Assembly (NCBI RefSeq): GCF_023806485.1
Contig: NZ_JAMSLR010000001.1
Location: forward strand, 1 to 64,000
Direction of reading: 5' to 3'
DNA length: 64,000 nt
Source of the DNA: Thermalbibacter longus
GTDB lineage: Bacteria; Chloroflexota; Chloroflexia; Thermomicrobiales; Thermomicrobiaceae
Below are positions 1 through 64,000 of this stretch, piece by piece; position 1 is the stretch's first letter; the number at the start of each line of letters is the position of its first letter. The notes beneath the pieces are model-generated. The model made no database searches. It was given only the letters and a program-made list of their open reading frames with translations, and was not told the origin of the DNA. The position numbers and the translations under genes are program-made.

Positions 1-27
1 GGCGTCGTCACCAAGATCCTGAAGTAG
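1..27 (+). CDS. tuf: 3' end of elongation factor Tu (partial)
   Basis: The first eight codons read GVVTKILK followed by TAG. This matches the usual C-terminal strand of EF-Tu (GVV-K-L). EF-Tu delivers aminoacyl-tRNA to the ribosome. The position just upstream of rpmG, tRNA-Trp, secE and nusG is where tuf sits in many bacteria. Only nine codons including the stop are visible, so the assignment rests on this short tail plus gene order. Confidence 0.7.
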
Positions 28-73
28 TCCCGGCGGACGGCACCCTCGCAGACAACCGGGTGGGTGTGGTATC

Positions 74-244
74 ATGGCAAAGAAGGGAAAGGCCGACCGG
101 ATCGTCATCACGCTCGAGTGCACGGAGTGCCGCGAGCGGAATTACACGACGGAGAAGAACCGGCGGAACGATCCGGGCCGGCTGGAACTGAAGAAGTACT
201 GCCCACGCTGTCGGAGACACCGGCTGCACCGGGAGACCCGATAG
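74..244 (+). CDS. rpmG: 50S ribosomal protein L33
   Basis: A 56-residue basic protein starting [19 protein letters not shown], of typical L33 length. It holds a zinc ribbon made of C16-x2-C19 and C43-x2-C46, so this is the zinc-binding (C+) form. L33 belongs to the large ribosomal subunit near the E site. The ATG at 74 gives the standard MAKK start. The gene lies between the tuf end and tRNA-Trp, in the conserved tuf-rpmG-secE-nusG order, and is probably co-transcribed with them. The upstream ribosome site is weak (GGGTGGGTGTGG). Confidence 0.93.
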
Positions 245-269
245 CGGCAGGTGTCGGTCGGGGCGGTAG

Positions 270-342
<73 letters not shown>

Positions 343-486
343 CCGGAAACGAGTGAGAGGGTTCCGCCTCGACGGGCACTTTGCGGGATGGGGCAGAGCC
401 GTTCGGCTCGCCCCATTTCAGTGTGGGGCCGGTGCTACACTTCGCGTGACGGGTGTCGCTAGGCCGGCTCAGGTAAGGACGGTCTC

Positions 487-747
487 ATGGCGACCAAGAC
501 ACAACCCCAGGCTCGTGCCAAACCCCGGGCGACCGAGCGCGTGCGGGCACGGCGCTCGCGGCTTGCCGGGCTGCGGCAGTTCATCGCTGATGTGCGGGCT
601 GAGGTGAAGAAGATTACCTGGCCTGACCGCGAGACGACCCGCAAGCTCACCATTCTGGTGATCGGGCTCTCCGCAGCGCTCGGCGTCTTGCTCGGCGCGA
701 TCGACGCCATCTTCGTCCGGCTCTGGGATCTGCTACAGGCGCTCTAA
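487..747 (+). CDS. secE: Preprotein translocase subunit SecE
   Basis: An 86-residue protein with a basic N-terminus, the conserved amphipathic segment ending EVKKITWPDRET (about residues 38-52) and one transmembrane helix (LTILVIGLSAALGVLLGAI, about 56-74). This is the short single-span SecE typical of non-enterobacterial species. SecE clamps SecY in the inner-membrane protein export channel. The gene ends 9 nt before nusG, the usual secE-nusG pair. A purine-rich GGTAAGGACGG lies shortly upstream of the ATG. Confidence 0.95.
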   Translation: MATKTQPQARAKPRATERVRARRSRLAGLRQFIADVRAEVKKITWPDRETTRKLTILVIGLSAALGVLLGAIDAIFVRLWDLLQAL

Positions 748-756
748 GGGGGAAGC

Positions 757-1344
757 ATGGCTCGCACACTCCGCGAACGGCTCGCCCAGAAGCGGGCCAG
801 CGAGATGGAGGCTGAAAAGCCGGGACAGTGGTACGTAATCCACACCTACTCCGGCTACGAGAACAAGGTGCGGCAGAACCTGCTACACCGCATCGAAACC
901 ATGGACGTGGCCGATAAGGTGTTCGAGGTGGTCGTGCCCACGCATGAAGAGGTCGAGATCCGCGGGGGGCAACGGCACACCGTGCAGCGGAAGGTGTTTC
1001 CCGGCTACGTGCTGGTCCGCATGATCCTCGACGACGAGTCCTGGCACGTCGTCCGCAACACGCCGGGGGTCACCGGCTTCGTAGGCGTCGGCACGCGCCC
1101 GGTCCCGCTGGACGAGAAGGAGGCCGAGGCCATCCTGAAGGGCGTGCAGGCGGAAGCGCCGAAGGTCAAGGTTTCCCTGGTGCCCGGCGATGTGGTGCGA
1201 ATCATCGATGGCCCGTTCACCGATTTTCGCGGTGTCATCGACGAGGTCGACTACGAGAAGGGGAAGGTCAAGGTCCTCGTCTCGTTCTTCGGCCGGGAGA
1301 CACCGGTCACGCTCGACTTCCTCCAGGTCGAGCGCGAGACGTAG
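757..1344 (+). CDS. nusG: Transcription termination/antitermination factor NusG
   Basis: A 195-residue protein with an NGN domain (WYVIHTYSGYENKVRQNL at about 25-42, and the FPGYVLVRM core) and a C-terminal KOW domain beginning VPGDVVRIIDGPFTDFRG (about 142-160). NusG binds the RNA polymerase clamp and links transcription to Rho or to the ribosome. The start ATG follows GGGGGAAGC, a good ribosome site. It sits between secE and rplK in the canonical cluster. Confidence 0.96.
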   Translation: MARTLRERLAQKRASEMEAEKPGQWYVIHTYSGYENKVRQNLLHRIETMDVADKVFEVVVPTHEEVEIRGGQRHTVQRKVFPGYVLVRMILDDESWHVVRNTPGVTGFVGVGTRPVPLDEKEAEAILKGVQAEAPKVKVSLVPGDVVRIIDGPFTDFRGVIDEVDYEKGKVKVLVSFFGRETPVTLDFLQVERET

Positions 1345-1416
1345 TCTCGCCGGGTGTGCTCCAGAGGCCGACGCGCGTGATGGAACGGCACCGGGTGCAG
1401 CGAGAGGTGTGAGGGA

Positions 1417-1842
1417 GTGGCGAAGAAGGTTCGCGCGATCGTCAAGCTCCAACTGCCTGCCGGGAAGGCCACGCCGGCCCCGCCGGTCGGCCCCGCGCTC
1501 GGCCAGCACGGCGTGGCGATCATGAACTTCTGCAAGGAATACAACGAGAAGACCGCTCACCTGGCCGGTCAGATCATCCCGGTCGTCATCACGGTCTTCG
1601 AGGACCGGTCGTTTACCTTCGTGTTGAAGACGCCGCCGGCCGCAGACCTCCTGCGACGCGCGGCGGGGATCGAGAAGGGCGCCGCCGACCCGAAGCGGCA
1701 GAAGGTGGGCCGGGTCACCCGAGACCAGATCCGGGAGATCGCGCAGGTGAAGATGCCCGATCTCAATGCGTCCGATCTGGAGGCGGCGATGCGCCAGATC
1801 GAGGGAACGGCCCGCAGCATGGGGATCGAGGTCGTCGGCTAG
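1417..1842 (+). CDS. rplK: 50S ribosomal protein L11
   Basis: A 141-residue protein of standard L11 length. It has the [20 protein letters not shown] signature near residues 12-31 and a C-terminal rRNA-binding domain. L11 forms the GTPase-associated region with 23S rRNA and L10/L12. The start is GTG, preceded by GTGAGGGA; the second codon gives the expected [11 protein letters not shown]. It is followed by rplA, so L1 autoregulation of an L11-L1 unit is possible, but I did not identify the L1 site. Confidence 0.96.
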
Positions 1843-1912
1843 GTCGCAGCCGGAAGACCGTGCGATCGATGTGGGAGGAGCCTGGGCTCCGCATGAACCA
1901 CGGGAGGAGACG

Positions 1913-2638
1913 ATGCCGAAGCATGGCAAGCGCTATCTCGAGGCGCTGAAGCTCGTCGATCTGACAAAGCGGTACTCGCCGAGAGAGGCGATCGAGCTCG
2001 TCAAGAAGACCGCCTACGCGAATTTCGACGAGAGCATCGAGGTCCACATCAACCTGGGAATCGATCCACGCCAGGCCGACCAGAACGTCCGCAGTTCAGT
2101 CGCGCTGCCTCACGGAACCGGGAAGACGCCGCGCGTGCTCGTCTTCGCCGTCGGCGAGGCTGCCCGCATTGCCCAGGAGGCTGGCGCCGACTACGTCGGC
2201 AGCGACGATCTGGTCCGGCAGATCGAGTCTGGCTGGCTGGAGTTCGATGCGGCCATCGCGATGGCGGATCAGATGGGGAAAGTCGGCCCGCTCGGCCGGA
2301 TCCTCGGACGGCGCGGCCTGATGCCCAACCCGCGCAGCGGGACTGTCATCCGCTCACCCGAGGATCTGCCCCAGGTCATCAAGGAAGTCAAGGGAGGGCG
2401 CGTCGAGTTCCGGAACGACCGCACCGGCAATATTCACGTCGCCATTGGCCGCAAGAGCTTCGATACGCAGAAGCTGCTGGAAAACCTGTACGTCCTGGTC
2501 GACGCGGTGAACCGCGCGCGACCCAGCGCGGTCAAAGGCACCTTCATCCGCTCGATTACGGTCACCAGCACGATGGGCCCGCCGATCGCGCTCGATGTGG
2601 CGCAGACGCTCGAGGAGGCGCAGGCGTTCGTTCAGTAG
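1913..2638 (+). CDS. rplA: 50S ribosomal protein L1
   Basis: A 241-residue protein beginning MPKHGKRYLEALKLVDL. It has typical L1 landmarks: VKKTAYANFDESIEVHINLG, GTGKTPRVLVFA and the LGRRGLMPNPRSGTV loop. L1 forms the mobile stalk near the E site and can repress its own mRNA. The ATG at 1913 is chosen because it follows CGGGAGGAG closely and gives the conserved N-terminus. An in-frame upstream extension overlaps rplK and lacks L1 similarity. Confidence 0.95.
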   Translation: MPKHGKRYLEALKLVDLTKRYSPREAIELVKKTAYANFDESIEVHINLGIDPRQADQNVRSSVALPHGTGKTPRVLVFAVGEAARIAQEAGADYVGSDDLVRQIESGWLEFDAAIAMADQMGKVGPLGRILGRRGLMPNPRSGTVIRSPEDLPQVIKEVKGGRVEFRNDRTGNIHVAIGRKSFDTQKLLENLYVLVDAVNRARPSAVKGTFIRSITVTSTMGPPIALDVAQTLEEAQAFVQ

Positions 2639-2639
2639 T

Positions 2640-2906
2640 GGAGGCTGGAGGCTCGAGCGCGGGGCGAGCGCAGCCGAATCACGCTCGGTGGATCGAGCCG
2701 GCAAGGAGTGAATTGCGACTAGAGGTCGTGTAGAATTCGTGGGTACGTCACCGCGCCGGTGACCGCTGGGGCGTCGTGTGAGGCGCTTAATCATCCAGCC
2801 GAGGCGCACTGGGACAGCGACGCTGGAGAACTCCAGAGAGCTTCGCGTGCTGCCCCTGCGCTGGGTACCGGCGCAGGGGTTCGTTGCGTCAGAAGGGAGG
2901 GAGCGT
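2640..2906 (+). promoter_or_regulatory. Probable L10 (rplJ) leader with attenuator-like hairpin
   Basis: There are 268 non-coding bases between rplA and rplJ. They include a short hairpin CTGGAG-AA-CTCCAG (2823-2836) and a strong 9-bp hairpin CCCCTGCGC/GCGCAGGGG (2853-2861 with 2871-2879) followed by a weak T-rich TTCGTT. Leaders of rplJL mRNAs are known to bind the L10-L12 complex and attenuate transcription. The position and structure fit, but I did not match the L10-leader consensus base by base. Confidence 0.5.
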
Positions 2907-3449
2907 GTGCCGACGCCGGAGAAGGCGCAGCAGATCGAAGAGATCAGCGAGCTGCTCCGTAACTCCACCTTGACGATCCTGACCGACTACCGGGGCCTGA
3001 CGGTAACCGATCTGCAAGGCTTCCGCACGCAGCTCCGCGAGAAGGAGGCGCGTCTCAAGGTGGTCAAAAATACCTTGACGCGCATCGCGGCGGAACGGGT
3101 CGGGCTCGAGGCGGTTACACCGCTCCTGGAAGGGCCGACGGCGATCGTCTGCACGGCGGCGGATCCCGTGGCCGCGGCGAAAGTCGTCACCGACTTCGCG
3201 CGCACCTCGCGGGTCCTGGTGGTCAAGGGGGCGCTGCTCGAAGGGAAGCTGCTTCCGCCCGCCGAGGTGGAGCGGCTGGCGACGCTGCCGCCGCGCGAGG
3301 AGTTGCTCGCGAAGGTGGTCGGCGGGTTGCAGGCCCCGCTGTACGGTCTCGTCTCGGTGCTCTCCGGGCCCATTCGCTCGCTCGCCTACGTGCTGCAGGC
3401 GCGGGCGCAGCAGCTCGAGGGCGGCGAGCAGAGTCAGGCTGCGGCGTAG
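2907..3449 (+). CDS. rplJ: 50S ribosomal protein L10
   Basis: A 180-residue protein beginning with GTG (VPTPEKAQQIEEISELL), as usual for L10. It has the STLTILTDYRGLTVTDLQ N-terminal rRNA-binding motif, the VVKNTLTRIA segment and an alanine-rich C-terminal helix that would carry L12 dimers. L10 is the base of the ribosomal stalk. GTG 2907 is chosen over the in-frame upstream starts because AGAAGGGAGGGAG lies just upstream and the conserved N-terminus begins here. The long leader upstream suggests autogenous control. Confidence 0.95.
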   Translation: MPTPEKAQQIEEISELLRNSTLTILTDYRGLTVTDLQGFRTQLREKEARLKVVKNTLTRIAAERVGLEAVTPLLEGPTAIVCTAADPVAAAKVVTDFARTSRVLVVKGALLEGKLLPPAEVERLATLPPREELLAKVVGGLQAPLYGLVSVLSGPIRSLAYVLQARAQQLEGGEQSQAAA

Positions 3450-3499
3450 GTCGCGTACGAGCTGAGCGTTCGGTATCGAGTATGGAGGGAGCGTGAGTC

Positions 3500-3901
3500 A
3501 TGGCTGTTGGACAGGAGAAGCTCGAGGAAGTCATCAGCGTCATCGAGCAGATGACCGTGCTGGAGCTGTCGCAGCTCGTCAAAGCGCTGGAGGAGCGCTT
3601 CGGCGTGACCGCCGCGGCGCCGGTCGCGGTCGCCGCTGCGCCCGCTGCCGCGCCGGGAGCAGCGCCTGCGGCGGCGCCGGAGGAGGAGAAGACCGAGTTC
3701 GATGTGGTGCTCTCCGAGGTCGGCCCGAACAAGATCCAGGTGATCAAGGTCGTCCGCGAGCTGACGCAGCTCGGTCTGAAGGAAGCGAAGGATCTGGTCG
3801 AGGCCGCGCCCAAGCCGGTGAAGGAGGGCGTGAGCAAAGAGGAGGCCGAAGCGGCCAAGGCGAAGCTCGAGGCAGCCGGCGCGAAGGTGGAGATCAAGTA
3901 G
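3500..3901 (+). CDS. rplL: 50S ribosomal protein L7/L12
   Basis: A 133-residue acidic stalk protein. The N-terminal dimerisation domain ([19 protein letters not shown], about 14-32) is followed by an Ala/Pro-rich hinge of about 25 residues and the conserved C-terminal factor-binding domain ([20 protein letters not shown], then [20 protein letters not shown]). L7/L12 recruits translational GTPases. It lies 50 bp after rplJ and ends the ribosomal run; a strong hairpin follows. Confidence 0.96.
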
Positions 3902-3912
3902 ACGATGGGCCG

Positions 3913-3950
3913 GAGCGGGTAGTGACCGTGATGAGCGTCACTACCCGCTC
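3913..3950 (+). terminator. Strong hairpin after rplL
   Basis: A perfect 14-bp inverted repeat, GAGCGGGTAGTGAC (3913-3926) with GTCACTACCCGCTC (3937-3950) and a 10-nt loop, begins 12 nt after the rplL stop. There is no T-tract after it. It lies between the ribosomal operon and the tRNA-Pro promoter, so termination or RNA processing is the likely role. Confidence 0.6.
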
Positions 3951-3962
3951 TCCCCAGTACTA

Positions 3963-3971
3963 TGCTATACT
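3963..3971 (+). promoter_or_regulatory. Extended -10 promoter for tRNA-Pro
   Basis: TGCTATACT is a TGn-extended -10 element (TG 3963-3964, TATACT 3966-3971). It ends 12 nt before the first base of tRNA-Pro, which would put the start of transcription within a few bases of the tRNA 5' end. No good -35 is seen at 17 nt spacing, as is common for extended -10 promoters. Confidence 0.55.
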
Positions 3972-3983
3972 GACGGTCGATCT

Positions 3984-4059
<76 letters not shown>

Positions 4060-4122
4060 GTTTTGCACCCTCGTATCTGCAAGGGCGGCGAATAGCCCGT
4101 AATCCGAAGGCGGGTAGCTCGC

Positions 4123-4728
4123 GTGGCGGGGCGTTCACCGCAGACCGTTCGAATCGTCATCGCTGATGACGAGCCGATCATTCGGCTCGACCTCCGCGAG
4201 CTGCTCACCTCGCTGGGGTACGATGTGGTGGGCGAAGCGGCCGACGGCCGCACGGCGATCGAGCTGGCCCGCAAGCTGAAGCCGGATCTGATTATCCTCG
4301 ACATCAAGATGCCCGAGATGGACGGCATCGACGCGGCTGAGGAGCTGAGCCGCGACGGGCTGGCCCCGGTTGTGTTGCTGACCGCCTACAGCGAGCGCGA
4401 GCTGGTCGATCGTGCCAAGGCGGCCGGCGTTGCCGGCTATCTGGTGAAGCCCTTCCGCGAGAGCGAGCTGATGCCAGTGATCGAGCTGGCGCTCGCGCGC
4501 TTTCGTGACCTCCAGCGACTGGAGCGCCAGGTGGTGGAGCTGCAAGAGGCCTTGGAGGCGCGCAAGTTGATCGAGCGCGCCAAGGGCATCCTCATGCAGG
4601 TGCACGGCCTGAGCGAGTCGGAAGCGTTCCAGCGCATGCGCCGGATCAGCATGGACAACCGCAAGTCGATGCGCGAGGTGGCCGAGGCGATCCTGCTGGC
4701 CCACCAGCTCGAGAGCCGCTCGTCGTAG
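4123..4728 (+). CDS. ANTAR-domain response regulator (AmiR/NasR type)
   Basis: A 201-residue protein. The N-terminal receiver domain has the acidic pair D15/D16, phospho-acceptor D60 (LIILDIKMPEMDG), T87 and K109 (GYLVKP). A linker helix and a C-terminal ANTAR domain (about 140-195, RKLIERAKGILMQVHGLSE) follow. ANTAR regulators of the PdtaR/AmiR class bind paired hairpins in mRNA and prevent termination, rather than binding DNA. The start is GTG with only a modest ribosome site (AAGGCGGG). It stands alone between tRNA-Pro and a convergent hairpin; no partner kinase is adjacent, so its signal source is unknown. Confidence 0.9.
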   Translation: MAGRSPQTVRIVIADDEPIIRLDLRELLTSLGYDVVGEAADGRTAIELARKLKPDLIILDIKMPEMDGIDAAEELSRDGLAPVVLLTAYSERELVDRAKAAGVAGYLVKPFRESELMPVIELALARFRDLQRLERQVVELQEALEARKLIERAKGILMQVHGLSESEAFQRMRRISMDNRKSMREVAEAILLAHQLESRSS

Positions 4729-4756
4729 CGGCACTGCACGGGTCACCAGGCATCTG

Positions 4757-4784
4757 GCGGGGGGCGGATCGATCCGCCCCCCGC
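4757..4784. terminator. Bidirectional terminator-like palindrome
   Basis: A 28-nt perfect palindrome, GCGGGGGGCGGATC followed by GATCCGCCCCCCGC, forms a very GC-rich hairpin on either strand. It lies between the convergent ANTAR regulator (plus) and the FAD oxidase (minus), which fits a shared terminator. No T-tract is present. Confidence 0.6.
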
Positions 4785-4808
4785 GTCGCGTGTGGTTCAG
4801 GCTCGAGC

Positions 4809-6212
4809 TCAGGCGCTCATGGCCGGAGCGATGTTCTGGTTGAACCGGAACATGTTGTGCGGGTCATAGGTGCGCTTGACCTCCGCCAGCCGGGCCAGAG
4901 TCGGCAACGGGTAGGCCTGGCGTATCCGCTCGTGTCCCTCTTCCTCCAGGAAGTTGACGTATACTCCCGTACCCGTTGCCCGGATCGCTGGCCAGACCGC
5001 CTCTATCCAGGCGCGATGTGGCGTCGCATCCTCGTTCTCATCCATCCAGAGTGCCAGAAGCGTGACCATGTAGCGCGCGTCGCGATGAGCGAAGGCCGTC
5101 GCCTCGCGACCCACACGTGCCATGGCGCCGCCAAGCCCCCGAAACTGTACCAGGCTGAACGGCGAGTTCGCGCGCTCCACCGCCTCGAGTGCGGCATCGA
5201 CAACTTCATCGCTCACCTCATGGGTAAGCACGGAACGGATGGCATGACAAATGGGCACTGCCTGGTGAGCGGTGAAGTTGAATATCGCAGGGTAGGGCAT
5301 CCAGGCAATCGTGTCCGCGACCGGCTCGGCGAGCGCCCGCAGCGGCGCAACCGCTCGCTGGCCTTCTGACTCGTCGCCTACCCAGGTCACGAGAATCGAG
5401 AGCACGACTTCGCCGACGCGTGCTTCCGGGATATAGGGTGCCGGCGGCGCGTGCATGAGGTGGGCGATGGTGGTGAGTCCCTCGGGAGCATCTGCCACAT
5501 AGTCCAGATAGCCGCGGATCACCTCTCGGCTGGCCGGCAGCACCAAGTCGCCCCCGAGGATCTGCCGGACCTCGGCCAGACGGACGATGAACTCGGTGAT
5601 GATGCCGAAATTGCCACCGCCGCCGCGTATGGCCCAGAAGAGATCGGGATGCTCCTGCTCGCTGGCCGTCACCAGCTTGCCAGAGGCGGTGACGACCTGG
5701 GCTGCGATTAGGTTGTCGATGGTGAGGCCGTATTTGCGCACCATGAAGCCGATACCGCCACCGGTCGCCAGGCCGCCGAAGCCGACGGACGAGGTATCGC
5801 CGGTGGAGATCGCCAGCCCGTGCGGCTGGGCGAAGGCAGCGAGCTCGCCCGAGGTCACGCCTGCCTCGACGCGAGCGAGGCGAGCGTCAGGGTCGATGGT
5901 GACGCGCTTCATGCCCGAGAGGTCGACAACCAGAGCGTCGTCGACCATCCCGTAGCCGGCCGGGCTGTGACCGCCGCTACGCACTCCCAGCGGCAGGCCA
6001 CGGTCGCGCGCGAAGCGAACCACCTCGACGACGTCCTGCGAGTCGGCTACCTGTGCGATCGCTGCCGGCCGGCGCGTCACCGCGCGGTTCATAAGCTGTC
6101 GCGCGGAGTCGTAGGTAGCCATGCCAGGCCGCAGGAGCGTTCCGCGCAGCCGCTGCTCGAGCGGGCGCAGGTCCAGTCCGGTCAGGCTGGAGAGCGTAGC
6201 ATCGTGCGTCAT
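4809..6212 (-). CDS. FAD-linked oxidase (berberine-bridge/PCMH type)
   Basis: A 467-residue flavoprotein with an N-terminal FAD-binding PCMH domain (about 45-215) and a C-terminal BBE motif (YDPHNMFRFNQNI). GVRSGGHSPAGYG carries H82, the usual site of covalent 8-alpha-histidyl FAD attachment. The place where bicovalent members have a cysteine (CPTVG-type loop) reads GDTSSVGFGG, so attachment should be through His only. Such enzymes oxidise sugars, alcohols or alkaloid-like compounds; the substrate cannot be told. The ATG at 6212 is preferred over one 12 nt upstream because GAGAGAGG then has room. A small secreted protein lies 70 nt upstream in the same direction. Confidence 0.85.
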   Translation of the reverse strand: MTHDATLSSLTGLDLRPLEQRLRGTLLRPGMATYDSARQLMNRAVTRRPAAIAQVADSQDVVEVVRFARDRGLPLGVRSGGHSPAGYGMVDDALVVDLSGMKRVTIDPDARLARVEAGVTSGELAAFAQPHGLAISTGDTSSVGFGGLATGGGIGFMVRKYGLTIDNLIAAQVVTASGKLVTASEQEHPDLFWAIRGGGGNFGIITEFIVRLAEVRQILGGDLVLPASREVIRGYLDYVADAPEGLTTIAHLMHAPPAPYIPEARVGEVVLSILVTWVGDESEGQRAVAPLRALAEPVADTIAWMPYPAIFNFTAHQAVPICHAIRSVLTHEVSDEVVDAALEAVERANSPFSLVQFRGLGGAMARVGREATAFAHRDARYMVTLLALWMDENEDATPHRAWIEAVWPAIRATGTGVYVNFLEEEGHERIRQAYPLPTLARLAEVKRTYDPHNMFRFNQNIAPAMSA

Positions 6213-6282
6213 CGTTGCTTGCATCCTCTCTCGCACGTTGTCGCATCGCGGGTCGAACAGTTTGCCCGCGGCGGGTATCCGG

Positions 6283-6858
6283 TCAGTCGCTGTCCGGGCA
6301 ATGCACGTTCGGGTTCCACATGGAGAAGATCCCGTCCGTATTCGCCTTCCACAGCCAGACGTGAAGGTCGTAGTGCCAGGGCATCCCTGGCTCGTGACCC
6401 GCCATCGGCCCGTCGAACCGCTGGCCGAAGAGTGATGGCGCCGGCGCGAACGTCGAGCCAGCCGGAGGTGGGTCCTCGTCGAACCATAGTGTCCAGCCGT
6501 CCGATCCCGGTAGCTGTACGAGCGCGAACTGGAGGTACTCCACCCCAACGAGTCGAGGGCCGCTCGGTGTTGGCTCGTAGAGGAGCACGTCCGGGCGCCG
6601 CGGGTCGAGCGCGCCGACGCGATCAGGGTTCACGTAGTGCATGCCCATACCGCCATCAGGGGAGGCAACGCAGACATCGGTGGGCAGGTAGCCGTCGGCG
6701 AGCGCCGCGGCGGGATCGTGATACTTCGCTGTTGCGGCACGCACCGCAGCGAGCTGGCGGTTGACCGTCGGGTCCGTCGAGCCAGGGGCAGCGAGCGCTG
6801 GCACCGATGCCAGGCTGAAGCCGAGTATCGCCAGGATGAGCGCCATCCGTTTCCGCAC
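6283..6858 (-). CDS. Secreted protein of unknown function
   Basis: A 191-residue protein with a clear signal peptide (RKRMALILAILGFSLASVPALA, cleavage near residue 23) and a mature domain rich in Trp, His and Pro. The mature part contains KYHDPAAALADGYLPT, then MGMHYVNPDRVGALDP and a C-terminal MPWHYDLHVWLW. I recognise this as a conserved style of secreted protein seen beside oxidases and in actinobacteria, but cannot name a function. The start is GTG after AGAGGATGG; ATG 6846 is an alternative. It lies directly upstream of the FAD oxidase gene, so the two may be co-transcribed. Confidence 0.7.
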   Translation of the reverse strand: MRKRMALILAILGFSLASVPALAAPGSTDPTVNRQLAAVRAATAKYHDPAAALADGYLPTDVCVASPDGGMGMHYVNPDRVGALDPRRPDVLLYEPTPSGPRLVGVEYLQFALVQLPGSDGWTLWFDEDPPPAGSTFAPAPSLFGQRFDGPMAGHEPGMPWHYDLHVWLWKANTDGIFSMWNPNVHCPDSD

Positions 6859-7298
6859 GTTATCACCATCCTCTCTGTGCTTACTCCGTGTGGTCCTGTG
6901 TTCCTCCGGAACTCCACTGGGGCGCTACGGCATCGGGTCACCTCCAGCTCTCATCTCGCCGCCAGCGACCGGCTTTCGCCGGTTAGTCCCAGCGTAAGAC
7001 GGTGAGCTGGACAGAACATCCGGAGGGATACCCAATTCTGGCTCCTCCTCTTCCCACGCCGCGTGAGGGCCATGGGGAGAATCCCCTACAGCTAGTGCAG
7101 TCGTGCCATGGCTGGTACCTAGGAGGGCACGGCGCCGTGAGGATGACTCGCTAGGGGGCAGGAGGCGGGTAAGCGCCGTTCATTCGTGGTCCATTGCCAC
7201 TGCGGCTGAGCAGAGGTTCCGGCCTGTAAGGTATCCAGAGTAGGACGACGGGGAAAGCGGGCGGTTACTCTTGAGCGATGAGTCCGCAAGGGGTGGCG
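6859..7298. other. 440-base intergenic region
   Basis: No convincing gene lies here. It separates the secreted protein gene from the 3' end of the LuxR regulator, both on the minus strand, and so should contain the promoter of the former. A 12-nt palindrome CACGGCGCCGTG (7128-7139) is present. I did not find a convincing -35/-10 pair. Confidence 0.6.
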
Positions 7299-9893
7299 TC
7301 AGGCCTCCGGCTCCGGGCCGAGACCGTTCTGTACTGCCCAGACCGCGATCTGGGCTCGGGAACGGAGGTTGAGCTTGGTCATGATGTGGTCGATGTGGTT
7401 CGCTGCCGTCTTCTCGGTAATAAAGAGCTGGGTTGCGATCTGCCGGTTGGACAACCCGCGCGCGACTAATCCGGCCACCTCTCGCTCCCGGGGGGTCAGT
7501 GGCCCATGACGAGCGCCCGGGCGGTGCGACCGCTCAATCTGCTCGGCGGGCAGGTCCGGCCCGGGCGCCGGTATCGCTAGGGCCTCCTCGATCGCCAGGT
7601 CCAGCGGCAGCGAGTGCCCTTCCTGCGACGCCTCGGACCATGCGCTGGCGAGCAGGCGGGAGGAGACCTGTGCGATGAGCCGGTCCCGGTCGACTCGATC
7701 CGCTGGTTCAAGCTTGGCGCCGAGGCGCTCGAGGAGAGCGTCGGCGGCGCCGAACAGCCGTGCCGCTCGGAGCGCGTCCCCGCACATTCCGGCGAGGCCA
7801 GCCAGGCCGCAGAGGCACGCCGCCAGCGAGGGCGTAGCACCCAGTTCTCGCTCCAGCAGCAGGCTCTCGCGCAGGAAGTCGCGTGCCTGCAGATGATCTC
7901 CCTTGCTCAACGCGACATAGCCGAGGCCGCGCAGTGGCCAGGCAAGGTTGTGCGTGCGGCCGAGAGCACGGTAAATGGTCAATCCCTCCAGGAAGTACGT
8001 CTCGGCGAGCGAGTAATTCCCTTCACACCGGGCCACCTCACCCAGGCCGCACAGCGAGATCGCGAGCCACCACGTGTTGTCGACAGCACGACGCAGTGCC
8101 AATCCCTCCTCGAAGAGCGCGCGCGCTTCCTCGTAGCGGCCAGCGTCCAGAGCCTGTCGGCCGAGGCTGGTCAACGGCAGGGCGAGCCCCCAGGAGGCCC
8201 CGACGGAGCGGAAGAGTTCCTCGCTCTCCCGGTAGAGCGCGCTTGCGGCCTGTGGGTCTTCCGGCCAGGTTGCCTCCGCCAACGCGAAGATCGCCGTCGC
8301 CAGGTACCAGGGCTGGCCGATCGATCGCGCGACCGCGACGCTCTCCCGGAGGAGCGTACGTGCATCCTCGTACCGGCTGCGGTAGAGCGCCGAGAGCCCG
8401 TGGTAGTGCAACGCGAGGCAGAGTGTGTGCCTATCGCCGTGCTCACCGGCCAGCCGGGCGCTCTCGGCTAGTCTTGCTTCGGCGGTGTCGTAGTCGCCTT
8501 GCTCATAGTCCAGCATGCCGAGATCCAGCAGCGCGACAGCGTGGGAGTGACTGTCGAGGACTCCCAGCAACTGGACCTGGCTGAGCGCCTCCGTGAGGCG
8601 AGCGCGTCCTTCTTCCCAGTGCCCGCGGTAGATCCAGAACCACCAGAGCGCGAGAGAGAGCCGAAACGCGAAGAGTGCTGCTTCGACCGGATTCTCCGTA
8701 GCCGCGGCGCGGAGCCAGACGAACACGGCACGGTAGTTGTCGTGTTCGCGCTCGAGTGCCTCGAGCCCCGCCCGATCCTCGACCTGGTGCAGGGCGTACG
8801 CGCCCTGCTCGGCCAGCTCGAGGAAGTACGTCGCGTGCTGGCGGCGGACGAGCGACTCCTCGCCGCTATCGATGAGCTGCTCGACGGCGAACTCCCGAAT
8901 CGTCTCCAGGAGCCGGAAGCGCGGCCTCTGCTCTGTTCCCGGAACGCGATGCACCAGGTTGAGGTCGAGCAAGCTCGTGAGCGCGTCCAGTACCTCAGGG
9001 CCGAGCGAGTCGTCGAAGTCGCATACCGCCTCGATCGTCTCGATGGTAAACCCGCCGGCGAAGGGGGCCAGCCGGCGGAAGAGGATTCGCTCGCGATCGT
9101 CGAGCAGGTCATGGCTCCAGGCGATCGTCTGGCGGAGCGTGCGTTGCCGGTCTGGGAGATCGCGAGCCCCGCCGGTGAGGACGTCGAGACTCCGCTCCAG
9201 GCGACTCAGGAGCGCCGGGAGCGGGAGAAGCCTCGTGCGCGCCGCGGCCAGCTCGAGCGCCAGCGGCAGCCCATCGAGCCGAGCGCAAATTCTCGCCGCG
9301 ATCGGCGCGATGTCGGGGATGAGCGCTACCGCCGGGTCGCTGGCGCGGGCACGCTCGAGGAAGAGCTGAACGGCCGGTGACGCCATGACTTCCTCGGCTG
9401 GAGCGTCGAGGTCGGTGGGGAAGGGCAGGGGCGAGACATGACAGACGCGCTCACCGCCGATGCGCAGCGGCAACCGGCTGGTTACCAGAATCTGGAGTCT
9501 AGGGCAGGCCAGCAAGAGATCCCCGATGTCCGTTGCAGCCGAGACCAGGTGCTCAACATTGTCGAGCAGGAGCAGGAGGTGTCGATTCCGCAGCGACAGG
9601 ACTAACCGCTCTCCCAGGGGGATGGACCCCAGATCTTGCAGGCCCATCGCCTCAGCGATGGCAGTCAGGACGAGCGTAGGGTCACGGAGGGATGCCAGTC
9701 CGACGAAGACGACCCCATGCTCCAGCGAGCAACGCAGCCGCTCGGCGACCGCAACGGCGAGGCGCGTCTTGCCGACGCCGCCTGGCCCGGTCAAGGTGAG
9801 CAGCCTCGTATCTGGGTGCTGCAGCAGATCGACGACCTCAGCGATCTCTTGCTGGCGCCCGACGAGCGTGGTCAAGTAGCCTGGCAGCGACAC
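7299..9893 (-). CDS. Large ATPase-TPR-LuxR transcriptional regulator
   Basis: An 864-residue protein. The N-terminal STAND-type NTPase has Walker A GPGGVGKT (36-43) and Walker B HLLLLLDNVEHL (about 105-116). A winged-helix/arm region follows, then a long array of TPR repeats (about 380-760) and a C-terminal LuxR HTH (LTPREREVAGLVARGLSNRQ, roughly 795-855). Proteins of this build hold the HTH inactive until a ligand and ATP reorganise them. The start is GTG at 9893, 36 nt from a good -10. No neighbouring gene shows the inducer; the adjacent methyltransferase has its own start 130 nt upstream. Confidence 0.9.
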   Translation of the reverse strand: MSLPGYLTTLVGRQQEIAEVVDLLQHPDTRLLTLTGPGGVGKTRLAVAVAERLRCSLEHGVVFVGLASLRDPTLVLTAIAEAMGLQDLGSIPLGERLVLSLRNRHLLLLLDNVEHLVSAATDIGDLLLACPRLQILVTSRLPLRIGGERVCHVSPLPFPTDLDAPAEEVMASPAVQLFLERARASDPAVALIPDIAPIAARICARLDGLPLALELAAARTRLLPLPALLSRLERSLDVLTGGARDLPDRQRTLRQTIAWSHDLLDDRERILFRRLAPFAGGFTIETIEAVCDFDDSLGPEVLDALTSLLDLNLVHRVPGTEQRPRFRLLETIREFAVEQLIDSGEESLVRRQHATYFLELAEQGAYALHQVEDRAGLEALEREHDNYRAVFVWLRAAATENPVEAALFAFRLSLALWWFWIYRGHWEEGRARLTEALSQVQLLGVLDSHSHAVALLDLGMLDYEQGDYDTAEARLAESARLAGEHGDRHTLCLALHYHGLSALYRSRYEDARTLLRESVAVARSIGQPWYLATAIFALAEATWPEDPQAASALYRESEELFRSVGASWGLALPLTSLGRQALDAGRYEEARALFEEGLALRRAVDNTWWLAISLCGLGEVARCEGNYSLAETYFLEGLTIYRALGRTHNLAWPLRGLGYVALSKGDHLQARDFLRESLLLERELGATPSLAACLCGLAGLAGMCGDALRAARLFGAADALLERLGAKLEPADRVDRDRLIAQVSSRLLASAWSEASQEGHSLPLDLAIEEALAIPAPGPDLPAEQIERSHRPGARHGPLTPREREVAGLVARGLSNRQIATQLFITEKTAANHIDHIMTKLNLRSRAQIAVWAVQNGLGPEPEA

Positions 9894-9928
9894 TTCGTTG
9901 TCCTATGCGAGCCCTGCACGGTAGAGGC

Positions 9929-9934
9929 ATTATA
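9929..9934 (-). promoter_or_regulatory. -10 element upstream of LuxR-type regulator
   Basis: A perfect TATAAT on the minus strand (ATTATA on plus), about 35 nt before the GTG of the ATPase-TPR-LuxR gene. The hexamer at the -35 spacing is poor, so an activator may be needed. A leader of about 28 nt would result. Confidence 0.4.
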
Positions 9935-10024
9935 CCGCTCCTGGAGAAGCTCTCACGGGGAGCTTCACGGTCAGCGAAGCAGTTCGCACAAGGCGATCGA
10001 CCCATAGCTAGGGCGGTTGAGCAT

Positions 10025-10621
10025 TCATGGCACGGTGGCCAGGCGGACAGCTAGGATCGCTGCGCTTGCTGGTGCCAGCAGGATTTCGGTCGCCGCGAGG
10101 CGCGGGTCATTCAGCCAGAACGACCGAACCGGGTCGGGGTTCCAGCGTTGCCGCTGTTCCGGCGTCCAGTGGCTTTCCGGCGTCAGGTCGTCGAGGATCA
10201 GCAGACCACCTGGTTCCAGAGCGTCCAGTAGCACCTCCGGCTCGCGCTCCTTGGCCTTTCCGCCGTCGGCGAAGAGCATGGTGAAGGGAGCGTAGTCGAG
10301 GATCTCGTGCCAGTCCCCGTGGAGCACCAGCACGTTGGGGTAACCGCTGAAGAGCGACCTCGCAGCGGCCGCCCGCGCTTCATCGATCTCGACGGTGACG
10401 AGCGAAACCGGTGGCCGCAAACCGCTGGCGATCCAGGCAGCGCCGACACCGTAGCCAGTGCCGATCTCCGCGACCGTTCCACGGTCGCAGCGCGCGGCTA
10501 GGGTGTAGAGGAGGCGGCCCACTTCCGGCGTACAGGAATCAGTGAAGGCCGCGGTTTGAGCGAGCTGCAGGGCGCGCTCCACGAGCGGCGGGAGCCAGGA
10601 CACGGCGCGGTACGCGGTCAT
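10025..10621 (-). CDS. SAM-dependent O-methyltransferase-like protein
   Basis: A 198-residue class I methyltransferase. Motif I is AEIGTGYGVGAAW (about 51-63), motif II the acidic VTVEIDEA (about 75-82), then a LFADGGK segment and GGLLILDDLTPESHW. This is the layout of small O-methyltransferases of the caffeoyl-CoA family. No substrate can be assigned. It stands as a single gene between the LuxR-type regulator and cdaR, all on the minus strand. Confidence 0.78.
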   Translation of the reverse strand: MTAYRAVSWLPPLVERALQLAQTAAFTDSCTPEVGRLLYTLAARCDRGTVAEIGTGYGVGAAWIASGLRPPVSLVTVEIDEARAAAARSLFSGYPNVLVLHGDWHEILDYAPFTMLFADGGKAKEREPEVLLDALEPGGLLILDDLTPESHWTPEQRQRWNPDPVRSFWLNDPRLAATEILLAPASAAILAVRLATVP

Positions 10622-10736
10622 CGGTCTCTCTCAGCGGCCTTTCTCTCTACGCCTGTGCCACCTGGCAACGAGGCGATCCGCGGTGTGGCAGAGCAACGTC
10701 TGATCCGGGGCGCGACGCACAGCGCACCGCGTGATG

Positions 10737-12038
10737 TCAGGGACCAGGCGCGGGGGTAGGTGTCGGATTTGTCGCCTGGACCGAGACTTGAACCACCTCC
10801 GGCGCCACGCTCTGGTACTGCACGCCGGGTGGCAGGCTCACCCTGAGCGGGAGCTGGTAGATTCCCGCTTCCGCATATCCGACATCGACGTAGACCGAGA
10901 TGTCGGCGGCCGTCAACGCGGTCACCAGTGCCTGCGGGCCCTCGACTCGCACGTCGGCGACCGTCGGGTTGACCTGCACCTGGGTGCCTGGGAGGACGTT
11001 GATGGTCTGGATGGGCACGCCCTGGAGAGTGCGCCCCTCCGTCGAGCGCCGTATCTGCACCGAAATGTGGACGGTCTGCCGATCGACCGTCACGCCCGCG
11101 GGGAGCCGGCTGAGATCGAGCGGGACATCCCAGAAGATGCGCGACTCGGTTAGCCCAGAGACGTCGATCGGCACGGTCGAGATGAACGGGATCTGGCTAA
11201 TGGCATCTGGGGGTCCCTCGACGACGACCTCGTCGGTTGGGATCACCGTTGGCGGGCCGGCTAGTTCGTAGCCCGGCGGGAGCTGATCCGTCCCGACGAC
11301 GTTGGGAACGACCCGGCGCACCTGGCCGCGGACCTCGAGCTCGACGATGACTGTGACCGTCGGTGGCTCGATTCGAATTCCGGGTACCTGGGCACCGTTC
11401 TCGTTGAGCACCACCGGCGTGACGGTCTCCTGGAAGCTGCCGGCTCTTCCCTCTACCCGGACCGGTGCCTGGACACGCGCGACCTGCGCGAGCGTTTCCT
11501 GTGGCCCGGTCAATGTGACCGTATTCGGCTGTACGGTAACCGATTTGATGACGAGATTCGGGGGGACGTCCGTCGGCTCGGCTGGCTCCACGGGGACATT
11601 CTCCCGCACTGCCAGGCGGTCGATCTGGACGGTAATTTCGGGAGGCGTCACCTCGCGCACGCGCACGTAGCGCGGTGTGCGCACCTCGACCGGCCTCGTA
11701 TAGATGCCAGGTTCCTGGATCGCCGAGAGATCTACCGTGGCCTGGAGAGATCCGCTCTCCAGCGTCTCGATGCGGCTGCGAGGCCCCTGCACACGAACCT
11801 GGACCGGTGGGAGCTGGTTGATGACGACCAGTGACGGGTCCAGCCCGGAGGGAATAACCTGGACCGGTGAGAACGTGCGAGCGGTCTCGGGGTCGTTGCG
11901 CGCGGTGACCCAGGCCCACAGCGCAAAGGCGAGGACGAGCGCGATGACCATGCGGGCCAGGTTATCCGCGCCGAAATAGCGTGGAAGATTACCCAACCTG
12001 CGTCGGAGTTCTGGCGCTATCCTCTGCCACCTGTTCAC
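10737..12038 (-). CDS. cdaR: YbbR-domain protein, CdaA regulator CdaR
   Basis: A 433-residue protein with one N-terminal membrane anchor (MVIALVLAFALWAWV, about 30-44) and an extracytoplasmic array of about four YbbR repeats of some 80 residues, recognisable from recurring V-x-V-EGP and LP-PGV segments. It ends in a Pro/Thr tail. In Firmicutes YbbR protein CdaR binds and tunes diadenylate cyclase CdaA and is encoded next to it, as here. The GTG at 12038 overlaps cdaA by 50 nt; TTG 11996 or ATG 11951 are possible later starts that still keep the helix. glmM, the usual third gene, is not adjacent. Confidence 0.82.
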   Translation of the reverse strand: MNRWQRIAPELRRRLGNLPRYFGADNLARMVIALVLAFALWAWVTARNDPETARTFSPVQVIPSGLDPSLVVINQLPPVQVRVQGPRSRIETLESGSLQATVDLSAIQEPGIYTRPVEVRTPRYVRVREVTPPEITVQIDRLAVRENVPVEPAEPTDVPPNLVIKSVTVQPNTVTLTGPQETLAQVARVQAPVRVEGRAGSFQETVTPVVLNENGAQVPGIRIEPPTVTVIVELEVRGQVRRVVPNVVGTDQLPPGYELAGPPTVIPTDEVVVEGPPDAISQIPFISTVPIDVSGLTESRIFWDVPLDLSRLPAGVTVDRQTVHISVQIRRSTEGRTLQGVPIQTINVLPGTQVQVNPTVADVRVEGPQALVTALTAADISVYVDVGYAEAGIYQLPLRVSLPPGVQYQSVAPEVVQVSVQATNPTPTPAPGP

Positions 12039-12891
12039 CCTGACCGCCCTCGGCTAGCCGTGGCCGCTGCCTGGCTCGCTCGCGCAGCCGCATCCCGGTT
12101 GCCTGCCGTTCCAGGCGCAGGAGCGAGCGGAGAATCCGGCGCAGGCGCTCGGGGTCGAGGTTGCGGTAGAGTCGACCGTTCGCGGCAACCGAGATCTGGC
12201 CTGTCTCCTCGGAGACGATGACCGCGACAGCGTCCGATTCCTCGGTGATCCCGATCCCCGCACGATGCCGTGTGCCGAGCTGGCTCTCGATGGCGACGTT
12301 GTCGCTCAGCGGCAGCACGCATCCAGCCGCGATGATGCGGTTGCCGCGAACGATAACCGCGCCATCGTGCAGCGGCGAATTGGGAAAGAATACGTTGATC
12401 AAGAGCTGGCGCGTGAGCGTGGCATCGAGCGGGATGCCCCGGTCGGCGTAGTCCTGCAACCCCGTCTCTCGCTCGATGACGATGAGCGCGCCGTAGCGGA
12501 GCCGCGCGAGCTGGGCGGAGGCGCGGGTGATCTCCTCGATCGCGTGCGACAGCTCGGCCTCCTGGTTCGAGGTCGACAGCGGCGAGCGGAGCCAGGCGCC
12601 AGTGTGGCCCAGCCGCTCCAGCGCCCGGCGCAGTTCCGGCTGGAAGACGATCGGGATCGCGACGATGAGCGCCGGGAGGGTGACGCTGAGGAGCCAGTTC
12701 AACGCCACGAGTTGAAACAGGTTGGCCGCGCCGATGACCGCGCCCAGGAGGATGACCAGACCACGGATAAGCTGAGCTGCCCGGGTACCCTGCGCCACCC
12801 AGAGCAACCAGTAGAAGATAAGGGCAACTGAAAGGATATCGACGAGAGCCCGGAGATCCAGGCGAGTGAAGATCCACGGCAGTTCGGGCAT
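11989..12891 (-). CDS. cdaA: Diadenylate cyclase CdaA (c-di-AMP synthase)
   Basis: A 300-residue membrane protein. Three hydrophobic helices fill the first ~85 residues (ALVDILSVALIFYWLLWV, LIRGLVILLGAVIGAA, LLSVTLPALIVAIPIVF), then a DAC domain follows. The catalytic DGA motif (LHDGAVIVRGNRI) and RHR motif (GTRHRAGIGITEES) are both intact. It makes cyclic di-AMP, a signal for potassium and osmotic balance and wall homeostasis. ATG 12891 is preferred; an in-frame GTG at 12942 would add 17 residues but overlaps a TAGAAT box and inverted repeat. It precedes cdaR, as expected. Confidence 0.9.
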   Translation of the reverse strand: MPELPWIFTRLDLRALVDILSVALIFYWLLWVAQGTRAAQLIRGLVILLGAVIGAANLFQLVALNWLLSVTLPALIVAIPIVFQPELRRALERLGHTGAWLRSPLSTSNQEAELSHAIEEITRASAQLARLRYGALIVIERETGLQDYADRGIPLDATLTRQLLINVFFPNSPLHDGAVIVRGNRIIAAGCVLPLSDNVAIESQLGTRHRAGIGITEESDAVAVIVSEETGQISVAANGRLYRNLDPERLRRILRSLLRLERQATGMRLRERARQRPRLAEGGQGEQVAEDSARTPTQVG

Positions 12892-12926
12892 GGCCTCGTT
12901 CCAGGCTGTGGCACGACTGGCATGCT

Positions 12927-12939
12927 CTAGAAATTCTAG
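12927..12939. promoter_or_regulatory. 13-nt inverted repeat at the cdaA promoter region
   Basis: CTAGAA-A-TTCTAG is a perfect inverted repeat, 36 nt before the chosen cdaA start. On the minus strand it contains TAGAAT, a -10-like hexamer. It may be an operator or simply an AT-rich promoter core. Confidence 0.3.
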
Positions 12940-12979
12940 CACGTAGATGGGCTGTCGGCGGGCGGGATCCGCGCCCCGC

Positions 12980-14902
12980 CTACTGCGGGTTCCCGTCCTC
13001 GGGCTTCAGGAGAGCCGCCAGGGCAGCCTGCTTTGCCCTGGCGACCTGGTCATCCGGGTAGAGCGCGAGCAGCCGCCGATAGACTCGCTCGGCCTGCTCG
13101 AGTTCCCCCAGGGACACGAGGAGTTCGGCCAGCCGGTGATAGGCATCGGGGTTGCGCGGATCCAGCGCGACGACTTGATGCAGCGCTGCTAGCGCCTCCT
13201 CCGGCTCGCCCCGCGCTAGCGCTACCCGAACGATCTCACGCAACTGCTCGATTGCCTGCCGGAGCTGGCCCGTCTGGATGTAGGCCGTGACCGCAGCGTG
13301 CCGGTGATCCAGGTTGTCCGGATCGAGGCCGATCAACTGCTCATAGATGCGCGGGATGGCTCCCCATTGCTGCCCCAGCATGGCCAGCTCGGCAGCCCGC
13401 CGCAGCAACTCGACGGCGGCGTCGCGACGCCGCGGCGCGGCAGCAGCAGCCAGTTGCTCGAGCAAGGCGATCGCCTGCTCCATCATCCCGATGCGGGTAT
13501 AGCCGGTGATCAGCTCTTCCAGCGCCGTCGGGCCCTCAGGCGTGAGCTGCACCAGATGTCGCAACGTCTCGAGCCGGCCGCGGAAGTCACGCTTTGCCTG
13601 CTGCTCCTGAGCGAACGCCTGGAGCATCTCGCGTGCTTCCTCGATTCTCCCGGCCTGCGCCATGAGCTCGGCGAGTTGGTAGCGCAGATCAGCCCGGGTG
13701 GGGTTGAGATCGACCAGGCGCCGAAGGGTCTCGATGGCCTCGTCGACTTGCCCGCGCTGTTGAAGCAGGGCCGCCAAATGCTTGCCGACGGTTTGGACGT
13801 TCACCAGTGGTGAGAGGAGTTCGGCGAGCTCGTCAGTCAGGTTCGGGGTCTCGGCGAGGAGCTGGAATGCCGCTTGCAGGTGCGGCAACGCCTGTTCCGG
13901 ACGAGGACTGGCCAACCCGGCCCAAGCGGCTACGGCATGGCCGAGCAGGCGCGTCGAGGCCGACTCGCTGCCCTCGAGAGGTAGTGCCAGGTCGATGGCG
14001 CGCTGCGGTTCACCGGCCGCCAGCCAGATCAAAGCCCGGTACAGTTCGACCGGCCTCGACCAGGCCCCGGCTCCGGACAGCCTTTCGAGCTCGCGATCGA
14101 GGTCGAGTGCTGCCAGCCGCCCACTGCGTACCTCGTTCAGTGCCTGGCGCAGCACGCTGAGCTCGTGTTGATCGCCGACGAGCGAGCTCAATCCGAGCAG
14201 GATAGCCCACTGGTGTGCATCGACCGGGGCACGGGGAAGGGCGGTCAGCAGTTCCTGTGCCGGGGATGTTTCCCCGGCTTCCAGGACCTGGCGTGCATAG
14301 GTCCACCAGGCGGTGACGCTCGCGCCGCTGGTCGTATGCCAGGATCGGGCTAACTCCAGCGCCTCGCCGATCCGCCCGCTCTGCTGGAGGATTCTGATGA
14401 TCGGTGGGAGGTAGGCTGTCCACAGATCGCTCCGCCCGGTGGCCAGAATCTCCTTGCCGAATGCCAGCAGCTCGTCGACTGTACTCCCCAGATGCAGTCG
14501 CAGCCTCCGCAAGTCGAGCGCGTCGAGCAGCCCTGGATTGAGACTTGCCAGGCGCTCAAGGCGGCCGAGCAGCGCTTCGGCGAGATCGTGCTTGCCGAGG
14601 GCCAGCGCGAGCTCGGCGTGGGTGACATACGTCTCGATCCGGTCAGGATTCAGCGCTTCCGTGAGCAGCAGCGTGTCCAGCGCGAGGGCAGTTGCCCCTC
14701 GAATCAGAGCTTGCCTGGTCTGCGTGACCAGGAGGTCGGTCTGGCCGGTCGCCCGCGCGCTGGTTTGGCACCAGAGGGCATGGAGGACATCGACGGGATC
14801 CAGGGCGATAGACTGCCCGTGGGAGGAGTGCCCGCTGGTTGTTCCTGATACCGGGCTCGAACTCGGCTGTCTTCCCGCGTGTGGCGCCGGTGTCGCGTCC
14901 AT
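12980..14902 (-). CDS. Tetratricopeptide-repeat protein
   Basis: A 640-residue protein made of TPR-like helical repeats through nearly its whole length. Repeats are clearest in the C-terminal half, for example LVDLNPTRADLRYQLAELMA, VALDPRNPDAYHRLAELLVS and RLLALYPDDQVARAKQAALA. The first 40 residues are low-complexity and there is no signal peptide, so a cytoplasmic scaffold is likely. The ATG at 14902 follows GAGAGGCGATC. It is minus-strand, downstream of the primosome genes and upstream of cdaA. No specific partner can be deduced. Confidence 0.8.
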   Translation of the reverse strand: MDATPAPHAGRQPSSSPVSGTTSGHSSHGQSIALDPVDVLHALWCQTSARATGQTDLLVTQTRQALIRGATALALDTLLLTEALNPDRIETYVTHAELALALGKHDLAEALLGRLERLASLNPGLLDALDLRRLRLHLGSTVDELLAFGKEILATGRSDLWTAYLPPIIRILQQSGRIGEALELARSWHTTSGASVTAWWTYARQVLEAGETSPAQELLTALPRAPVDAHQWAILLGLSSLVGDQHELSVLRQALNEVRSGRLAALDLDRELERLSGAGAWSRPVELYRALIWLAAGEPQRAIDLALPLEGSESASTRLLGHAVAAWAGLASPRPEQALPHLQAAFQLLAETPNLTDELAELLSPLVNVQTVGKHLAALLQQRGQVDEAIETLRRLVDLNPTRADLRYQLAELMAQAGRIEEAREMLQAFAQEQQAKRDFRGRLETLRHLVQLTPEGPTALEELITGYTRIGMMEQAIALLEQLAAAAAPRRRDAAVELLRRAAELAMLGQQWGAIPRIYEQLIGLDPDNLDHRHAAVTAYIQTGQLRQAIEQLREIVRVALARGEPEEALAALHQVVALDPRNPDAYHRLAELLVSLGELEQAERVYRRLLALYPDDQVARAKQAALAALLKPEDGNPQ

Positions 14903-15014
14903 GATCGCCTCTCATCGCCTACGCTGTCTGGATTCCATGTACCCCAGCTTCCAGTCCCGCGCTATCCTGCTTAGGTCCTGGATCGCGACATCGCCCGGGG
15001 TCGGCGCGCTTGCC

Positions 15015-15725
15015 TCAGGGGACGAGCCGCGAGCGCCTCAAGCGGTAGTCGCCGGCCTTGATAAAGATTGGCCGGCAGATCCAGCGGTCGCAGAGGCGCG
15101 AGCGGATGCGCTCGTCGAGCTGGTCGAGGTCGCGGTTCGACGTGACGATGGTCGGTTTGCGCTGGTTATACCGGTAGTTGATGATCTGGAAGAGTTTCTC
15201 GGTTGCCCAGGAGGTGGCGTGCTCGGTGCCCAGGTCGTCGAGCACGAGCAGGCCGGCGTTGCGCACCTGCTCGAAGCGGGCGTCGTAGCTAGCGCCGCGC
15301 TCGGGCGCGAAGGCGGCGCGCAGGTGATCGAGCAGATCCGGCACGACGGTGAAGAGCGGGAACATGCGCTGGTGCTGCAGGACGTAGTTCGCGACCGCCG
15401 CGGCCAGATGCGTCTTGCCGCAGCCATAGCCACCGAGCAGGAACAGCCAGCCGTCGGGGTTGCGCGCGTACTCTAAGCAGGCGGCATACGCCTCGGCCAC
15501 GCCGGGCACGTGAGGGTCGAAGGTCTCGAACGTCCAATTCTCGAGCTGATCGAGGCCGCTCATCTCCAGGTACTGGCGCAGGAGCCGCGACTCCCGCTCG
15601 CGCACCTTGCACTCGCAGGGAATGAGTCGCCCGAAGTTCGGATGGCCGACCGGCACGTCGAGCCGGACGAAGCCGGCTCCCTTGCAGATCGGGCACTCAT
15701 CCCCGCTGGCGGAAGAGCGGGGCAT
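15015..15725 (-). CDS. DnaC/DnaI-like helicase-loader ATPase
   Basis: A 236-residue AAA+ protein. The N-terminal part has CPICKGAGF...CEC, a likely zinc-binding knuckle. It is followed by WTFETFDP, Walker A LLGGYGCGKTHLA, Walker B LLVLDDLGTE and a sensor/arginine region IVTSNRDLDQLDERIRSRL. This is the helicase-loader family that places replicative helicase on DNA. The ATG at 15725 overlaps the end of the DnaD-like gene by 29 nt, suggesting coupled translation; a start at 15794 would overlap by 98 nt. It closes an rplI-dnaB-dnaD-dnaC unit, so a role with the dnaB product is well supported. Confidence 0.85.
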   Translation of the reverse strand: MPRSSASGDECPICKGAGFVRLDVPVGHPNFGRLIPCECKVRERESRLLRQYLEMSGLDQLENWTFETFDPHVPGVAEAYAACLEYARNPDGWLFLLGGYGCGKTHLAAAVANYVLQHQRMFPLFTVVPDLLDHLRAAFAPERGASYDARFEQVRNAGLLVLDDLGTEHATSWATEKLFQIINYRYNQRKPTIVTSNRDLDQLDERIRSRLCDRWICRPIFIKAGDYRLRRSRLVP

Positions 15726-16428
15726 ATTTACCGCGGATGTACTTATCGGGGTCGAGCGGCCGGGCAGGGCCGTGACGTCCCTGATCGGTTTCATGCTGGC
15801 GCCCCTCCAGTGCCCAGCGTTCCAGGATGCGCTGAATGTATCGCCAATTGCGTCGTCCGTAGCTTACCGCTTCTGCGATGGCGTCTTCAATCCACTCCTG
15901 TGGATACAGCTCCAGCGCCTCGATCAGCCGCTCGGCGAGCAGCGGGGTCAACATCCCGATGTTCTGCTCATAGAGCCGGAAGACGTTGGGGCGCTCGATC
16001 TCGATGACAGCGGCGCCGCCGAGGCTCGGCTCCAGCCGGCCTGCTGGCTGCTGCCTGGCTGCCCGCACGAACGCCTGGGCCTCCGGGGTCGCCAGCAGAA
16101 GCCAGCGGGTGCCAGCGTCATGCTGGTTCTGCCCGGCCCGGACGCGCAGCAGCAGGCCGCGGGCCACCGCGAGCTCGATACCGCGACCGATCTCCTCCAA
16201 CGGAGCGCGGTCGGTTCCGGCTGGCCGAAGTCCCCGCAGCAGCTCAGGATCCTGAAAGAGTGCCAGCTCCGGTACCGCCGGCAGGCGCGAGCCCTGGTGC
16301 GCGTGGAGGCGTGCCACTGCCAGCACGACCTTGAGCTCTGCCGGGTCACGCACCTCGGCGAGCAACCGCCTGAGCAGCGCCTCGGGCAAGGTGATCTGCT
16401 CCGGTCCGGGCGCGGCTGGCTCCGGCAT
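15697..16428 (-). CDS. DnaD-domain primosome protein
   Basis: A 243-residue protein. The N-terminal part resembles a winged helix (ELKVVLAVARLHAHQG and on). The C-terminal DnaD/DnaB_2 domain is about 140-215 (NVFRLYEQNIGMLTPLLAER, then YPQEWIEDAIAEAVSYGRRN and NWRYIQRILERW). DnaD-family proteins remodel DNA and recruit helicase and its loader in initiation and restart. It lies 31 nt after dnaB and overlaps the loader gene, a compact primosome group. Confidence 0.85.
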   Translation of the reverse strand: MPEPAAPGPEQITLPEALLRRLLAEVRDPAELKVVLAVARLHAHQGSRLPAVPELALFQDPELLRGLRPAGTDRAPLEEIGRGIELAVARGLLLRVRAGQNQHDAGTRWLLLATPEAQAFVRAARQQPAGRLEPSLGGAAVIEIERPNVFRLYEQNIGMLTPLLAERLIEALELYPQEWIEDAIAEAVSYGRRNWRYIQRILERWALEGRQHETDQGRHGPARPLDPDKYIRGKYAPLFRQRG

Positions 16429-16459
16429 CGGCTGGCCTCCCTACCGAACCCGATCTCGT

Positions 16460-17812
<1,353 letters not shown>

Positions 17813-17816
17813 GCCG

Positions 17817-18362
17817 TTACTCCTCGGCTCCGGGCTCGCTGCTCTGGCTCTCAGTCTCGCCGGTCGCGTCAGATTCCGAAGCTGCCGGAGCTGCCTGAGC
17901 CCCGGCAGTGGCCTCTTCTGGCGAGGTCACGATGACGGTGATTACCGGCCGCAACTGCCCAACCAGGTGCACTGGAACCTGGTGCTCCCCGATGGTGCGG
18001 ATCGGCTCGTCCAGCTCGATCTTCCGGCGGTCGATCTCCTCGCCGATCGTCTCTCGGAGCTTCTCAGCGATGTCCTGGGCCGTGATCGACCCGTACAGCC
18101 GGCCGCTTTCGCCCACATGGGCCGCGATGACCAGCCGGAGGCCGTCGAGCCGCTCGGCAAGCGAGCGCATAGCCTCTTCTTCGCGGGCGATGCGGCGGCG
18201 CTCGGCCGCGAGGCGCTGCTCAGCCACCTTCAGCCGGCTGGGAGTGGCCGGCTCGGCCAGGCCCTTGGGAATGAGGTAATTGCGAGCGTAGCCGTCGGAC
18301 ACCGTTGCAATCGACCCGGCGGTGCCGAGCTTGGGAACATCCTGGAGGAGGATCACCTTCAT
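17817..18362 (-). CDS. rplI: 50S ribosomal protein L9
   Basis: A 181-residue protein. The N-terminal L9 domain is MKVILLQDVPKLGTAGSIAT with the ARNYLIPKGLA signature, then the long connecting helix and C-terminal domain (ESGRLYGSITAQDIAEKL). L9 is usually about 150 residues; here an extra acidic Ala/Ser/Glu-rich tail of some 35 residues follows the domain. L9 bridges ribosomes in polysomes and helps frame maintenance. rpsF, ssb and rpsR, often upstream, are absent. A promoter and hairpin lie about 140-190 nt upstream. Confidence 0.95.
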   Translation of the reverse strand: MKVILLQDVPKLGTAGSIATVSDGYARNYLIPKGLAEPATPSRLKVAEQRLAAERRRIAREEEAMRSLAERLDGLRLVIAAHVGESGRLYGSITAQDIAEKLRETIGEEIDRRKIELDEPIRTIGEHQVPVHLVGQLRPVITVIVTSPEEATAGAQAAPAASESDATGETESQSSEPGAEE

Positions 18363-18486
18363 GCTGTGTTGCCTTCCCTCTCCCTGCTTCGCGGCACAGC
18401 CTCACCGGACGAGCCGGTGGGCGAGCTCCGTCTAGGATCGCTTCCTGCTGCCGCTTCTCATCCTGAACGACGCCACGAACAACCGC

Positions 18487-18508
18487 ACTGGGTGTACGGA
18501 CACCCAGT
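18487..18508 (-). promoter_or_regulatory. Hairpin/operator at the start of the rplI leader
   Basis: ACTGGGTGT-ACGG-ACACCCAGT (plus-strand reading) is a perfect 9-bp inverted repeat. It lies just downstream of the predicted transcription start of rplI, about 125 nt before the rplI start codon. It could be a protein-binding RNA hairpin or a DNA operator. Confidence 0.4.
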
Positions 18509-18521
18509 ATGCCATGGATCA

Positions 18522-18550
18522 ACTATACAGACCAGCGTGCTCGCCTGCAA
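18522..18550 (-). promoter_or_regulatory. Sigma-70 type promoter for rplI-dnaB
   Basis: On the minus strand TTGCAG (18550-18545), a 17-nt spacer, and TATAGT (18527-18522) make a good housekeeping promoter. It faces the rplI-dnaB-dnaD-dnaC genes. Transcription would start near 18515, giving a leader of about 150 nt. Confidence 0.6.
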
Positions 18551-18595
18551 TTTTGACTCCACGGCACCAGCCGCACCAACAGATCGGGGACTTGC

Positions 18596-19338
18596 CTACC
18601 GTTCGGCGTCGCTGGTCTCCCGGCGGAACAGCTCGTAGAGGGCAATAGAGCCGGCGACGGCCGCGTTCAGCGATGTGACGCGCCCGCGCATCGGCAACGC
18701 GACCTGAAGATCGGCCCGCTTGAGCAGGACAGGGGACATCCCGCGTCCTTCGGAGCCGACGACCAGGAGCACCGGTGTGGGGATGTCGGCCTCGAACAGG
18801 CTCTGCGCGCCCGGTCCAGGCTCCAGCGCGAGCACCCAGTAGCCGCAGTCGCGCGCCTCATCGAGCGCCCGCGCCAGGTTAACTACCTGCGCGATCCGGA
18901 GGTGCTCCACCGCGCCCGCCGAGGCGTTGACGACGGCTGGCGTCACGCCAGCAGCCCGGCGCTCCGGCAAGAGCACGCCCGCTACCCCGACCGCTTCGGC
19001 TGTGCGCAGCAGCGTGGCCAGGTTCTGCGGATCTTGGAGGTGATCGAGCGCCAGGATCGGTCTACCGCCTGCCTGGCTCAGGATCTGGTCGAGGCGGGCG
19101 TAGGGGTACGAGCTGGTCTCCAGCGCGATCCCCTGGTGGTTGACCGGGCCGAGCAGCCGATCCAGCTCACGACGCGGCACCAGGCGCACCTCGACGCGCC
19201 GGGCCTGGGCCTGCGCGATCAGCTCCTGGACGCGCCCGTGCCGCTCCGTACCCTCAGCCACCAGCAGAAGCCGATGGCGCCGGCGACCGTGCAACGCCTC
19301 GTGGACGGCGTTTCGCCCGTAGAGGTATTCGGACCCGC

Positions 19339-19342
<4 letters not shown>
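18596..19342 (-). CDS. rlmB: 23S rRNA 2'-O-ribose methyltransferase (RlmB/TrmH type)
   Basis: A 248-residue SpoU-family enzyme. The N-terminal substrate-binding domain starts with [16 protein letters not shown]; the C-terminal knotted domain has [20 protein letters not shown] and [18 protein letters not shown], the SAM-binding motifs. RlmB methylates G2251 of 23S rRNA. The GTG at 19342 overlaps the cysS stop as GTGA, so translation is coupled. The cysS-rlmB pair is frequent in bacteria. Another TrmH-like specificity cannot be excluded. Confidence 0.86.
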
Positions 19343-20745
<1,403 letters not shown>

Positions 20746-20978
20746 AATCGCCGTCTCGCTTCCTCACTGATCCGGCCGCCGAATCGCGGCCGTGCTGAGA
20801 TCTGAGATCCAACGAGGTTCGAAGCCTCGACTGGAGAGAGGGTCGCCGCCGTGCGGCAGGCACTGCTCGCATCGGGACCACGACCCCGTCGAGTCGGGCG
20901 GTACGGGCTCGCCTGCGCGAGCGCGGAGCGCGTCGCTGGTTCAGTTTATCCGGTCAGCGTGAGGATCGCATAGCACAA

Positions 20979-21008
20979 GCGGGGTACCGGCACCGGCCGG
21001 TACCCCGC
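20979..21008 (-). terminator. Hairpin downstream of the FmdB-type gene
   Basis: GCGGGGTACCGG and CCGGTACCCCGC form a 12-bp perfect stem with a 6-nt loop. On the minus strand a short TTGTGCTAT follows. It lies between the FmdB-type gene and cysS, both minus strand, and probably ends the FmdB-type transcript. Confidence 0.5.
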
Positions 21009-21066
21009 CGGACAGAGGCATGTGAAGGAGGAGAGGCCGAATCTCGCGGAATAAGAATGTCCGCTC

Positions 21067-21327
21067 TCAGTCCTCGTCGAGCGAGCTTCCTGCTTTGCTC
21101 GTCGCGCTCGTCTTAGCACCCTCGTGACCGTTCGTCGACTCGGAAGACGGCTTGCGATTGTCGGTAATGTAGAAGCCAGAACCCTTGAAGATGATGCCCG
21201 CCGGGAAGAGCAGTCGCCGTACAGCTCCACCGCACTCCGGGCAGCTCGTGATCGGCTCGTCGCTGAACCGCTGCCGCACTTCGAAGTTGTGATGACAGGA
21301 GGTGCACACATATTCGTAGATCGGCAT
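21067..21327 (-). CDS. FmdB-family zinc ribbon protein
   Basis: An 86-residue protein starting MPIYEYVCTSCHHNFEVRQR. The zinc ribbon is C8-x2-C11 with C29-x2-C32 (SCPECGG), typical of the FmdB putative regulatory family. A Gly-Ser-Tyr segment (GIIFKGSGFYITDNRK) and a polar tail follow. The function of the family is not settled; it was first noted beside formamidase genes. The gene lies between polA and cysS in the same direction; the ATG gives the invariant MPIYEY start. Confidence 0.88.
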   Translation of the reverse strand: MPIYEYVCTSCHHNFEVRQRFSDEPITSCPECGGAVRRLLFPAGIIFKGSGFYITDNRKPSSESTNGHEGAKTSATSKAGSSLDED

Positions 21328-21408
21328 CCGTTCACCCCTCCTCGACCCGAACGATCGAGAGCTCTCACCTCGTGAAATTCTACGCAATCAGCTCCAGTTG
21401 AGCAAGAG

Positions 21409-24183
21409 TCAGCGAGCAAGCTTGACCTGGATCGGCTCAAGGTCGTTCCAGTTCTGCCCAACCTTGGCATCGACGACCAGCGGTACGTCCAACTCGACCA
21501 CCCCCTCCATCAGCGATACGGCGAGGGCAGCCAGCTCCTGTACTTCGGACTCCGGGGCCTCGAACAGGAGCTCGTCGTGTACCTGGAGCAGCATGCGGCT
21601 GCGCAGGCCACGCTCGGCGATGGCTCGGTGAACCTGGATCATGGCCAGCTTCATGATATCCGCCGCTGTGCCCTGGAGCGGCATGTTCACGGCCATGCGC
21701 TCGGCGGCCAGCCGGCGGTTGGGGTTACTGGAGGTAATATCGGGCACGTAGCGCCGCCGTCCGAACAGGCTCTCGACGTACCCTTGCTCGGCGGCGCGAC
21801 GCCTCGTCTCTTCGAGGTAGCGCGAGACGCCCGGGAAACGGGAGAAGTAGGCTTCGATGAAACGCTGGGCGTCCTGCCTGCTCATGCCGGTGTCTCTCGC
21901 CAGGCCGAAGGCCTGCATGCCGTACATGATCCCGAAGTTGACGACCTTCGCGATGCGCCGCATCTCGGGGGTCACGGCGTCGAGCGAGACGCCGAAGACC
22001 TCGGCAGCGGTGGCGGCGTGGATGTCTTTCCCCTCCCAGAAGGCACGGGTGAGAGCCTCATCGCCGCTGAAGTGCGCCATCAGACGGAGCTCGATCTGAG
22101 AGTAATCCGCTGAGAGGAAAACGACTGGCTCATCGAAGGGCCGGTATCCGGGGCGGTTATCGGCGATGAAAGCGCGGCGCACTTGCTGCCCCAGTTCGCT
22201 GCGGGCCGGGATGTTCTGCAGGTTGGGATCGGAGGAGCTGAGCCGGCCGGTTGCGGCCACCGTCTGGTGGAAGATCGTATGCACCCGCCCGGTCTGCGGA
22301 TGCACCTGGCGGGGTAGCGCGTCGACGTAGGTCGACTTGAGCTTGAGGAGCTGACGATACTCGAGGATCGCGTTGACGATCGGGTGCGCGTCGCGCAGCG
22401 ACTCGAGAACTTCCTGGCTGACGGAGTAGCCGGTCTTCGTGCGCGGGCCACGCGGCAAGTGAAGCTCGTCGAAGAGCACTCTGGCGAGCTGCTGCGTCGA
22501 GTTGATGTTGAAGGGATGCCCGGACAGGCGATAGATCTCGCGCTCGAGCTGGCGGATCTGTCCATCGAGCTGGGTCGAGAGCTCGGAGAGGAAATCGGTG
22601 TCGATCGCGATCCCGACCTCTTCCATGTCGATCAGCACATCGATGAGTGGCAGCTCGATCTCGTGGAACAGTCGCTCCTGCCGCTGCTCGGCGAGCGCTG
22701 GGCGCAGCACGTCGACGAGGCGATAGGTTGCCTCCACGTCGGCGCAGGCATAGTCCATCGCCTGGGCAATCTGGGTCTGGTCCATCGTGATCTGCTTGCG
22801 CCCCCGCCCGATCAGCTCCTCGATCTGCTGCATCTCCAGCCCGAGCTTGGTGAAGGCGAGCTCTTTGAGCCCGATCGAGGTCTCGCCGAGCAGGTAGGCC
22901 GCGATCATGGTGTCGAAGGCGATGCGCGGGCGGGGAAAGCCGGCCCGCTCCAGTACCAGGGCATCGTACTTGCCATGGTGGGCAAAGACGGCGAGGTCGG
23001 CCCGGCGCAGATGAGGGGCAAGGGCTTCACGCACGCGATCGGCTGGGAGCTGGTCGTCTCCGGTCGTGTGTGCCAGCGGGATGTAGTAGCTTCTGTCCGG
23101 CGCGGTGGCCAGCGCGATGCCGACGAGGTCGGCGTACATCGGGTGCAAGGCCGTCGTCTCGACGTCGAGGGCGATCGCCTTGGCCTGGGCAAGGTCATCG
23201 AGGAGGCGGGCCAGATCAGCAGGGGTCAGGACAGCCATTCGCTGGGAGCTTGGCTGCAGGCGTGGCGTTGCGGGGGCGCTCCGTTGGATCGGCTCCGGCA
23301 ACTTCGGCACGAGACTGCGGAACTCCAGCTCGCGAAAGAGCGCCAGGGCCCGGTCACGGTCATAGGAGCCGACGCGGCAGGCTTCCGGATCGAAATCGAG
23401 ATCGAGATCCGCGACGATGGTCGCGAGCTCGCGGCTCTGGAACGCTTGCTCGGCGTTGGCTCGCAGGGCCTCGCGGATACGCGGCGGCGTGATCTCCTCC
23501 AGGCGTTCGACCATGGCCTCGAGGGAGGGATAGGCCTGGATCAGTTTGGTCGCGGTCTTCTCTCCGATCCCCGGAACGCCCGGGATGTTGTCGGAAGTGT
23601 CGCCGACCAGCGCCTTGAACTCCGGAATCCGCTCCGGAGCGAACCCGTAGCGCTCGATCACTGCCTGGCGGTCGAAGACGCGAAACTCGCCGAAGCGCTG
23701 GCGGCCAGGGAGCACGACCCGAACACCACCGTCGACGAGCTGCAGGAGGTCGCTGTCTCCCGTCACGATCACGACCTCGAGCCCGCGCCGGCGCGCGATG
23801 GCTGCGAGCGAGCCGATCAGGTCGTCTGCCTCGTAGCCTTCCTTGACCATGATCGGGACGTTCAGCACCTCGAGGATCTGCCGGATCCGCTCCATCTGGT
23901 GGCGAAGGTCGTCAGCCATCTCCGGCCGGTGTGCCTTGTACTCGGCGTACACGTCGTGGCGGAAGGTGCGGCCGGAGTCGAAGCAGACGATGGCGTAGTC
24001 CGGCTTGAGCGCGCGCAGCACCTCGAGGAGCATCGAGGTAAAGCCGAACACGGCGTTGGTCGGCTCGCCGGAACTCGTGGCCAGCGTATCAGGCAAGGCG
24101 TGAAACGCGCGATATGCTAGCCCATGCCCATCGACGAGCATGAGCGTGCGCGGCTGTTCTCCTGGCCGATCTGCTTCTCCCAT
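21409..24183 (-). CDS. polA: DNA polymerase I
   Basis: A 924-residue protein with three domains. The 5' nuclease (about 1-300) has LVDGHGLAYRAFHALP and GDTSDNIPGVPGIGEKTA. The 3'-5' exonuclease fold (about 315-500) keeps ALDVETTAL, HGKYDALVL and YACADVEATY. The polymerase domain has FLSADYSQIELRLMAHFSGD (motif A), RRIAKVVNFGIMYGMQAFGL (motif B) and LLQVHDELLFEAP (motif C). The proofreading acidic residues appear intact. It fills Okazaki gaps and repairs DNA. The ATG at 24183 is followed by a polar lead-in and then MLVDGHG. Confidence 0.96.
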   Translation of the reverse strand: MGEADRPGEQPRTLMLVDGHGLAYRAFHALPDTLATSSGEPTNAVFGFTSMLLEVLRALKPDYAIVCFDSGRTFRHDVYAEYKAHRPEMADDLRHQMERIRQILEVLNVPIMVKEGYEADDLIGSLAAIARRRGLEVVIVTGDSDLLQLVDGGVRVVLPGRQRFGEFRVFDRQAVIERYGFAPERIPEFKALVGDTSDNIPGVPGIGEKTATKLIQAYPSLEAMVERLEEITPPRIREALRANAEQAFQSRELATIVADLDLDFDPEACRVGSYDRDRALALFRELEFRSLVPKLPEPIQRSAPATPRLQPSSQRMAVLTPADLARLLDDLAQAKAIALDVETTALHPMYADLVGIALATAPDRSYYIPLAHTTGDDQLPADRVREALAPHLRRADLAVFAHHGKYDALVLERAGFPRPRIAFDTMIAAYLLGETSIGLKELAFTKLGLEMQQIEELIGRGRKQITMDQTQIAQAMDYACADVEATYRLVDVLRPALAEQRQERLFHEIELPLIDVLIDMEEVGIAIDTDFLSELSTQLDGQIRQLEREIYRLSGHPFNINSTQQLARVLFDELHLPRGPRTKTGYSVSQEVLESLRDAHPIVNAILEYRQLLKLKSTYVDALPRQVHPQTGRVHTIFHQTVAATGRLSSSDPNLQNIPARSELGQQVRRAFIADNRPGYRPFDEPVVFLSADYSQIELRLMAHFSGDEALTRAFWEGKDIHAATAAEVFGVSLDAVTPEMRRIAKVVNFGIMYGMQAFGLARDTGMSRQDAQRFIEAYFSRFPGVSRYLEETRRRAAEQGYVESLFGRRRYVPDITSSNPNRRLAAERMAVNMPLQGTAADIMKLAMIQVHRAIAERGLRSRMLLQVHDELLFEAPESEVQELAALAVSLMEGVVELDVPLVVDAKVGQNWNDLEPIQVKLAR

Positions 24184-24320
24184 GGGTTGCCTCCTCCGCC
24201 AGGGCGATTATACGGGAGTGGCCCTTCTGAGCGCAGCCGGAGGCTCCGCAACCGGATGAGCCGGTCGTACGTTGACATAGGTGCACTGGCTCTGCAGACT
24301 CCGTGCTCCTCCTCACGCGG

Positions 24321-24363
24321 CTAGCGGCGGGCCTCTCTTCACCTACTCGAGGCCCGCCGCTAG
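24321..24363. terminator. 15-bp inverted repeat in polA-moxR intergenic region
   Basis: CTAGCGGCGGGCCTC (24321-24335) pairs perfectly with GAGGCCCGCCGCTAG (24349-24363) around a 13-nt loop. It is as strong as the intrinsic-terminator stems elsewhere in the window, but has no T-tract and no gene ending beside it. It may end an unrecognised small RNA or be a protein-binding palindrome. Confidence 0.45.
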
Positions 24364-24927
24364 TGACGACGGGCGAGTTCCGATTCTACGGTGCGCTGAT
24401 CCTTCGACCGGTCGGACGGCGGTGACCTGGCACCGCCTCGACCGGATCGATGTAGCCGTTACCACTCCTGGTGATCTGACCGGACGCAGTGGTGACTTCC
24501 AGCGCCCGAGGCAAGCTGGCCCTGATGCGGAACGACGATCTCCCCTGCGGCTTTCTTATCGAATTCTTACCGTATTCTAAACAATCGCTCAGCCTCCACT
24601 GCTCCTGGCCTGCTATCCTCTCTTGCTGTGGAGTGATGCGAGGGCGGCTGCAAGTGGGCCCTTATCTCTCGAGTACTACTCACTGTTGAGATGGCTCTTG
24701 GGATACGGTACTCCCGGGTAATCCAGATGAGGACATCCAGCGCTCTGCCCAATCCGAACCCCCTGGGAGAGCCGTACCATGGTCGAGTATGCCGCTGGGG
24801 TGGGAGATGGGCGTTCGTTCATTCTTCGCGAGCCAGCTCTTCGCTCGATCAGTGAATTGCCGCTGAGGCACAGTCTGCAATGTGCTTCGCTCAGCAGAAT
24901 CTTCGAAGTGGCTTAAGATTGACCGAT

Positions 24928-24936
24928 TGCTATAAT
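24928..24936 (+). promoter_or_regulatory. Extended -10 promoter for the moxR operon
   Basis: TGCTATAAT is a perfect extended -10 (TG 24928-24929, TATAAT 24931-24936). It reads towards moxR. A TTGACC nearby is spaced only 6 nt from the -10 and cannot serve as -35. Transcription from about 24943 gives a leader of about 165 nt. Confidence 0.55.
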
Positions 24937-25108
24937 TCGCGGTGTCTCGGGTGGGGGAAGCACAGGCGAGGCGTTGGGAAGGGCTGGGTTCGAGATACCG
25001 GCGCGAGGCATGCGCGACGGGAGCGACGCAGGCTCCTTCGCAGGCGGACGACTTTCCGATGTGCGTATTGCCTGAAACGATTGCGGTAACCGCAGAAGAG
25101 GACAGGCT

Positions 25109-26110
25109 ATGAGCGTTGACGTGCGGGCACTCGCCGAGGTGATCAGTGAGAACGTCGAGCGAGTGATCGTCGGAAAATCGCGAGAGGTGCGACTGGTACT
25201 GGTGGCCCTGCTCTGCCGGGGCCATGTGTTGATCGAGGATGTGCCAGGGGTCGGCAAGACGGTGCTCGCCAAGGCGATCGCGCGGAGCATCGGGTCCAGC
25301 TTCAAGCGTATCCAGTTCACCCCAGATCTCCTGCCTTCAGATGTCACTGGCGTGAGCATCTTCAACCAGCAGACAGGGAGATTCGAGTATCGACCCGGCC
25401 CGGTGGTTGCCCAGATCGTGCTGGCCGACGAGATCAACCGCGCGACGCCCAAGACGCAGTCGGCGCTCCTCGAAGCCATGGAGGAGCGGCAGGTTACCGT
25501 CGACGGCGTGACCTACGAGCTGCCGGTGCCCTTTATCGTGCTGGCGACCGAGAACCCGATCGAGTACGAGGGCACGTTTCCGCTCCCGGAAGCCCAGCTC
25601 GATCGCTTCCTGATCCGGATCTCTCTTGGCTACCCGAACCATCGGAGCGAGATCGAAATCCTGAACCGCCAGCACTTCCAGCACCCGCTGGAGCGCCTGG
25701 GCCAGGTCGTCTCCGTCGACGAGCTGGTGGCAGCGCAGGAGGCCGTACGGCACGTGCACGTCGACGACCTGCTCAAGGAGTACATCGTCTCGGTCGTCGA
25801 GGCGACGCGGCAACACGAGGAGGTCTACCTCGGAGCGGGGCCGCGCGGCTCGCTGGCGCTCTACAACACCTCTCGCGCCTGGGCCGCGATGCAGGGCCGC
25901 GATTACGTGATCCCCGATGACATCAAGGAACTGGCGGAGGCCACGCTGGCGCACCGGATCATCGTGAGCCCGGCCGCCCGGATGCGCAGCGTGGATAGTC
26001 GTGCCGTGGTACGCGATGTGCTGGCGCGCATCCCGGTGCCCGGCGCCCGTCCCACCGTCACGCGACCGGCCGAGGCGCCGCGGCGTCGCCTGCCGTTTGG
26101 TGCGGAGTGA
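25109..26110 (+). CDS. MoxR-type AAA+ ATPase
   Basis: A 333-residue ATPase. Walker A is [16 protein letters not shown] (about 43-58), Walker [15 protein letters not shown], and sensor [20 protein letters not shown], with the C-terminal lid domain starting around 230. MoxR ATPases act as chaperone-like factors for maturation of membrane or secreted complexes and are typically encoded next to DUF58 and transglutaminase genes, exactly as here. Its stop overlaps the start of the DUF58 gene (TGATG). GAAGAGGACAG supplies the ribosome site. Confidence 0.93.
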
Positions 26111-27387
26111 TGAACTGGCTCAAGCTGGGCGCGCTCGCGCTGCTGATCCTCGTCCTCTCCCAGCTCAACCGCTGGCAGGTCTTCGATAAACTCTTCTTCA
26201 TCCTGCTCGGCCTGCTGCTGCTCTCCTACGTGTGGAGTCGCCTCAGCCTCCGTGGCCTTACGGTCACGCGCCGGACCGCGACCGACCGGGCGCAGGTGGG
26301 TGACCTCCTGATCGAGCGAATTCGGGTCGAGAATTCCAGCCGGTTCGCGAAGTTGTGGGTCGAACTGATCGATCACTCCGACCTGCCGGGGCACCGGCTC
26401 AGCCGGGTGATCCACCTCGGGCCGCGGGATGCCGCGAACTGGAAGGCACAGACCTGGTGCGCGCGCCGCGGTCGCTTCCGGCTCGGCCCGATGACGCTGT
26501 CGTCCGGGGATCCCTTCGGCCTCTTCCCTACCCGCCAGATCGTGCCGTACGTGCAGGAGTTAGTTGTCTACCCGGCAACCGTTGACCTAAGCGGATTCCG
26601 TCTCCCCCACGGCGAACTAGCCGGCGGGAGCTCCCTCCAGCGACGCACTCCGTTCGTGACGCCCAATGCTGCCGGGGTACGACAATATCTACCGGGCGAT
26701 AGCTTCAACCGGATTGCCTGGTCAGCCACCGCCAGGACCGGGCAGCTCATGGTGAAAGAGTTCGAGCTGGATCCCTCGACCGACGTCTGGTTGATCCTCG
26801 ACATGGAGGCCCGCCATCACGTGCGCGCCACGTTCTGGGGCGGTGGACAACGTCCCAGCCCCGGTGAGCCGCTCCCGCTCAGCTTCTGGTTGGACTCGAC
26901 CGAGGAGTATGCCGTCACGATCGCGGCGTCGCTGGCTCGCCACTTCCTGGATCTGAACCGTACTGTCGGGTTGATCGCCAATGCCCGGCAGCCGGTCATG
27001 ATCCCTGCCGATCGTGGCGCGCGGCAGATGGTCAAGATCCTCGAGCTGCTGGCGATCCTCACTGCCGATGGTGAGCGGCCGTTGGCCGAGGTTCTGATCT
27101 CGGAGGCCGGCTATCTGACCCGGCACAGCACGGCGATCGTGATTTCTCCCTCGACGGACGAGAGCTGGGTGCGCGGGCTGGTCGAGCTCGCGGCGCGTCA
27201 TGTGCGTAGCATGGCGGTCATCGTCGAGCCGAGCACGTTCGGCAGCGCCGAGAGTAGCCTGCTGGTCGTGAGCGACCTGGCAGCCATCGGCGTGCCGACC
27301 TATCTCGTCAAGTACGGAGACGACATCGCGCGGGCGCTAGCCGGGCAGGGACGCGCAGCGGGCGTATCGGTGATGACCAGCGCGTGA
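26110..27387 (+). CDS. DUF58 domain protein
   Basis: A 425-residue protein with two N-terminal hydrophobic helices (about 1-40), a beta-rich middle segment, and the DUF58 core RRTPFVTPNAAGVRQYLPGD followed by IAWSATARTGQLMVKEFE. The C-terminal part resembles a von Willebrand A fold (DVWLILDME). DUF58 proteins partner MoxR ATPases, with an unclear biochemical role at the membrane. ATG 26110 overlaps the moxR stop by one base; an in-frame GTG lies one codon earlier. Confidence 0.88.
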   Translation: MNWLKLGALALLILVLSQLNRWQVFDKLFFILLGLLLLSYVWSRLSLRGLTVTRRTATDRAQVGDLLIERIRVENSSRFAKLWVELIDHSDLPGHRLSRVIHLGPRDAANWKAQTWCARRGRFRLGPMTLSSGDPFGLFPTRQIVPYVQELVVYPATVDLSGFRLPHGELAGGSSLQRRTPFVTPNAAGVRQYLPGDSFNRIAWSATARTGQLMVKEFELDPSTDVWLILDMEARHHVRATFWGGGQRPSPGEPLPLSFWLDSTEEYAVTIAASLARHFLDLNRTVGLIANARQPVMIPADRGARQMVKILELLAILTADGERPLAEVLISEAGYLTRHSTAIVISPSTDESWVRGLVELAARHVRSMAVIVEPSTFGSAESSLLVVSDLAAIGVPTYLVKYGDDIARALAGQGRAAGVSVMTSA

Positions 27388-27425
27388 GTTGAACCCGAGC
27401 GCGCTGGGATGGCGGAGCGATCGAG

Positions 27426-30212
27426 ATGATGAAGGCCTGGTGGAAGCGACTGGGCCCAGAGGCCGGCTGGTCCAGCTTCTGGCTGGTGGTGATCGTCGTC
27501 ATGGCGGCAACCTGGTCCACCCTCCGGGCGGACTGGGCTGATGGGCTCGACATCTTACCAGGGATTGCCGCTACCGGACTCTTTGTCGGGCTCGTGCTGT
27601 CGGAATGGCGGCGCTTGCCCATCTGGCTATCGCACTTTGCGATGGTGCTCGCTGGGATCGTGGTTATCCTGTGGCGGATGAGCCGGCAACTCAGCGACGA
27701 CCTGGGTGGCTGGAGCGATAAGCTGTTGTTCCTCTGGACTCGCTGGGTGCAGTGGTTCTCGGCGATCCGCCAGGGGGAGCGCGCTGAGGACCTCTACCTC
27801 TTCATCCTATTGATGGCCGCGATTCACTACCTGATCGCCTACTGCGCGACGTGGCTGGTGCTGCGGCGACGGCATCCGTGGTTGAGCGTGTTGCTGCCTG
27901 GGATCGTCCTGCTGACGAACCTGGGCTACTCCCGCAAGGTATCGATCGCCTACCTGCTCCTCTACCTGTTCGCCGCCATGGTGCTGGTGGGCAGGGTGAA
28001 CCTGGCGGCGCGCGAGTGGTCATGGCGGCGCCTGGGGGTGCCCTACTCCGGAGCGATTGCCTGGCAGGCGATGTGGGTGCTCACCTACCTGGCGATCGCG
28101 GTGATGATCGGCGGATGGTTGGTGCCGTTGACCCTCCACAGCGAGCGCGTCGCCGCGGCCTGGCGGCAGGTAGATCAGCCGTGGGAGCGCGCGCGCGACA
28201 CACTCGCCCAGTGGTTCCCATCGGTGCGAGGGCCGGGCGGACGCGCGGTGGGCGGCTTCGCCAGCTTCGGCAGCTCCTTCCAGCTCGGTGGCCCGCTCAG
28301 GCTCAGTGACGAGCCGGTCCTGCTAGTGACCGGAGAGAGCGCGCCCTACCTCGTCGCCCACCGGTACAACATCTTCACGGGGCAGGGTTGGCAGACGGAC
28401 CTGGACCCTGCCAACCAGAGCAATCCCTCATCGCCCGCCCAGAGCCCAGGCCTCGTGGATGGACCACTGGTGGAGCTGCGCGCCGACGAGCCACTGCCGG
28501 CCGTGGCCTGGGCATCGGAATCGCGAGTGGAGCAGCGGTTCGCCGTGGAAGTTATCCAGCCGCGCAGCGCTGTGATCTTCACCACCGGCCAGCCGGTGTC
28601 GGTAAGCCGGCCGGTGCGGGTTCAGATGAGCTGGTTCGATAGTAACGGCACGATGATCGATGTCCAGCGGGTCGAACTCGATGCCGCTCCCCCTGAGCTG
28701 CGGCCGCTGATCGAGCTGCTGAAGAAGGCGGATTTCACCCCGCCGCAACCGACACCGACGCCGGTGCCGGAATCGACCGGGCCAACGCCGGAACCCACCC
28801 CGCAAGACTCCCAGCAGGCGACGCCCTCTCCGGGGGCGGAGCCCTCCCCAGCTTCCGCGGAAGAGCAGCCGGAGTACGGGTCTCCTCCCGAGTTGCCGCA
28901 GATTCAGGCGCTGCTCCGCCAGCTCCGGCAGCGGGGTATCGAGGCGTCCTACTACATCGACAAACAAGGTGGCTACCGGGTCACCTACCTGTGGTACAGC
29001 GGACCGCTGCCAGTCTATGACGATATCGAGGCGCTCTTCGCCCAGGATGCCGTGCGCCAGGGCTTCCGATACGAGGTGACCTCCAGCGTCAGCGTGGCGA
29101 CGCCGGACCAGCTCCGCCAAGCCGCTGAGCGGGCGATGCAGCTCGTACCGGCAGACGGCGACCCGTTCATGGCCTGGCAAGAGGTGACGGCAACCGACTA
29201 CGGGTTCTATCCGGAACCGATCTACGCGCGTTACACGCAGCTTCCTCCCGTCGTCTCTGCCCGCACGGTCGAGCTCGCTCACTCGCTCGCTTCCGGCAAG
29301 ACCAACGCGTACGACGTGGCGGAGGCGATCGAGAGCTACCTGCGCACGCACATCACCTACAACGAGAACGTCGCGCAACCGCGCGTTCCCGACGTGGTCG
29401 ACTACATCCTCTTCGAGCGCCCTGAAGGCTATTGCACGTACTATGCGACCACGATGGTGGTCCTGCTACGGATTCTCGGGATCCCGAGCCGGATGGTGGT
29501 GGGCTACTACCCGGCGGATTACGATCAGCAGGCCGGCGGCTACCTCTACCGTGATCGCAACGCGCACGCCTGGGTCGAGGTCTACTTTCCCGGTTACGGC
29601 TGGATTCCCTTCGAGCCGACCGCGGCGCGTTCGCCGATCCAGCGCGGGATCGTGCCGGGCGTTGAGGGGCTCAGCGGCTCCACCGAGCCCGGCAGCCTGC
29701 AGCCACCCTTCCCGACCGATGGTCGCCAGTTTGGCTTCCCTGAGGACTTCATGCCGCCCGAAGGGAGCGGCGGAGTAGGCGCGTTAGGAGCGACCCCGGA
29801 GCAGGCTACGCCACGCTGGATGATTGCCCTGCGTGGCCTCGTCCTCGTGCTCGCGCTGGCGGTCACGGCTGCGCTGGTCGCCTGGTTCTGGGGCACGAGA
29901 GGGTTGTCACCAGTCGGCCAGCTTATGCTCAAAGTGCAGCGGGCGTCTCGCCTCGCTGGGCTCCCGCACGAGCCGACGATGACGCCGTACGAACTCGCGT
30001 CCGTCGTCGGCCGGGCGTTTCCGGGTACGCGCCATTACGCATGGCTGCTCGCTGACCTGTACACGCGCGAGCGGTACGGCGGGCGCGCACCGACACCCGA
30101 GGAGGTGGAACAAGCCCGGCGGGCCTGGCGGCAGCTTCGTGGGCGCTTCGTGCGCCAGTTCCTCCGCGCGCGCTTGCGGGTCGGGCCGCCGGAGGTCGCA
30201 TCGGCACAGTGA
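27426..30212 (+). CDS. TgpA-type membrane transglutaminase-like protein
   Basis: A 928-residue membrane protein with several N-terminal transmembrane helices (about 15-235). A long Pro/Thr-rich segment (about 435-475) is followed by a transglutaminase-like domain and a last membrane helix (ALRGLVLVLALAVTAALVAW, about 800-820) with a DUF4129-like tail. The catalytic triad candidates are Cys in PEGYCTYYATTM, His in DRNAHAWVEVYF, and the acidic site GWIPFEPTA, where Glu replaces the more usual Asp. Family members are linked to peptide or wall-associated cross-linking or hydrolysis; the substrate is unknown. It follows DUF58 by 38 nt. Confidence 0.9.
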   Translation: MMKAWWKRLGPEAGWSSFWLVVIVVMAATWSTLRADWADGLDILPGIAATGLFVGLVLSEWRRLPIWLSHFAMVLAGIVVILWRMSRQLSDDLGGWSDKLLFLWTRWVQWFSAIRQGERAEDLYLFILLMAAIHYLIAYCATWLVLRRRHPWLSVLLPGIVLLTNLGYSRKVSIAYLLLYLFAAMVLVGRVNLAAREWSWRRLGVPYSGAIAWQAMWVLTYLAIAVMIGGWLVPLTLHSERVAAAWRQVDQPWERARDTLAQWFPSVRGPGGRAVGGFASFGSSFQLGGPLRLSDEPVLLVTGESAPYLVAHRYNIFTGQGWQTDLDPANQSNPSSPAQSPGLVDGPLVELRADEPLPAVAWASESRVEQRFAVEVIQPRSAVIFTTGQPVSVSRPVRVQMSWFDSNGTMIDVQRVELDAAPPELRPLIELLKKADFTPPQPTPTPVPESTGPTPEPTPQDSQQATPSPGAEPSPASAEEQPEYGSPPELPQIQALLRQLRQRGIEASYYIDKQGGYRVTYLWYSGPLPVYDDIEALFAQDAVRQGFRYEVTSSVSVATPDQLRQAAERAMQLVPADGDPFMAWQEVTATDYGFYPEPIYARYTQLPPVVSARTVELAHSLASGKTNAYDVAEAIESYLRTHITYNENVAQPRVPDVVDYILFERPEGYCTYYATTMVVLLRILGIPSRMVVGYYPADYDQQAGGYLYRDRNAHAWVEVYFPGYGWIPFEPTAARSPIQRGIVPGVEGLSGSTEPGSLQPPFPTDGRQFGFPEDFMPPEGSGGVGALGATPEQATPRWMIALRGLVLVLALAVTAALVAWFWGTRGLSPVGQLMLKVQRASRLAGLPHEPTMTPYELASVVGRAFPGTRHYAWLLADLYTRERYGGRAPTPEEVEQARRAWRQLRGRFVRQFLRARLRVGPPEVASAQ

Positions 30213-30226
30213 GGGCCGCGCATCCG

Positions 30227-31174
30227 ATGGGTAGCGTCTACGTCGTCGGCAGCGTGAATACCGACCTGGTCGTGAGGACGCCCCGGTTCCCGGTGGCAGG
30301 CGAGACCGTGGTGGGCGAGGCGTTCGCGACGTATGGCGGAGGCAAAGGAGCGAACCAGGCGATCGCCGCTGCGCGGATGGGCGCGCGCGTCGGGCTGGTC
30401 GGGGCCGTCGGAGACGACCCGTATAGCGAGCAGCGCCTGGCCGATCTCGTGGGTGACCAGGTGGACATAGCGACCGTCGCTCGTCGTCCCAGGGTCGCAG
30501 GTGGTGTCGCGCTGATCCTCGTCACGCAGTCAGGGGAGAATGCGATCACGATCGTCCCTGGAGCGAACGGAACCGTGACGTCCGATGAGGTAGAGGCGGC
30601 TCTGCGCGGTCGTCTCGGGCCGGGAGACGTTGTCTGCGCTCAGCTCGAGGTACCGACGCCCGCCGTCCATGCCGCGATGCAAATCGGCCGGGAGGCGAAG
30701 GCGACGACAGTCCTCAACGCGGCGCCGTACAGGCCCGATGCGCGGGAGATGCTCGATCTGGTGGACGTCCTGGTGGTCAACGATCTGGAAGCTCGCCAGC
30801 TCGTCGGGGTAGAGAGCGAAGACATATCGGCGATGCAGGTTGTGGAGCGCCTGCAGCGGCTGGGCACGCGCAACGTGATCGTGACTCGCGGCTCGCATGG
30901 CGCGCTGTTCGCTCTGCGCGAGGCGCGCTTCGGGGTGCCGGCGCCAGAAGTGCAGGTCGTCGATACGACCGCCGCCGGTGATGCCTTCATCGGCGCGCTG
31001 GTGGCGTTGCTAGCCGAAGGACGAGACTGGGAAGTTCTCGCTCCCAGGGCCGTGTGGGCCGGTGCGCTGGCGGTCCAGCGCGCTGGCGCCCAGCCTTCGC
31101 TGCCGCGCCGGGTCGAGGTCGAGGAGGCCGTGCGCAAGGTGCCCTTGACGGTTCTACCGGCCGCAGCGTTCTAA
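30227..31174 (+). CDS. rbsK: Ribokinase (PfkB family)
   Basis: A 315-residue sugar kinase with N-terminal VYVVGSVNTDLVVRTPRFPV, the ribose-binding GGGKGANQAIAAARMGA (38-54) and the C-terminal PfkB signature VDTTAAGDAFIGAL with catalytic Asp. This pattern is typical of ribokinase, which phosphorylates D-ribose. ATG 30227 gives the family N-terminus; GTG 30209, overlapping the previous stop as GTGA, is an alternative adding six residues. It follows the transglutaminase gene without a gap although the functions look unrelated. No ribose transporter is nearby. Confidence 0.82.
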   Translation: MGSVYVVGSVNTDLVVRTPRFPVAGETVVGEAFATYGGGKGANQAIAAARMGARVGLVGAVGDDPYSEQRLADLVGDQVDIATVARRPRVAGGVALILVTQSGENAITIVPGANGTVTSDEVEAALRGRLGPGDVVCAQLEVPTPAVHAAMQIGREAKATTVLNAAPYRPDAREMLDLVDVLVVNDLEARQLVGVESEDISAMQVVERLQRLGTRNVIVTRGSHGALFALREARFGVPAPEVQVVDTTAAGDAFIGALVALLAEGRDWEVLAPRAVWAGALAVQRAGAQPSLPRRVEVEEAVRKVPLTVLPAAAF

Positions 31175-31205
31175 CGAGCCCCTCGCGTAGCCGGAGTACA
31201 GATGA

Positions 31206-31236
31206 TGCCCGCCCCCGGTAGAGCCAGGGGCGGGCA
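31206..31236. terminator. Hairpin between convergent ribokinase and hppA
   Basis: TGCCCGCCCC (31206-31215) pairs with GGGGCGGGCA (31227-31236), 10 bp with an 11-nt loop. It sits in the 100-bp gap between genes converging from both sides, as expected of a shared terminator. There is no T-tract. Confidence 0.55.
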
Positions 31237-31274
31237 GTCGATCTGGGTCGACCCGGCTATCGGGCGGCAGGGTG

Positions 31275-33335
31275 CTACCAGTTGAGCGCGGCGACCAGCA
31301 GCAGCGCGACGATGTTCACCACTTTGATCATCGGGTTGATAGCGGGGCCGGCCGTATCCTTGTACGGGTCGCCGACCGTATCGCCGGTCACCGCGGCCTG
31401 GTGCGCGAAGCTGCCCTTGCCGCCGTGTGCCCCGGCCTCGATCGCCTTCTTCGCATTGTCCCATGCCGCACCACCGGTGGTCATCGAGATAGCGACGAAC
31501 AAGCCGGTCGTGATGGAGCCGATCAGCAGGCCACCGACCGCTTCCTTCCCGAGCGTCACGCCGACGACGATCGGTCCCAGCACCGGGAGCAGCGCCGGGA
31601 TCATCATCTCGCGGAGGGCACGGCGGGTGACGATGTCCACCGCGCGGCCGTACTCTGGACGGGCGCGGCCCTCGAGCAAACCGGGGATCTCGCGGAACTG
31701 GCGGCGCACCTCCTGCACCACCGCGCCGCCGGCCTTGCCGACCGCGTCCATCAGCATGCTGGCGAACAGGTACGGGAGGGCAGCGCCGACGAGCAGGCCG
31801 ATCACCACGCGGGGATTGGAGAGCTCGAACTCGACTGCGCCGCTGATCTCCAGGAAGTAGGAGGCGAACAGCACGAGCGCGGCCAGGCCGGCCGAACCGA
31901 TCGCGTAGGCCTTGGTCACCGCCTTGGTCGTGTTGCCCACGGCGTCCAGCGGGTCGGTCACCGCGCGCACGCTATCAGGCAGCTCCGCCATCTCGGCGAT
32001 CCCGCCGGCGTTATCGGTAATCGGCCCGAAGGAGTCGATGGCAACGATCATGCCAGTCATCGAGAGCATGGCCATCGCGGCGACAGCCAGGCCGTAGAGG
32101 CCGGCGAACGGCGCGTCGGGGGAAACCGTGAGGTTGTACGCCGCATAGATAGCCAGGGCGATCAGGACGATCGGGAGCGCCGTAGCGCGCATCGACACAG
32201 CGAGTCCGGAGATGATGTTGGTCGCATGGCCCGTCTCCGAGGCCATCGCGATCTGCTTGACCGGCCCGTACTTCTCCGAGGTGTAGTATTCGGTGAAAAT
32301 GACGATGCCGATGGTCACGATCAAGCCGATGAGCGCGCAGATCCAGAGCTTGGCCGTCGCCGAGAGCGCGAGCGTGATGCCGAACAGCGTGACCGGGGAG
32401 TCGGTGATGACCGGGTTGTCGCCCATCAGCCAGGCTGTCAGGGGCAGGAACAGGATCGCGGCCAGTACCATGCTGGCGACCAGACCCTTGTACAACGCGC
32501 GCATGATCGAGCGGCTGCGGTCGAGCCGGACGAAGAAGGTGCCGACGATCGAGGTGAGGATCGAGGCTGCGCCCAAAACGAGCGGGTAGACGATCGCCGT
32601 CTCGTCGCCCTGGAAGACCAGGCTGCCGAGGAGCATCGCGGCGATAGCGGTCACCGCGTAGGTCTCGAAGAGGTCGGCGGCCATGCCGGCGCAGTCGCCC
32701 ACGTTGTCGCCGACGTTGTCGGCGATGACCGCGGGGTTGCGCGGGTCGTCCTCGGGGATACCGGCCTCGACCTTCCCGACCAGGTCAGCGCCGACGTCCG
32801 CCGCCTTGGTGTAGATGCCACCCCCGATCCGAGCGAAGACGGAGATCAGGCTGCCGCCGAAGCCCAGGCCGACCAGCGCCCCGACGTCGCGCGTCACCGC
32901 GTAGAAGCCACTGACGGCCAGCAGGCCGAGGCCGGCGACGAGGAGCCCGGTCACGGAGCCGCCCCGGAAGGCGACGTTGAGCGCCGACTCCAGGTCACGC
33001 TTGCCCGCCTCGGCCGTACGAACATTCGCCCGGACGGCCACGCTCATCCCGATGAAGCCGGCCAGGGCCGAAGCGATCGCTCCGATGAGAAACCCGACCG
33101 CAGTCGTCAGGTCGAGAAAGAGCCAGAGCAGCAGCGCGATGACGACCGCGACGATGGCGACGAGCGAGTACTGCCGTCGCATATACGCCTCTGCGCCCTC
33201 CTGGATCGCCGAGGCGATTTCCCGCATGCGGTCGTCCCCTGCTGGCAGGGCGAGTACCCAGCGAACCAGCGCGGCGCCGTAGAGGACGGCTGCCACAGCA
33301 GCGACGATCGCGATTGTGAGAGCAGTGCCGATCAT
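31275..33335 (-). CDS. hppA: Proton-pumping membrane pyrophosphatase (K+-independent)
   Basis: A 686-residue protein with about 16 transmembrane segments. Signature motifs are [59 protein letters not shown] and [20 protein letters not shown]. The K+-specificity segment reads [20 protein letters not shown]; Lys after GNTT marks the K+-independent class, whereas K+-dependent pumps have Ala. It couples PPi hydrolysis to proton export. ATG 33335 is preferred because GGAGGAGG lies upstream and the first helix begins at once; an in-frame longer form lacks any such site. Confidence 0.95.
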
Positions 33336-33639
33336 CCCCCGATGTCCTCCTCCAAATCCCTCTCGGTTCAACCGACTCTCGAGTGTTCGAAGACAGCGGT
33401 ACCGCCTAGTGAGAACCGGTGGATTGCAGTTCCCAGCGCTGCCCACGGTCGTCTGGAAGACCAGCTCGCGTGGTGGGCCGGGCGGCGGACGATCCGCCGC
33501 GAGCAACCACTGGGCAAGGAAACGCCGGCCTCGCAGAGCGTGCATGCCGAAGGCCGGGCGCCCGGTCTAGAAGTATGCCTTGGAGCGAGCTCTCTGTCGT
33601 GTGTCCTCTCCCAAGGTCACCGCGATGCGCGAGCGACAC
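33336..33639. other. 304-base intergenic region
   Basis: It lies between hppA and ctaF, both minus strand, so it should hold the ctaF-end terminator and the hppA promoter. A 12-nt palindrome CCGGGCGCCCGG (33554-33565) is a candidate weak terminator. A CATACT hexamer 3' of it on the minus strand is a possible -10, but no matching -35 is convincing. No gene is supported. Confidence 0.5.
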
Positions 33640-33939
33640 TCAAAGCTTGTACAGCGCCAGCATCGCGAGCGTAATGCCGATCGCAACCGTCATGCCCCAT
33701 GCGAACATGCCGCGCAGGAGCGGTGCATCGAACTTGAGGTGCATATAGAACCCGACGACGAGCACGAACTTGGCTGCCGAGAGCACGAGCAGGATCGGCA
33801 CGAGCGCGGCGCCGAAGAACGACTCGAGATAGTACGTGGCGACTTCGATGATCGTCACGATGGCGAGAATGACCGCAATCTTGACGTAGGTTACCGGTCC
33901 TGGATGAGCCCGTTCCACGACTGGCTGTCCCTGCTGCAC
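33640..33939 (-). CDS. ctaF: Cytochrome c oxidase subunit IV
   Basis: A 99-residue protein with three predicted transmembrane helices (IAVILAIVTIIEVATYYLE, VPILLVLSAAKFVLVVGFYM, GMFAWGMTVAIGITLAMLAL). It carries the AAKFVLVVGFYMHLKFD signature of prokaryotic oxidase subunit IV. It is the last gene of ctaC-D-E-F. The subunit is an accessory one, thought to aid assembly of the caa3 complex. Confidence 0.9.
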   Translation of the reverse strand: MQQGQPVVERAHPGPVTYVKIAVILAIVTIIEVATYYLESFFGAALVPILLVLSAAKFVLVVGFYMHLKFDAPLLRGMFAWGMTVAIGITLAMLALYKL

Positions 33940-33983
33940 AGTTCAACTCCTCTCGCTCGCGGCCCGCACGTGCGCCTGTCGGT

Positions 33984-34589
33984 TCAGTACGGGATCAGGT
34001 AGACGAGCGTGAAGATGACGATCCACACGATGTCGACGAAGTGCCAGTAGAGCCCGGCGATCTCGACGCGCTCGGCGTCGGCTGGACTCAACCGGCCGAA
34101 CAGCGACATCAGGATGAGCGTCACCAGCCAGATGATGCCGATACCGACGTGCGTGCCGTGGAAACCGGTCAGCACGAAGAAAGTCGTCCCGAACAGGTTC
34201 TGCTCCAGAGACAGCCCGTGGTGATAGAACTCGGTGAACTCGAAATACTGGCCTCCGAGGAAGAGGGCGCCCAGCGCCGCGGTGGCGCCGAGCCACACGC
34301 GGAACCGGCGCATGTTGCCGTGCTGGATCCCGTGCAGCGCGAGCACCATCGCGAGACTGCTCAGCAACAGAACGGCCGCGCTGACCGAGGTATAGGGAAT
34401 GTTCAGGATCTCCTGAGGATACGGCCCCTCGAGGCTCCGGCCCCGGTAGACCATGTAGACCCAGATCAGCGAGCCGAAGAACATGCAGTCCGAGGCCAGG
34501 AAGGCCCACATCAGCATCTTGTTGTGCGAGATGCCGGTAGTGGTGTGATGCGCTTGCGGTGCGTGGCCGACTGCCGTGCCGTCGCTCAA
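33984..34589 (-). CDS. ctaE: Cytochrome c oxidase subunit III
   Basis: A 201-residue protein with five predicted transmembrane helices, the short form typical of caa3 oxidases. It has the subunit III signature TTFFVLTGFHGTHVGIGIIW and ends with GLYWHFVDIVWIVIFTLVYL. Subunit III stabilises the catalytic core. It lies 71 nt after ctaD and 44 nt before ctaF. Confidence 0.94.
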   Translation of the reverse strand: MSDGTAVGHAPQAHHTTTGISHNKMLMWAFLASDCMFFGSLIWVYMVYRGRSLEGPYPQEILNIPYTSVSAAVLLLSSLAMVLALHGIQHGNMRRFRVWLGATAALGALFLGGQYFEFTEFYHHGLSLEQNLFGTTFFVLTGFHGTHVGIGIIWLVTLILMSLFGRLSPADAERVEIAGLYWHFVDIVWIVIFTLVYLIPY

Positions 34590-34660
34590 CGTTCCTGCTC
34601 CTCCCTACCTACGACTTCGGGGTCCCCAGGCTGCTAGCCAGCGAAACGTTCCTCGGATTC

Positions 34661-36610
34661 CTATGCGTGTGACTCCTCATGGATCGGCTCGAACGTCCAG
34701 CCCAGCAGGCTCACGACCACCATCGCGATGCCGAGCCCAACGATGGGGAAGCCGAGAGATGCGAGCGACTCAGTTGCGTGCACCACCATGCCCGCGCCCA
34801 TGAGCGTGAGCCCGGCCGCTGTCGTGAGCGGGAACCACGAGGGCGGTGGGAGGTGGATGTGCGCGGACTGACCGTGACCAGCGCTCGAGCCGTGCCCTGC
34901 TTCGTCGCCAGAGCCAGCGTTGTGCGGATTGTGCGGGTTGTGCCCTGACTCCGCGCCGTGCCGTTCCGGAGCTGGCCCGACGACTTCTTCGGCGCCGTAC
35001 TTCTCGATCCAGAACGCATCGCGCCCGCGTACCACCGGCACCACATCGAAGTTATGGGCCGGCGGTGGCGAGGGGATCGCCCATTCGAGAGTGCGGCCGT
35101 CCCAGGGGTCGGCTGGCGCGTCAGCCGGCTTCCGCAGCGTCGTCAGCATGTTCACGAAGAGCAAGAGCGTGGAAGCCCCGAGCAGGTAGGCGCCGATCGA
35201 TGCGACGAGGTTCCACAGATCCCAGCCCATATCCGCGCTGTAGGTGAAGACCCGGCGCGGCATGCCGTCGACCCCGAGGAAGTGCATCGGGAAGAAGGTG
35301 AGGTTGAAGCCGATGAGCGTGAGCCAGAAGTGCAGCTTGCCCAGCCGCTCGTCCAGCATTCGTCCGAACATCTTGGGGAACCAGTAGTAGATGGCGGCCA
35401 TGATCGCCAGCAGCGACCCGCCGAACAGCACGTAGTGGAAGTGCGCCACCACGAAGTAGGAGTCCGTCTGCCAGTAGTCTACGGGCACGCTGGCGTGCAT
35501 GACACCCGAGATGCCGCCGATCGTGAACATGGCGATGAAGGAGGCGGCGAAGAGGAGCGCCGTCTTCATCTCGATAGCGCCGCCCCAGAGCGTGCCGAGC
35601 CAGTTGAAGATCTTCACCCCGGTGGGGATCGCAATCAGCATGGTCGTGGTTGCGAAGACGGCATTCGGCACTGGCCCTAGACCGACGGCAAACATATGGT
35701 GCGCCCACACGCCGAAGGAGAGGAAGGCGATGACGATGCCGGCGAACACGACGAAGGTATAGCCGAAGAGTGGCTTGCGCGAGAAGGTCGGGAGGATCTC
35801 GGAGATCATACCCATCGGGGGTAGGATCAGGATGTAGACCTCCGGGTGACCGAAGATCCAGAACAGGTGCTGCCAGATCACAGGGTCACCACCGGCAGCC
35901 GGGTTGAAGAAGTTCGTCCCGAAGTAGCGGTCGAACATGATCATGACCAAGCCGACGGTCAGCGAGGGGAAGGCGAGCAGGATAAGAACGGCGGTGACGA
36001 GCGTCATCCAGACGAACACGGGCATGCGCATCAGGCTCATACCTGGCGCCCGCATGTTGACGATGGTCACGAAGAAGTTGAGCGCCGAGGCCAGGGTAGC
36101 GACGCCGAGCACCTGGAGGCCCATGACCCAGAAGTCGATGTTCAGCCCGGGCGAATAGAGGCGGCTACTGGTCAAGTTCGCGTAGCCGAACCAGCCACCG
36201 TCTGGCGCCGCGCCGAACAGGAAGCTGCTGAGCAGCAGCAGGCTACCGAACAGGAAGGCCCAGTAGCTGAACGCGTTCAGCCGCGGGAAGGCCACGTCGC
36301 GGGCGCCGATCATGAGCGGGACGAAGAAGTTGAAGAAGGCAGCGTTGAGTGGCATCACGACCAGGAAGATCATGATCGTGCCGTGCATCGTGAAGACTTC
36401 GTTGTAAGTCTGTGGCCCCAGGAAGGTGTTGTCCGGCACGATCAACTGCGTGCGGATGAGTAGTGCCAGCAAGCCGCCGATCAACAGGAAGGCGAGCGAC
36501 GACCAGAAGTAGAGGATGCCGATCTTCTTGTGGTCGACGGTCGTCAGCCACTCGACGAGCGCCGAGCGCTCGTAGCGTGCTCGTTCCAGCTTGAGTGCGG
36601 ACTCGACCAT
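34661..36610 (-). CDS. ctaD: Cytochrome c oxidase subunit I with His-rich C-terminal extension
   Basis: A 649-residue haem-copper oxidase subunit. It has twelve core helices with haem/copper ligands in FTMHGTIMIFL, FGHPEVYILILPP (CuB His and its cross-linked Tyr), WAHHMFAVG and HFHYVLFGGS. The core ends near residue 500. An extension follows: a linker to about 546, a His/Gly/Asn-rich stretch (547-587, eight His) and two further membrane helices (about 595-645, TTAAGLTLMGAGMVVH and FPIVGLGIAMVVVSLLGW). It reduces O2 to water and pumps protons. It begins 37 nt after ctaC. Confidence 0.95.
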   Translation of the reverse strand: MVESALKLERARYERSALVEWLTTVDHKKIGILYFWSSLAFLLIGGLLALLIRTQLIVPDNTFLGPQTYNEVFTMHGTIMIFLVVMPLNAAFFNFFVPLMIGARDVAFPRLNAFSYWAFLFGSLLLLSSFLFGAAPDGGWFGYANLTSSRLYSPGLNIDFWVMGLQVLGVATLASALNFFVTIVNMRAPGMSLMRMPVFVWMTLVTAVLILLAFPSLTVGLVMIMFDRYFGTNFFNPAAGGDPVIWQHLFWIFGHPEVYILILPPMGMISEILPTFSRKPLFGYTFVVFAGIVIAFLSFGVWAHHMFAVGLGPVPNAVFATTTMLIAIPTGVKIFNWLGTLWGGAIEMKTALLFAASFIAMFTIGGISGVMHASVPVDYWQTDSYFVVAHFHYVLFGGSLLAIMAAIYYWFPKMFGRMLDERLGKLHFWLTLIGFNLTFFPMHFLGVDGMPRRVFTYSADMGWDLWNLVASIGAYLLGASTLLLFVNMLTTLRKPADAPADPWDGRTLEWAIPSPPPAHNFDVVPVVRGRDAFWIEKYGAEEVVGPAPERHGAESGHNPHNPHNAGSGDEAGHGSSAGHGQSAHIHLPPPSWFPLTTAAGLTLMGAGMVVHATESLASLGFPIVGLGIAMVVVSLLGWTFEPIHEESHA

Positions 36611-36647
36611 CTGCTCGAACTCCTCTAGCTCAGTATCGGCGTGCGGG

Positions 36648-37685
36648 CTACTGCAAGCTCATCAGGTACGCGACAAGCGCTTCGATCTCTTCATCGGTGA
36701 GCTGTCGCGGAAGGACCATCTTGTTGCCGGGCTTGACGGCTTGCGGGTTTCTAAGCCATTGCGCGAGGTTCTCCGGGGTGTTTTCGAGCACCCCACCGGC
36801 GATAATACCACGACTCCCGACGTGGGTGAGATTGGGGCCGACCTGCCCCTTGGCGTCGGTTCCGGCAACAGCGTGGCAGCCGATGCAGGCATTGGCCGGC
36901 GTCAGGAACAGCTCGCGCCCCCGCGCGGCGAGCGGGTCGGCTGGCACCTCGGCTGCGGGTTGCTGCTGCTGGCGGATCCAGGCGTCGAACTCCTCCTGTG
37001 TCTGCACGATGACCTGGAACTTCATATTCGCGTGCTGGATCCCGCAGAACTCCGCGCACTGGCCCGGAAAGGTCCCTACCTCCTCCGGCGTGAACGACAG
37101 GACATTGTTCCAGCCAGGGATCACGTCGCGCTTGCCGGCGAGCCTGGGGATCCAGAAGCTGTGAATGACATCCTCCGAATCCATCTCGAGGCGAACCGGT
37201 CGATCGACCACCACGTGGAGCTCGTTTGCCGTCACCACGTTGTACTCGGGATACTGGAACTCCCACCACCACTGGTGGCCGATGACGCGGACAGTGAGGG
37301 CGTCCGGACCCGGGTCCCGATCCAGCTCGAACATCAGCGAGAGCGTGGGCACGGCGATGATCGCCAGGATGATGGCCGGAACCATCGTCCAGGCGATCTC
37401 TAATCTGGTGTTCCCGTGCAGTTGCTCGGGGCGCCGGTCCTCTCCCGGACGGCGGCGGAAGCGCCAGAGGGCGAAAAGCAGGATCGCGGTGACCAGGACA
37501 AAAACGAGGACGGAGAGCCAGAAGATCGGGACGAAGAGGTCCCAGATCTTGCGCATACTGTCCCCAGCCGGGCGATTGACCGACTGCGGACTTCCGCCGA
37601 TTACCGCGCAGCCGCTCGCGATCACCGGCAACAGCGAGAGCAGGGCAACGACCAGGGACCGCTTCCAGAGCCTCCCTCTCGTCAT
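36648..37685 (-). CDS. ctaC: Cytochrome c oxidase subunit II with fused cytochrome c (caa3 type)
   Basis: A 345-residue protein with a signal peptide and likely lipobox (LPVIASGC), two membrane helices, and a CuA cupredoxin domain with ligands in QCAEFCGIQHANMKF. A C-terminal class I cytochrome c domain has haem motif CIGCH and an MVLPRQLTDEEIEALVAYL tail with the Met ligand. The fusion defines a caa3-type oxidase taking electrons directly through its own cytochrome. ATG 37685 is chosen since AGGAG stands just upstream; a GTG four codons earlier overlaps that site. A strong promoter precedes it. Confidence 0.95.
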   Translation of the reverse strand: MTRGRLWKRSLVVALLSLLPVIASGCAVIGGSPQSVNRPAGDSMRKIWDLFVPIFWLSVLVFVLVTAILLFALWRFRRRPGEDRRPEQLHGNTRLEIAWTMVPAIILAIIAVPTLSLMFELDRDPGPDALTVRVIGHQWWWEFQYPEYNVVTANELHVVVDRPVRLEMDSEDVIHSFWIPRLAGKRDVIPGWNNVLSFTPEEVGTFPGQCAEFCGIQHANMKFQVIVQTQEEFDAWIRQQQQPAAEVPADPLAARGRELFLTPANACIGCHAVAGTDAKGQVGPNLTHVGSRGIIAGGVLENTPENLAQWLRNPQAVKPGNKMVLPRQLTDEEIEALVAYLMSLQ

Positions 37686-37757
37686 ACAGCTCCTCACTTC
37701 ACGCCAACAGGCGCCCGGGCCAACGCGTGCCCGAGCAGCTCCCCTTCTCTGGAAGCT

Positions 37758-37786
37758 ATCCTACACCAGTGCGAGGAACCTGTCAT
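37758..37786 (-). promoter_or_regulatory. Promoter of the ctaCDEF operon
   Basis: On the minus strand ATGACA (37786-37781), a 17-nt spacer and TAGGAT (37763-37758) face ctaC, whose ATG lies about 70 nt downstream. The -35 matches consensus at 5 of 6 positions and the -10 at 4 of 6. Confidence 0.55.
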
Positions 37787-37909
37787 GATCGGGATTTTCC
37801 CGACAAGTACGGGTGCTGCTTCCGTTATGCTCTGATCCAGGACGTCTAGATTCCGGAGATGGGGAATCTGGAGGTATCGCGGTCCACCTGCGGAGGGGTC
37901 AGCTATCGG

Positions 37910-38296
37910 ATGAATCGTGCGACTCTGGTCCGCGCTGCTCTGTGGGGTCTGCTCAAGCGCTGCCCGAAGTGTGGCGAAGGGAAGATTTTCCAGGGATGGT
38001 TCGCGCTCGTCCCACGCTGCCCGCGATGCGGCCTGGTTTTCGAACGGGAGGAAGGCTACTGGACAGGAGCTATGGCCATCAACATCGGGGTAACCGAGCT
38101 GGTCTTCGTGATCGCCCTGGTGGCCGGGCTCGTTCTCACGTGGCCTGCACCTCCGGTTGCCTGGCTGCTCGCGGTTACGATCGCCATCAATGCGCTGTTC
38201 CCGGTAGTGTTTTACCCCTTCTCGAAGACGATCTGGATCAGTATCGACCTCGCCCTCCACGCCCTCGATGAGCGCGAGTCGGCGCCGGGAGCCTGA
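37910..38296 (+). CDS. DUF983 membrane protein
   Basis: A 128-residue protein. The N-terminal double zinc knuckle is LLKRCPKCGEGKIF and RCPRCGLVFEREEG. Two transmembrane helices follow (TELVFVIALVAGLVLTW, WLLAVTIAINALFPVVFY). This is the DUF983 family, often encoded beside haem-copper oxidase genes. Here it diverges from ctaC. ATG 37910 is preferred because GGAGGGG lies 11 nt upstream; ATG 37859 would add 17 residues without similarity. The function is unknown. Confidence 0.82.
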   Translation: MNRATLVRAALWGLLKRCPKCGEGKIFQGWFALVPRCPRCGLVFEREEGYWTGAMAINIGVTELVFVIALVAGLVLTWPAPPVAWLLAVTIAINALFPVVFYPFSKTIWISIDLALHALDERESAPGA

Positions 38297-38491
38297 GGCG
38301 TTTACATGCCAGCGCGTCGACCTCAGTCTCTCTGATGCACGTCGCTGTGAAAGCGAGGAAACGACGCTGCTGGACGACCCGCGGCGCACTGCGCATCGTG
38401 GACGCCGCACGACCGGGAAGCGACGATCTCCCAGCAGGCAGCGGCATCACCGCCGGTGCCGGGCAGAGACCGAGCAGACCGGCGCAGCAGG

Positions 38492-39664
38492 TCAGCGGTT
38501 CGGTGTCCGGGCCGGGGCTTCAGCGTGCTTGCGCAGCGCGTGATGGTCTTCGGGGTTCTCCACGCGGTGCGGGCGGCTGTCCGATCCAGGTGGCGCTGTG
38601 ACACCGATCTGCGCGTGGCGGTCGAACGCTGCCAGCCGCGCGCGGTTGCAGCGCACCCGCACCCTGGTTCCCGGAGGGATATCGACGTACGAGGGCTGGC
38701 TGGTCTGGAGCTGCACCCCGCAGGGGAGCTGCACCAGATAGACCGTCTCCGGGCCCTGGAACTGCCGGGAGAGCACGACTGCGATCCCCTGAGGATCCGC
38801 TTCCAGCGACACGTCGCGGGGGCGGACCAGCAGCTCCACGAGGTCGGGAGAACTGGCTCTCGGTTCGAAGGCGAACCGGCCGAGATCCGACTCGGCGAGA
38901 ACGCCGTTCAGGCGAGCCGGCACGAAGGTCGCCTGGCCGACGAACTGCGCGACTGCCCGGTTGACCGGGTAGTGGTAGACCTTCTCCGGCGTATCGACCT
39001 GCTCGATGTGGCCTGCGAGCATCACGGCCATCCGATCGGCGATCGCCATCGCCTCTTGCTGATCGTGGGTGACTAGGACCGCGGTGATGCCGAGTTGCTC
39101 CAACAGGCGGCGGAGCTCCACGCGCATCTGCAAGCGAAGCTCCGTGTCCAGGTTGGAGAACGGCTCGTCGAGGAGGAGTACCTGTGGGTTCGGCCCGAGC
39201 GCTCGGGCGATTGCGACCCGTTGCTGCTGCCCGCCAGAGAGCTGGTGTGGGTAGCGGTCATGCACGTCCTCGAGCCCGGTGAGCCGGAGGAGATCGCGGA
39301 TTCGTTCACGCCGTGCAGACCGGGTTAGCCTGCCGAGACCGAATGCGATGTTCTCGGCAACAGTCAGGTGCGGGAAGAGGGCGTAGTCCTGGAAGACCAT
39401 CCCCACCCCGCGCCGTTCCGGCGGCACGAACCGGTCTTCGCTCGCGACCACCTCCCCGTTCAGCGCCACTGTACCGGCATCCGGACGCTCGAACCCGGCG
39501 ATGAGCCGCAGCGTCGTCGTCTTGCCGCAGCCGCTGGGGCCGAGCAGCGCAAGGATCTCGCCCCGGTAGACGGTGAGATCAAGGTCGCGGACGGCTGGCT
39601 CCTCGTTGCCAGGATACCGCTTCCAGACGCCGGAAAGCTGGATGGCCGGTTGCATGTTCCGCAT
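38492..39664 (-). CDS. Iron(III)-type ABC transporter ATP-binding protein
   Basis: A 390-residue ATPase. Walker A is LLGPSGCGKTTTLRLIAG, then the Q-loop VFQDYALFPHLTVAENIAF, signature YPHQLSGGQQQRVAIARAL and Walker B VLLLDEPFSNLD. A C-terminal TOBE-like regulatory domain (about 240-360) follows. This length and layout match the FbpC/PotA branch. It energises import by the adjacent permease. ATG 39664 is chosen, with GGGAGGACC directly upstream. It is third in a binding protein-permease-ATPase operon. Confidence 0.88.
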   Translation of the reverse strand: MRNMQPAIQLSGVWKRYPGNEEPAVRDLDLTVYRGEILALLGPSGCGKTTTLRLIAGFERPDAGTVALNGEVVASEDRFVPPERRGVGMVFQDYALFPHLTVAENIAFGLGRLTRSARRERIRDLLRLTGLEDVHDRYPHQLSGGQQQRVAIARALGPNPQVLLLDEPFSNLDTELRLQMRVELRRLLEQLGITAVLVTHDQQEAMAIADRMAVMLAGHIEQVDTPEKVYHYPVNRAVAQFVGQATFVPARLNGVLAESDLGRFAFEPRASSPDLVELLVRPRDVSLEADPQGIAVVLSRQFQGPETVYLVQLPCGVQLQTSQPSYVDIPPGTRVRVRCNRARLAAFDRHAQIGVTAPPGSDSRPHRVENPEDHHALRKHAEAPARTPNR

Positions 39665-39702
39665 GGTCCTCCCGCCCTGCTGCGATCGGCAGCGCTGCAA
39701 GT

Positions 39703-41403
39703 CTACCAGGTCGACGTTTCCGGCTCTCCGGTGTGCTTCCTGTCGCTCGCTGCTGCCGAGCGCCTCTGCTCAGCCGGCTGCTGGCGCCAGGTGAGGATTC
39801 CCATCGGGAGCGCGGCCACCAGGAAGAGCACCAGTGCCGGCAGCGCGGCGTGCGACCAGAACAGCTCGCGCGTCGCGTTCCACACCTCGGTGGCCAGGGT
39901 ATCGTAGCCGATCGGGCTCAGAAGCAAGGTTACCGGGAGTTCCTTGATCGTCGTCAAGAAGACCAGCGTGCCGCCGCTCGCGATGCCAGGCCAGAGCAGC
40001 GGCGCGGTTACTCGCAGCCAGACCCGGAGCGGTGGGTGGCCCAGGCTGCGCCCGGCCTCCTCAAGGTGCGGGCTGACCTGGAGCAGCGAGGCGCGCAGGC
40101 TGCCGACCGCTTCGGGAAGGAAACGGATCAGGTAGGCTAGCAGGAGCATAGCGAGCGTCTGGTAGAGCGGCGTCAGGTATCGGGCGCCGAACGACACTAG
40201 CGCCAGGGCAGTGACGATGCCGGGGAGGGCATAGCCGATCCACAGTGGCACTTCTACGGTTCGGCTGAGCCAACCCGTGTACCGGACCAGGAGGACGGCG
40301 ATGGGGAAGGCCGCCACGACCGCAAGCGCCGCGGCGAGCAACGACACCGATGCTGAGTGCCAGGCTGCTCGCCAGGTCAAGGCCAGCGGGTTTCCAGTCC
40401 GTAGTGCCTGGAAGAGCCAGTAGCCGATGACGGCGAGCGGCGTGCCGAGCGTCAAGAGCGTCAATCCACCACAGTAGGCTAGCCCGACCAGCTTCCACCG
40501 GCCCAGCCTGACCTGGCGACGGGGCCGGGCGGTTCCGGCGCTGCTCCGGTGGTACCGCTGCGGCCCGCGCGAGACGCGCTCGGCGGTGACGATGACGATC
40601 GTCAAGCCAGCCAGGATGAGTGCCAGCCCGGCGGCGGCGCTGCGGTCGAAAGCGAGCCGGTACTGGTTGTAGATGACCCGCGTGAAGGCGTCGAAGTTGA
40701 GCAGTGAGACCGCGCCGAAGTCGCTCAGGACATACAGAGCGGTGAGCAGCGCGCCGGAGGTCATGGCCGGGCGGAGCTGCGGGAGCGTGATCCGGAAAAA
40801 GGTGCTCCACGGCCCGTGACCGAGGGAGCGCGCCGCCTCCTCGAGCGCCGGGTCGAGCGATCCGATCACCCCGCGGAGTGAGAGATAGATGTAGGGGTAG
40901 GTGTAGAGGGTGAGAACCAGCCAGGCGCCGGAGAAGCCGTAGATCTCGGGTAGTCGCTCGATGCCGAACAGGGGCTGGAGCAGGCTCTGGAGAGCGCCGC
41001 GTGGCCCGAAGGCAGCGACGGCGGTGAACGCCCCAACATAGCTCGGTATCGCGATCGGCAGCGCAGCCAGCACTGACCACAACCGGCGACCGGGGAGATC
41101 GGTGCTCATGGTCAGCCAGGCGAGCGGGAGCGAAAGGACCGCGGCGCTGGCAGTAACTGCGAGGGCGAGCAGCATCGTGTTCTGAATCAGGACAAGAGTC
41201 CGGTCGCGCCAGAGGGTGGCGAGCGTGTCCTCGCCACCCCCGAGCGCGCGGACGACCAGGTAGAGCAACGGAATCAGCGAGACAACGGTCAGCGTGGCAG
41301 CCGGGATCCAGACCAGCGCGGGCACGCCCACCCGGGCGTACCGTATGCGCCGATCTCGTAGTTGCCGAGCTCTCGCCGGTGTCTCACCGATCCCGATCGT
41401 CAT
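39703..41403 (-). CDS. Iron(III)-type ABC transporter permease (FbpB-like, fused halves)
   Basis: A 566-residue membrane protein with about twelve helices and two permease domains in one chain. The EAA-type loops read LEEAARSLGHGPWSTFFRIT in the first half and LEEAGRSLGHPPLRVWLRVT in the second. Fused double permeases are typical of FbpB/SfuB ferric-iron importers. It lies between the binding protein and ATPase genes, separated by 38 and 19 nt. Confidence 0.9.
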   Translation of the reverse strand: MTIGIGETPARARQLRDRRIRYARVGVPALVWIPAATLTVVSLIPLLYLVVRALGGGEDTLATLWRDRTLVLIQNTMLLALAVTASAAVLSLPLAWLTMSTDLPGRRLWSVLAALPIAIPSYVGAFTAVAAFGPRGALQSLLQPLFGIERLPEIYGFSGAWLVLTLYTYPYIYLSLRGVIGSLDPALEEAARSLGHGPWSTFFRITLPQLRPAMTSGALLTALYVLSDFGAVSLLNFDAFTRVIYNQYRLAFDRSAAAGLALILAGLTIVIVTAERVSRGPQRYHRSSAGTARPRRQVRLGRWKLVGLAYCGGLTLLTLGTPLAVIGYWLFQALRTGNPLALTWRAAWHSASVSLLAAALAVVAAFPIAVLLVRYTGWLSRTVEVPLWIGYALPGIVTALALVSFGARYLTPLYQTLAMLLLAYLIRFLPEAVGSLRASLLQVSPHLEEAGRSLGHPPLRVWLRVTAPLLWPGIASGGTLVFLTTIKELPVTLLLSPIGYDTLATEVWNATRELFWSHAALPALVLFLVAALPMGILTWRQQPAEQRRSAAASDRKHTGEPETSTW

Positions 41404-41422
41404 CTCGAAGCCTGGTTTTGCC

Positions 41423-42595
41423 TCAGAGCAGCCCGACCTCTTGCAGGAGCGCCAGGGTCCCCTGGAGGTCGTCGAGATCCGAGAGGTCGATATCCGGTGT
41501 CTGGATCTCTTCCAGCGGGATCAGCTTCGGGCTCGCCGGAACACCCTCGATCAGCGGGTACTCGAACGTCTGCTCAGCGAAGTATTGCTGCGCCTCCGCT
41601 GACAACAAGTAGTCGACGAGTGCCTTTGCCTGCTCCTGGTTTCGACCGGAAGCCAGGATACCCACGCCCGCGACGTTGATGAGGGCGCCGGGGTCGCCGT
41701 TGCGATAGAAGTAGTTCTCGGCCGGCAAGTCCTGTCCCGCCTGGGCTTCCTCGCGCACGAGGTAGTAGTGGTTCACGAACCCGGCCTGGATCTCGCCAGC
41801 GATCGTCGCCTTGACGATGGCGGTGTTGTTCTCGTACCTCCGTGTCCCGAGCGCCTTCAACCCCTCGAGCCAGGATCGGGCCGCGTCGTCGCCGCGGAGC
41901 ACGCGCAGCGCGGTGACGAACGCCTGGAACGATCCGTTGGTCGGCGCCCAGCCCAGCCGGTCTCGCCACCGCTCGACGTTGGGGAAATCGAGGATGGAGG
42001 CGGGGATGTCGGCCTCGGAGAGCTGGTCGGTGTTGTACACGACCGTTCGGGCACGCCCGCTGATACCTACCCACAGCCCGTCAGGGGAGCGAAAACGGGG
42101 CTCGACGCGCTCCAGGACGTCGGCGTCGAGCTGGATGAAGCGTCCTTCGCGCGCGACCGCGCCGAGGGCGCCAGCATCCTGGGCGAAAAAGAGGTCTGCC
42201 GGGCTTCGCTCGCCCTCCTCCAGGATCGCGGCCGCCAGCTCGGCGGTATCACCGTAGCGGACGCGGACGTCGATCCCGAGGGCGCTCTGAACCTGATCCA
42301 TGAGTGGCCCGATCAAGCTCTCGCTCCGTCCCGAGTAGACGGTGAGCGAACCACCGATCGTCCCCCTGGCCGTCGGGGTGGCGGTTGTGGCTGCTGGTGA
42401 CGGTGAGGCCTGTGTCGCCGGCGTCACCGCGGCCGTGGCAGTCGGCTCGGCTGTAGCTCCTGTGCCGCCAGCCGCTGTCGGCGTCGGGCTCTCTTCCCGG
42501 CCGCCGCATGCCTGCAGCAGTGGTAGAGTGGTGCCGGCGGCCAGCGCGGCAACTGCCGTGCGCAGGAACGCCCTTCGATTTACACGGGGCTGCAC
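41423..42595 (-). CDS. Iron(III)-binding lipoprotein of ABC transporter (FbpA-like)
   Basis: A 390-residue protein. The N-terminus has a twin-arginine motif (NRRAFLRTA) and a lipobox (LPLLQACGG), then a Thr/Ala/Pro linker, so it should be a Tat-exported lipoprotein. The type-II binding fold starts LTVYSGRSESLIGPLMDQ. The adjacent tyrosines in GFVNHYYLVRE match the Fe(III)-binding YY of FbpA-like proteins, and the C-terminal hinge AGVGILASGRNQEQAKALVD is typical. GTG 42595 is chosen as GGGAGGG lies 6 nt upstream; upstream in-frame codons would destroy the signal sequence. Confidence 0.88.
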   Translation of the reverse strand: MQPRVNRRAFLRTAVAALAAGTTLPLLQACGGREESPTPTAAGGTGATAEPTATAAVTPATQASPSPAATTATPTARGTIGGSLTVYSGRSESLIGPLMDQVQSALGIDVRVRYGDTAELAAAILEEGERSPADLFFAQDAGALGAVAREGRFIQLDADVLERVEPRFRSPDGLWVGISGRARTVVYNTDQLSEADIPASILDFPNVERWRDRLGWAPTNGSFQAFVTALRVLRGDDAARSWLEGLKALGTRRYENNTAIVKATIAGEIQAGFVNHYYLVREEAQAGQDLPAENYFYRNGDPGALINVAGVGILASGRNQEQAKALVDYLLSAEAQQYFAEQTFEYPLIEGVPASPKLIPLEEIQTPDIDLSDLDDLQGTLALLQEVGLL

Positions 42596-42715
42596 CGAGT
42601 TCCCTCCCTCTCTCGCATTGTGAGCGGTGACGTCACGACCCGGGACGGTGACGCCATCGCACTCGCTCTCGTCGACCGCAGCCGGCGCGCGTCGAATCCC
42701 GACCAAGTTTGTCGG

Positions 42716-42748
42716 GATTATCGTAATCGAGCTGGTGGTGGTTGTCAA
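42716..42748 (-). promoter_or_regulatory. Promoter and candidate operator of the iron importer operon
   Basis: On the minus strand a consensus TTGACA (42748-42743), a 17-nt spacer and TACGAT (42725-42720) face the binding-protein gene. The inverted repeat GATTA-TCG-TAATC (42716-42728) covers the -10, where a repressor would block polymerase. The minus-strand reading GATTACGATAATC resembles part of a Fur-type box, but this is only suggestive. Confidence 0.6.
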
Positions 42749-42872
42749 GCGGCTTACCCTGCTTCTGTGGCTCCTCCGGGTAGCGAAACCAAGGCGGTAC
42801 GCGAGGTGAGGTCTGGGTGCGCCCGTTTCGCGTACCGTCGGGGCTTCAATATCACGAGTTGTAAAAACTCAC

Positions 42873-42905
42873 TTGACACGGATCGTATCAATACGATATA
42901 GTGTC
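42873..42905 (+). promoter_or_regulatory. Promoter and nested inverted repeat of hsp20
   Basis: TTGACA (42873-42878), an 18-nt spacer and TATAGT (42897-42902) form a strong promoter for hsp20. The spacer holds a perfect inverted repeat ATCGTAT-CA-ATACGAT (42882-42897), nested inside GACAC (42875-42879) and GTGTC (42901-42905). This is a candidate repressor site. It is not the CIRCE element and does not match the HAIR half-sites. Confidence 0.65.
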
Positions 42906-42975
42906 GCTAGACGGAAGGTCATCACCGTTCGAAAGCGGTGACGGTCGACACAGTTGACGAAGGGAGGGTCGAGCC

Positions 42976-43437
42976 ATGCTGGAGCGGTGGAGCCCATTGA
43001 CCGAGCTGGATCGGATCGTGAACGAGATGAACCGGTTGCTCGGGGAGACGATCGAGCGCGGGCGAATGCTGCCGCGGGCCTTGGTCTCGAGGCCGGCGAC
43101 CGATGTCTACGACACGCCGGAGGCGATCGTGATCAAGCTCGCGGTACCCGGCGCGCGTCCCGATGACCTCGAGGTGACGCTGGAGCAGAACACTGTGACG
43201 GTTCGGGGTCGCTACGGGTACGCGCTGAGCGAGGAGGAGGCGAAGAGGGCCACCTGGTACCGCCGGGAGATCGGCACGGGCCAGTTCGCCGAGAGCATCG
43301 TGCTGCCGGCTCCGGTCGACGCCGAGCATGCTCAGGCGACGGTGGAGAACGGCATCGTCACGCTGACCTTCCCGAAGGCCGAGCAGGCTCGGGTCAAGCG
43401 GATCGCCGTGCAGGCCGGGCAGCCACGATCCTCGTAA
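42976..43437 (+). CDS. Small heat shock protein (Hsp20/alpha-crystallin)
   Basis: A 153-residue protein. The N-terminal arm is followed by an alpha-crystallin domain (about 35-140) starting RPATDVYDTPEAIVIKLAVP, with the VTLEQNTVTVRGRY beta-strands and the consensus AxxxNGIVTLTFPK segment ATVENGIVTLTFPK. It acts as an ATP-independent holdase. GGGAGGG lies 7 nt before the ATG. The BON protein gene follows 39 nt later, probably in the same transcript. Confidence 0.93.
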   Translation: MLERWSPLTELDRIVNEMNRLLGETIERGRMLPRALVSRPATDVYDTPEAIVIKLAVPGARPDDLEVTLEQNTVTVRGRYGYALSEEEAKRATWYRREIGTGQFAESIVLPAPVDAEHAQATVENGIVTLTFPKAEQARVKRIAVQAGQPRSS

Positions 43438-43476
43438 TCGGGAGCACCATTCACGAGTCACAGGGGAGGTGAGCTG

Positions 43477-44151
43477 ATGGCGCCGCGGGTCAAGACCGAC
43501 GAGGAGATCCAGCAGGACGTACTCGACGAGCTGGACTGGGACCCGGAAGTCGAGGTCACCGACGTCGGCGTCGAAGTGGACGACGGCGTGGTGACGTTGA
43601 CGGGGACGGTCGATAGCTTCCTCAAGAAGTGGGCCGCCGAGCGGGCGGCGCTCCGGGTCGAGGGCGTGCGAGCCGTCGTGAACCACATCGAGGTGATCCC
43701 GAGAGGCGTAGGCGTGCGGACCGACACCGACATCGCTCGCGCGGTCGCCCTGGCCCTGGAGGAGAACCCCTCGGTCCCGGCGGACAAGATCAAGGTGCGG
43801 GTCGAGGAAGGCCGGGTCACGCTCGAAGGTGAGGTCGACTGGCACTACCAGCGGCGGGAGGCGGAGGAATCGGCCCGCCGCGTAGCCGGCGTCAAGTCGG
43901 TGATCAACCTGATCACCGTCAAGCAGCCGTCGGTCTCGGCGGAGAGTATCAAGGAGCGGATCGAGCAGGCCTTCGTGCGGCACGCGGAGCTGGATGCCGA
44001 GAACATCCAGGTTCGAGTGGAGAATGGCGGCCACGTGGTCCTGACTGGCACCGTCCGCTCCTGGGCCGAGCGCAAGGAGGCCGAGGAGGCGGCCTGGCGG
44101 TCTCCGGGCGTCACCAAGGTGACCAACATGATCCGGGTCCAGGTCCCGTAG
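43477..44151 (+). CDS. Triple BON-domain protein
   Basis: A 224-residue protein formed of three BON domains, at about 5-75, 80-150 and 155-224. Each has the pattern of a helix, VEDGVVTLTGTVDS-like strands and AxxVxGVxxVxN: VEVDDGVVTLTGTVDSFLKK, VEEGRVTLEGEVDWHYQRRE and VENGGHVVLTGTVRSWAERK. There is no signal peptide, so it is probably cytoplasmic. BON domains bind membranes or phospholipids; the soluble forms are linked to osmotic or heat stress. It follows hsp20 and is closed by a textbook terminator. Confidence 0.92.
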   Translation: MAPRVKTDEEIQQDVLDELDWDPEVEVTDVGVEVDDGVVTLTGTVDSFLKKWAAERAALRVEGVRAVVNHIEVIPRGVGVRTDTDIARAVALALEENPSVPADKIKVRVEEGRVTLEGEVDWHYQRREAEESARRVAGVKSVINLITVKQPSVSAESIKERIEQAFVRHAELDAENIQVRVENGGHVVLTGTVRSWAERKEAEEAAWRSPGVTKVTNMIRVQVP

Positions 44152-44459
44152 GCGGAGACTGCGACAGCACCGAGCCAGGGAGCCGGGCAATTCCGGCTCC
44201 CTGGCGCTTTTGCTCAGCCATCGGTGGAAGGTGTTCCCCCTCGCCTCGCCCGGTATCTCGTCTTCCGGCCGCGGATGCGCGGTTGGAGGTCAGGTTGCGG
44301 GCTCGAGCACCAGCCTGTCCGGCCCGAATTGGCTGTGCGTGCGACGCCCACAGAGGAGAAGCATCAGCGCGCAGGGAGCGATCGGCTATGGGAACACATT
44401 CCTGATCCCTGTTATCCGCTGGATAGTGCATCGAGGTGGATAACTGGATCGCGCGTGCC
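44152..44459. other. 308-base intergenic region after the BON gene
   Basis: Apart from the terminator at 44174-44212 I see no gene or clear regulatory site. It lies between the plus-strand hsp20-BON unit and the 3' end of a minus-strand small-gene cluster. Confidence 0.55.
44174..44212 (+). terminator. Intrinsic terminator after hsp20-BON unit
   Basis: GCCAGGGAGCCGG (44174-44186) and CCGGCTCCCTGGC (44193-44205) form a perfect 13-bp stem with a 6-nt loop, followed by GCTTTTGCT. It starts 23 nt after the BON stop and is the clearest Rho-independent terminator in the window. Confidence 0.85.
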
Positions 44460-44657
44460 TCAGGCGTGCTGGCATAGCCATGCCAGGAGAAGCATTGCGA
44501 TCACGACGGGGAGCGGCGGAGTGGTCCCGCACGCCGTGAGCGCGAGGAGCGCGACGGCGTTGATTCCGAGCGTCGCGCGGAGGTGGGTGCCGACGGCCTG
44601 GCGTGCCGTCGATGTCCCCTGCGACTTTATCGCGATCATCTCGTCGGATGGGCTCAT
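44460..44657 (-). CDS. Small membrane protein, unknown function
   Basis: A 65-residue protein with a polar N-terminal third and two hydrophobic segments (INAVALLALTACG and LPVVIAMLLLAWLCQHA). Its ATG overlaps the stop of the upstream gene as ATGA, which argues that it is a real, translationally coupled gene. I recognise no family. It is the last gene of the small minus-strand cluster. Confidence 0.5.
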   Translation of the reverse strand: MSPSDEMIAIKSQGTSTARQAVGTHLRATLGINAVALLALTACGTTPPLPVVIAMLLLAWLCQHA

Positions 44658-45106
44658 CGGCCCTTGCCCACGCTCCCGTTACCCAGTGGGATGAAGTAGA
44701 CCCAAATCCCCATGTCGCGGTCCAGCTCTTCCAATCCCAGCGCTGCCGTCGGTACGAGTACCAGCCCTGCCTCGACCTGGGTGCCCACCGGCGGCAGGCG
44801 GTCTGGGTCGGCCAGGCCGCTGTAGGCGCACCAATCCCGGCCCGGTGCCTGGTGGATACAGACCATGGTGAAGGCCTGGTCGCACTGCGCGATGGGTGTG
44901 CCGTCGCGGGCGCAGAACGCGGTCGCGTTCTCGTCGGGGCCGTAGGCGGTTATCTCGCCGCGGACGATCTGGACGGCCTGCTCCGGCCGGCCGAGCAGGG
45001 AGAAGACGAAGGCCGGCCGGAGGAGCGTCGCGCTGAGCGCCGCAACGGCCAGCAGGGCCGCCAGTAGGCTCAGGATCGCGACGATTCGGCAGCGTCCACC
45101 GGCCAT
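44654..45106 (-). CDS. Membrane-anchored protein of unknown function with four cysteines
   Basis: A 150-residue protein with one N-terminal hydrophobic helix (IVAILSLLAALLAVAALSATLL) and an extracytoplasmic domain holding cysteines in AFCARDG, AQCDQ, MVCIHQ and DWCAYSG, a likely disulphide set. No family is recognised. ATG 45106 is chosen because GGAGGAAGGAG lies upstream; GTG 45166, directly abutting the previous stop, is an alternative adding 20 residues. It is coupled to the next small gene through an ATGA overlap. Confidence 0.55.
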   Translation of the reverse strand: MAGGRCRIVAILSLLAALLAVAALSATLLRPAFVFSLLGRPEQAVQIVRGEITAYGPDENATAFCARDGTPIAQCDQAFTMVCIHQAPGRDWCAYSGLADPDRLPPVGTQVEAGLVLVPTAALGLEELDRDMGIWVYFIPLGNGSVGKGR

Positions 45107-45166
45107 TGCGGCGACATCTCCTTCCTCCATCTGCCCGGGTGGCAGGCGCGGAAAGCCGATGTGCAC

Positions 45167-45343
45167 TCAGCGGTGGCGCTGATGGCCCGCTCGACCGACC
45201 AACTTTAACGAGACAGCCAGCGCGATCGCCACCAGCGCGAACCAGATGCCGAGCTCGATCTGACCAACAGCTGGGCCCAGCGCAAGCAGCGATCCGAACG
45301 CAACGATCAAGATCAGTATCACGACTCCGAGTCTCGTCAGCAA
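45167..45343 (-). CDS. Possible 58-residue two-helix membrane protein (TTG start)
   Basis: A frame that opens right after the upstream gene's stop: TTG 45343, stop 45167-45169. It encodes two hydrophobic helices (VVILILIVAFGSLLALGPAV, then IWFALVAIALAVSLKLV) and a basic tail. An AAGGGAG site lies 10 nt before the TTG; a CTG one codon on sits 3 nt after AGGAG. The stop abuts a GTG start option of the next gene. The sequence is far too hydrophobic and tidy for random DNA, but there is no ATG and no recognised family. Confidence 0.4.
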   Translation of the reverse strand: MLTRLGVVILILIVAFGSLLALGPAVGQIELGIWFALVAIALAVSLKLVGRAGHQRHR

Positions 45344-45346
45344 CTC

Positions 45347-46024
45347 CTAATAACTCCCTTCGTATGTATAACGTCCGTCACCGTACACATAGATCTTGCT
45401 CCACGGATATGCATTGGCATAACAGCCGTAGCGCACGACGCAGTACTCTAAATGGCGTTGCATGTGAGACCAAGCCTGCCATGATCCAGGGCTGCTAGCT
45501 TGGTTGACCACCAGTTCCCGGACGTAGATCACTGAGTTCACGTCAGTGACGTAATCATACCGGTTCTGCCATCCAGTAACTACGGAGCCGTTGCCACACC
45601 ATGCCACATAGTGATGCCACTTGTACAGGCTAAAGCCAAGCAGACTGAACCGTTGGAACCAGACGTCAGCCCACCAGCATCCGGCAGCGCCGACCGCCAT
45701 GGGTTGAATCAGTACTCCATCGCGCGCTCCGATCTCGACGGGCCGCGTCGGGTCGGGAACCTGCGAGGCTATACCCGGACGGCTGCGGATCAGCTGCAAA
45801 TCCTCGGCGGTATATGTGCCGCGAGCGATACGATCCAAGGCGGCTGCAATCTCGGGATCTCTACCATTTGACGCGGCTGACGCCGGCACGACGCCGTTCA
45901 TCGACAACGCTGTCGAGATGAGGACAGCAACTATGAGGACACGTATGCCACGTTTTACTGGTGCCCAGTCCATTTTAAACGAGAGGGGCAGTCGCCGGCG
46001 CCGATTGCGCAAATGGCGAATCAT
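45347..46024 (-). CDS. Secreted protein of unknown function
   Basis: A 225-residue protein with a long basic N-terminus followed by a signal segment (IRVLIVAVLISTALSMNGVV, cleavage after ASA near residue 51). The mature domain of about 174 residues is rich in Trp, Tyr and Cys (GAAGCWWADVWFQRFSLLG, YCVVRYGCYANAYPW). The style recalls actinobacterial exported proteins; no family is recognised. AAGGAG lies 6-7 nt before the ATG. The gene is visibly AT-richer than its surroundings, which suggests recent acquisition. Confidence 0.65.
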   Translation of the reverse strand: MIRHLRNRRRRLPLSFKMDWAPVKRGIRVLIVAVLISTALSMNGVVPASAASNGRDPEIAAALDRIARGTYTAEDLQLIRSRPGIASQVPDPTRPVEIGARDGVLIQPMAVGAAGCWWADVWFQRFSLLGFSLYKWHHYVAWCGNGSVVTGWQNRYDYVTDVNSVIYVRELVVNQASSPGSWQAWSHMQRHLEYCVVRYGCYANAYPWSKIYVYGDGRYTYEGSY

Positions 46025-46132
46025 TGCTATCTCCTTCGGATAATAGCCTAACTCCCGCCTATGTTGAAACGGATGTCTACCTCCCTTCTATCGAGCATCG
46101 CCACACGTCTCGGACAACGTCTTGTTCCCAGC

Positions 46133-46396
46133 CTAGCTCGCATGCTTGGTGATGTTCTCTCCCCAGGGCTGGGCAATTTTCTCCCCAGGCTGCAAGCGAA
46201 GCCCTCGCCGGGCAGTCGTCCTCACAGACAGCTCGTCGCGTTGTCGGCAATCGGATCGCGGACGAGAAGTCGAACGAACCGACATGTCGAACGGCACAGG
46301 CGTGATCCAGAACACGGCGATGCTATAGGCAATCGCCAAGATGAGGACGATTAGCACCACCAAAAACCACCTCGGCCGCGCCAGTCGATTCTTCAG
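46133..46396 (-). CDS. Possible 87-residue membrane protein with CTG start
   Basis: The frame has no ATG/GTG near its plausible start, but CTG 46396 lies 5 nt after a perfect AAAGGAG. It would give KNRLARPRW then the helix FLVVLIVLILAIAYSIAVFW (about 10-29) and a short polar external tail to a TAG. It starts 50 nt after the stop of the next upstream gene. The combination of ribosome site, positively charged head and single membrane helix supports a real product; the long upstream extension of the frame overlaps another gene and looks non-coding. Confidence 0.4.
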   Translation of the reverse strand: MKNRLARPRWFLVVLIVLILAIAYSIAVFWITPVPFDMSVRSTSRPRSDCRQRDELSVRTTARRGLRLQPGEKIAQPWGENITKHAS

Positions 46397-46445
46397 CCGT
46401 GCTCCTTTGTGCCCCGGTAGCTGCCATCCCCGTTTCCATCGCGCA

Positions 46446-47111
46446 TTAGCCCCCGTCCGGGCGTGGTGATCCCGGATCGAGGGGCACCGCAAGCTCGAGT
46501 CCGATCGCCTTCGCGAGCTGGTCGGACAAGAACTGAGCATCGTGGACTTCGCGAGGGCTGAGGTAGAGGCCGGTGGTGACCTCAGCGCAGGAGTCTCCTT
46601 CGCAGAACATCTCCTGGGGTGCTCGCCGGATGGATGTATCCCCGAAAATCCTGGCGAGTTCAGGTTCGGGCAGGATGTAGACGAAGACTCGGAACCGGCT
46701 AGGGACGTCTACCCGCTGCACTACCGGGTCGCCGGTCGGCTTCCCACCTTTGACAGAGACACCCGGTTCCAGCAGGTACGGTTTCCCGGGACAGCCGATC
46801 TCCACGACCGGCGCATTCTGGGCTAATCCGGCCGGCCGCCAGTGCGGATGCTGCGTGAGCGTGGCCAGCGCAGCATCCATCCGCTGGCGAGCGACCTCCA
46901 GGTCAACGGTAGCCGCGGCAACCGGCTCGACACACAGCGCCAGGCGATCTCGGTTCGTCGTAAGCAGCAGTCCATCGGTGAAGTGGACGCTCTGAGCCCG
47001 AAGCATGCGAGGAACGAGCTCGCGGGCGAGTACCCCGATTGCCAGGATGAGCACGAGCAATATGCCGGTGCGTAGTTGCCACGGAAGACAGCGCATTCCG
47101 ATTCTTTTCAT
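46446..47111 (-). CDS. Membrane-anchored secreted protein of unknown function
   Basis: A 221-residue protein with an N-terminal anchor or signal (TGILLVLILAIGVLAREL, about 15-32) and an extracytoplasmic domain of about 185 residues. Segments include VHFTDGLLLTTNRDRLALCV, VVEIGCPGKPYLLEPGV and a C-terminal VTTGLYLSPREVHDAQFLSD. Four cysteines are scattered outside the membrane. No family is recognised. AGGAGGATAGGCC precedes the ATG. It lies 30 nt downstream of the regulator-protease fusion gene in the same direction, so the two are likely co-transcribed. Confidence 0.65.
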   Translation of the reverse strand: MKRIGMRCLPWQLRTGILLVLILAIGVLARELVPRMLRAQSVHFTDGLLLTTNRDRLALCVEPVAAATVDLEVARQRMDAALATLTQHPHWRPAGLAQNAPVVEIGCPGKPYLLEPGVSVKGGKPTGDPVVQRVDVPSRFRVFVYILPEPELARIFGDTSIRRAPQEMFCEGDSCAEVTTGLYLSPREVHDAQFLSDQLAKAIGLELAVPLDPGSPRPDGG

Positions 47112-47140
47112 GGCCTATCCTCCTGTTCAACCATGATCGC

Positions 47141-48466
47141 TCACTGAACCAGGTTCTCTGCGATCTTGGTGACCTTGTCCCTATCCGACCAGCTCGGCCA
47201 CTCGCGATCGGTGCAACCATATACCCCCGAGTGCATGACGCTGTCGGCGCACTGTCCCCACCAGTCGGGGTCTTTCAGCCCTAGCACGTGACCGGTTTCG
47301 TGGTTGATGGTGTGGTGATACCAGAACGTTCCGCTGGTGAGGTGCGAGGTCTTGAAGCGCACGTAGGCCCACCGATAGTCCGTGTGACCGGTGTTCGGAT
47401 TGTAAGCCGGTTGTTCTTTCCAGGAGCAACTCAAGCCGTCGCATCCGGAACTGCGCGCCCAGTATTCCACTTCGATATCACGCGGCAGCAGGCCGCGCGC
47501 GTAGGCCGCCGCTACCACGTCCGCGCGGCGTTCCGCCACTCCCAGCCTGCGGGCGATGGCCCGCAGGTGCGTCCGCACCGTCTCCGGGCTCACACAGAGG
47601 ACGGCGCCGATCTCCCGGTACGTCGGCAGGTCCGCCCGCGCCAGGAGCATTAACACCTCCCGCTCCCGCCGCGAGAAGCCGAGCTCGGCGCACCGCAGCG
47701 CTGCCTCCGCCTGCGCCTGTGTCGTGATATCCACCGCCACGCCGATCGCCCCGCTCACCCTGCCCCGCGCGTCGCGCAGCGGCGCATAGTGGACCTCGAA
47801 GACCGCCTCGCGATAGCACACGCGAGCGGTGAACGCCTCGCCGGCCAGCACCCGGCGCAGGTGATCGGCCAGCTCGGGGATCGCCGTCACCCCGGCCCAC
47901 AGCGACTGCCCGCCCAGCCGCTCCGGGTGCTCGGCGAGGGTGGCCAGACCGGAACCTTCCACGAATGTGATCGTCCCAACCCGGTCGACGGCGAAGAGGA
48001 TGAGCGGCGCATGCTCGAGCACCAGCCGCAGCCGGTCTTCCGGCGCCGGGGTTGCGGGGCCGGCCGCTCGCGGAATGGTCTGCTGTACCCGGTGGGTAAA
48101 GCCGGCGGCCAGCTCGGCGAGCAGGACCACGAGCCGCGGCTGGAGGGGGAGGACTGCTTCAGCAGGGAGACCGGCCAGGAGCTCCTGGCCGAGCGTCGTT
48201 ACGGTCTGCCCGAGCGCCTCCGGCTCGCCGAACCCCAGCTCGACCAGGGCCGCCCCGATCGCCTGCGCCGCCTCGCGATCGAGCGGCTCGGCGAGCAACA
48301 GGGCGATCGCCCGCTCGGTGAGTTCGGCGAGTCGACGGCGCGCTGCCGTCGAATCCGGCATGTCGCTACCCGACCGGAGCGCGCGATGCCAGCGCTCCGC
48401 GATCTCCTGCTGCCGGCGGACGAGGCTCCCCTGCAGGCGCTCCCAGCACGCGTCCTCCGGCTCCAT
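47141..48466 (-). CDS. PAS-LuxR regulator fused to a snapalysin-like metzincin domain
   Basis: A continuous 441-residue frame with two unrelated halves. Residues 1-130 form an RsbR-like helical sensor head, 143-250 a PAS domain (LEHAPLILFAVDRVGTITFV), and 262-325 a LuxR HTH (FSRREREVLMLLARA, ending GVAERRADVVAAAYARGLL). From about 330 the chain becomes Trp/Tyr/Cys-rich and carries HETGHVLGLKD (389-399), the HExxHxxGxxD zinc site of snapalysin-type metzincins, then a Met-turn SVM (409-411). Such proteases are normally secreted; here there is no signal peptide. The protease part (~110 residues) looks shorter than a full enzyme, suggesting a fusion to a remnant or a new architecture. Both halves are certain as families; function is open. 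Confidence 0.85.
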   Translation of the reverse strand: MEPEDACWERLQGSLVRRQQEIAERWHRALRSGSDMPDSTAARRRLAELTERAIALLLAEPLDREAAQAIGAALVELGFGEPEALGQTVTTLGQELLAGLPAEAVLPLQPRLVVLLAELAAGFTHRVQQTIPRAAGPATPAPEDRLRLVLEHAPLILFAVDRVGTITFVEGSGLATLAEHPERLGGQSLWAGVTAIPELADHLRRVLAGEAFTARVCYREAVFEVHYAPLRDARGRVSGAIGVAVDITTQAQAEAALRCAELGFSRREREVLMLLARADLPTYREIGAVLCVSPETVRTHLRAIARRLGVAERRADVVAAAYARGLLPRDIEVEYWARSSGCDGLSCSWKEQPAYNPNTGHTDYRWAYVRFKTSHLTSGTFWYHHTINHETGHVLGLKDPDWWGQCADSVMHSGVYGCTDREWPSWSDRDKVTKIAENLVQ

Positions 48467-48576
48467 CCGCCGATTCCTCCGTACAGAGGCGGTCCAGGTC
48501 TGTTTTCAGTTGCCGCGCGAAGTGGGAGGTCACCCAGGTGAATGATAGTCAGAGATGGCCGGTTCGTCAAACTGCT

Positions 48577-51048
48577 TTACGGGTAACTCCGTAAGACCCG
48601 GCGCTGGTGCCAGGCCAGGAGGAACATCCCGAGCACGGCCAGCGCGCCGGCCGCCGCCGTGGCCAGGCCGGGCACGAGGTACGGCGGCCGGTAGGTGAAG
48701 ACCACCTCGTGGCGACCAGCCGGTACCCAGACCGCCCGGTAGATGCCGTTGGCCAGCGCGACCGGCGCCGGCCGGCCGTCGACCGTCGCTCGCCAGCCGG
48801 GATCGAAGGTGTCGGCCAGCACCAGGTAGGCCGGGGCGGTCGCCTCGGCCGCGATCTCCACCCGGTTTGGCCGGTAGGCGGTGATCTCGACACGACCGCC
48901 GGCGGCCCGGTCGGCCGGCGGCAGCTCGCCGGTCAGGTAGAGCTCCCGGCGCGGGTCGAAGCCCGGCTCACGGATGCGCTGCAGCGCGGTCTCGCGGTCG
49001 GCGATCTCGGCGCTGCCGGCCAGCCAGGCGCGCGGCATGGCCCGCGGGTTCTCCCAGAGCGTCAATCCTTCCGGGGTGGTCAGCAGCAGCCGGAAGCGCG
49101 CGCCTGACGACCCGGCGTCGGCCCGGCTGATCAGGTAGCGCGCGCTCAGGAGGTCGAAGGCGCCGTGATCGCGGTTGTTGCGGGCGAAGTCGAGCACGCC
49201 GGCGTAGCCGGCCGGCTGCATCGGATCGTAGAGCCCGCCGACGTCGTCGAGCCCGACCACGGCGGCCGCGCTCGGCTGCCAGCGAATGGTCAGCGAGATC
49301 ATGCGGATCGGCCCCTCGGCCTCGGCGCGCTCCCGGAGGTAGGCGACGATCTCCGGGTGGCGGAAGTCGACGTTCAGGTCGTCGAGCGTCGGGTTGAAGG
49401 TGGCGTTGGCGCTGAAGAGGTCGACCACGACCAGCCCGAGCGCCAGCAGGCCGGCTGCCGGGCGCGGCAGCCGCGCGCGCTCGACCGCCCAGAGCCAGAG
49501 GAGCGCCAGGCCGAGCAGCAGCGCCAGCAGGTTCAGCCCGTCGAGCGCGATCACCGCCCGCTCGGGCAGCTCCGGCCCGCCGAGGACGACCCGGTAGAAG
49601 AGGGGGATGATCAAGAGGATCAGCGCTCCCAGCGCGATCGCGAGCAGCCGCCGGGCCGACCGCAGGGCGAGGCGCGCGAGGCGGGTCTGCTCGGTTCGCG
49701 TGGCCGCCAGCACGTCGTGCAGGCCGGTGGCGGCCAGCAGCGCGACCGCGAGGTCGACGTACAGCAGCGAGCGGGCCGGGACGCGGAGCAGGTCGGCGAA
49801 GGGGAGGAAGCGGTAGGCCCAGCCGTGTACTGGCGTGTACGGCCCCATCGCGTGCAACAGCGCGACCAGCCCGAGCGTCGCCAGGAACCAGCGCACGGGC
49901 TCGCGGCGGAGCGCCAGGCCCAGCCCGGCCAGGAGCAGCGGGATCACCCCGGCGTAGAACCAGACCTCGCCGCTGGAGAACGGTCCCCAGTAGTCGGTCG
50001 GGTTGCTGCCGAACAGCTTGGGCAGGAGGAAGTGGACGAGCATGATCGGCTGGAGACTGAACTCGGTCGCCTGCTCGTAGGTCAGCCGGCCGGCCCGCAC
50101 CGAGCGCCGGGCCAGCTCCAGCGAGGGCAGGAGCACCGGCATCGCCAGCGCCAGCCCGCTCCCCACCGCCAGACCGGCCCGCAGCGCGTCGGCCAGCGGT
50201 GGCCGGAGCGCGCGCCAGAGCGACGCGACCGAGGAGCGTTGTCCTGGCGCGAGCCCGCCCCGCAGCTCGCGGAAGGCCGCCAGGTGGCGGAGGACCATCC
50301 AGAAGAGCCACCAGGCCGCCGAGGCGGCCAGCGCGTAGAGCACTGTCTGCTGGTGCCCGCCGGTGGCCAGCAGGAAGACGAAGCCAGCGGTGACGGCCGC
50401 CCAGAGCCAGGAGGCGCGCCGCACTGCCTGCGCCAGCCCCAGCCAGATCCAGGGCACCCAAACAGCGGCCGAGAACATCGAGTAGTGGCCCAGGTGGGCT
50501 ACTAGGAAGCCGCTGTAGGGGAAGACGATGCCGGCCACCAGTGCCGGGATCCGGCCGGCGCCGAGCGTGGCCCGCGCCAGCGCGTAGGCGCCGAGGCTGG
50601 CGATCACATAGTGGCTGAGAGCCATCAACTCCAACGTGCTGTACGTGAAGGGGCGGGCCAGGAGGTACGCGATCCAGTTGGGCGGGTAGAGCAGGCCAGC
50701 CTGGTAGTTTGCGAAGTGGGGCATGCCGCTGAAGAGGTGGGGGTTCCAGAGCGGCAGCTCCCCCTCCTGCACCGTGCGGGCGCTGAGAGCGTGCAGGGGG
50801 AAGAAGAAGGAGTTGAGGTCGCCGCCGCCCTTCGGGACTTGCGCTGGAGTGAGCAGGGGGCGCCAGAAGAATAGGACGTGCGCTAGCAGGAGCCCGCCGA
50901 GCGCGGCCAGCTCGCCGGCCAGCCACGGCCAGCGCCGCCGGAGCGGGCCAGCGGCGAGCAGCAACCCCACAGCCCACAGCCCGGCCAGTGCCGGCAGGGC
51001 CCAGAGCGGGATCAGCCCGCTCGTCCGAACCGCCAGCTCCGGGGGCAA
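48577..51048 (-). CDS. YfhO-family multispanning membrane protein
   Basis: An 823-residue membrane protein with about 12-13 transmembrane helices and a large C-terminal extracytoplasmic domain. YfhO-like landmarks are GGGDLNSFFFPLHALSARTV with GELPLWNPHLFSGMP near the N-terminus, and a C-terminal domain ending with VVFTYRPPYLVPGLATAAAG before the last helix. The family belongs to the GT-C-like lipid-linked glycosyltransferases; in Firmicutes YfhO glycosylates lipoteichoic acid. The sugar and acceptor here are unknown. It is transcribed with ychF, 18 nt apart. Confidence 0.88.
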   Translation of the reverse strand: MPPELAVRTSGLIPLWALPALAGLWAVGLLLAAGPLRRRWPWLAGELAALGGLLLAHVLFFWRPLLTPAQVPKGGGDLNSFFFPLHALSARTVQEGELPLWNPHLFSGMPHFANYQAGLLYPPNWIAYLLARPFTYSTLELMALSHYVIASLGAYALARATLGAGRIPALVAGIVFPYSGFLVAHLGHYSMFSAAVWVPWIWLGLAQAVRRASWLWAAVTAGFVFLLATGGHQQTVLYALAASAAWWLFWMVLRHLAAFRELRGGLAPGQRSSVASLWRALRPPLADALRAGLAVGSGLALAMPVLLPSLELARRSVRAGRLTYEQATEFSLQPIMLVHFLLPKLFGSNPTDYWGPFSSGEVWFYAGVIPLLLAGLGLALRREPVRWFLATLGLVALLHAMGPYTPVHGWAYRFLPFADLLRVPARSLLYVDLAVALLAATGLHDVLAATRTEQTRLARLALRSARRLLAIALGALILLIIPLFYRVVLGGPELPERAVIALDGLNLLALLLGLALLWLWAVERARLPRPAAGLLALGLVVVDLFSANATFNPTLDDLNVDFRHPEIVAYLRERAEAEGPIRMISLTIRWQPSAAAVVGLDDVGGLYDPMQPAGYAGVLDFARNNRDHGAFDLLSARYLISRADAGSSGARFRLLLTTPEGLTLWENPRAMPRAWLAGSAEIADRETALQRIREPGFDPRRELYLTGELPPADRAAGGRVEITAYRPNRVEIAAEATAPAYLVLADTFDPGWRATVDGRPAPVALANGIYRAVWVPAGRHEVVFTYRPPYLVPGLATAAAGALAVLGMFLLAWHQRRVLRSYP

Positions 51049-51066
51049 GGCACGCTCTCCCTGACC

Positions 51067-52173
51067 TCACACGTTGAACAGGATGTGCAGCACGTCGCCG
51101 TCCTGCACGACGTACTGCTTCCCCTCGAGCCGGAGCACGCCAGCTCGCCGGGCCTCGGCTAGGCTCCCAGTCCGCACCAGGTCGTCGTAGGAGACTACCT
51201 CCGCGCGGATGAAGCCCTGCTGCAGGTCGCTGTGGATGGTACCTGCTGCCTCCACCGCCGTCGTGCCCCGCCGGATCGTCCAGGCTCGCACCTCGTCGGG
51301 GCCGACCGTGAAGAACGAGATCAAACCGAGCAGCGCGTAGGAGAGGCGGATCACCCGGTCGCGTCCAGGCTCCTCGATTCCCAGCTCGTCCATGAAGTCC
51401 CGGGCGTCGTCGTCCTGGAGCTGCGCGATCTCCTCTTCCAGCTTGCCCGGGAGCGCATCGACAGCGACTCCTGGCCGCCGGTAGCGGCTGCTCACCTCTG
51501 CCAGCAGGCGCTCGGCTGGCTCGCCGAGCAGCTCTTCACCGAAGTTCAGCAGGATCAACAGTGGTTTGGCGGTCAGAAACCCGAAGCCGCGGAGCGCCTT
51601 CGCTTCCTCGGCCGAGAGCTCGACCTCGCGGATCGGAGTCCCTTCGGTCAAGGCATCCTGGAGCCGGCCCAACAGCTCGGCCTCTCGCTCCTGTGCCTCC
51701 CGCTCGGCCGCGCGTAGCTTGCCCAGCATCGACTGGATGCGTGCCAGCCGTTTCTCGATGATGCTCAGGTCGGAAAAGGCGAGCTCGAGGTCGATGGTTT
51801 CGACGTCTCGCAGAGGGTCGACCGACCCTTCAGGGTGAGGAACGGCCGGGTCGTCGAAGGCGCGCACCACATGGACGAGCGCGTCGGCCTGGCTGAGATA
51901 GCCGAGCAGGCGCCCACTCAGCCCGCGCTCGTGGACCCCTTTGGCCAGCCCGGCCACATCGTAGTACTGCACCTCAGCGGGGACGGTGCGGCGAGGGTTG
52001 AACATGCGGGTAAGCACGTCCAGCCGCGGGTCGGGCACCTTGACGGTGGCCAGGTTGGGCTCATCCCCAGCGCCGCTGAAGCCGCCGGTGACGGCCTTGG
52101 CGCGGGTGAGCGCGTTGAAGACGGTCGTCTTGCCGCTCTGTGGCAGGCCGATGAGCACGAGCTGCACTGGCAT
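51067..52173 (-). CDS. ychF: Redox-responsive ATPase/GTPase YchF (Obg family)
   Basis: A 368-residue protein. The N-terminal P-loop is LVLIGLPQSGKTTVFNALTR (G1), with VQYYDVAGLAKGVHERGLSG (G3), then a coiled-coil insertion (about 120-180) and a C-terminal TGS domain (FFTVGPDEVRAWTIRRGTTA onward). Known YchF proteins prefer ATP and influence oxidative-stress resistance. The usual Obg NKxD motif is changed, as in the family (LLILLNFGEE). ATG 52173 follows GGAGGCGCT; an in-frame longer start has no ribosome site. Confidence 0.92.
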   Translation of the reverse strand: MPVQLVLIGLPQSGKTTVFNALTRAKAVTGGFSGAGDEPNLATVKVPDPRLDVLTRMFNPRRTVPAEVQYYDVAGLAKGVHERGLSGRLLGYLSQADALVHVVRAFDDPAVPHPEGSVDPLRDVETIDLELAFSDLSIIEKRLARIQSMLGKLRAAEREAQEREAELLGRLQDALTEGTPIREVELSAEEAKALRGFGFLTAKPLLILLNFGEELLGEPAERLLAEVSSRYRRPGVAVDALPGKLEEEIAQLQDDDARDFMDELGIEEPGRDRVIRLSYALLGLISFFTVGPDEVRAWTIRRGTTAVEAAGTIHSDLQQGFIRAEVVSYDDLVRTGSLAEARRAGVLRLEGKQYVVQDGDVLHILFNV

Positions 52174-52327
52174 AGCGCCTCCGGATGCGGTGATCCCGGC
52201 CAACTCCCACTCGCGTACGAGGCCGGGCCAGGCCCTGTTGTACCACGTGCAGGCGCGCCCGCTATGCCGCTGCGATGGAGCGCTTCGACGGCTCGCTCCG
52301 ACTGGAGCGGCCGGATGGAGCCGGCCG

Positions 52328-53020
52328 CTAGGGTCGAGCGCTGCTGAGGAGCGGGTCGGGCACGCCGGCCTCCGCGAAGGCCCTGGCGCGCAGCCGGCAC
52401 GAGTCGCACGCGCCGCATGGGCGATCGCCCCCCTGGTAGCACGACCAGGTGAGGCTGTAGTCCACGCCGAGCGCCAGCCCAAGGCGGACGATACCTGCCT
52501 TGGGCAGGTAGAGGAACGGTGCCAGCACCAGGATCCGCTTACCCTCCTCGACGAACTGCTTGCTGGCCAGGTCGGCGGCGCGCTGGTACGCCTCTAGGAA
52601 CTCCCCCCGACAATCGGGGTAGCCCGAGTAGTCGACCTGGCTGACGCCGATGAAGATCGCGCTGGCTCCGATCACCTCAGCGTAGGCGGAGGCCACGGCC
52701 AGGAAGATCAGGTTGCGGGCTGGTACCCAGGTCGACGGGATGCCCGTGGTCGGCTCGGTGGGGATCGGCCCGGCCCCGGTCAGCGACGAGCCGCCCCACT
52801 GGGCCAGATCGATCGTGACGACCCGGTGCTCCACGGCACCGACCGCGCGAGCGACGGTCGCCGCCGATTCCAGCTCGCGCCGGTGGCGCTGCCCGTAGTC
52901 GAACGAGAGCGCGTAGAGCTCGTACCCCTCGGCACGGGCGAGGTAGGCGGCCGTGGTGCTGTCCAGCCCGCCGGAGAGCAAGACCACGGCGCGTCCGATG
53001 GGCGTCCTCGCTGCGCTCAC
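52328..53020 (-). CDS. queC: 7-cyano-7-deazaguanine synthase QueC
   Basis: A 230-residue enzyme. The PP-loop is [20 protein letters not shown] (SGGLDS ATP-binding motif), followed by [31 protein letters not shown] and [13 protein letters not shown]. The C-terminal zinc site is [19 protein letters not shown]. It converts carboxydeazaguanine to preQ0 in queuosine/deazapurine synthesis. GTG 53020 follows GGAGGCAAACG. queD, queE and queF are not in the window. I saw no preQ1 riboswitch upstream. Confidence 0.94.
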
Positions 53021-53249
53021 CGTTTGCCTCCATCGCGCTCGGTGTGCCGGCCTCCAGACCATCATCTCACTACACTACCACAGCGGTAGGCGGGCGCGAG
53101 TTCCGGCTCGCGGAGTGTTCGGTCGTTCTCGTTGCCCGGCTTGCCGCCAGGGAGGGCTGCTAGGCTAGCCGGGATGGCAGCCTCTCCGTATCCTTAGCCG
53201 TACGCCGCTCTACCGCGGGGATGGGTGGAGTTGCCTCGGAGGGCGAGGG

Positions 53250-53906
53250 ATGCGCCGCGGTCGCCATCTATTCAGAGGTCGCCAGACGGGTCTGCCGGCC
53301 TGGAGCCGGCCCTACGGTCTCCCTCTCCTCGGTGCTGGCGTCGCGGCTACCCTGCACCTCGCCTGTCACCGCGCCTGGGCGAGGGCCGAGAACGGCACCG
53401 TGCGGCGAGCACTGCTCGATGGGCTGAGCCACAGCAGCGCGGCGCTCGCGGTGACACTCCCGGCTGCGCCGCTCGTGCCGGAACCTGGATGGTTCGTTGC
53501 GGCCGGGCTGGCCGGTAGCCTGGCTCTCGACCTCGACCACATCGTCGCCGCGCAGTCGGTGCGGCTGGATCGGTGCATGACTATGCCCGGGCGGCCGCCG
53601 ACCCACTCCTTCCTGTTCGTCTTGTTCGCCTCCGTGGTGCTGGCGGGGTTACGCCCGTGGCGGGGTCTCGGGCTGGGGCTGTTCCTCGGGCTGGGCTCTC
53701 ACGTGCTGCGCGACCTAGGCACTGGCGGCGCGCCAGCGATCCATCCCCGCAGGGTGTACGAGCTGGCCTACCCAGTGTGTTTCCTGCTCACTGCCGGCCT
53801 CGCGGTGTTCGGCCGTCTCCTGGCGGCCACCTCGCCGCTACCCTCCAGGCAACGCGCCACCGGACGCGCGCCCGTGGCCCAACGAGCCGTCGCGCTCGAG
53901 CAATGA
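53250..53906 (+). CDS. Membrane-bound metal-dependent hydrolase-like protein (YdjM/DUF457 type)
   Basis: A 218-residue protein with about five hydrophobic segments. Conserved His/Asp motifs of the YdjM/DUF457 group are visible: DGLSHSSAAL, ALDLDHIVAAQ, RPPTHSFLF and LGSHVLRDLGT. These are proposed to bind metal near the membrane; the activity is unproven. GGAGGGCGAGGG lies right before the ATG. It diverges from queC and precedes another small membrane protein gene. Confidence 0.7.
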   Translation: MRRGRHLFRGRQTGLPAWSRPYGLPLLGAGVAATLHLACHRAWARAENGTVRRALLDGLSHSSAALAVTLPAAPLVPEPGWFVAAGLAGSLALDLDHIVAAQSVRLDRCMTMPGRPPTHSFLFVLFASVVLAGLRPWRGLGLGLFLGLGSHVLRDLGTGGAPAIHPRRVYELAYPVCFLLTAGLAVFGRLLAATSPLPSRQRATGRAPVAQRAVALEQ

Positions 53907-53989
53907 TCGAGTAGTGTTCGGCGTCGTATTGGCTATACTGGGGCGGGTTTGCTGGCCCGAGTCACTTGACTCTCGGGGAAGGGGTTCCA

Positions 53990-54334
53990 ATGGGTGCGAT
54001 CCACGGGATGCTGGGAGAGTCGCTGGCAGTGCTCTACCTTCTGGTCGCTGCGGGCTCCTACCTGCGACGGCGGCAGGGTGGGCTGCCGGCGTGGCTAACC
54101 GGGATCGCCCACGCGTTCCTCGCGATCCAGGTGGTCATCGGCGTGGCGCTCTTCGTCCGGGCGCCGAATATCATCACCTGGTGGCATCCAGTCGTCGGGT
54201 TGCTCGCCCTGGCAGCGCTCGGGCTGGCGGTCCCGCTCCGCTCCCGCCTGGGCCGGGCGAACGCGACCGCAGTCACCGCGCTGCTCGTCGCTGTCCTCGT
54301 CCTGATTGCCGTCGTCATCGCGCGCGCTCGTTGA
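53990..54334 (+). CDS. Small multi-pass membrane protein, unknown function
   Basis: A 114-residue protein with four predicted helices (LGESLAVLYLLVAAGSYL, IAHAFLAIQVVIGVALFV, WWHPVVGLLALAALGLAV, ATAVTALLVAVLVLIAVVIA). Conserved-looking His residues (IHGMLGE, IAHAFLA, TWWHPVVG) hint at haem or metal contact, but I recognise no family. ATG 53990 follows GGGGAAGGGG. A TATACT -10-like box lies at 53934-53939. Confidence 0.65.
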   Translation: MGAIHGMLGESLAVLYLLVAAGSYLRRRQGGLPAWLTGIAHAFLAIQVVIGVALFVRAPNIITWWHPVVGLLALAALGLAVPLRSRLGRANATAVTALLVAVLVLIAVVIARAR

Positions 54335-54377
54335 ACGCGCGCTCCCGTCTTCCGGATGCGAGGCTCGTACGGGCCGT

Positions 54378-56042
54378 CTACAGCTCGCTGATGATCGGCA
54401 GGATGAGTGGGCGGGTCTTGGCCCGGCGGTAGAGCTGCCGCCCCAGCACGTTCTTGGTGCGGCTCACGAGGTAGCCGTGGCTGAAGCCGCCTTTCTGGCG
54501 CTTCTCCAGGAAGCGGCGGAACTCGTCTGTCACCTTCTCCAGCACCTCGTCGCTGATTTGCCCGTTGAGCCCCTGCGCGCTCACCTCTGGCCCAGCGATC
54601 AGCCCGCCGGTCTCCCGGTCGATCACGAAGGTCGCGATGATGACACCGCTGGTCGCGATCTCGTCACGCCGGCGGAGGATGGCCTGCTGGCTGGTGACGA
54701 AGTCCACCAGGATCGGCCCGGTATCGACCGTCCCTTCACGCCGGGCATCCTCGCGGCCGAAGCTGAGGATGCTGCCGAGTTCGGGGATCAGCACGCGCTC
54801 CGGCGGGTAGCCGAGCTCACCGGCCAGCTCGCGGTAGAGCGCGAGGTGCCGGTACTCGCCGTGGATCGGCACGCAGAATCGCGGGCGCACGAGCCGGAGC
54901 ATCAGCTTGAGCTCGTCGCGGCTGGCATGACCCGAGACGTGCACCGTCGGCTCGATCTCGGGATAGATCACGCGCACACCCTGGCGGAAGAGCTGGTCGA
55001 TCGTCTGGCTGACCGTCTCCTCGTTTCCCGGGATCGGCGTGGCGGAGAAGATGACGGTATCGCCTTCTGCGAGCTTGATGTGCGGGTGGTCGCCAACGGC
55101 GATGCGAGCGAGCGCGGCGGTGGCCTCTCCCTGGCTCCCAGTGGTGAGGATCATCGACTGCTTGCGCGGCAGCGCCGTAGCGACTTCCAGTGGAACGATG
55201 ACACCGTCGGGCGGGCGCAGGTAGCCCAGTTCCATCGCTACCCGGGTGCTCTGCTCCATGCTGCGACCGGAGATCGCTACTTTGCGCCCGTGGCGGTGAG
55301 CCGCGCGAATCGCCTGATCCAGCCGCGTAATGTTGGACGCGAAGGTGGTCAGGATCACGCGCCCCCGTGCTGAGCCGATGATCCGGTTGAGCGTCTCGCT
55401 GACGACCGCCTCGGAAGGAGTGTGGCCTGGTCGCTCGACCCGGACGGCATCGGAGAGAAGCACCAGTACGCCTTCGCGGCCGATGGCGCGCAGCCGCTCC
55501 TGGTCGGTCGTCGGCCCGAGGGGCGGAGTGGGGTCGAACTTGTAATCCCCGGTGTGGACGACCCAGCCGAGCGGCGTCTTGAGCGCGATCGCGTAGCTTC
55601 CGGGGATACTGTGGGTTACCGGGATGAATTCAGCTTCGAAGTTGTGGCCGAGCCGGTAACGCGTATGCGGCTTCACGACCTGGAAGTCGGCCAGCTTGGG
55701 ATTACCCAACTCTTCGACCTTGGTTCGCGCGTAGGCCACGGCCAGCTCGGAGCCGTAGACGGGGATGGGGGCGATCGGGCGAAGCTCGGAGAGCAGGAAG
55801 GGGATCCCGCCGATGTGATCCTCATGCCCGTGGGTGAGCAAGATCGCGCGGAGTTTGGATAACCGCTCCTTAACGTACCGCACGTCCGGGATGATCAGGT
55901 CGACACCGCGCAGATCTTCTCCAGGAAACTTGGCGCCGGCATCGACGATGACCATGTCCCCGCGGTACTCGTAGAGGGTCATACTCTTGCCGATCTCGCC
56001 GACCCCCCCGAGGGGGATGATGCGCAGCCGCGGTTTTGCCAT
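54378..56042 (-). CDS. rnj: Ribonuclease J
   Basis: A 554-residue metallo-beta-lactamase/beta-CASP ribonuclease. The N-terminus is IIPLGGVGEIGKSMTLYEY, the zinc site is LLTHGHEDHIGGIPFLL, and further motifs are THSIPGSYAIALKTPLGWVV, HTGDYKFDPTPP, VHVSGHASRDELKLMLRLVR and FCVPIHGEYRHL. RNase J combines 5'-3' exonuclease and endonuclease activity in mRNA and rRNA processing in bacteria lacking RNase E. It is a single gene converging with the small membrane protein gene. Confidence 0.95.
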   Translation of the reverse strand: MAKPRLRIIPLGGVGEIGKSMTLYEYRGDMVIVDAGAKFPGEDLRGVDLIIPDVRYVKERLSKLRAILLTHGHEDHIGGIPFLLSELRPIAPIPVYGSELAVAYARTKVEELGNPKLADFQVVKPHTRYRLGHNFEAEFIPVTHSIPGSYAIALKTPLGWVVHTGDYKFDPTPPLGPTTDQERLRAIGREGVLVLLSDAVRVERPGHTPSEAVVSETLNRIIGSARGRVILTTFASNITRLDQAIRAAHRHGRKVAISGRSMEQSTRVAMELGYLRPPDGVIVPLEVATALPRKQSMILTTGSQGEATAALARIAVGDHPHIKLAEGDTVIFSATPIPGNEETVSQTIDQLFRQGVRVIYPEIEPTVHVSGHASRDELKLMLRLVRPRFCVPIHGEYRHLALYRELAGELGYPPERVLIPELGSILSFGREDARREGTVDTGPILVDFVTSQQAILRRRDEIATSGVIIATFVIDRETGGLIAGPEVSAQGLNGQISDEVLEKVTDEFRRFLEKRQKGGFSHGYLVSRTKNVLGRQLYRRAKTRPLILPIISEL

Positions 56043-56271
56043 CGATGTTCAACTCCCTCGAACGGCGGCGCCAGCTCCCCGGGCCGCCTCACAGTTGTGT
56101 CAATCATAGCGTACGGCTCTCCCTCTTTCGGCGATATCGAACGGCTTGATGGCGCCAGGCTGGGGTAGAATAGACACAGTATCCCGTACGCCTTATCGAG
56201 CGCGCGAATACCCGCACGAGAACCTCCGCCGCCGGCCGGGCGCCTGCATGGCAGACTCGACGAGGTGACCG

Positions 56272-56985
56272 ATGTGGCGAGAGCGCTTCGACGAGATGGC
56301 CGGGATCCGCTTTAAGGACCGGTTCGAGGCTGGTCGGCTGCTGGCCGAGCGGCTACGGGAGCAGCCTGTCGAGCAGGGGATCGTGCTGGCACTGCCGCGC
56401 GGTGGCGTGCTGGTCGGCTACGAGATAGCCTGCGCGCTCCATCTGCCGCTCGACGTCATCCTCACGCGCAAGATCGGCGCGCCCTTCAACCCCGAGTACG
56501 CCATCGGCGTCGTTGCCGAGAATGGCTTCGTCTCGATCAACCGGCGGGAGATCGAGCTCGGCGTTGCGCCTGAGGACTACCTGCAGCAGGCGATCAGGGA
56601 GAACTTGCACGAACTGGCTCGGCGTCGCCAGCTCTATCGCGGGGGACGCCCGCTCCCCTCGCTGAGCGGGCGGACGGTCATCCTGGTCGACGACGGCGTC
56701 GCGACCGGCTTTACCATGCTCGGCGCTATCGCTGCGGTCAAGGACCAGCAGCCGGGCGCCATCATCGTGGCGCTGCCGGTGGCACCCCCGCAGGCAGTAC
56801 GCCGCCTGGAGGAAGAAGTCGACCACGTCGAAGTCCTCCTCGCGCCCGAGCACCTCGATGGCGTCGGGGCCTGGTACGAGGATTTCCACCAGGTGAGCGA
56901 TGAAGAGGTGCTGGATCTGCTTCGCAGAGCCCAGGAGACGGTAGCCCGCTCGACCACTCCGGATGAGACGTCGGCGACCTGGTGA
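56272..56985 (+). CDS. Phosphoribosyltransferase-domain protein
   Basis: A 237-residue type I PRTase-fold protein. LALPRGGVLVGYEIACAL comes first, then ILTRKIGAPFNPEYAIG, and the PRPP loop TVILVDDGVATGFTMLGAI (about 134-152). This long form matches the predicted phosphoribosyltransferases often fused to or found near dienelactone hydrolase-type proteins; the substrate base is unknown. GAGGTGACCG precedes ATG 56272; ATG 56296 is a less likely start. It precedes metG with 156 nt between. Confidence 0.8.
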   Translation: MWRERFDEMAGIRFKDRFEAGRLLAERLREQPVEQGIVLALPRGGVLVGYEIACALHLPLDVILTRKIGAPFNPEYAIGVVAENGFVSINRREIELGVAPEDYLQQAIRENLHELARRRQLYRGGRPLPSLSGRTVILVDDGVATGFTMLGAIAAVKDQQPGAIIVALPVAPPQAVRRLEEEVDHVEVLLAPEHLDGVGAWYEDFHQVSDEEVLDLLRRAQETVARSTTPDETSATW

Positions 56986-57141
56986 ACTGGTGCCCGGGTT
57001 GCCGGCGCGCGGGCCTTCATCGTCCCGGATCTCTGTCTCAGCAGGCCCCAACAAGGGCCATTTCGTGCTTTAATCAGATGACGCCGGGCATCCGTCCACT
57101 GCCGGCAGCCCGTACGAGCGACGAGAGGACCACAGACGACT

Positions 57142-58899
57142 ATGGCTAAGCGGATCGGCATCTTCGTTGCCTGGCCTTACGCCAATGGCGACCTCCATCT
57201 CGGCCACGTGGCCGGGGTTTACCTGCCGGCGGATATCTTCGCTCGCTACCACCGCCTGCGCGGCAACCAGGTGTTGATGGTCAGCGGCAGCGATGCCCAC
57301 GGTACCCCGATCACCGTGGCTGCCGACCGCGAGGGGGTCTCCCCCGAGGAGATCTTCCGGCGCTACCACCACCGGTTCCTGGAGACATACCGCCGGCTGG
57401 GGATCAGCTTCGACCTGTTCACCCACACGCATACCGAGAACCACGTCGCGGTCTCCCAGGACATCTTCCGCACGCTCAACGAGCGGGGATACCTCTTCAC
57501 CCGCACACAGACGCAGTTCTACTGCGAGTACGACCGCCGCTTCCTGCCCGACCGATACGTCGAGGGTACCTGCCCGTACTGCGGCTACCCGAATGCCCGC
57601 GGCGACCAGTGCGACAACTGCGGCCGCACCCTCGACGCTACCGAGCTGATCGATCCGCGCTGCCGGCTCTGTGGTCGCATGCCGGTGCTGCGCGAGACGG
57701 AGCACTTCTTTTTCGACTTGCCGGCCTTCAGCGATCAGCTTCTGGAGTACATCGAGCGGCAGGCGCACTGGCGTCCCAACGTGCAGAACTTCGTCCGCAA
57801 TTTCATCCAGGAGGGGTTGAAGCCACGGCCGGTCTCCCGCGATCTCGACTGGGGTGTCCCCATCCCGGTTCCCGGCTACGAGCACAAGGTCATGTATGTC
57901 TGGTTCGAGGCGGTCATCGGTTACCTCTCGGCCAGTATCGAGTGGGCGCGTCACCACGGCGACGGAGAGTCCTGGGAAGCCTGGTGGCGCGATCCGTCTG
58001 CCCGGGGGTACTACTTCATCGGCAAGGACAACATCCCCTTCCACGCTCTCATCTGGCCGGCCGAGCTGATGGGCTATGACCGGTCGCTCAACTTGCCATA
58101 CGACATCCCGGCGAGCGAGTTCCTCAACCTCGAGGGGCAGCAGTTCAGCACTAGCCGCAACTGGGCTGTCTGGGTGCCGGACTTCCTCGATCGCTACGCG
58201 CCCGACCCACTGCGCGATTACCTGACTAGCATCGCGCCGGAGACGCGGGACAGCGAGTTCACCTGGCATGGATTCGTGGAGCGTAACAACAACGAGCTGC
58301 TGGCCACCTGGGGAAATCTGGTGAACCGGGTCGTCAGCTTCGCGTATCGGAACTTCGATGGGCGCGTGCCGGAGCCAGGGCAGCTCTCGGAGCGCGATCG
58401 CAACCTGCTCGACCAGATCGGCCAGGGCTTCGCCGCCGTGGGCGCCCTCTACGAGCGGGTCGAGCTGAAAGCGGCTCAACGCGAGGCCATGGCGCTGGCC
58501 CGGGAGGTCAATCGCTACCTGGACGAGAAGGCGCCCTGGTTCCAGATCCGCGAGAACCGAGAAGCGGCGGCGACCACCATCTTCGTCGCGCTCCGCGCGA
58601 TCGACTCGCTCAAGCTCCTGCTGTCGCCGGTTCTCCCGTTCAGCAGCGAGCAGGTGCACCACTTCCTAGGCTATGAGTCGCCGCTCTTCGGCGAGCAGGT
58701 CATCGAGCCGGGCACTGCGACCGGTGGTCACGAGGTGCTGACCTACCGGCCCGCGGCCAGTGAAGGCGAAGACCGCTGGAAGCCGAGCGAGCTGGAGCCG
58801 GGGCGGACGCTTCGCCAGCCGGTCGTGCTGTACCAGAAGCTGGACGAGTCGGTGGTCGAAGAGGAGCGCCAGCGGCTCCTCGTGCAAGTGCGCGGCTAG
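57142..58899 (+). CDS. metG: Methionyl-tRNA synthetase
   Basis: A 585-residue class I synthetase. The HIGH-type motif is ANGDLHLGHVAGVYLPAD. A double zinc knuckle follows (CPYCGYPNARGDQCDNCG, then DPRCRLCG). The KMSKS-type loop is GQQFSTSRN, a substitution known in MetRS of archaeal/two-knuckle type. WFEAVIGYLSASIEWA and the C-terminal anticodon-binding helices follow. There is no appended C-terminal tRNA-binding (EMAP) domain. It charges initiator and elongator tRNA-Met. Confidence 0.95.
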   Translation: MAKRIGIFVAWPYANGDLHLGHVAGVYLPADIFARYHRLRGNQVLMVSGSDAHGTPITVAADREGVSPEEIFRRYHHRFLETYRRLGISFDLFTHTHTENHVAVSQDIFRTLNERGYLFTRTQTQFYCEYDRRFLPDRYVEGTCPYCGYPNARGDQCDNCGRTLDATELIDPRCRLCGRMPVLRETEHFFFDLPAFSDQLLEYIERQAHWRPNVQNFVRNFIQEGLKPRPVSRDLDWGVPIPVPGYEHKVMYVWFEAVIGYLSASIEWARHHGDGESWEAWWRDPSARGYYFIGKDNIPFHALIWPAELMGYDRSLNLPYDIPASEFLNLEGQQFSTSRNWAVWVPDFLDRYAPDPLRDYLTSIAPETRDSEFTWHGFVERNNNELLATWGNLVNRVVSFAYRNFDGRVPEPGQLSERDRNLLDQIGQGFAAVGALYERVELKAAQREAMALAREVNRYLDEKAPWFQIRENREAAATTIFVALRAIDSLKLLLSPVLPFSSEQVHHFLGYESPLFGEQVIEPGTATGGHEVLTYRPAASEGEDRWKPSELEPGRTLRQPVVLYQKLDESVVEEERQRLLVQVRG

Positions 58900-58964
58900 C
58901 CGCTGCCTGGAGTGCCGGGGCGCGGATCCGGCGCGGGAGTGGAGCTCGCCCCCAGCATCCCGAC

Positions 58965-58985
58965 GCCCGGCGCCGGACGCCGGGC
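58965..58985. terminator. Hairpin between convergent metG and PLP enzyme genes
   Basis: GCCCGGCG (58965-58972) and CGCCGGGC (58978-58985) form an 8-bp stem with a 5-nt loop, in the gap between the metG stop and the stop of the convergent minus-strand gene. It is a probable shared terminator without a T-tract. Confidence 0.5.
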
Positions 58986-59017
58986 CAGGTGCTCCCGCTC
59001 TGGGAGGCATCAAAAGA

Positions 59018-60061
59018 CTACTTCACCTTGCCCCGCGCAGCGACCGGCCAGGTCACCTCGACCTTGCCGCTGCGCACGCCGACCAGCTCGTCGTGGAGGT
59101 TCAAGCACATCTCCTGGTGCAGCGGGATGAAGCTCAGCCGCTCGCCGACGCGAAACCGGTGGTCGGACGCGCTTGTGTCCACGTGGCCGTGCTCCACGGA
59201 CATCGCGTAGATCTGTATCTCTGGGTATTCGACGCAGTAGCCGTAGGGCACCGGCGGGTAGCTGGCGAAGGTCTTCATGCCGCCGTCGATGATGATCCGT
59301 CCGGGCGCCGGGGTGCTCACGACGCTGCAGACCACCCTGAGCGGGCAACGGTCAGGATGCAGGTCTTCCCGGCCGCGCACCCGCGAGCGGCCCTCCCAGA
59401 CGTAGGAACCGCTACGGTGCTCGGTGCAACCGATCTCCCGAGAGATCTCCTCCAGCCCGGTGCCCCCGCCGCTGATCGTCGCCACCGGGATCCCATCGGC
59501 CTCGAGCAGCCGGATCGTCTCCTCCAGGAACGTCTTGGCCTCAGGACGACTGGGGTAGGTCATGATCCCCTGGAAGTCGAGACTCGGGAGGCGAACCAGC
59601 ACGCGAGCGAGCGCCCGTGCCTCCTCCGGCGACTGTACTCCGCAGCGCCGGGCACCCGTATCCAGCTCGATGAGCACGCGCACGCGCGCGCCGTCGGCCT
59701 GGAGCTGCTCGGCGATACCGCGGGCGGTCTCCTCGGAGTCCACCGCCACGGTGATGGCGGCGCGCCGCGCCAGCCGCGCCAGTCGCTCGAGCTTGGCCTT
59801 GCCGACGATGTTGTAGGGGATCAGGATATCGCGGATGCCCGCCGCGACCATCACCTCAGCCTCCCCCAACTTCTGGCAGCAGATGCCGATGGCGCCGGAG
59901 GCGAGCTGCCAGTGAGCAATCTCGGGGATCTTGTGCGACTTGGTGTGTGGACGCAGCAGGATACCCAGGTCGCGACAGTAGGCGGCCATCTCGCGGAGGT
60001 TGCGCTCGAGCACGTCCAGGTCGCAGATCACCGCCGGGGTATCGAGGTCATCCACCAGCAC
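59018..60061 (-). CDS. D-threonine aldolase / D-serine dehydratase-like PLP enzyme
   Basis: A 347-residue fold-type III PLP enzyme. The N-terminal barrel starts DTPAVICDLDVLERNLREMA, with the PLP-lysine motif LLRPHTKSHKIPEIAHWQL (Lys about residue 42). The C-terminal domain contains the metal-site type ligands HxxxC-like EHGHVDTSASDHRFRVGERL. This matches the DTA/DSD family, which cleaves D-threonine or dehydrates D-serine. GTG 60061 is chosen since AAAGGAG lies 8 nt upstream; the frame stays open far upstream, but only as antisense-phase sequence of the next gene. It is downstream of the LLM oxidoreductase. Confidence 0.85.
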   Translation of the reverse strand: MLVDDLDTPAVICDLDVLERNLREMAAYCRDLGILLRPHTKSHKIPEIAHWQLASGAIGICCQKLGEAEVMVAAGIRDILIPYNIVGKAKLERLARLARRAAITVAVDSEETARGIAEQLQADGARVRVLIELDTGARRCGVQSPEEARALARVLVRLPSLDFQGIMTYPSRPEAKTFLEETIRLLEADGIPVATISGGGTGLEEISREIGCTEHRSGSYVWEGRSRVRGREDLHPDRCPLRVVCSVVSTPAPGRIIIDGGMKTFASYPPVPYGYCVEYPEIQIYAMSVEHGHVDTSASDHRFRVGERLSFIPLHQEMCLNLHDELVGVRSGKVEVTWPVAARGKVK

Positions 60062-60135
60062 AGTGTACGCTCCTTTCCCTCTCGCGACCGCCGTTGCCTC
60101 GATGTCGGAAGACTCCTCTGGCTGTGCCGTCGCCG

Positions 60136-61068
60136 CTATCCCCGGTCGAGGAGTTCCAGCACCGGTGCCAGCCGCTCGATTCCAGCTAGGGTGTTGGGCT
60201 CTACCCGCACCTGGAGGTGGGTGATCCCGGCTCGCGCGTAGGCGCGGAACTCCTCGGCCAGCCGCTCCGGTGGGCCGGTGAGCGGCTCGGCCACGACGCC
60301 GTAGATGGGGCCGTGCCCCTCGAAACCGACCAGCACGGTGGCCGACCGCTCGAGCGTGCCGGGATCGCGCCCCACCTCCGCGCAGGCCTCGTCTACTTGG
60401 GCCTGGAGCGGGGGTACGCCGTCCACGCGGTTTCCGGTTCCTGAGTAGTAGGTGTTCCAGATATCGGCGTACCGCGCTGCCAACCGGAGCATCTTGTGGC
60501 CGGTCGAGCCGATCAGGATCGGCGGGCCCTGTGGCCGTGGCCCGCGCGGCCGCAGCTCGCACGCGCGCATCTGGTAGAAGCGACCGTCGAAAGCGTCGAT
60601 CGAGCCCTCGCGCAGCAGCCGGTGGATGATCACCAGCGCTTCCTCGAAGCGGCTGTAGCGGTGGTCGTACGGGAAGCCGAACGCCTGGAACTCCGGCTCG
60701 TGATAGCCGGCGCCCAGGCCGAGGATCAGGCGGCCGCCGCTGATCTCGTCGATGGTATCGGCCATCTTGGCGATGAGCCCGGGGTTGCGCCAGTTGGTGC
60801 AGACGACGAGCGTGCCGAGTTCCACCCGACGGGTCGCGGCCGCCAGGGCGGAGAGGAGCGTGAGGCACTCCCAGAAGCCTTCGGTCGGCTGGTCTGGCTG
60901 GCGAAACAGGAAGTGGTCGACGACCCAGACCGAGTCGAATCCCACGTCCTCGATCAGGTGAACCATCGCCTCTAGATCGCTCCAGCGCGGAGTCCGCCCG
61001 TCCCACCGGAACTCCGCCTGTGGGAGAAGGATTCCCACCTTCAGCGGTCGCTTGCCGGGCTGACCCAT
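60136..61068 (-). CDS. LLM-class flavin-dependent oxidoreductase (F420-type)
   Basis: A 310-residue luciferase-like TIM-barrel protein. It has KVGILLPQAEFRWDG, DVGFDSVWVVDHFLF, RVELGTLVVCTNWRNPGLIA, the flavin-loop DEISGGRLILGLGAGYHEPE and GPPILIGSTGHKMLRLAARY. These are typical of the LLM subfamily annotated as F420-dependent; FMN use cannot be excluded. ATG 61068 has AGGAGGCGTTCG upstream. It lies 74 nt before the PLP enzyme and is probably in one transcript with it; the substrate is unknown. Confidence 0.87.
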   Translation of the reverse strand: MGQPGKRPLKVGILLPQAEFRWDGRTPRWSDLEAMVHLIEDVGFDSVWVVDHFLFRQPDQPTEGFWECLTLLSALAAATRRVELGTLVVCTNWRNPGLIAKMADTIDEISGGRLILGLGAGYHEPEFQAFGFPYDHRYSRFEEALVIIHRLLREGSIDAFDGRFYQMRACELRPRGPRPQGPPILIGSTGHKMLRLAARYADIWNTYYSGTGNRVDGVPPLQAQVDEACAEVGRDPGTLERSATVLVGFEGHGPIYGVVAEPLTGPPERLAEEFRAYARAGITHLQVRVEPNTLAGIERLAPVLELLDRG

Positions 61069-61291
61069 CGAACGCCTCCTCTCCCGGGCTCGCCGTTCAC
61101 CTGGGGCTCGCGAGGTTGCTCTGTATAAGCACACAGGCCGGCCGATCGGTCAAGATCGGCGAGCGTCGAATTCGAATGCCCGTCGGGAGATGGTGATGCG
61201 CTCGCCAGCTCGGAGCGACCGCTCGGCCGGTGGTTCAGGTTCGACGGCGCGGGTCGAGCAGGCGCCCGAAGTGGCGAGGATGGGTTAGGGA

Positions 61292-61810
61292 TCAGGCGCG
61301 ATCGATGCGGGATCGACTCTCTGCCTGGCTCCGGGAGGCGACCATCGCCTCAGCGAGCCTGGCAGCGGTCCACTCGAGCAGCTCCTGGTCGGCCGGGCCG
61401 AAGGCGTCGACCTGGTTGCCGTCCACGTCGATCTCCCCCAGCACCTGGTCGCCGAGCTTGATCGGCACCACGATCTCGGAGCGCGTCTCCAGGAAGCACT
61501 GCAGGTAGCGGGGGTCAGCGTTGACGTCCGGCACGATGATCGTCTCCCCCTGCGCGGCGGCAGCGCCGCAGATCCCGGTGCCGATCGGGATGCGCACGTG
61601 TTCCGTCGCCGCCGGGCCGCGCCAGGCGACCAGCACCAGGTCTGGCCCTTCGACCAGGTAGATGCCGACCCAGTTGTGGGTCGGCAAGGTCTCGTTGAGC
61701 ACCCGGCAGACTCCATCATAGAGCGCGTCCAGGTCACCGGTCGACGCAAATAGCTCGGCGAGCCTCGCTCGCGCAGCCTCTATAGCGGTCGTCTCTGCCC
61801 GGCTCGTCAT
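61292..61810 (-). CDS. GAF-domain protein, likely free methionine-R-sulfoxide reductase
   Basis: A 172-residue single GAF domain: NWVGIYLVEGPDLVLVAWRG, IPIGTGICGAAAAQGETIIV, PDVNADPRYLQCFLETRSEI and VVPIKLGDQVLGEIDVDGNQ. The Cys in GTGICG and the Cys in YLQCFLETRSE align with known resolving and catalytic cysteines of fRMsr (MsrC). That enzyme reduces free Met-R-sulfoxide with thioredoxin. A pure ligand-sensing GAF protein is the alternative. It is a single gene next to the CAP protein. Confidence 0.75.
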   Translation of the reverse strand: MTSRAETTAIEAARARLAELFASTGDLDALYDGVCRVLNETLPTHNWVGIYLVEGPDLVLVAWRGPAATEHVRIPIGTGICGAAAAQGETIIVPDVNADPRYLQCFLETRSEIVVPIKLGDQVLGEIDVDGNQVDAFGPADQELLEWTAARLAEAMVASRSQAESRSRIDRA

Positions 61811-61855
61811 GCCGTTCGTCGCTCCTCCCGAGGCAGTCTCGTTTCCCAGCGCATT

Positions 61856-63592
61856 TTACCCTTCTGGCGGTCGCTGGCCGTATCGCCACTCGTAGTAGTG
61901 GCGCCCGACGTTGCCGAACTCCACCTGCCAGCCCATCGAGTTCGAGGGGGTGTAGGTCAACAGCCGGCGCTCGAACGCCTGCACCAGCACCCACTGCTCC
62001 GCCCCGGCGACACGTGTCCTGATCCAGTAAGGCTCGCTGATCGGGTGGCCGAGCACGTAGAGCCAGTCCCACGGCTGGCCCTGCGTCCACTCCCAGAAAA
62101 CGGCCGCCACGTTGATCCCGGTCACTGGGTCGTACCAGGCGTACGTCGTCGATCCGAGGCGCGGGTCGGTCGTCACGGTACCGTCCCTGGACAGCACCTC
62201 GACCACCGGCTGGCCCGTGCGGTCGGGCACAGCCCGATCGGGAGCGATCGCTGCCAGGTGGTGCAGGCTGGCGTACGTCGGCGCGTCCGGGTTGAGCGGG
62301 GCCGGGTCGCCAGCGAGCGGCACCTGGGCCGGGCCGACCGGCTGGAACGCGTTGTCACCGACCTGGGCTGCCCCGAGGATCATGTCTCGCACCAGCAGGC
62401 CGCTGGTGACGAACCAGGCCGAGGTGGGGTCGCCACCCTGGTCAGTGACCTCCAGCCTGGCCTTGTCCAGGTAGTAGACCGTGCGCCGGCCACCAGGCGA
62501 CTCCGCGTACGGCTCCTCGACCGTCGCCCAGATATCCGGGCCCCAGACCCAGGAGCGGTCTTCGCTCTCCAACCAGACCGCGGCATCGGTCGACCACCAC
62601 ACCCGCTGCAGGGCCGGCGGCGCTCCGGCCAGGCCCGCCGGAAGCTGGGTAGCCGCGCGCAACCCGTCGCGCGCCAGCGGCTCCTCCGGTGACACCGCTG
62701 TCTGGAAGCTGGCCTGGTGAGTAAAGGGCTGGCCGTTGGCCGTGCCGGTGATCGTGTACGTGTAGAGTGTGCCCGGCTGGAGCGGCTTTGTCGCCGCCAG
62801 CAGGGCGGTGCGGCGGCTCAGCCAGCCGCTGCCAGTGGCGAACAGGACGTCGACCGGCTGCCCGTCGGCGAGCAACGACGCGCTGGTGAACTCCACGTCT
62901 CCGGCGCCGAAGTACTTCAGCGTAATCGGATACCCGATCGGGAACGAGGCATTCGCGAAGGGGTTCGGCACTTCGCCCCAGAAATGGGTGTCGACCCCGG
63001 TCGTGCCGTCCGCCGGCCAGGCGACCCACTCCGGGCTGGCGGTGTCGCTCCAGGTCGGCGAGCCGACCACGATGACCTCGATGCGGACGTCTCCCTCACT
63101 CACCCAGCCGAACCCGATGTCGGTGTAGCGCGGATCGATCAGCGGCAGCCGGTGGTTGACCGTCCCCATGAACCAGCGGATGGAAGTGGTCAGTGAACCG
63201 GAGAGGCCGATGTTCTCGTTGACAGAGCCGGCGTAGCCGTGCGCGCGAGCGCGGTCGCCGATGGTGGCGCCGGTGAAGCCTGGCTTCCCTTCCTGTTCCT
63301 GGTGCAGGCCCATCCCGGCGAGCGTGGGGTCGCCGTAGTTGAGCTGGTAATACCGTGCGTGTGCCGTGGCAGCCGACTCCAGGGCCGGGTGGCGTGTCAT
63401 CGGCGGCAGCCCCAGCCAGGCGCGGTAGGAGTTGATCAAGGCCAGCGCGTGCTCAGCCGGGTCGGTGCTTTCCGACGCAGCCGCGCGCGGCGAGCTGGCG
63501 AACATGAGCGGAGTCGAGAGCAGGACAGCGATGACCGCGGCGAGGAGAAACCGGCAGGTACAGCGAGACCGTGCCCCCAGCGGTGCCCCCAT
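61856..63592 (-). CDS. Secreted CAP/SCP-domain protein
   Basis: A 578-residue secreted protein. The signal peptide is RFLLAAVIAVLLSTPLMFAS (cleavage after AAA near 39). A CAP domain (about 48-180) follows with ALALINSYRAWLGLPPM, HPALESAATAHARYYQLNYG and VNENIGLSGS. A long beta-rich region follows, and the C-terminal segment (WVLVQAFERRLLTYTPSNSM then GWQVEFGNVGRHYYEWRYG) is of a kind I know as recurrent in exported Chloroflexota proteins. CAP proteins bind lipids or cleave wall peptides in some cases. ATG 63592 is chosen, with GAAGGGACACGGG upstream and an immediate signal peptide. Confidence 0.88.
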   Translation of the reverse strand: MGAPLGARSRCTCRFLLAAVIAVLLSTPLMFASSPRAAASESTDPAEHALALINSYRAWLGLPPMTRHPALESAATAHARYYQLNYGDPTLAGMGLHQEQEGKPGFTGATIGDRARAHGYAGSVNENIGLSGSLTTSIRWFMGTVNHRLPLIDPRYTDIGFGWVSEGDVRIEVIVVGSPTWSDTASPEWVAWPADGTTGVDTHFWGEVPNPFANASFPIGYPITLKYFGAGDVEFTSASLLADGQPVDVLFATGSGWLSRRTALLAATKPLQPGTLYTYTITGTANGQPFTHQASFQTAVSPEEPLARDGLRAATQLPAGLAGAPPALQRVWWSTDAAVWLESEDRSWVWGPDIWATVEEPYAESPGGRRTVYYLDKARLEVTDQGGDPTSAWFVTSGLLVRDMILGAAQVGDNAFQPVGPAQVPLAGDPAPLNPDAPTYASLHHLAAIAPDRAVPDRTGQPVVEVLSRDGTVTTDPRLGSTTYAWYDPVTGINVAAVFWEWTQGQPWDWLYVLGHPISEPYWIRTRVAGAEQWVLVQAFERRLLTYTPSNSMGWQVEFGNVGRHYYEWRYGQRPPEG

Positions 63593-63772
63593 CCCGTGTC
63601 CCTTCCCTCTGGCCTGCCTGAGCAGCCCGCGAGGTACCCGGCAAGCGCTGGTATCCCTTCCCGGGTCAACTATGCCACACTGAGGACAGGATGCCATCAC
63701 CGAACGTACAATGGGGTGGTGTTGCGCGGCGCCGGATCTCGGCTTCTCGTGAAGCGGAAGTTGAGGCGACAG

Positions 63773-64000
63773 ATGATCGAATTGATCGTGCTCATCCTGA
63801 TCCTGCTGGTATTGCTGTTCGCGATCTGGACGACGTTCCAGCTCGTGGGCCTGCTGATCACGCTGCTCGTCGCGGCGATCATCGGCTGGGTGGCCGACCA
63901 GATCGTGCCCGGCAGCCTGCCCTATGGGTGGCTCGGTGCGATCGTCGCCGGGCTGCTGGGGAGCTGGTTGGGGAGCCTGCTGCTGGGCGACCTCGGCCCC
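63773..64000 (+). CDS. GlsB/YeaQ/YmgE-family membrane protein (5' part)
   Basis: The first 76 codons up to the window edge. An N-terminal helix (IELIVLILILLVLLFAIW) comes first, then LLITLLVAAIIGWVADQIVP and PYGWLGAIVAGLLGSWLGSL, the repeated Gly-rich helices of the transglycosylase-associated GlsB/YeaQ family of small stress-related membrane proteins. GAGGCGACAG precedes the ATG. The 3' end lies outside the window. Confidence 0.75.
   Translation, partial: MIELIVLILILLVLLFAIWTTFQLVGLLITLLVAAIIGWVADQIVPGSLPYGWLGAIVAGLLGSWLGSLLLGDLGP

Follow-up and report, generated by a model that had tools for sequence, protein, structure and literature searches.

A putative genomic island of Thermalbibacter longus carrying a truncated snapalysin-like protease and an exported protein with a small membrane partner

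Two kinds of described exported proteins are among those closest to the products of the locus reported here. One comprises the Asp-zincin proteases, whose motif is defined as HExxHxxGxxD in PMC3890501. The other is Zea, a secreted hexameric RNA-binding protein of Listeria (PMC6907008), whose operon responds to cell-wall stress and carries FtsW2 and RodA3 (PMC6686043). We analysed a 64,000-nt stretch of Thermalbibacter longus (positions 1 to 64,000 of contig NZ_JAMSLR010000001.1, hereafter the window), in which six consecutive minus-strand frames follow a regulator–protease fusion. The analysis defined two gene pairs that recur in Chloroflexota: in one, a snapalysin-like exoprotease is accompanied by a membrane-anchored protein; in the other, an exported beta-domain protein has a small membrane protein as its partner. 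Named by none of the family libraries used, these pairs are not visible from the window sequence alone, and neither is described in the titles and abstracts retrieved by literature searches on Thermomicrobium bacteriocins and on snapalysin in Chloroflexi or in gene clusters.

The initial annotation had taken the six frames for a horizontally acquired secretion or membrane module of small proteins without a recognisable family. All six frames were found at its coordinates (Table 1), each with one or two hydrophobic stretches. None of them received an assignment from Pfam, NCBIfam, PHROGs or PADLOC (the 135-aa frame was scanned with Pfam only), and the statement on families is correct for these four libraries. 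The notion of a secretion module was not borne out: the run contains only exported or membrane-anchored proteins, no machinery gene and, according to Pfam and NCBIfam, no ATPase, channel or transporter domain in any frame. Nor did PADLOC, PHROGs, Pfam or NCBIfam yield a match that would indicate a secretion or defence system.

The frames had also been described as very closely spaced. This holds for the 65-aa frame and p170, which overlap by 4 nt (ATGA), for p170 and p58, which abut (TGA-GTG), and for p58 and p225, which lie 3 nt apart, but p221 and p225 are separated by 421 nt. The frames do not make up one tight operon, and there may be two transcripts, because a promoter-like site stands directly before p225. 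Two of the frames are doubtful as genes. The 135-aa frame starts 95 nt inside p221 and ends 108 nt before p225; behind p221 it lacks a separate start codon of the usual kind, and no relative of it was found. The 65-aa frame probably does not represent a gene, because its start lies in older DNA, in a patch that is intergenic in two same-genus relatives, and its remainder is not conserved as a protein in same-genus genomes. The final ~11 codons of p170 sit in host DNA past the insertion edge (44687), and a weak relative of this protein was found in genome G136 (36% over ~62 aa, E 4e-6).

Table 1. Features of the locus in window coordinates, with the evidence for each
Feature	Position	Strand	Basis
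Inserted segment	44688..48596	.	Empty site in L123 and L124 (blastn)
65-aa frame	44460..44657	-	Outside the insert; probably not a gene
p170, anchored exported protein (predicted)	44654..45166	-	One hydrophobic segment
p58, small protein with two hydrophobic segments, p225 partner	45167..45343	-	TTG start, 3 nt after p225
p225, exported protein (predicted)	45347..46024	-	Alignment A3 and AlphaFold2 model
Promoter-like site before p225, TCAACA-16-TATTAT	46040..46067	-	Consensus scan, 9/12
135-aa frame overlapping p221	46133..46540	-	One hydrophobic segment; doubtful gene
p221, membrane-anchored extracytoplasmic protease companion	46446..47111	-	Hydrophobic segment at residues 15-33; homologues downstream of proteases
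PAS-LuxR regulator with C-terminal part of a snapalysin-like protease, in-frame fusion, 441 aa	47141..48466	-	Pfam domains and alignment with relatives
Zinc motif HETGHVLGLKD (HExxHxxGxxD)	47270..47302	-	Sequence; invariant in the nine-member alignment A2
Promoter-like site before the regulator gene, TTGACG-17-TATCAT	48542..48570	-	Consensus scan, 10/12

The inserted segment and its surroundings

Comparison of the neighbourhood with related genomes revealed an empty site in two same-genus genomes (G002, G003), in which blastn found no counterpart to an extra segment of ~3.9 kb. This island would have been inserted directly behind a YfhO-like membrane-protein gene (48577-51048), with two extracytoplasmic modules aboard. 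The YfhO-like gene has ~90% DNA identity to the same-genus copies. In both relatives (L123, L124) it is followed by 127 bp and then by a 55-nt patch, while in the window the same points lie 3.9 kb apart. The patch corresponds to window positions 44633-44687, with identities of 85 and 91% to the two relatives; on the YfhO side, similarity reaches 48597. The empty site thus offers a clean before/after comparison for the insertion. The YfhO-like product ends in RRVLRSYP in the window (48577-48600) and in RRG in its same-genus relatives, as would be expected if the insertion altered the final codons. A target-site duplication was not seen, the edge stretches compared having no common word of at least 8 nt.

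Beyond the patch, the window and both relatives diverge again, which indicates further rearrangement; judging by this divergence, the neighbourhood is rearranged outside the island as well. Past the patch, we observed a glyoxalase-like gene in both relatives, and HSP20- and BON-like genes in the window (names by sequence reading). A stretch of ~30 nt within the 65-aa frame (44467-44502) is similar to the YfhO-like gene at its 3' end (about 48610-48640; 79%, E 0.01), possibly by chance.

Taken by itself, the comparison is compatible both with a gain here and with a loss in the two relatives. Gain is favoured because of the atypical composition and the patchy distribution. The AT-rich centre noticed earlier was confirmed, GC being 0.51-0.56 at 45.2-45.7 and 45.9-46.2 kb versus 0.666 in the window. 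The third-position GC of p225 is 0.62, whereas the regulator part, p170 and the flanking genes have values of 0.81-0.94. Of the 158 genomes examined in the class, 7 have p221 homologues and 7 have p225 homologues, and the three congeners have neither. With the closest relative of the protease found in another family of the phylum, the horizontal acquisition proposed at the outset is well supported; the island is real and was most likely acquired.

Several vehicles and elements were also considered. Phage cargo was rejected: no relative of p225 or p221 was found in viral contigs, and the phage records contained none for a p225 homologue. A plasmid origin was rejected as well, the plasmid scans having yielded only the Thermomicrobium roseum megaplasmid for p225 and none for p221. 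Rfam gave no match to an RNA element within 42.5-49.0 kb.

The p225–p58 pair

The p225 protein has an N-terminal signal or anchor (residues ~29-50), a short helical part and a C-terminal beta-domain (residues 113-225) with four conserved cysteines (A3). It is intact over its full length, keeps the family-invariant residues and has a plausible ribosome-binding site. Relatives were found in genomes G012, G019 (HRbin27), G011, G018, G030, G097, G262, G225, G274, G276, G269, G410 and G248, on the T. roseum megaplasmid and in a Nostocoides genome; a contig scan with a narrow p225 alignment gave four loci. Many copies are broken (G012, G011, G018, the own-genome copy and the T. roseum megaplasmid). 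The own-genome copy, a second p225-like gene at about 478.0-478.5 kb of contig 1 (G000; L019, L112), has two stops and is followed by a 100-aa membrane-protein frame. In the Thermomicrobium group (L024, L026, L084), the p225-like genes come after those for an anchored protein of ~250 aa and for a small exported protein that contains cysteine, which makes another run of small exported proteins.

A small membrane-protein frame stands directly behind p225 in 14 of 18 loci (window included) versus 18 of 173 control genes (10% background), a control that allows for the chance occurrence of short hydrophobic frames. With composition correction off, p58 and the frame that follows the p225 homologue of G012 were 49% identical over 61 residues. 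The comparison of p58 with its counterparts gave an E value of 3e-11 without the correction and no match below 0.01 with it; the likeness is one of position and hydrophobicity more than of sequence. In one family (G269, G410, G248), the p225 domain and the membrane segments are joined in a single chain of ~543 aa and occur there in duplicate, which argues for a physical association.

LuxR-type genes occur within 1.5 kb at six loci outside the window against 0.42 expected from genome-wide GerE counts, namely at three p225 loci (0.26 expected) and three p221 loci (0.16 expected); the significance is indicative only, since the association was spotted before counting and the neighbour-finding HMM was built from most of the same genes. 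These LuxR neighbours differ in type, side and orientation. In G097, homologues of p221 and p225 lie 2.0 kb apart (chance about 0.002). The above-chance presence of LuxR genes near both modules lends statistical support to a possible link with LuxR-type control, as suggested earlier for the regulator at the head of the run.

Because the pair is recurrent and a fused version exists, p58 would be expected to tether or stabilise p225 at the membrane. The p225 protein would be exported, with its cysteine-bonded beta-domain outside the membrane, and may serve as a binding protein held at the surface, with LuxR-type regulators switching it on. The pair is probably a membrane-tethered exoprotein and, being intact, most likely represents the working part of the island.

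An antagonism pair, in which p225 would be a bacteriocin-like secreted protein and its membrane partner would confer immunity, would also fit the two-gene layout, the high variability of the small membrane protein and the LuxR genes adjoining in G097 (two loci) and G274. The many broken copies resemble those of fast-turnover accessory genes. However, the fusion and duplication of both parts in one family would be odd for a toxin and its immunity protein. No exporter gene is present, and neither p225 nor its homologue matched a bacteriocin family of Pfam or NCBIfam, which hold the described kinds. We therefore regard antagonism as a minority possibility and prefer the membrane-tethered exoprotein.

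The regulator–protease fusion and p221

The regulator part of the fusion contains both PAS and LuxR domains (PAS_4, 47.0 bits with a cut-off of 23.1; GerE, 31.4 bits with a cut-off of 23.5). A single weak hit between the regulator HTH and a CARF model was disregarded. Residues 331-438 of the fusion share 54% identity with residues 121-226 of an intact secreted protease in G486, which has 233 aa and a hydrophobic N-terminus. The protease part begins at residue 121 of this relative, lacks a hydrophobic N-terminus and is not a complete domain; from this truncation point, the signal peptide and the first ~120 residues are gone from the window copy. What remains keeps all family-invariant residues. 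The H, E, H, G and D residues of the zinc motif are kept in all nine family members of A2, the window copy among them, in agreement with an Asp-zincin. The A2 profile matched snapalysin 1c7k with an E value of 1.7e-5 (1c7k and 4hx3 both at about 2e-5); the snapalysin cut-offs of Pfam and NCBIfam were not reached (PF02031, 15.6 vs 25 bits; NF033628, 18.1 vs 300 bits).

The fusion described earlier at the head of the run stands insofar as no stop interrupts the frame at the junction, but the protease in it lacks its N-terminal portion. A rearrangement in which the protease signal peptide was lost accounts for it better than a designed sensor-effector. Joined in frame to the PAS-LuxR regulator without the signal peptide and the first ~120 residues, the protease would stay inside the cell and most likely has no activity as an exoprotease. 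On these grounds, the protease–p221 module looks disabled in that capacity. The retained invariant residues imply that the event may be recent, or that a cytoplasmic role is possible.

Homologues of p221 lie directly 3' of snapalysin-like proteases at 11 other loci (two in G137, three in G096, two in G095 and one each in G069, G486, G208 and G468); more distant p221-like proteins are present also without such a protease. One distant relative (L099) carries a PepSY domain (24.6 bits, cut-off 24.0) followed by the p221 domain in one chain. The window p221 is intact over its full length, with the family-invariant residues kept and a plausible ribosome-binding site. Because of the close adjacency, the anchoring and the PepSY fusion of the distant relative, p221 would probably bind and restrain or mature the protease at the cell surface, and we infer a surface-anchored regulator or maturation partner. 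In G137 and G131 (L047, L048, L049, L050), p221 is followed by a secreted protein whose LTIYGDVP-like start is conserved; two copies of it end in MPQTGAGGMA, resembling a sortase signal.

The truncation and fusion of the protease, the two doubtful frames and the many broken p225 copies elsewhere, including the own-genome copy with its two stops, could suggest that the whole run is decaying cargo of no present function, its frames being remnants. The full-length p221 and p225, with their invariant residues and plausible ribosome-binding sites, speak against this, and general decay appears rather unlikely.

Fold of p225 and relation to known systems

The AlphaFold2 model of p225 had a mean pLDDT of 60, with eight strands in the beta-domain at about 60-80. 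Its top VIA-align match was Zea (Lmo2686, PDB 4k15; Z 7.6, 93 aligned, rmsd 3.6), followed by a row at 4.5, although a Z value below 8 may mean merely a common strand arrangement. Zea was also the best Foldseek match (E 0.012). The model of the HRbin27 homologue (pLDDT 70) gave 3c5p first (Z 7.0, 104 aligned, rmsd 3.0) and Zea second (Z 6.7, 89 aligned, rmsd 3.5), the next row being 5.6; 4k15 was absent among the 50 Foldseek rows listed for it. Foldseek found nothing under E 0.001 for either model, and the two are not independent tests, having been built from the same four sequences. The A3 profile, searched against the PDB sequences up to E 10, did not retrieve 4k15. The apparent resemblance between p225 and Zea is weak and serves as a lead.

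On this lead, the p225–p58 module would be a Zea-like protein that is secreted, forms rings and binds RNA outside the cell. Zea is itself a secreted hexamer that binds RNA (PMC6907008), and it ranked first for one model and second for the other. Against this stand the Z values and the mean pLDDT of the models, the Foldseek results and the missing sequence match. The small membrane partner suggests tethering instead of release, and a common fold proves no function; we consider such a role improbable. It is highly improbable that the regulator–protease fusion works in the cytoplasm, cutting itself or a partner and controlling the downstream genes: the open frame, the retained HExxHxxGxxD and the recurrent LuxR genes near both modules would allow it, but the first half of the protease is absent, conserved cysteines suggest an oxidised extracellular fold, and no second such fusion was seen among the matches listed.

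On balance, we favour a horizontally acquired island in which a snapalysin-like protease with its p221 companion would be disabled, while p225 and p58 would form a working surface-held pair switched by LuxR-type regulators. A further-reaching version, which we offer as speculative, is that p225 and its small membrane partner constitute an undescribed mobile, LuxR-associated and surface-held family of Chloroflexota (with an actinobacterial outlier), which would have the Zea fold and act extracellularly, for example by binding nucleic acid or a competitor surface. The protease–p221 pair would then be a second undescribed protease–regulator pair travelling along.

Among the known systems, snapalysin (peptidase family M7, an Asp-zincin) shares the HExxHxxGxxD motif with the window protease, and the intact relatives of the latter are likewise small exported proteins. 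These relatives differ from snapalysin in an added N-terminal part of ~120 residues and in their pairing with p221, whereas in the window copy a regulator is fused to a protease that has lost its signal peptide and N-terminal half. Proteins with the PepSY domain (peptidase propeptide and YpeB) are linked to p221 through L099, which has both domains, although p221 itself gave no PepSY match. BAS0735 of Bacillus (PDB 3c5p), the top match of the HRbin27 model, is tied there with Zea and is absent from the listed rows of the p225 model. Zea is exported, as is predicted for p225, and its strands are arranged similarly to those of the predicted p225 beta-domain (Z 7.6 and 6.7); what sets p225 apart is that it has four conserved cysteines, is helical in its N-terminal part and is paired with a small membrane protein.
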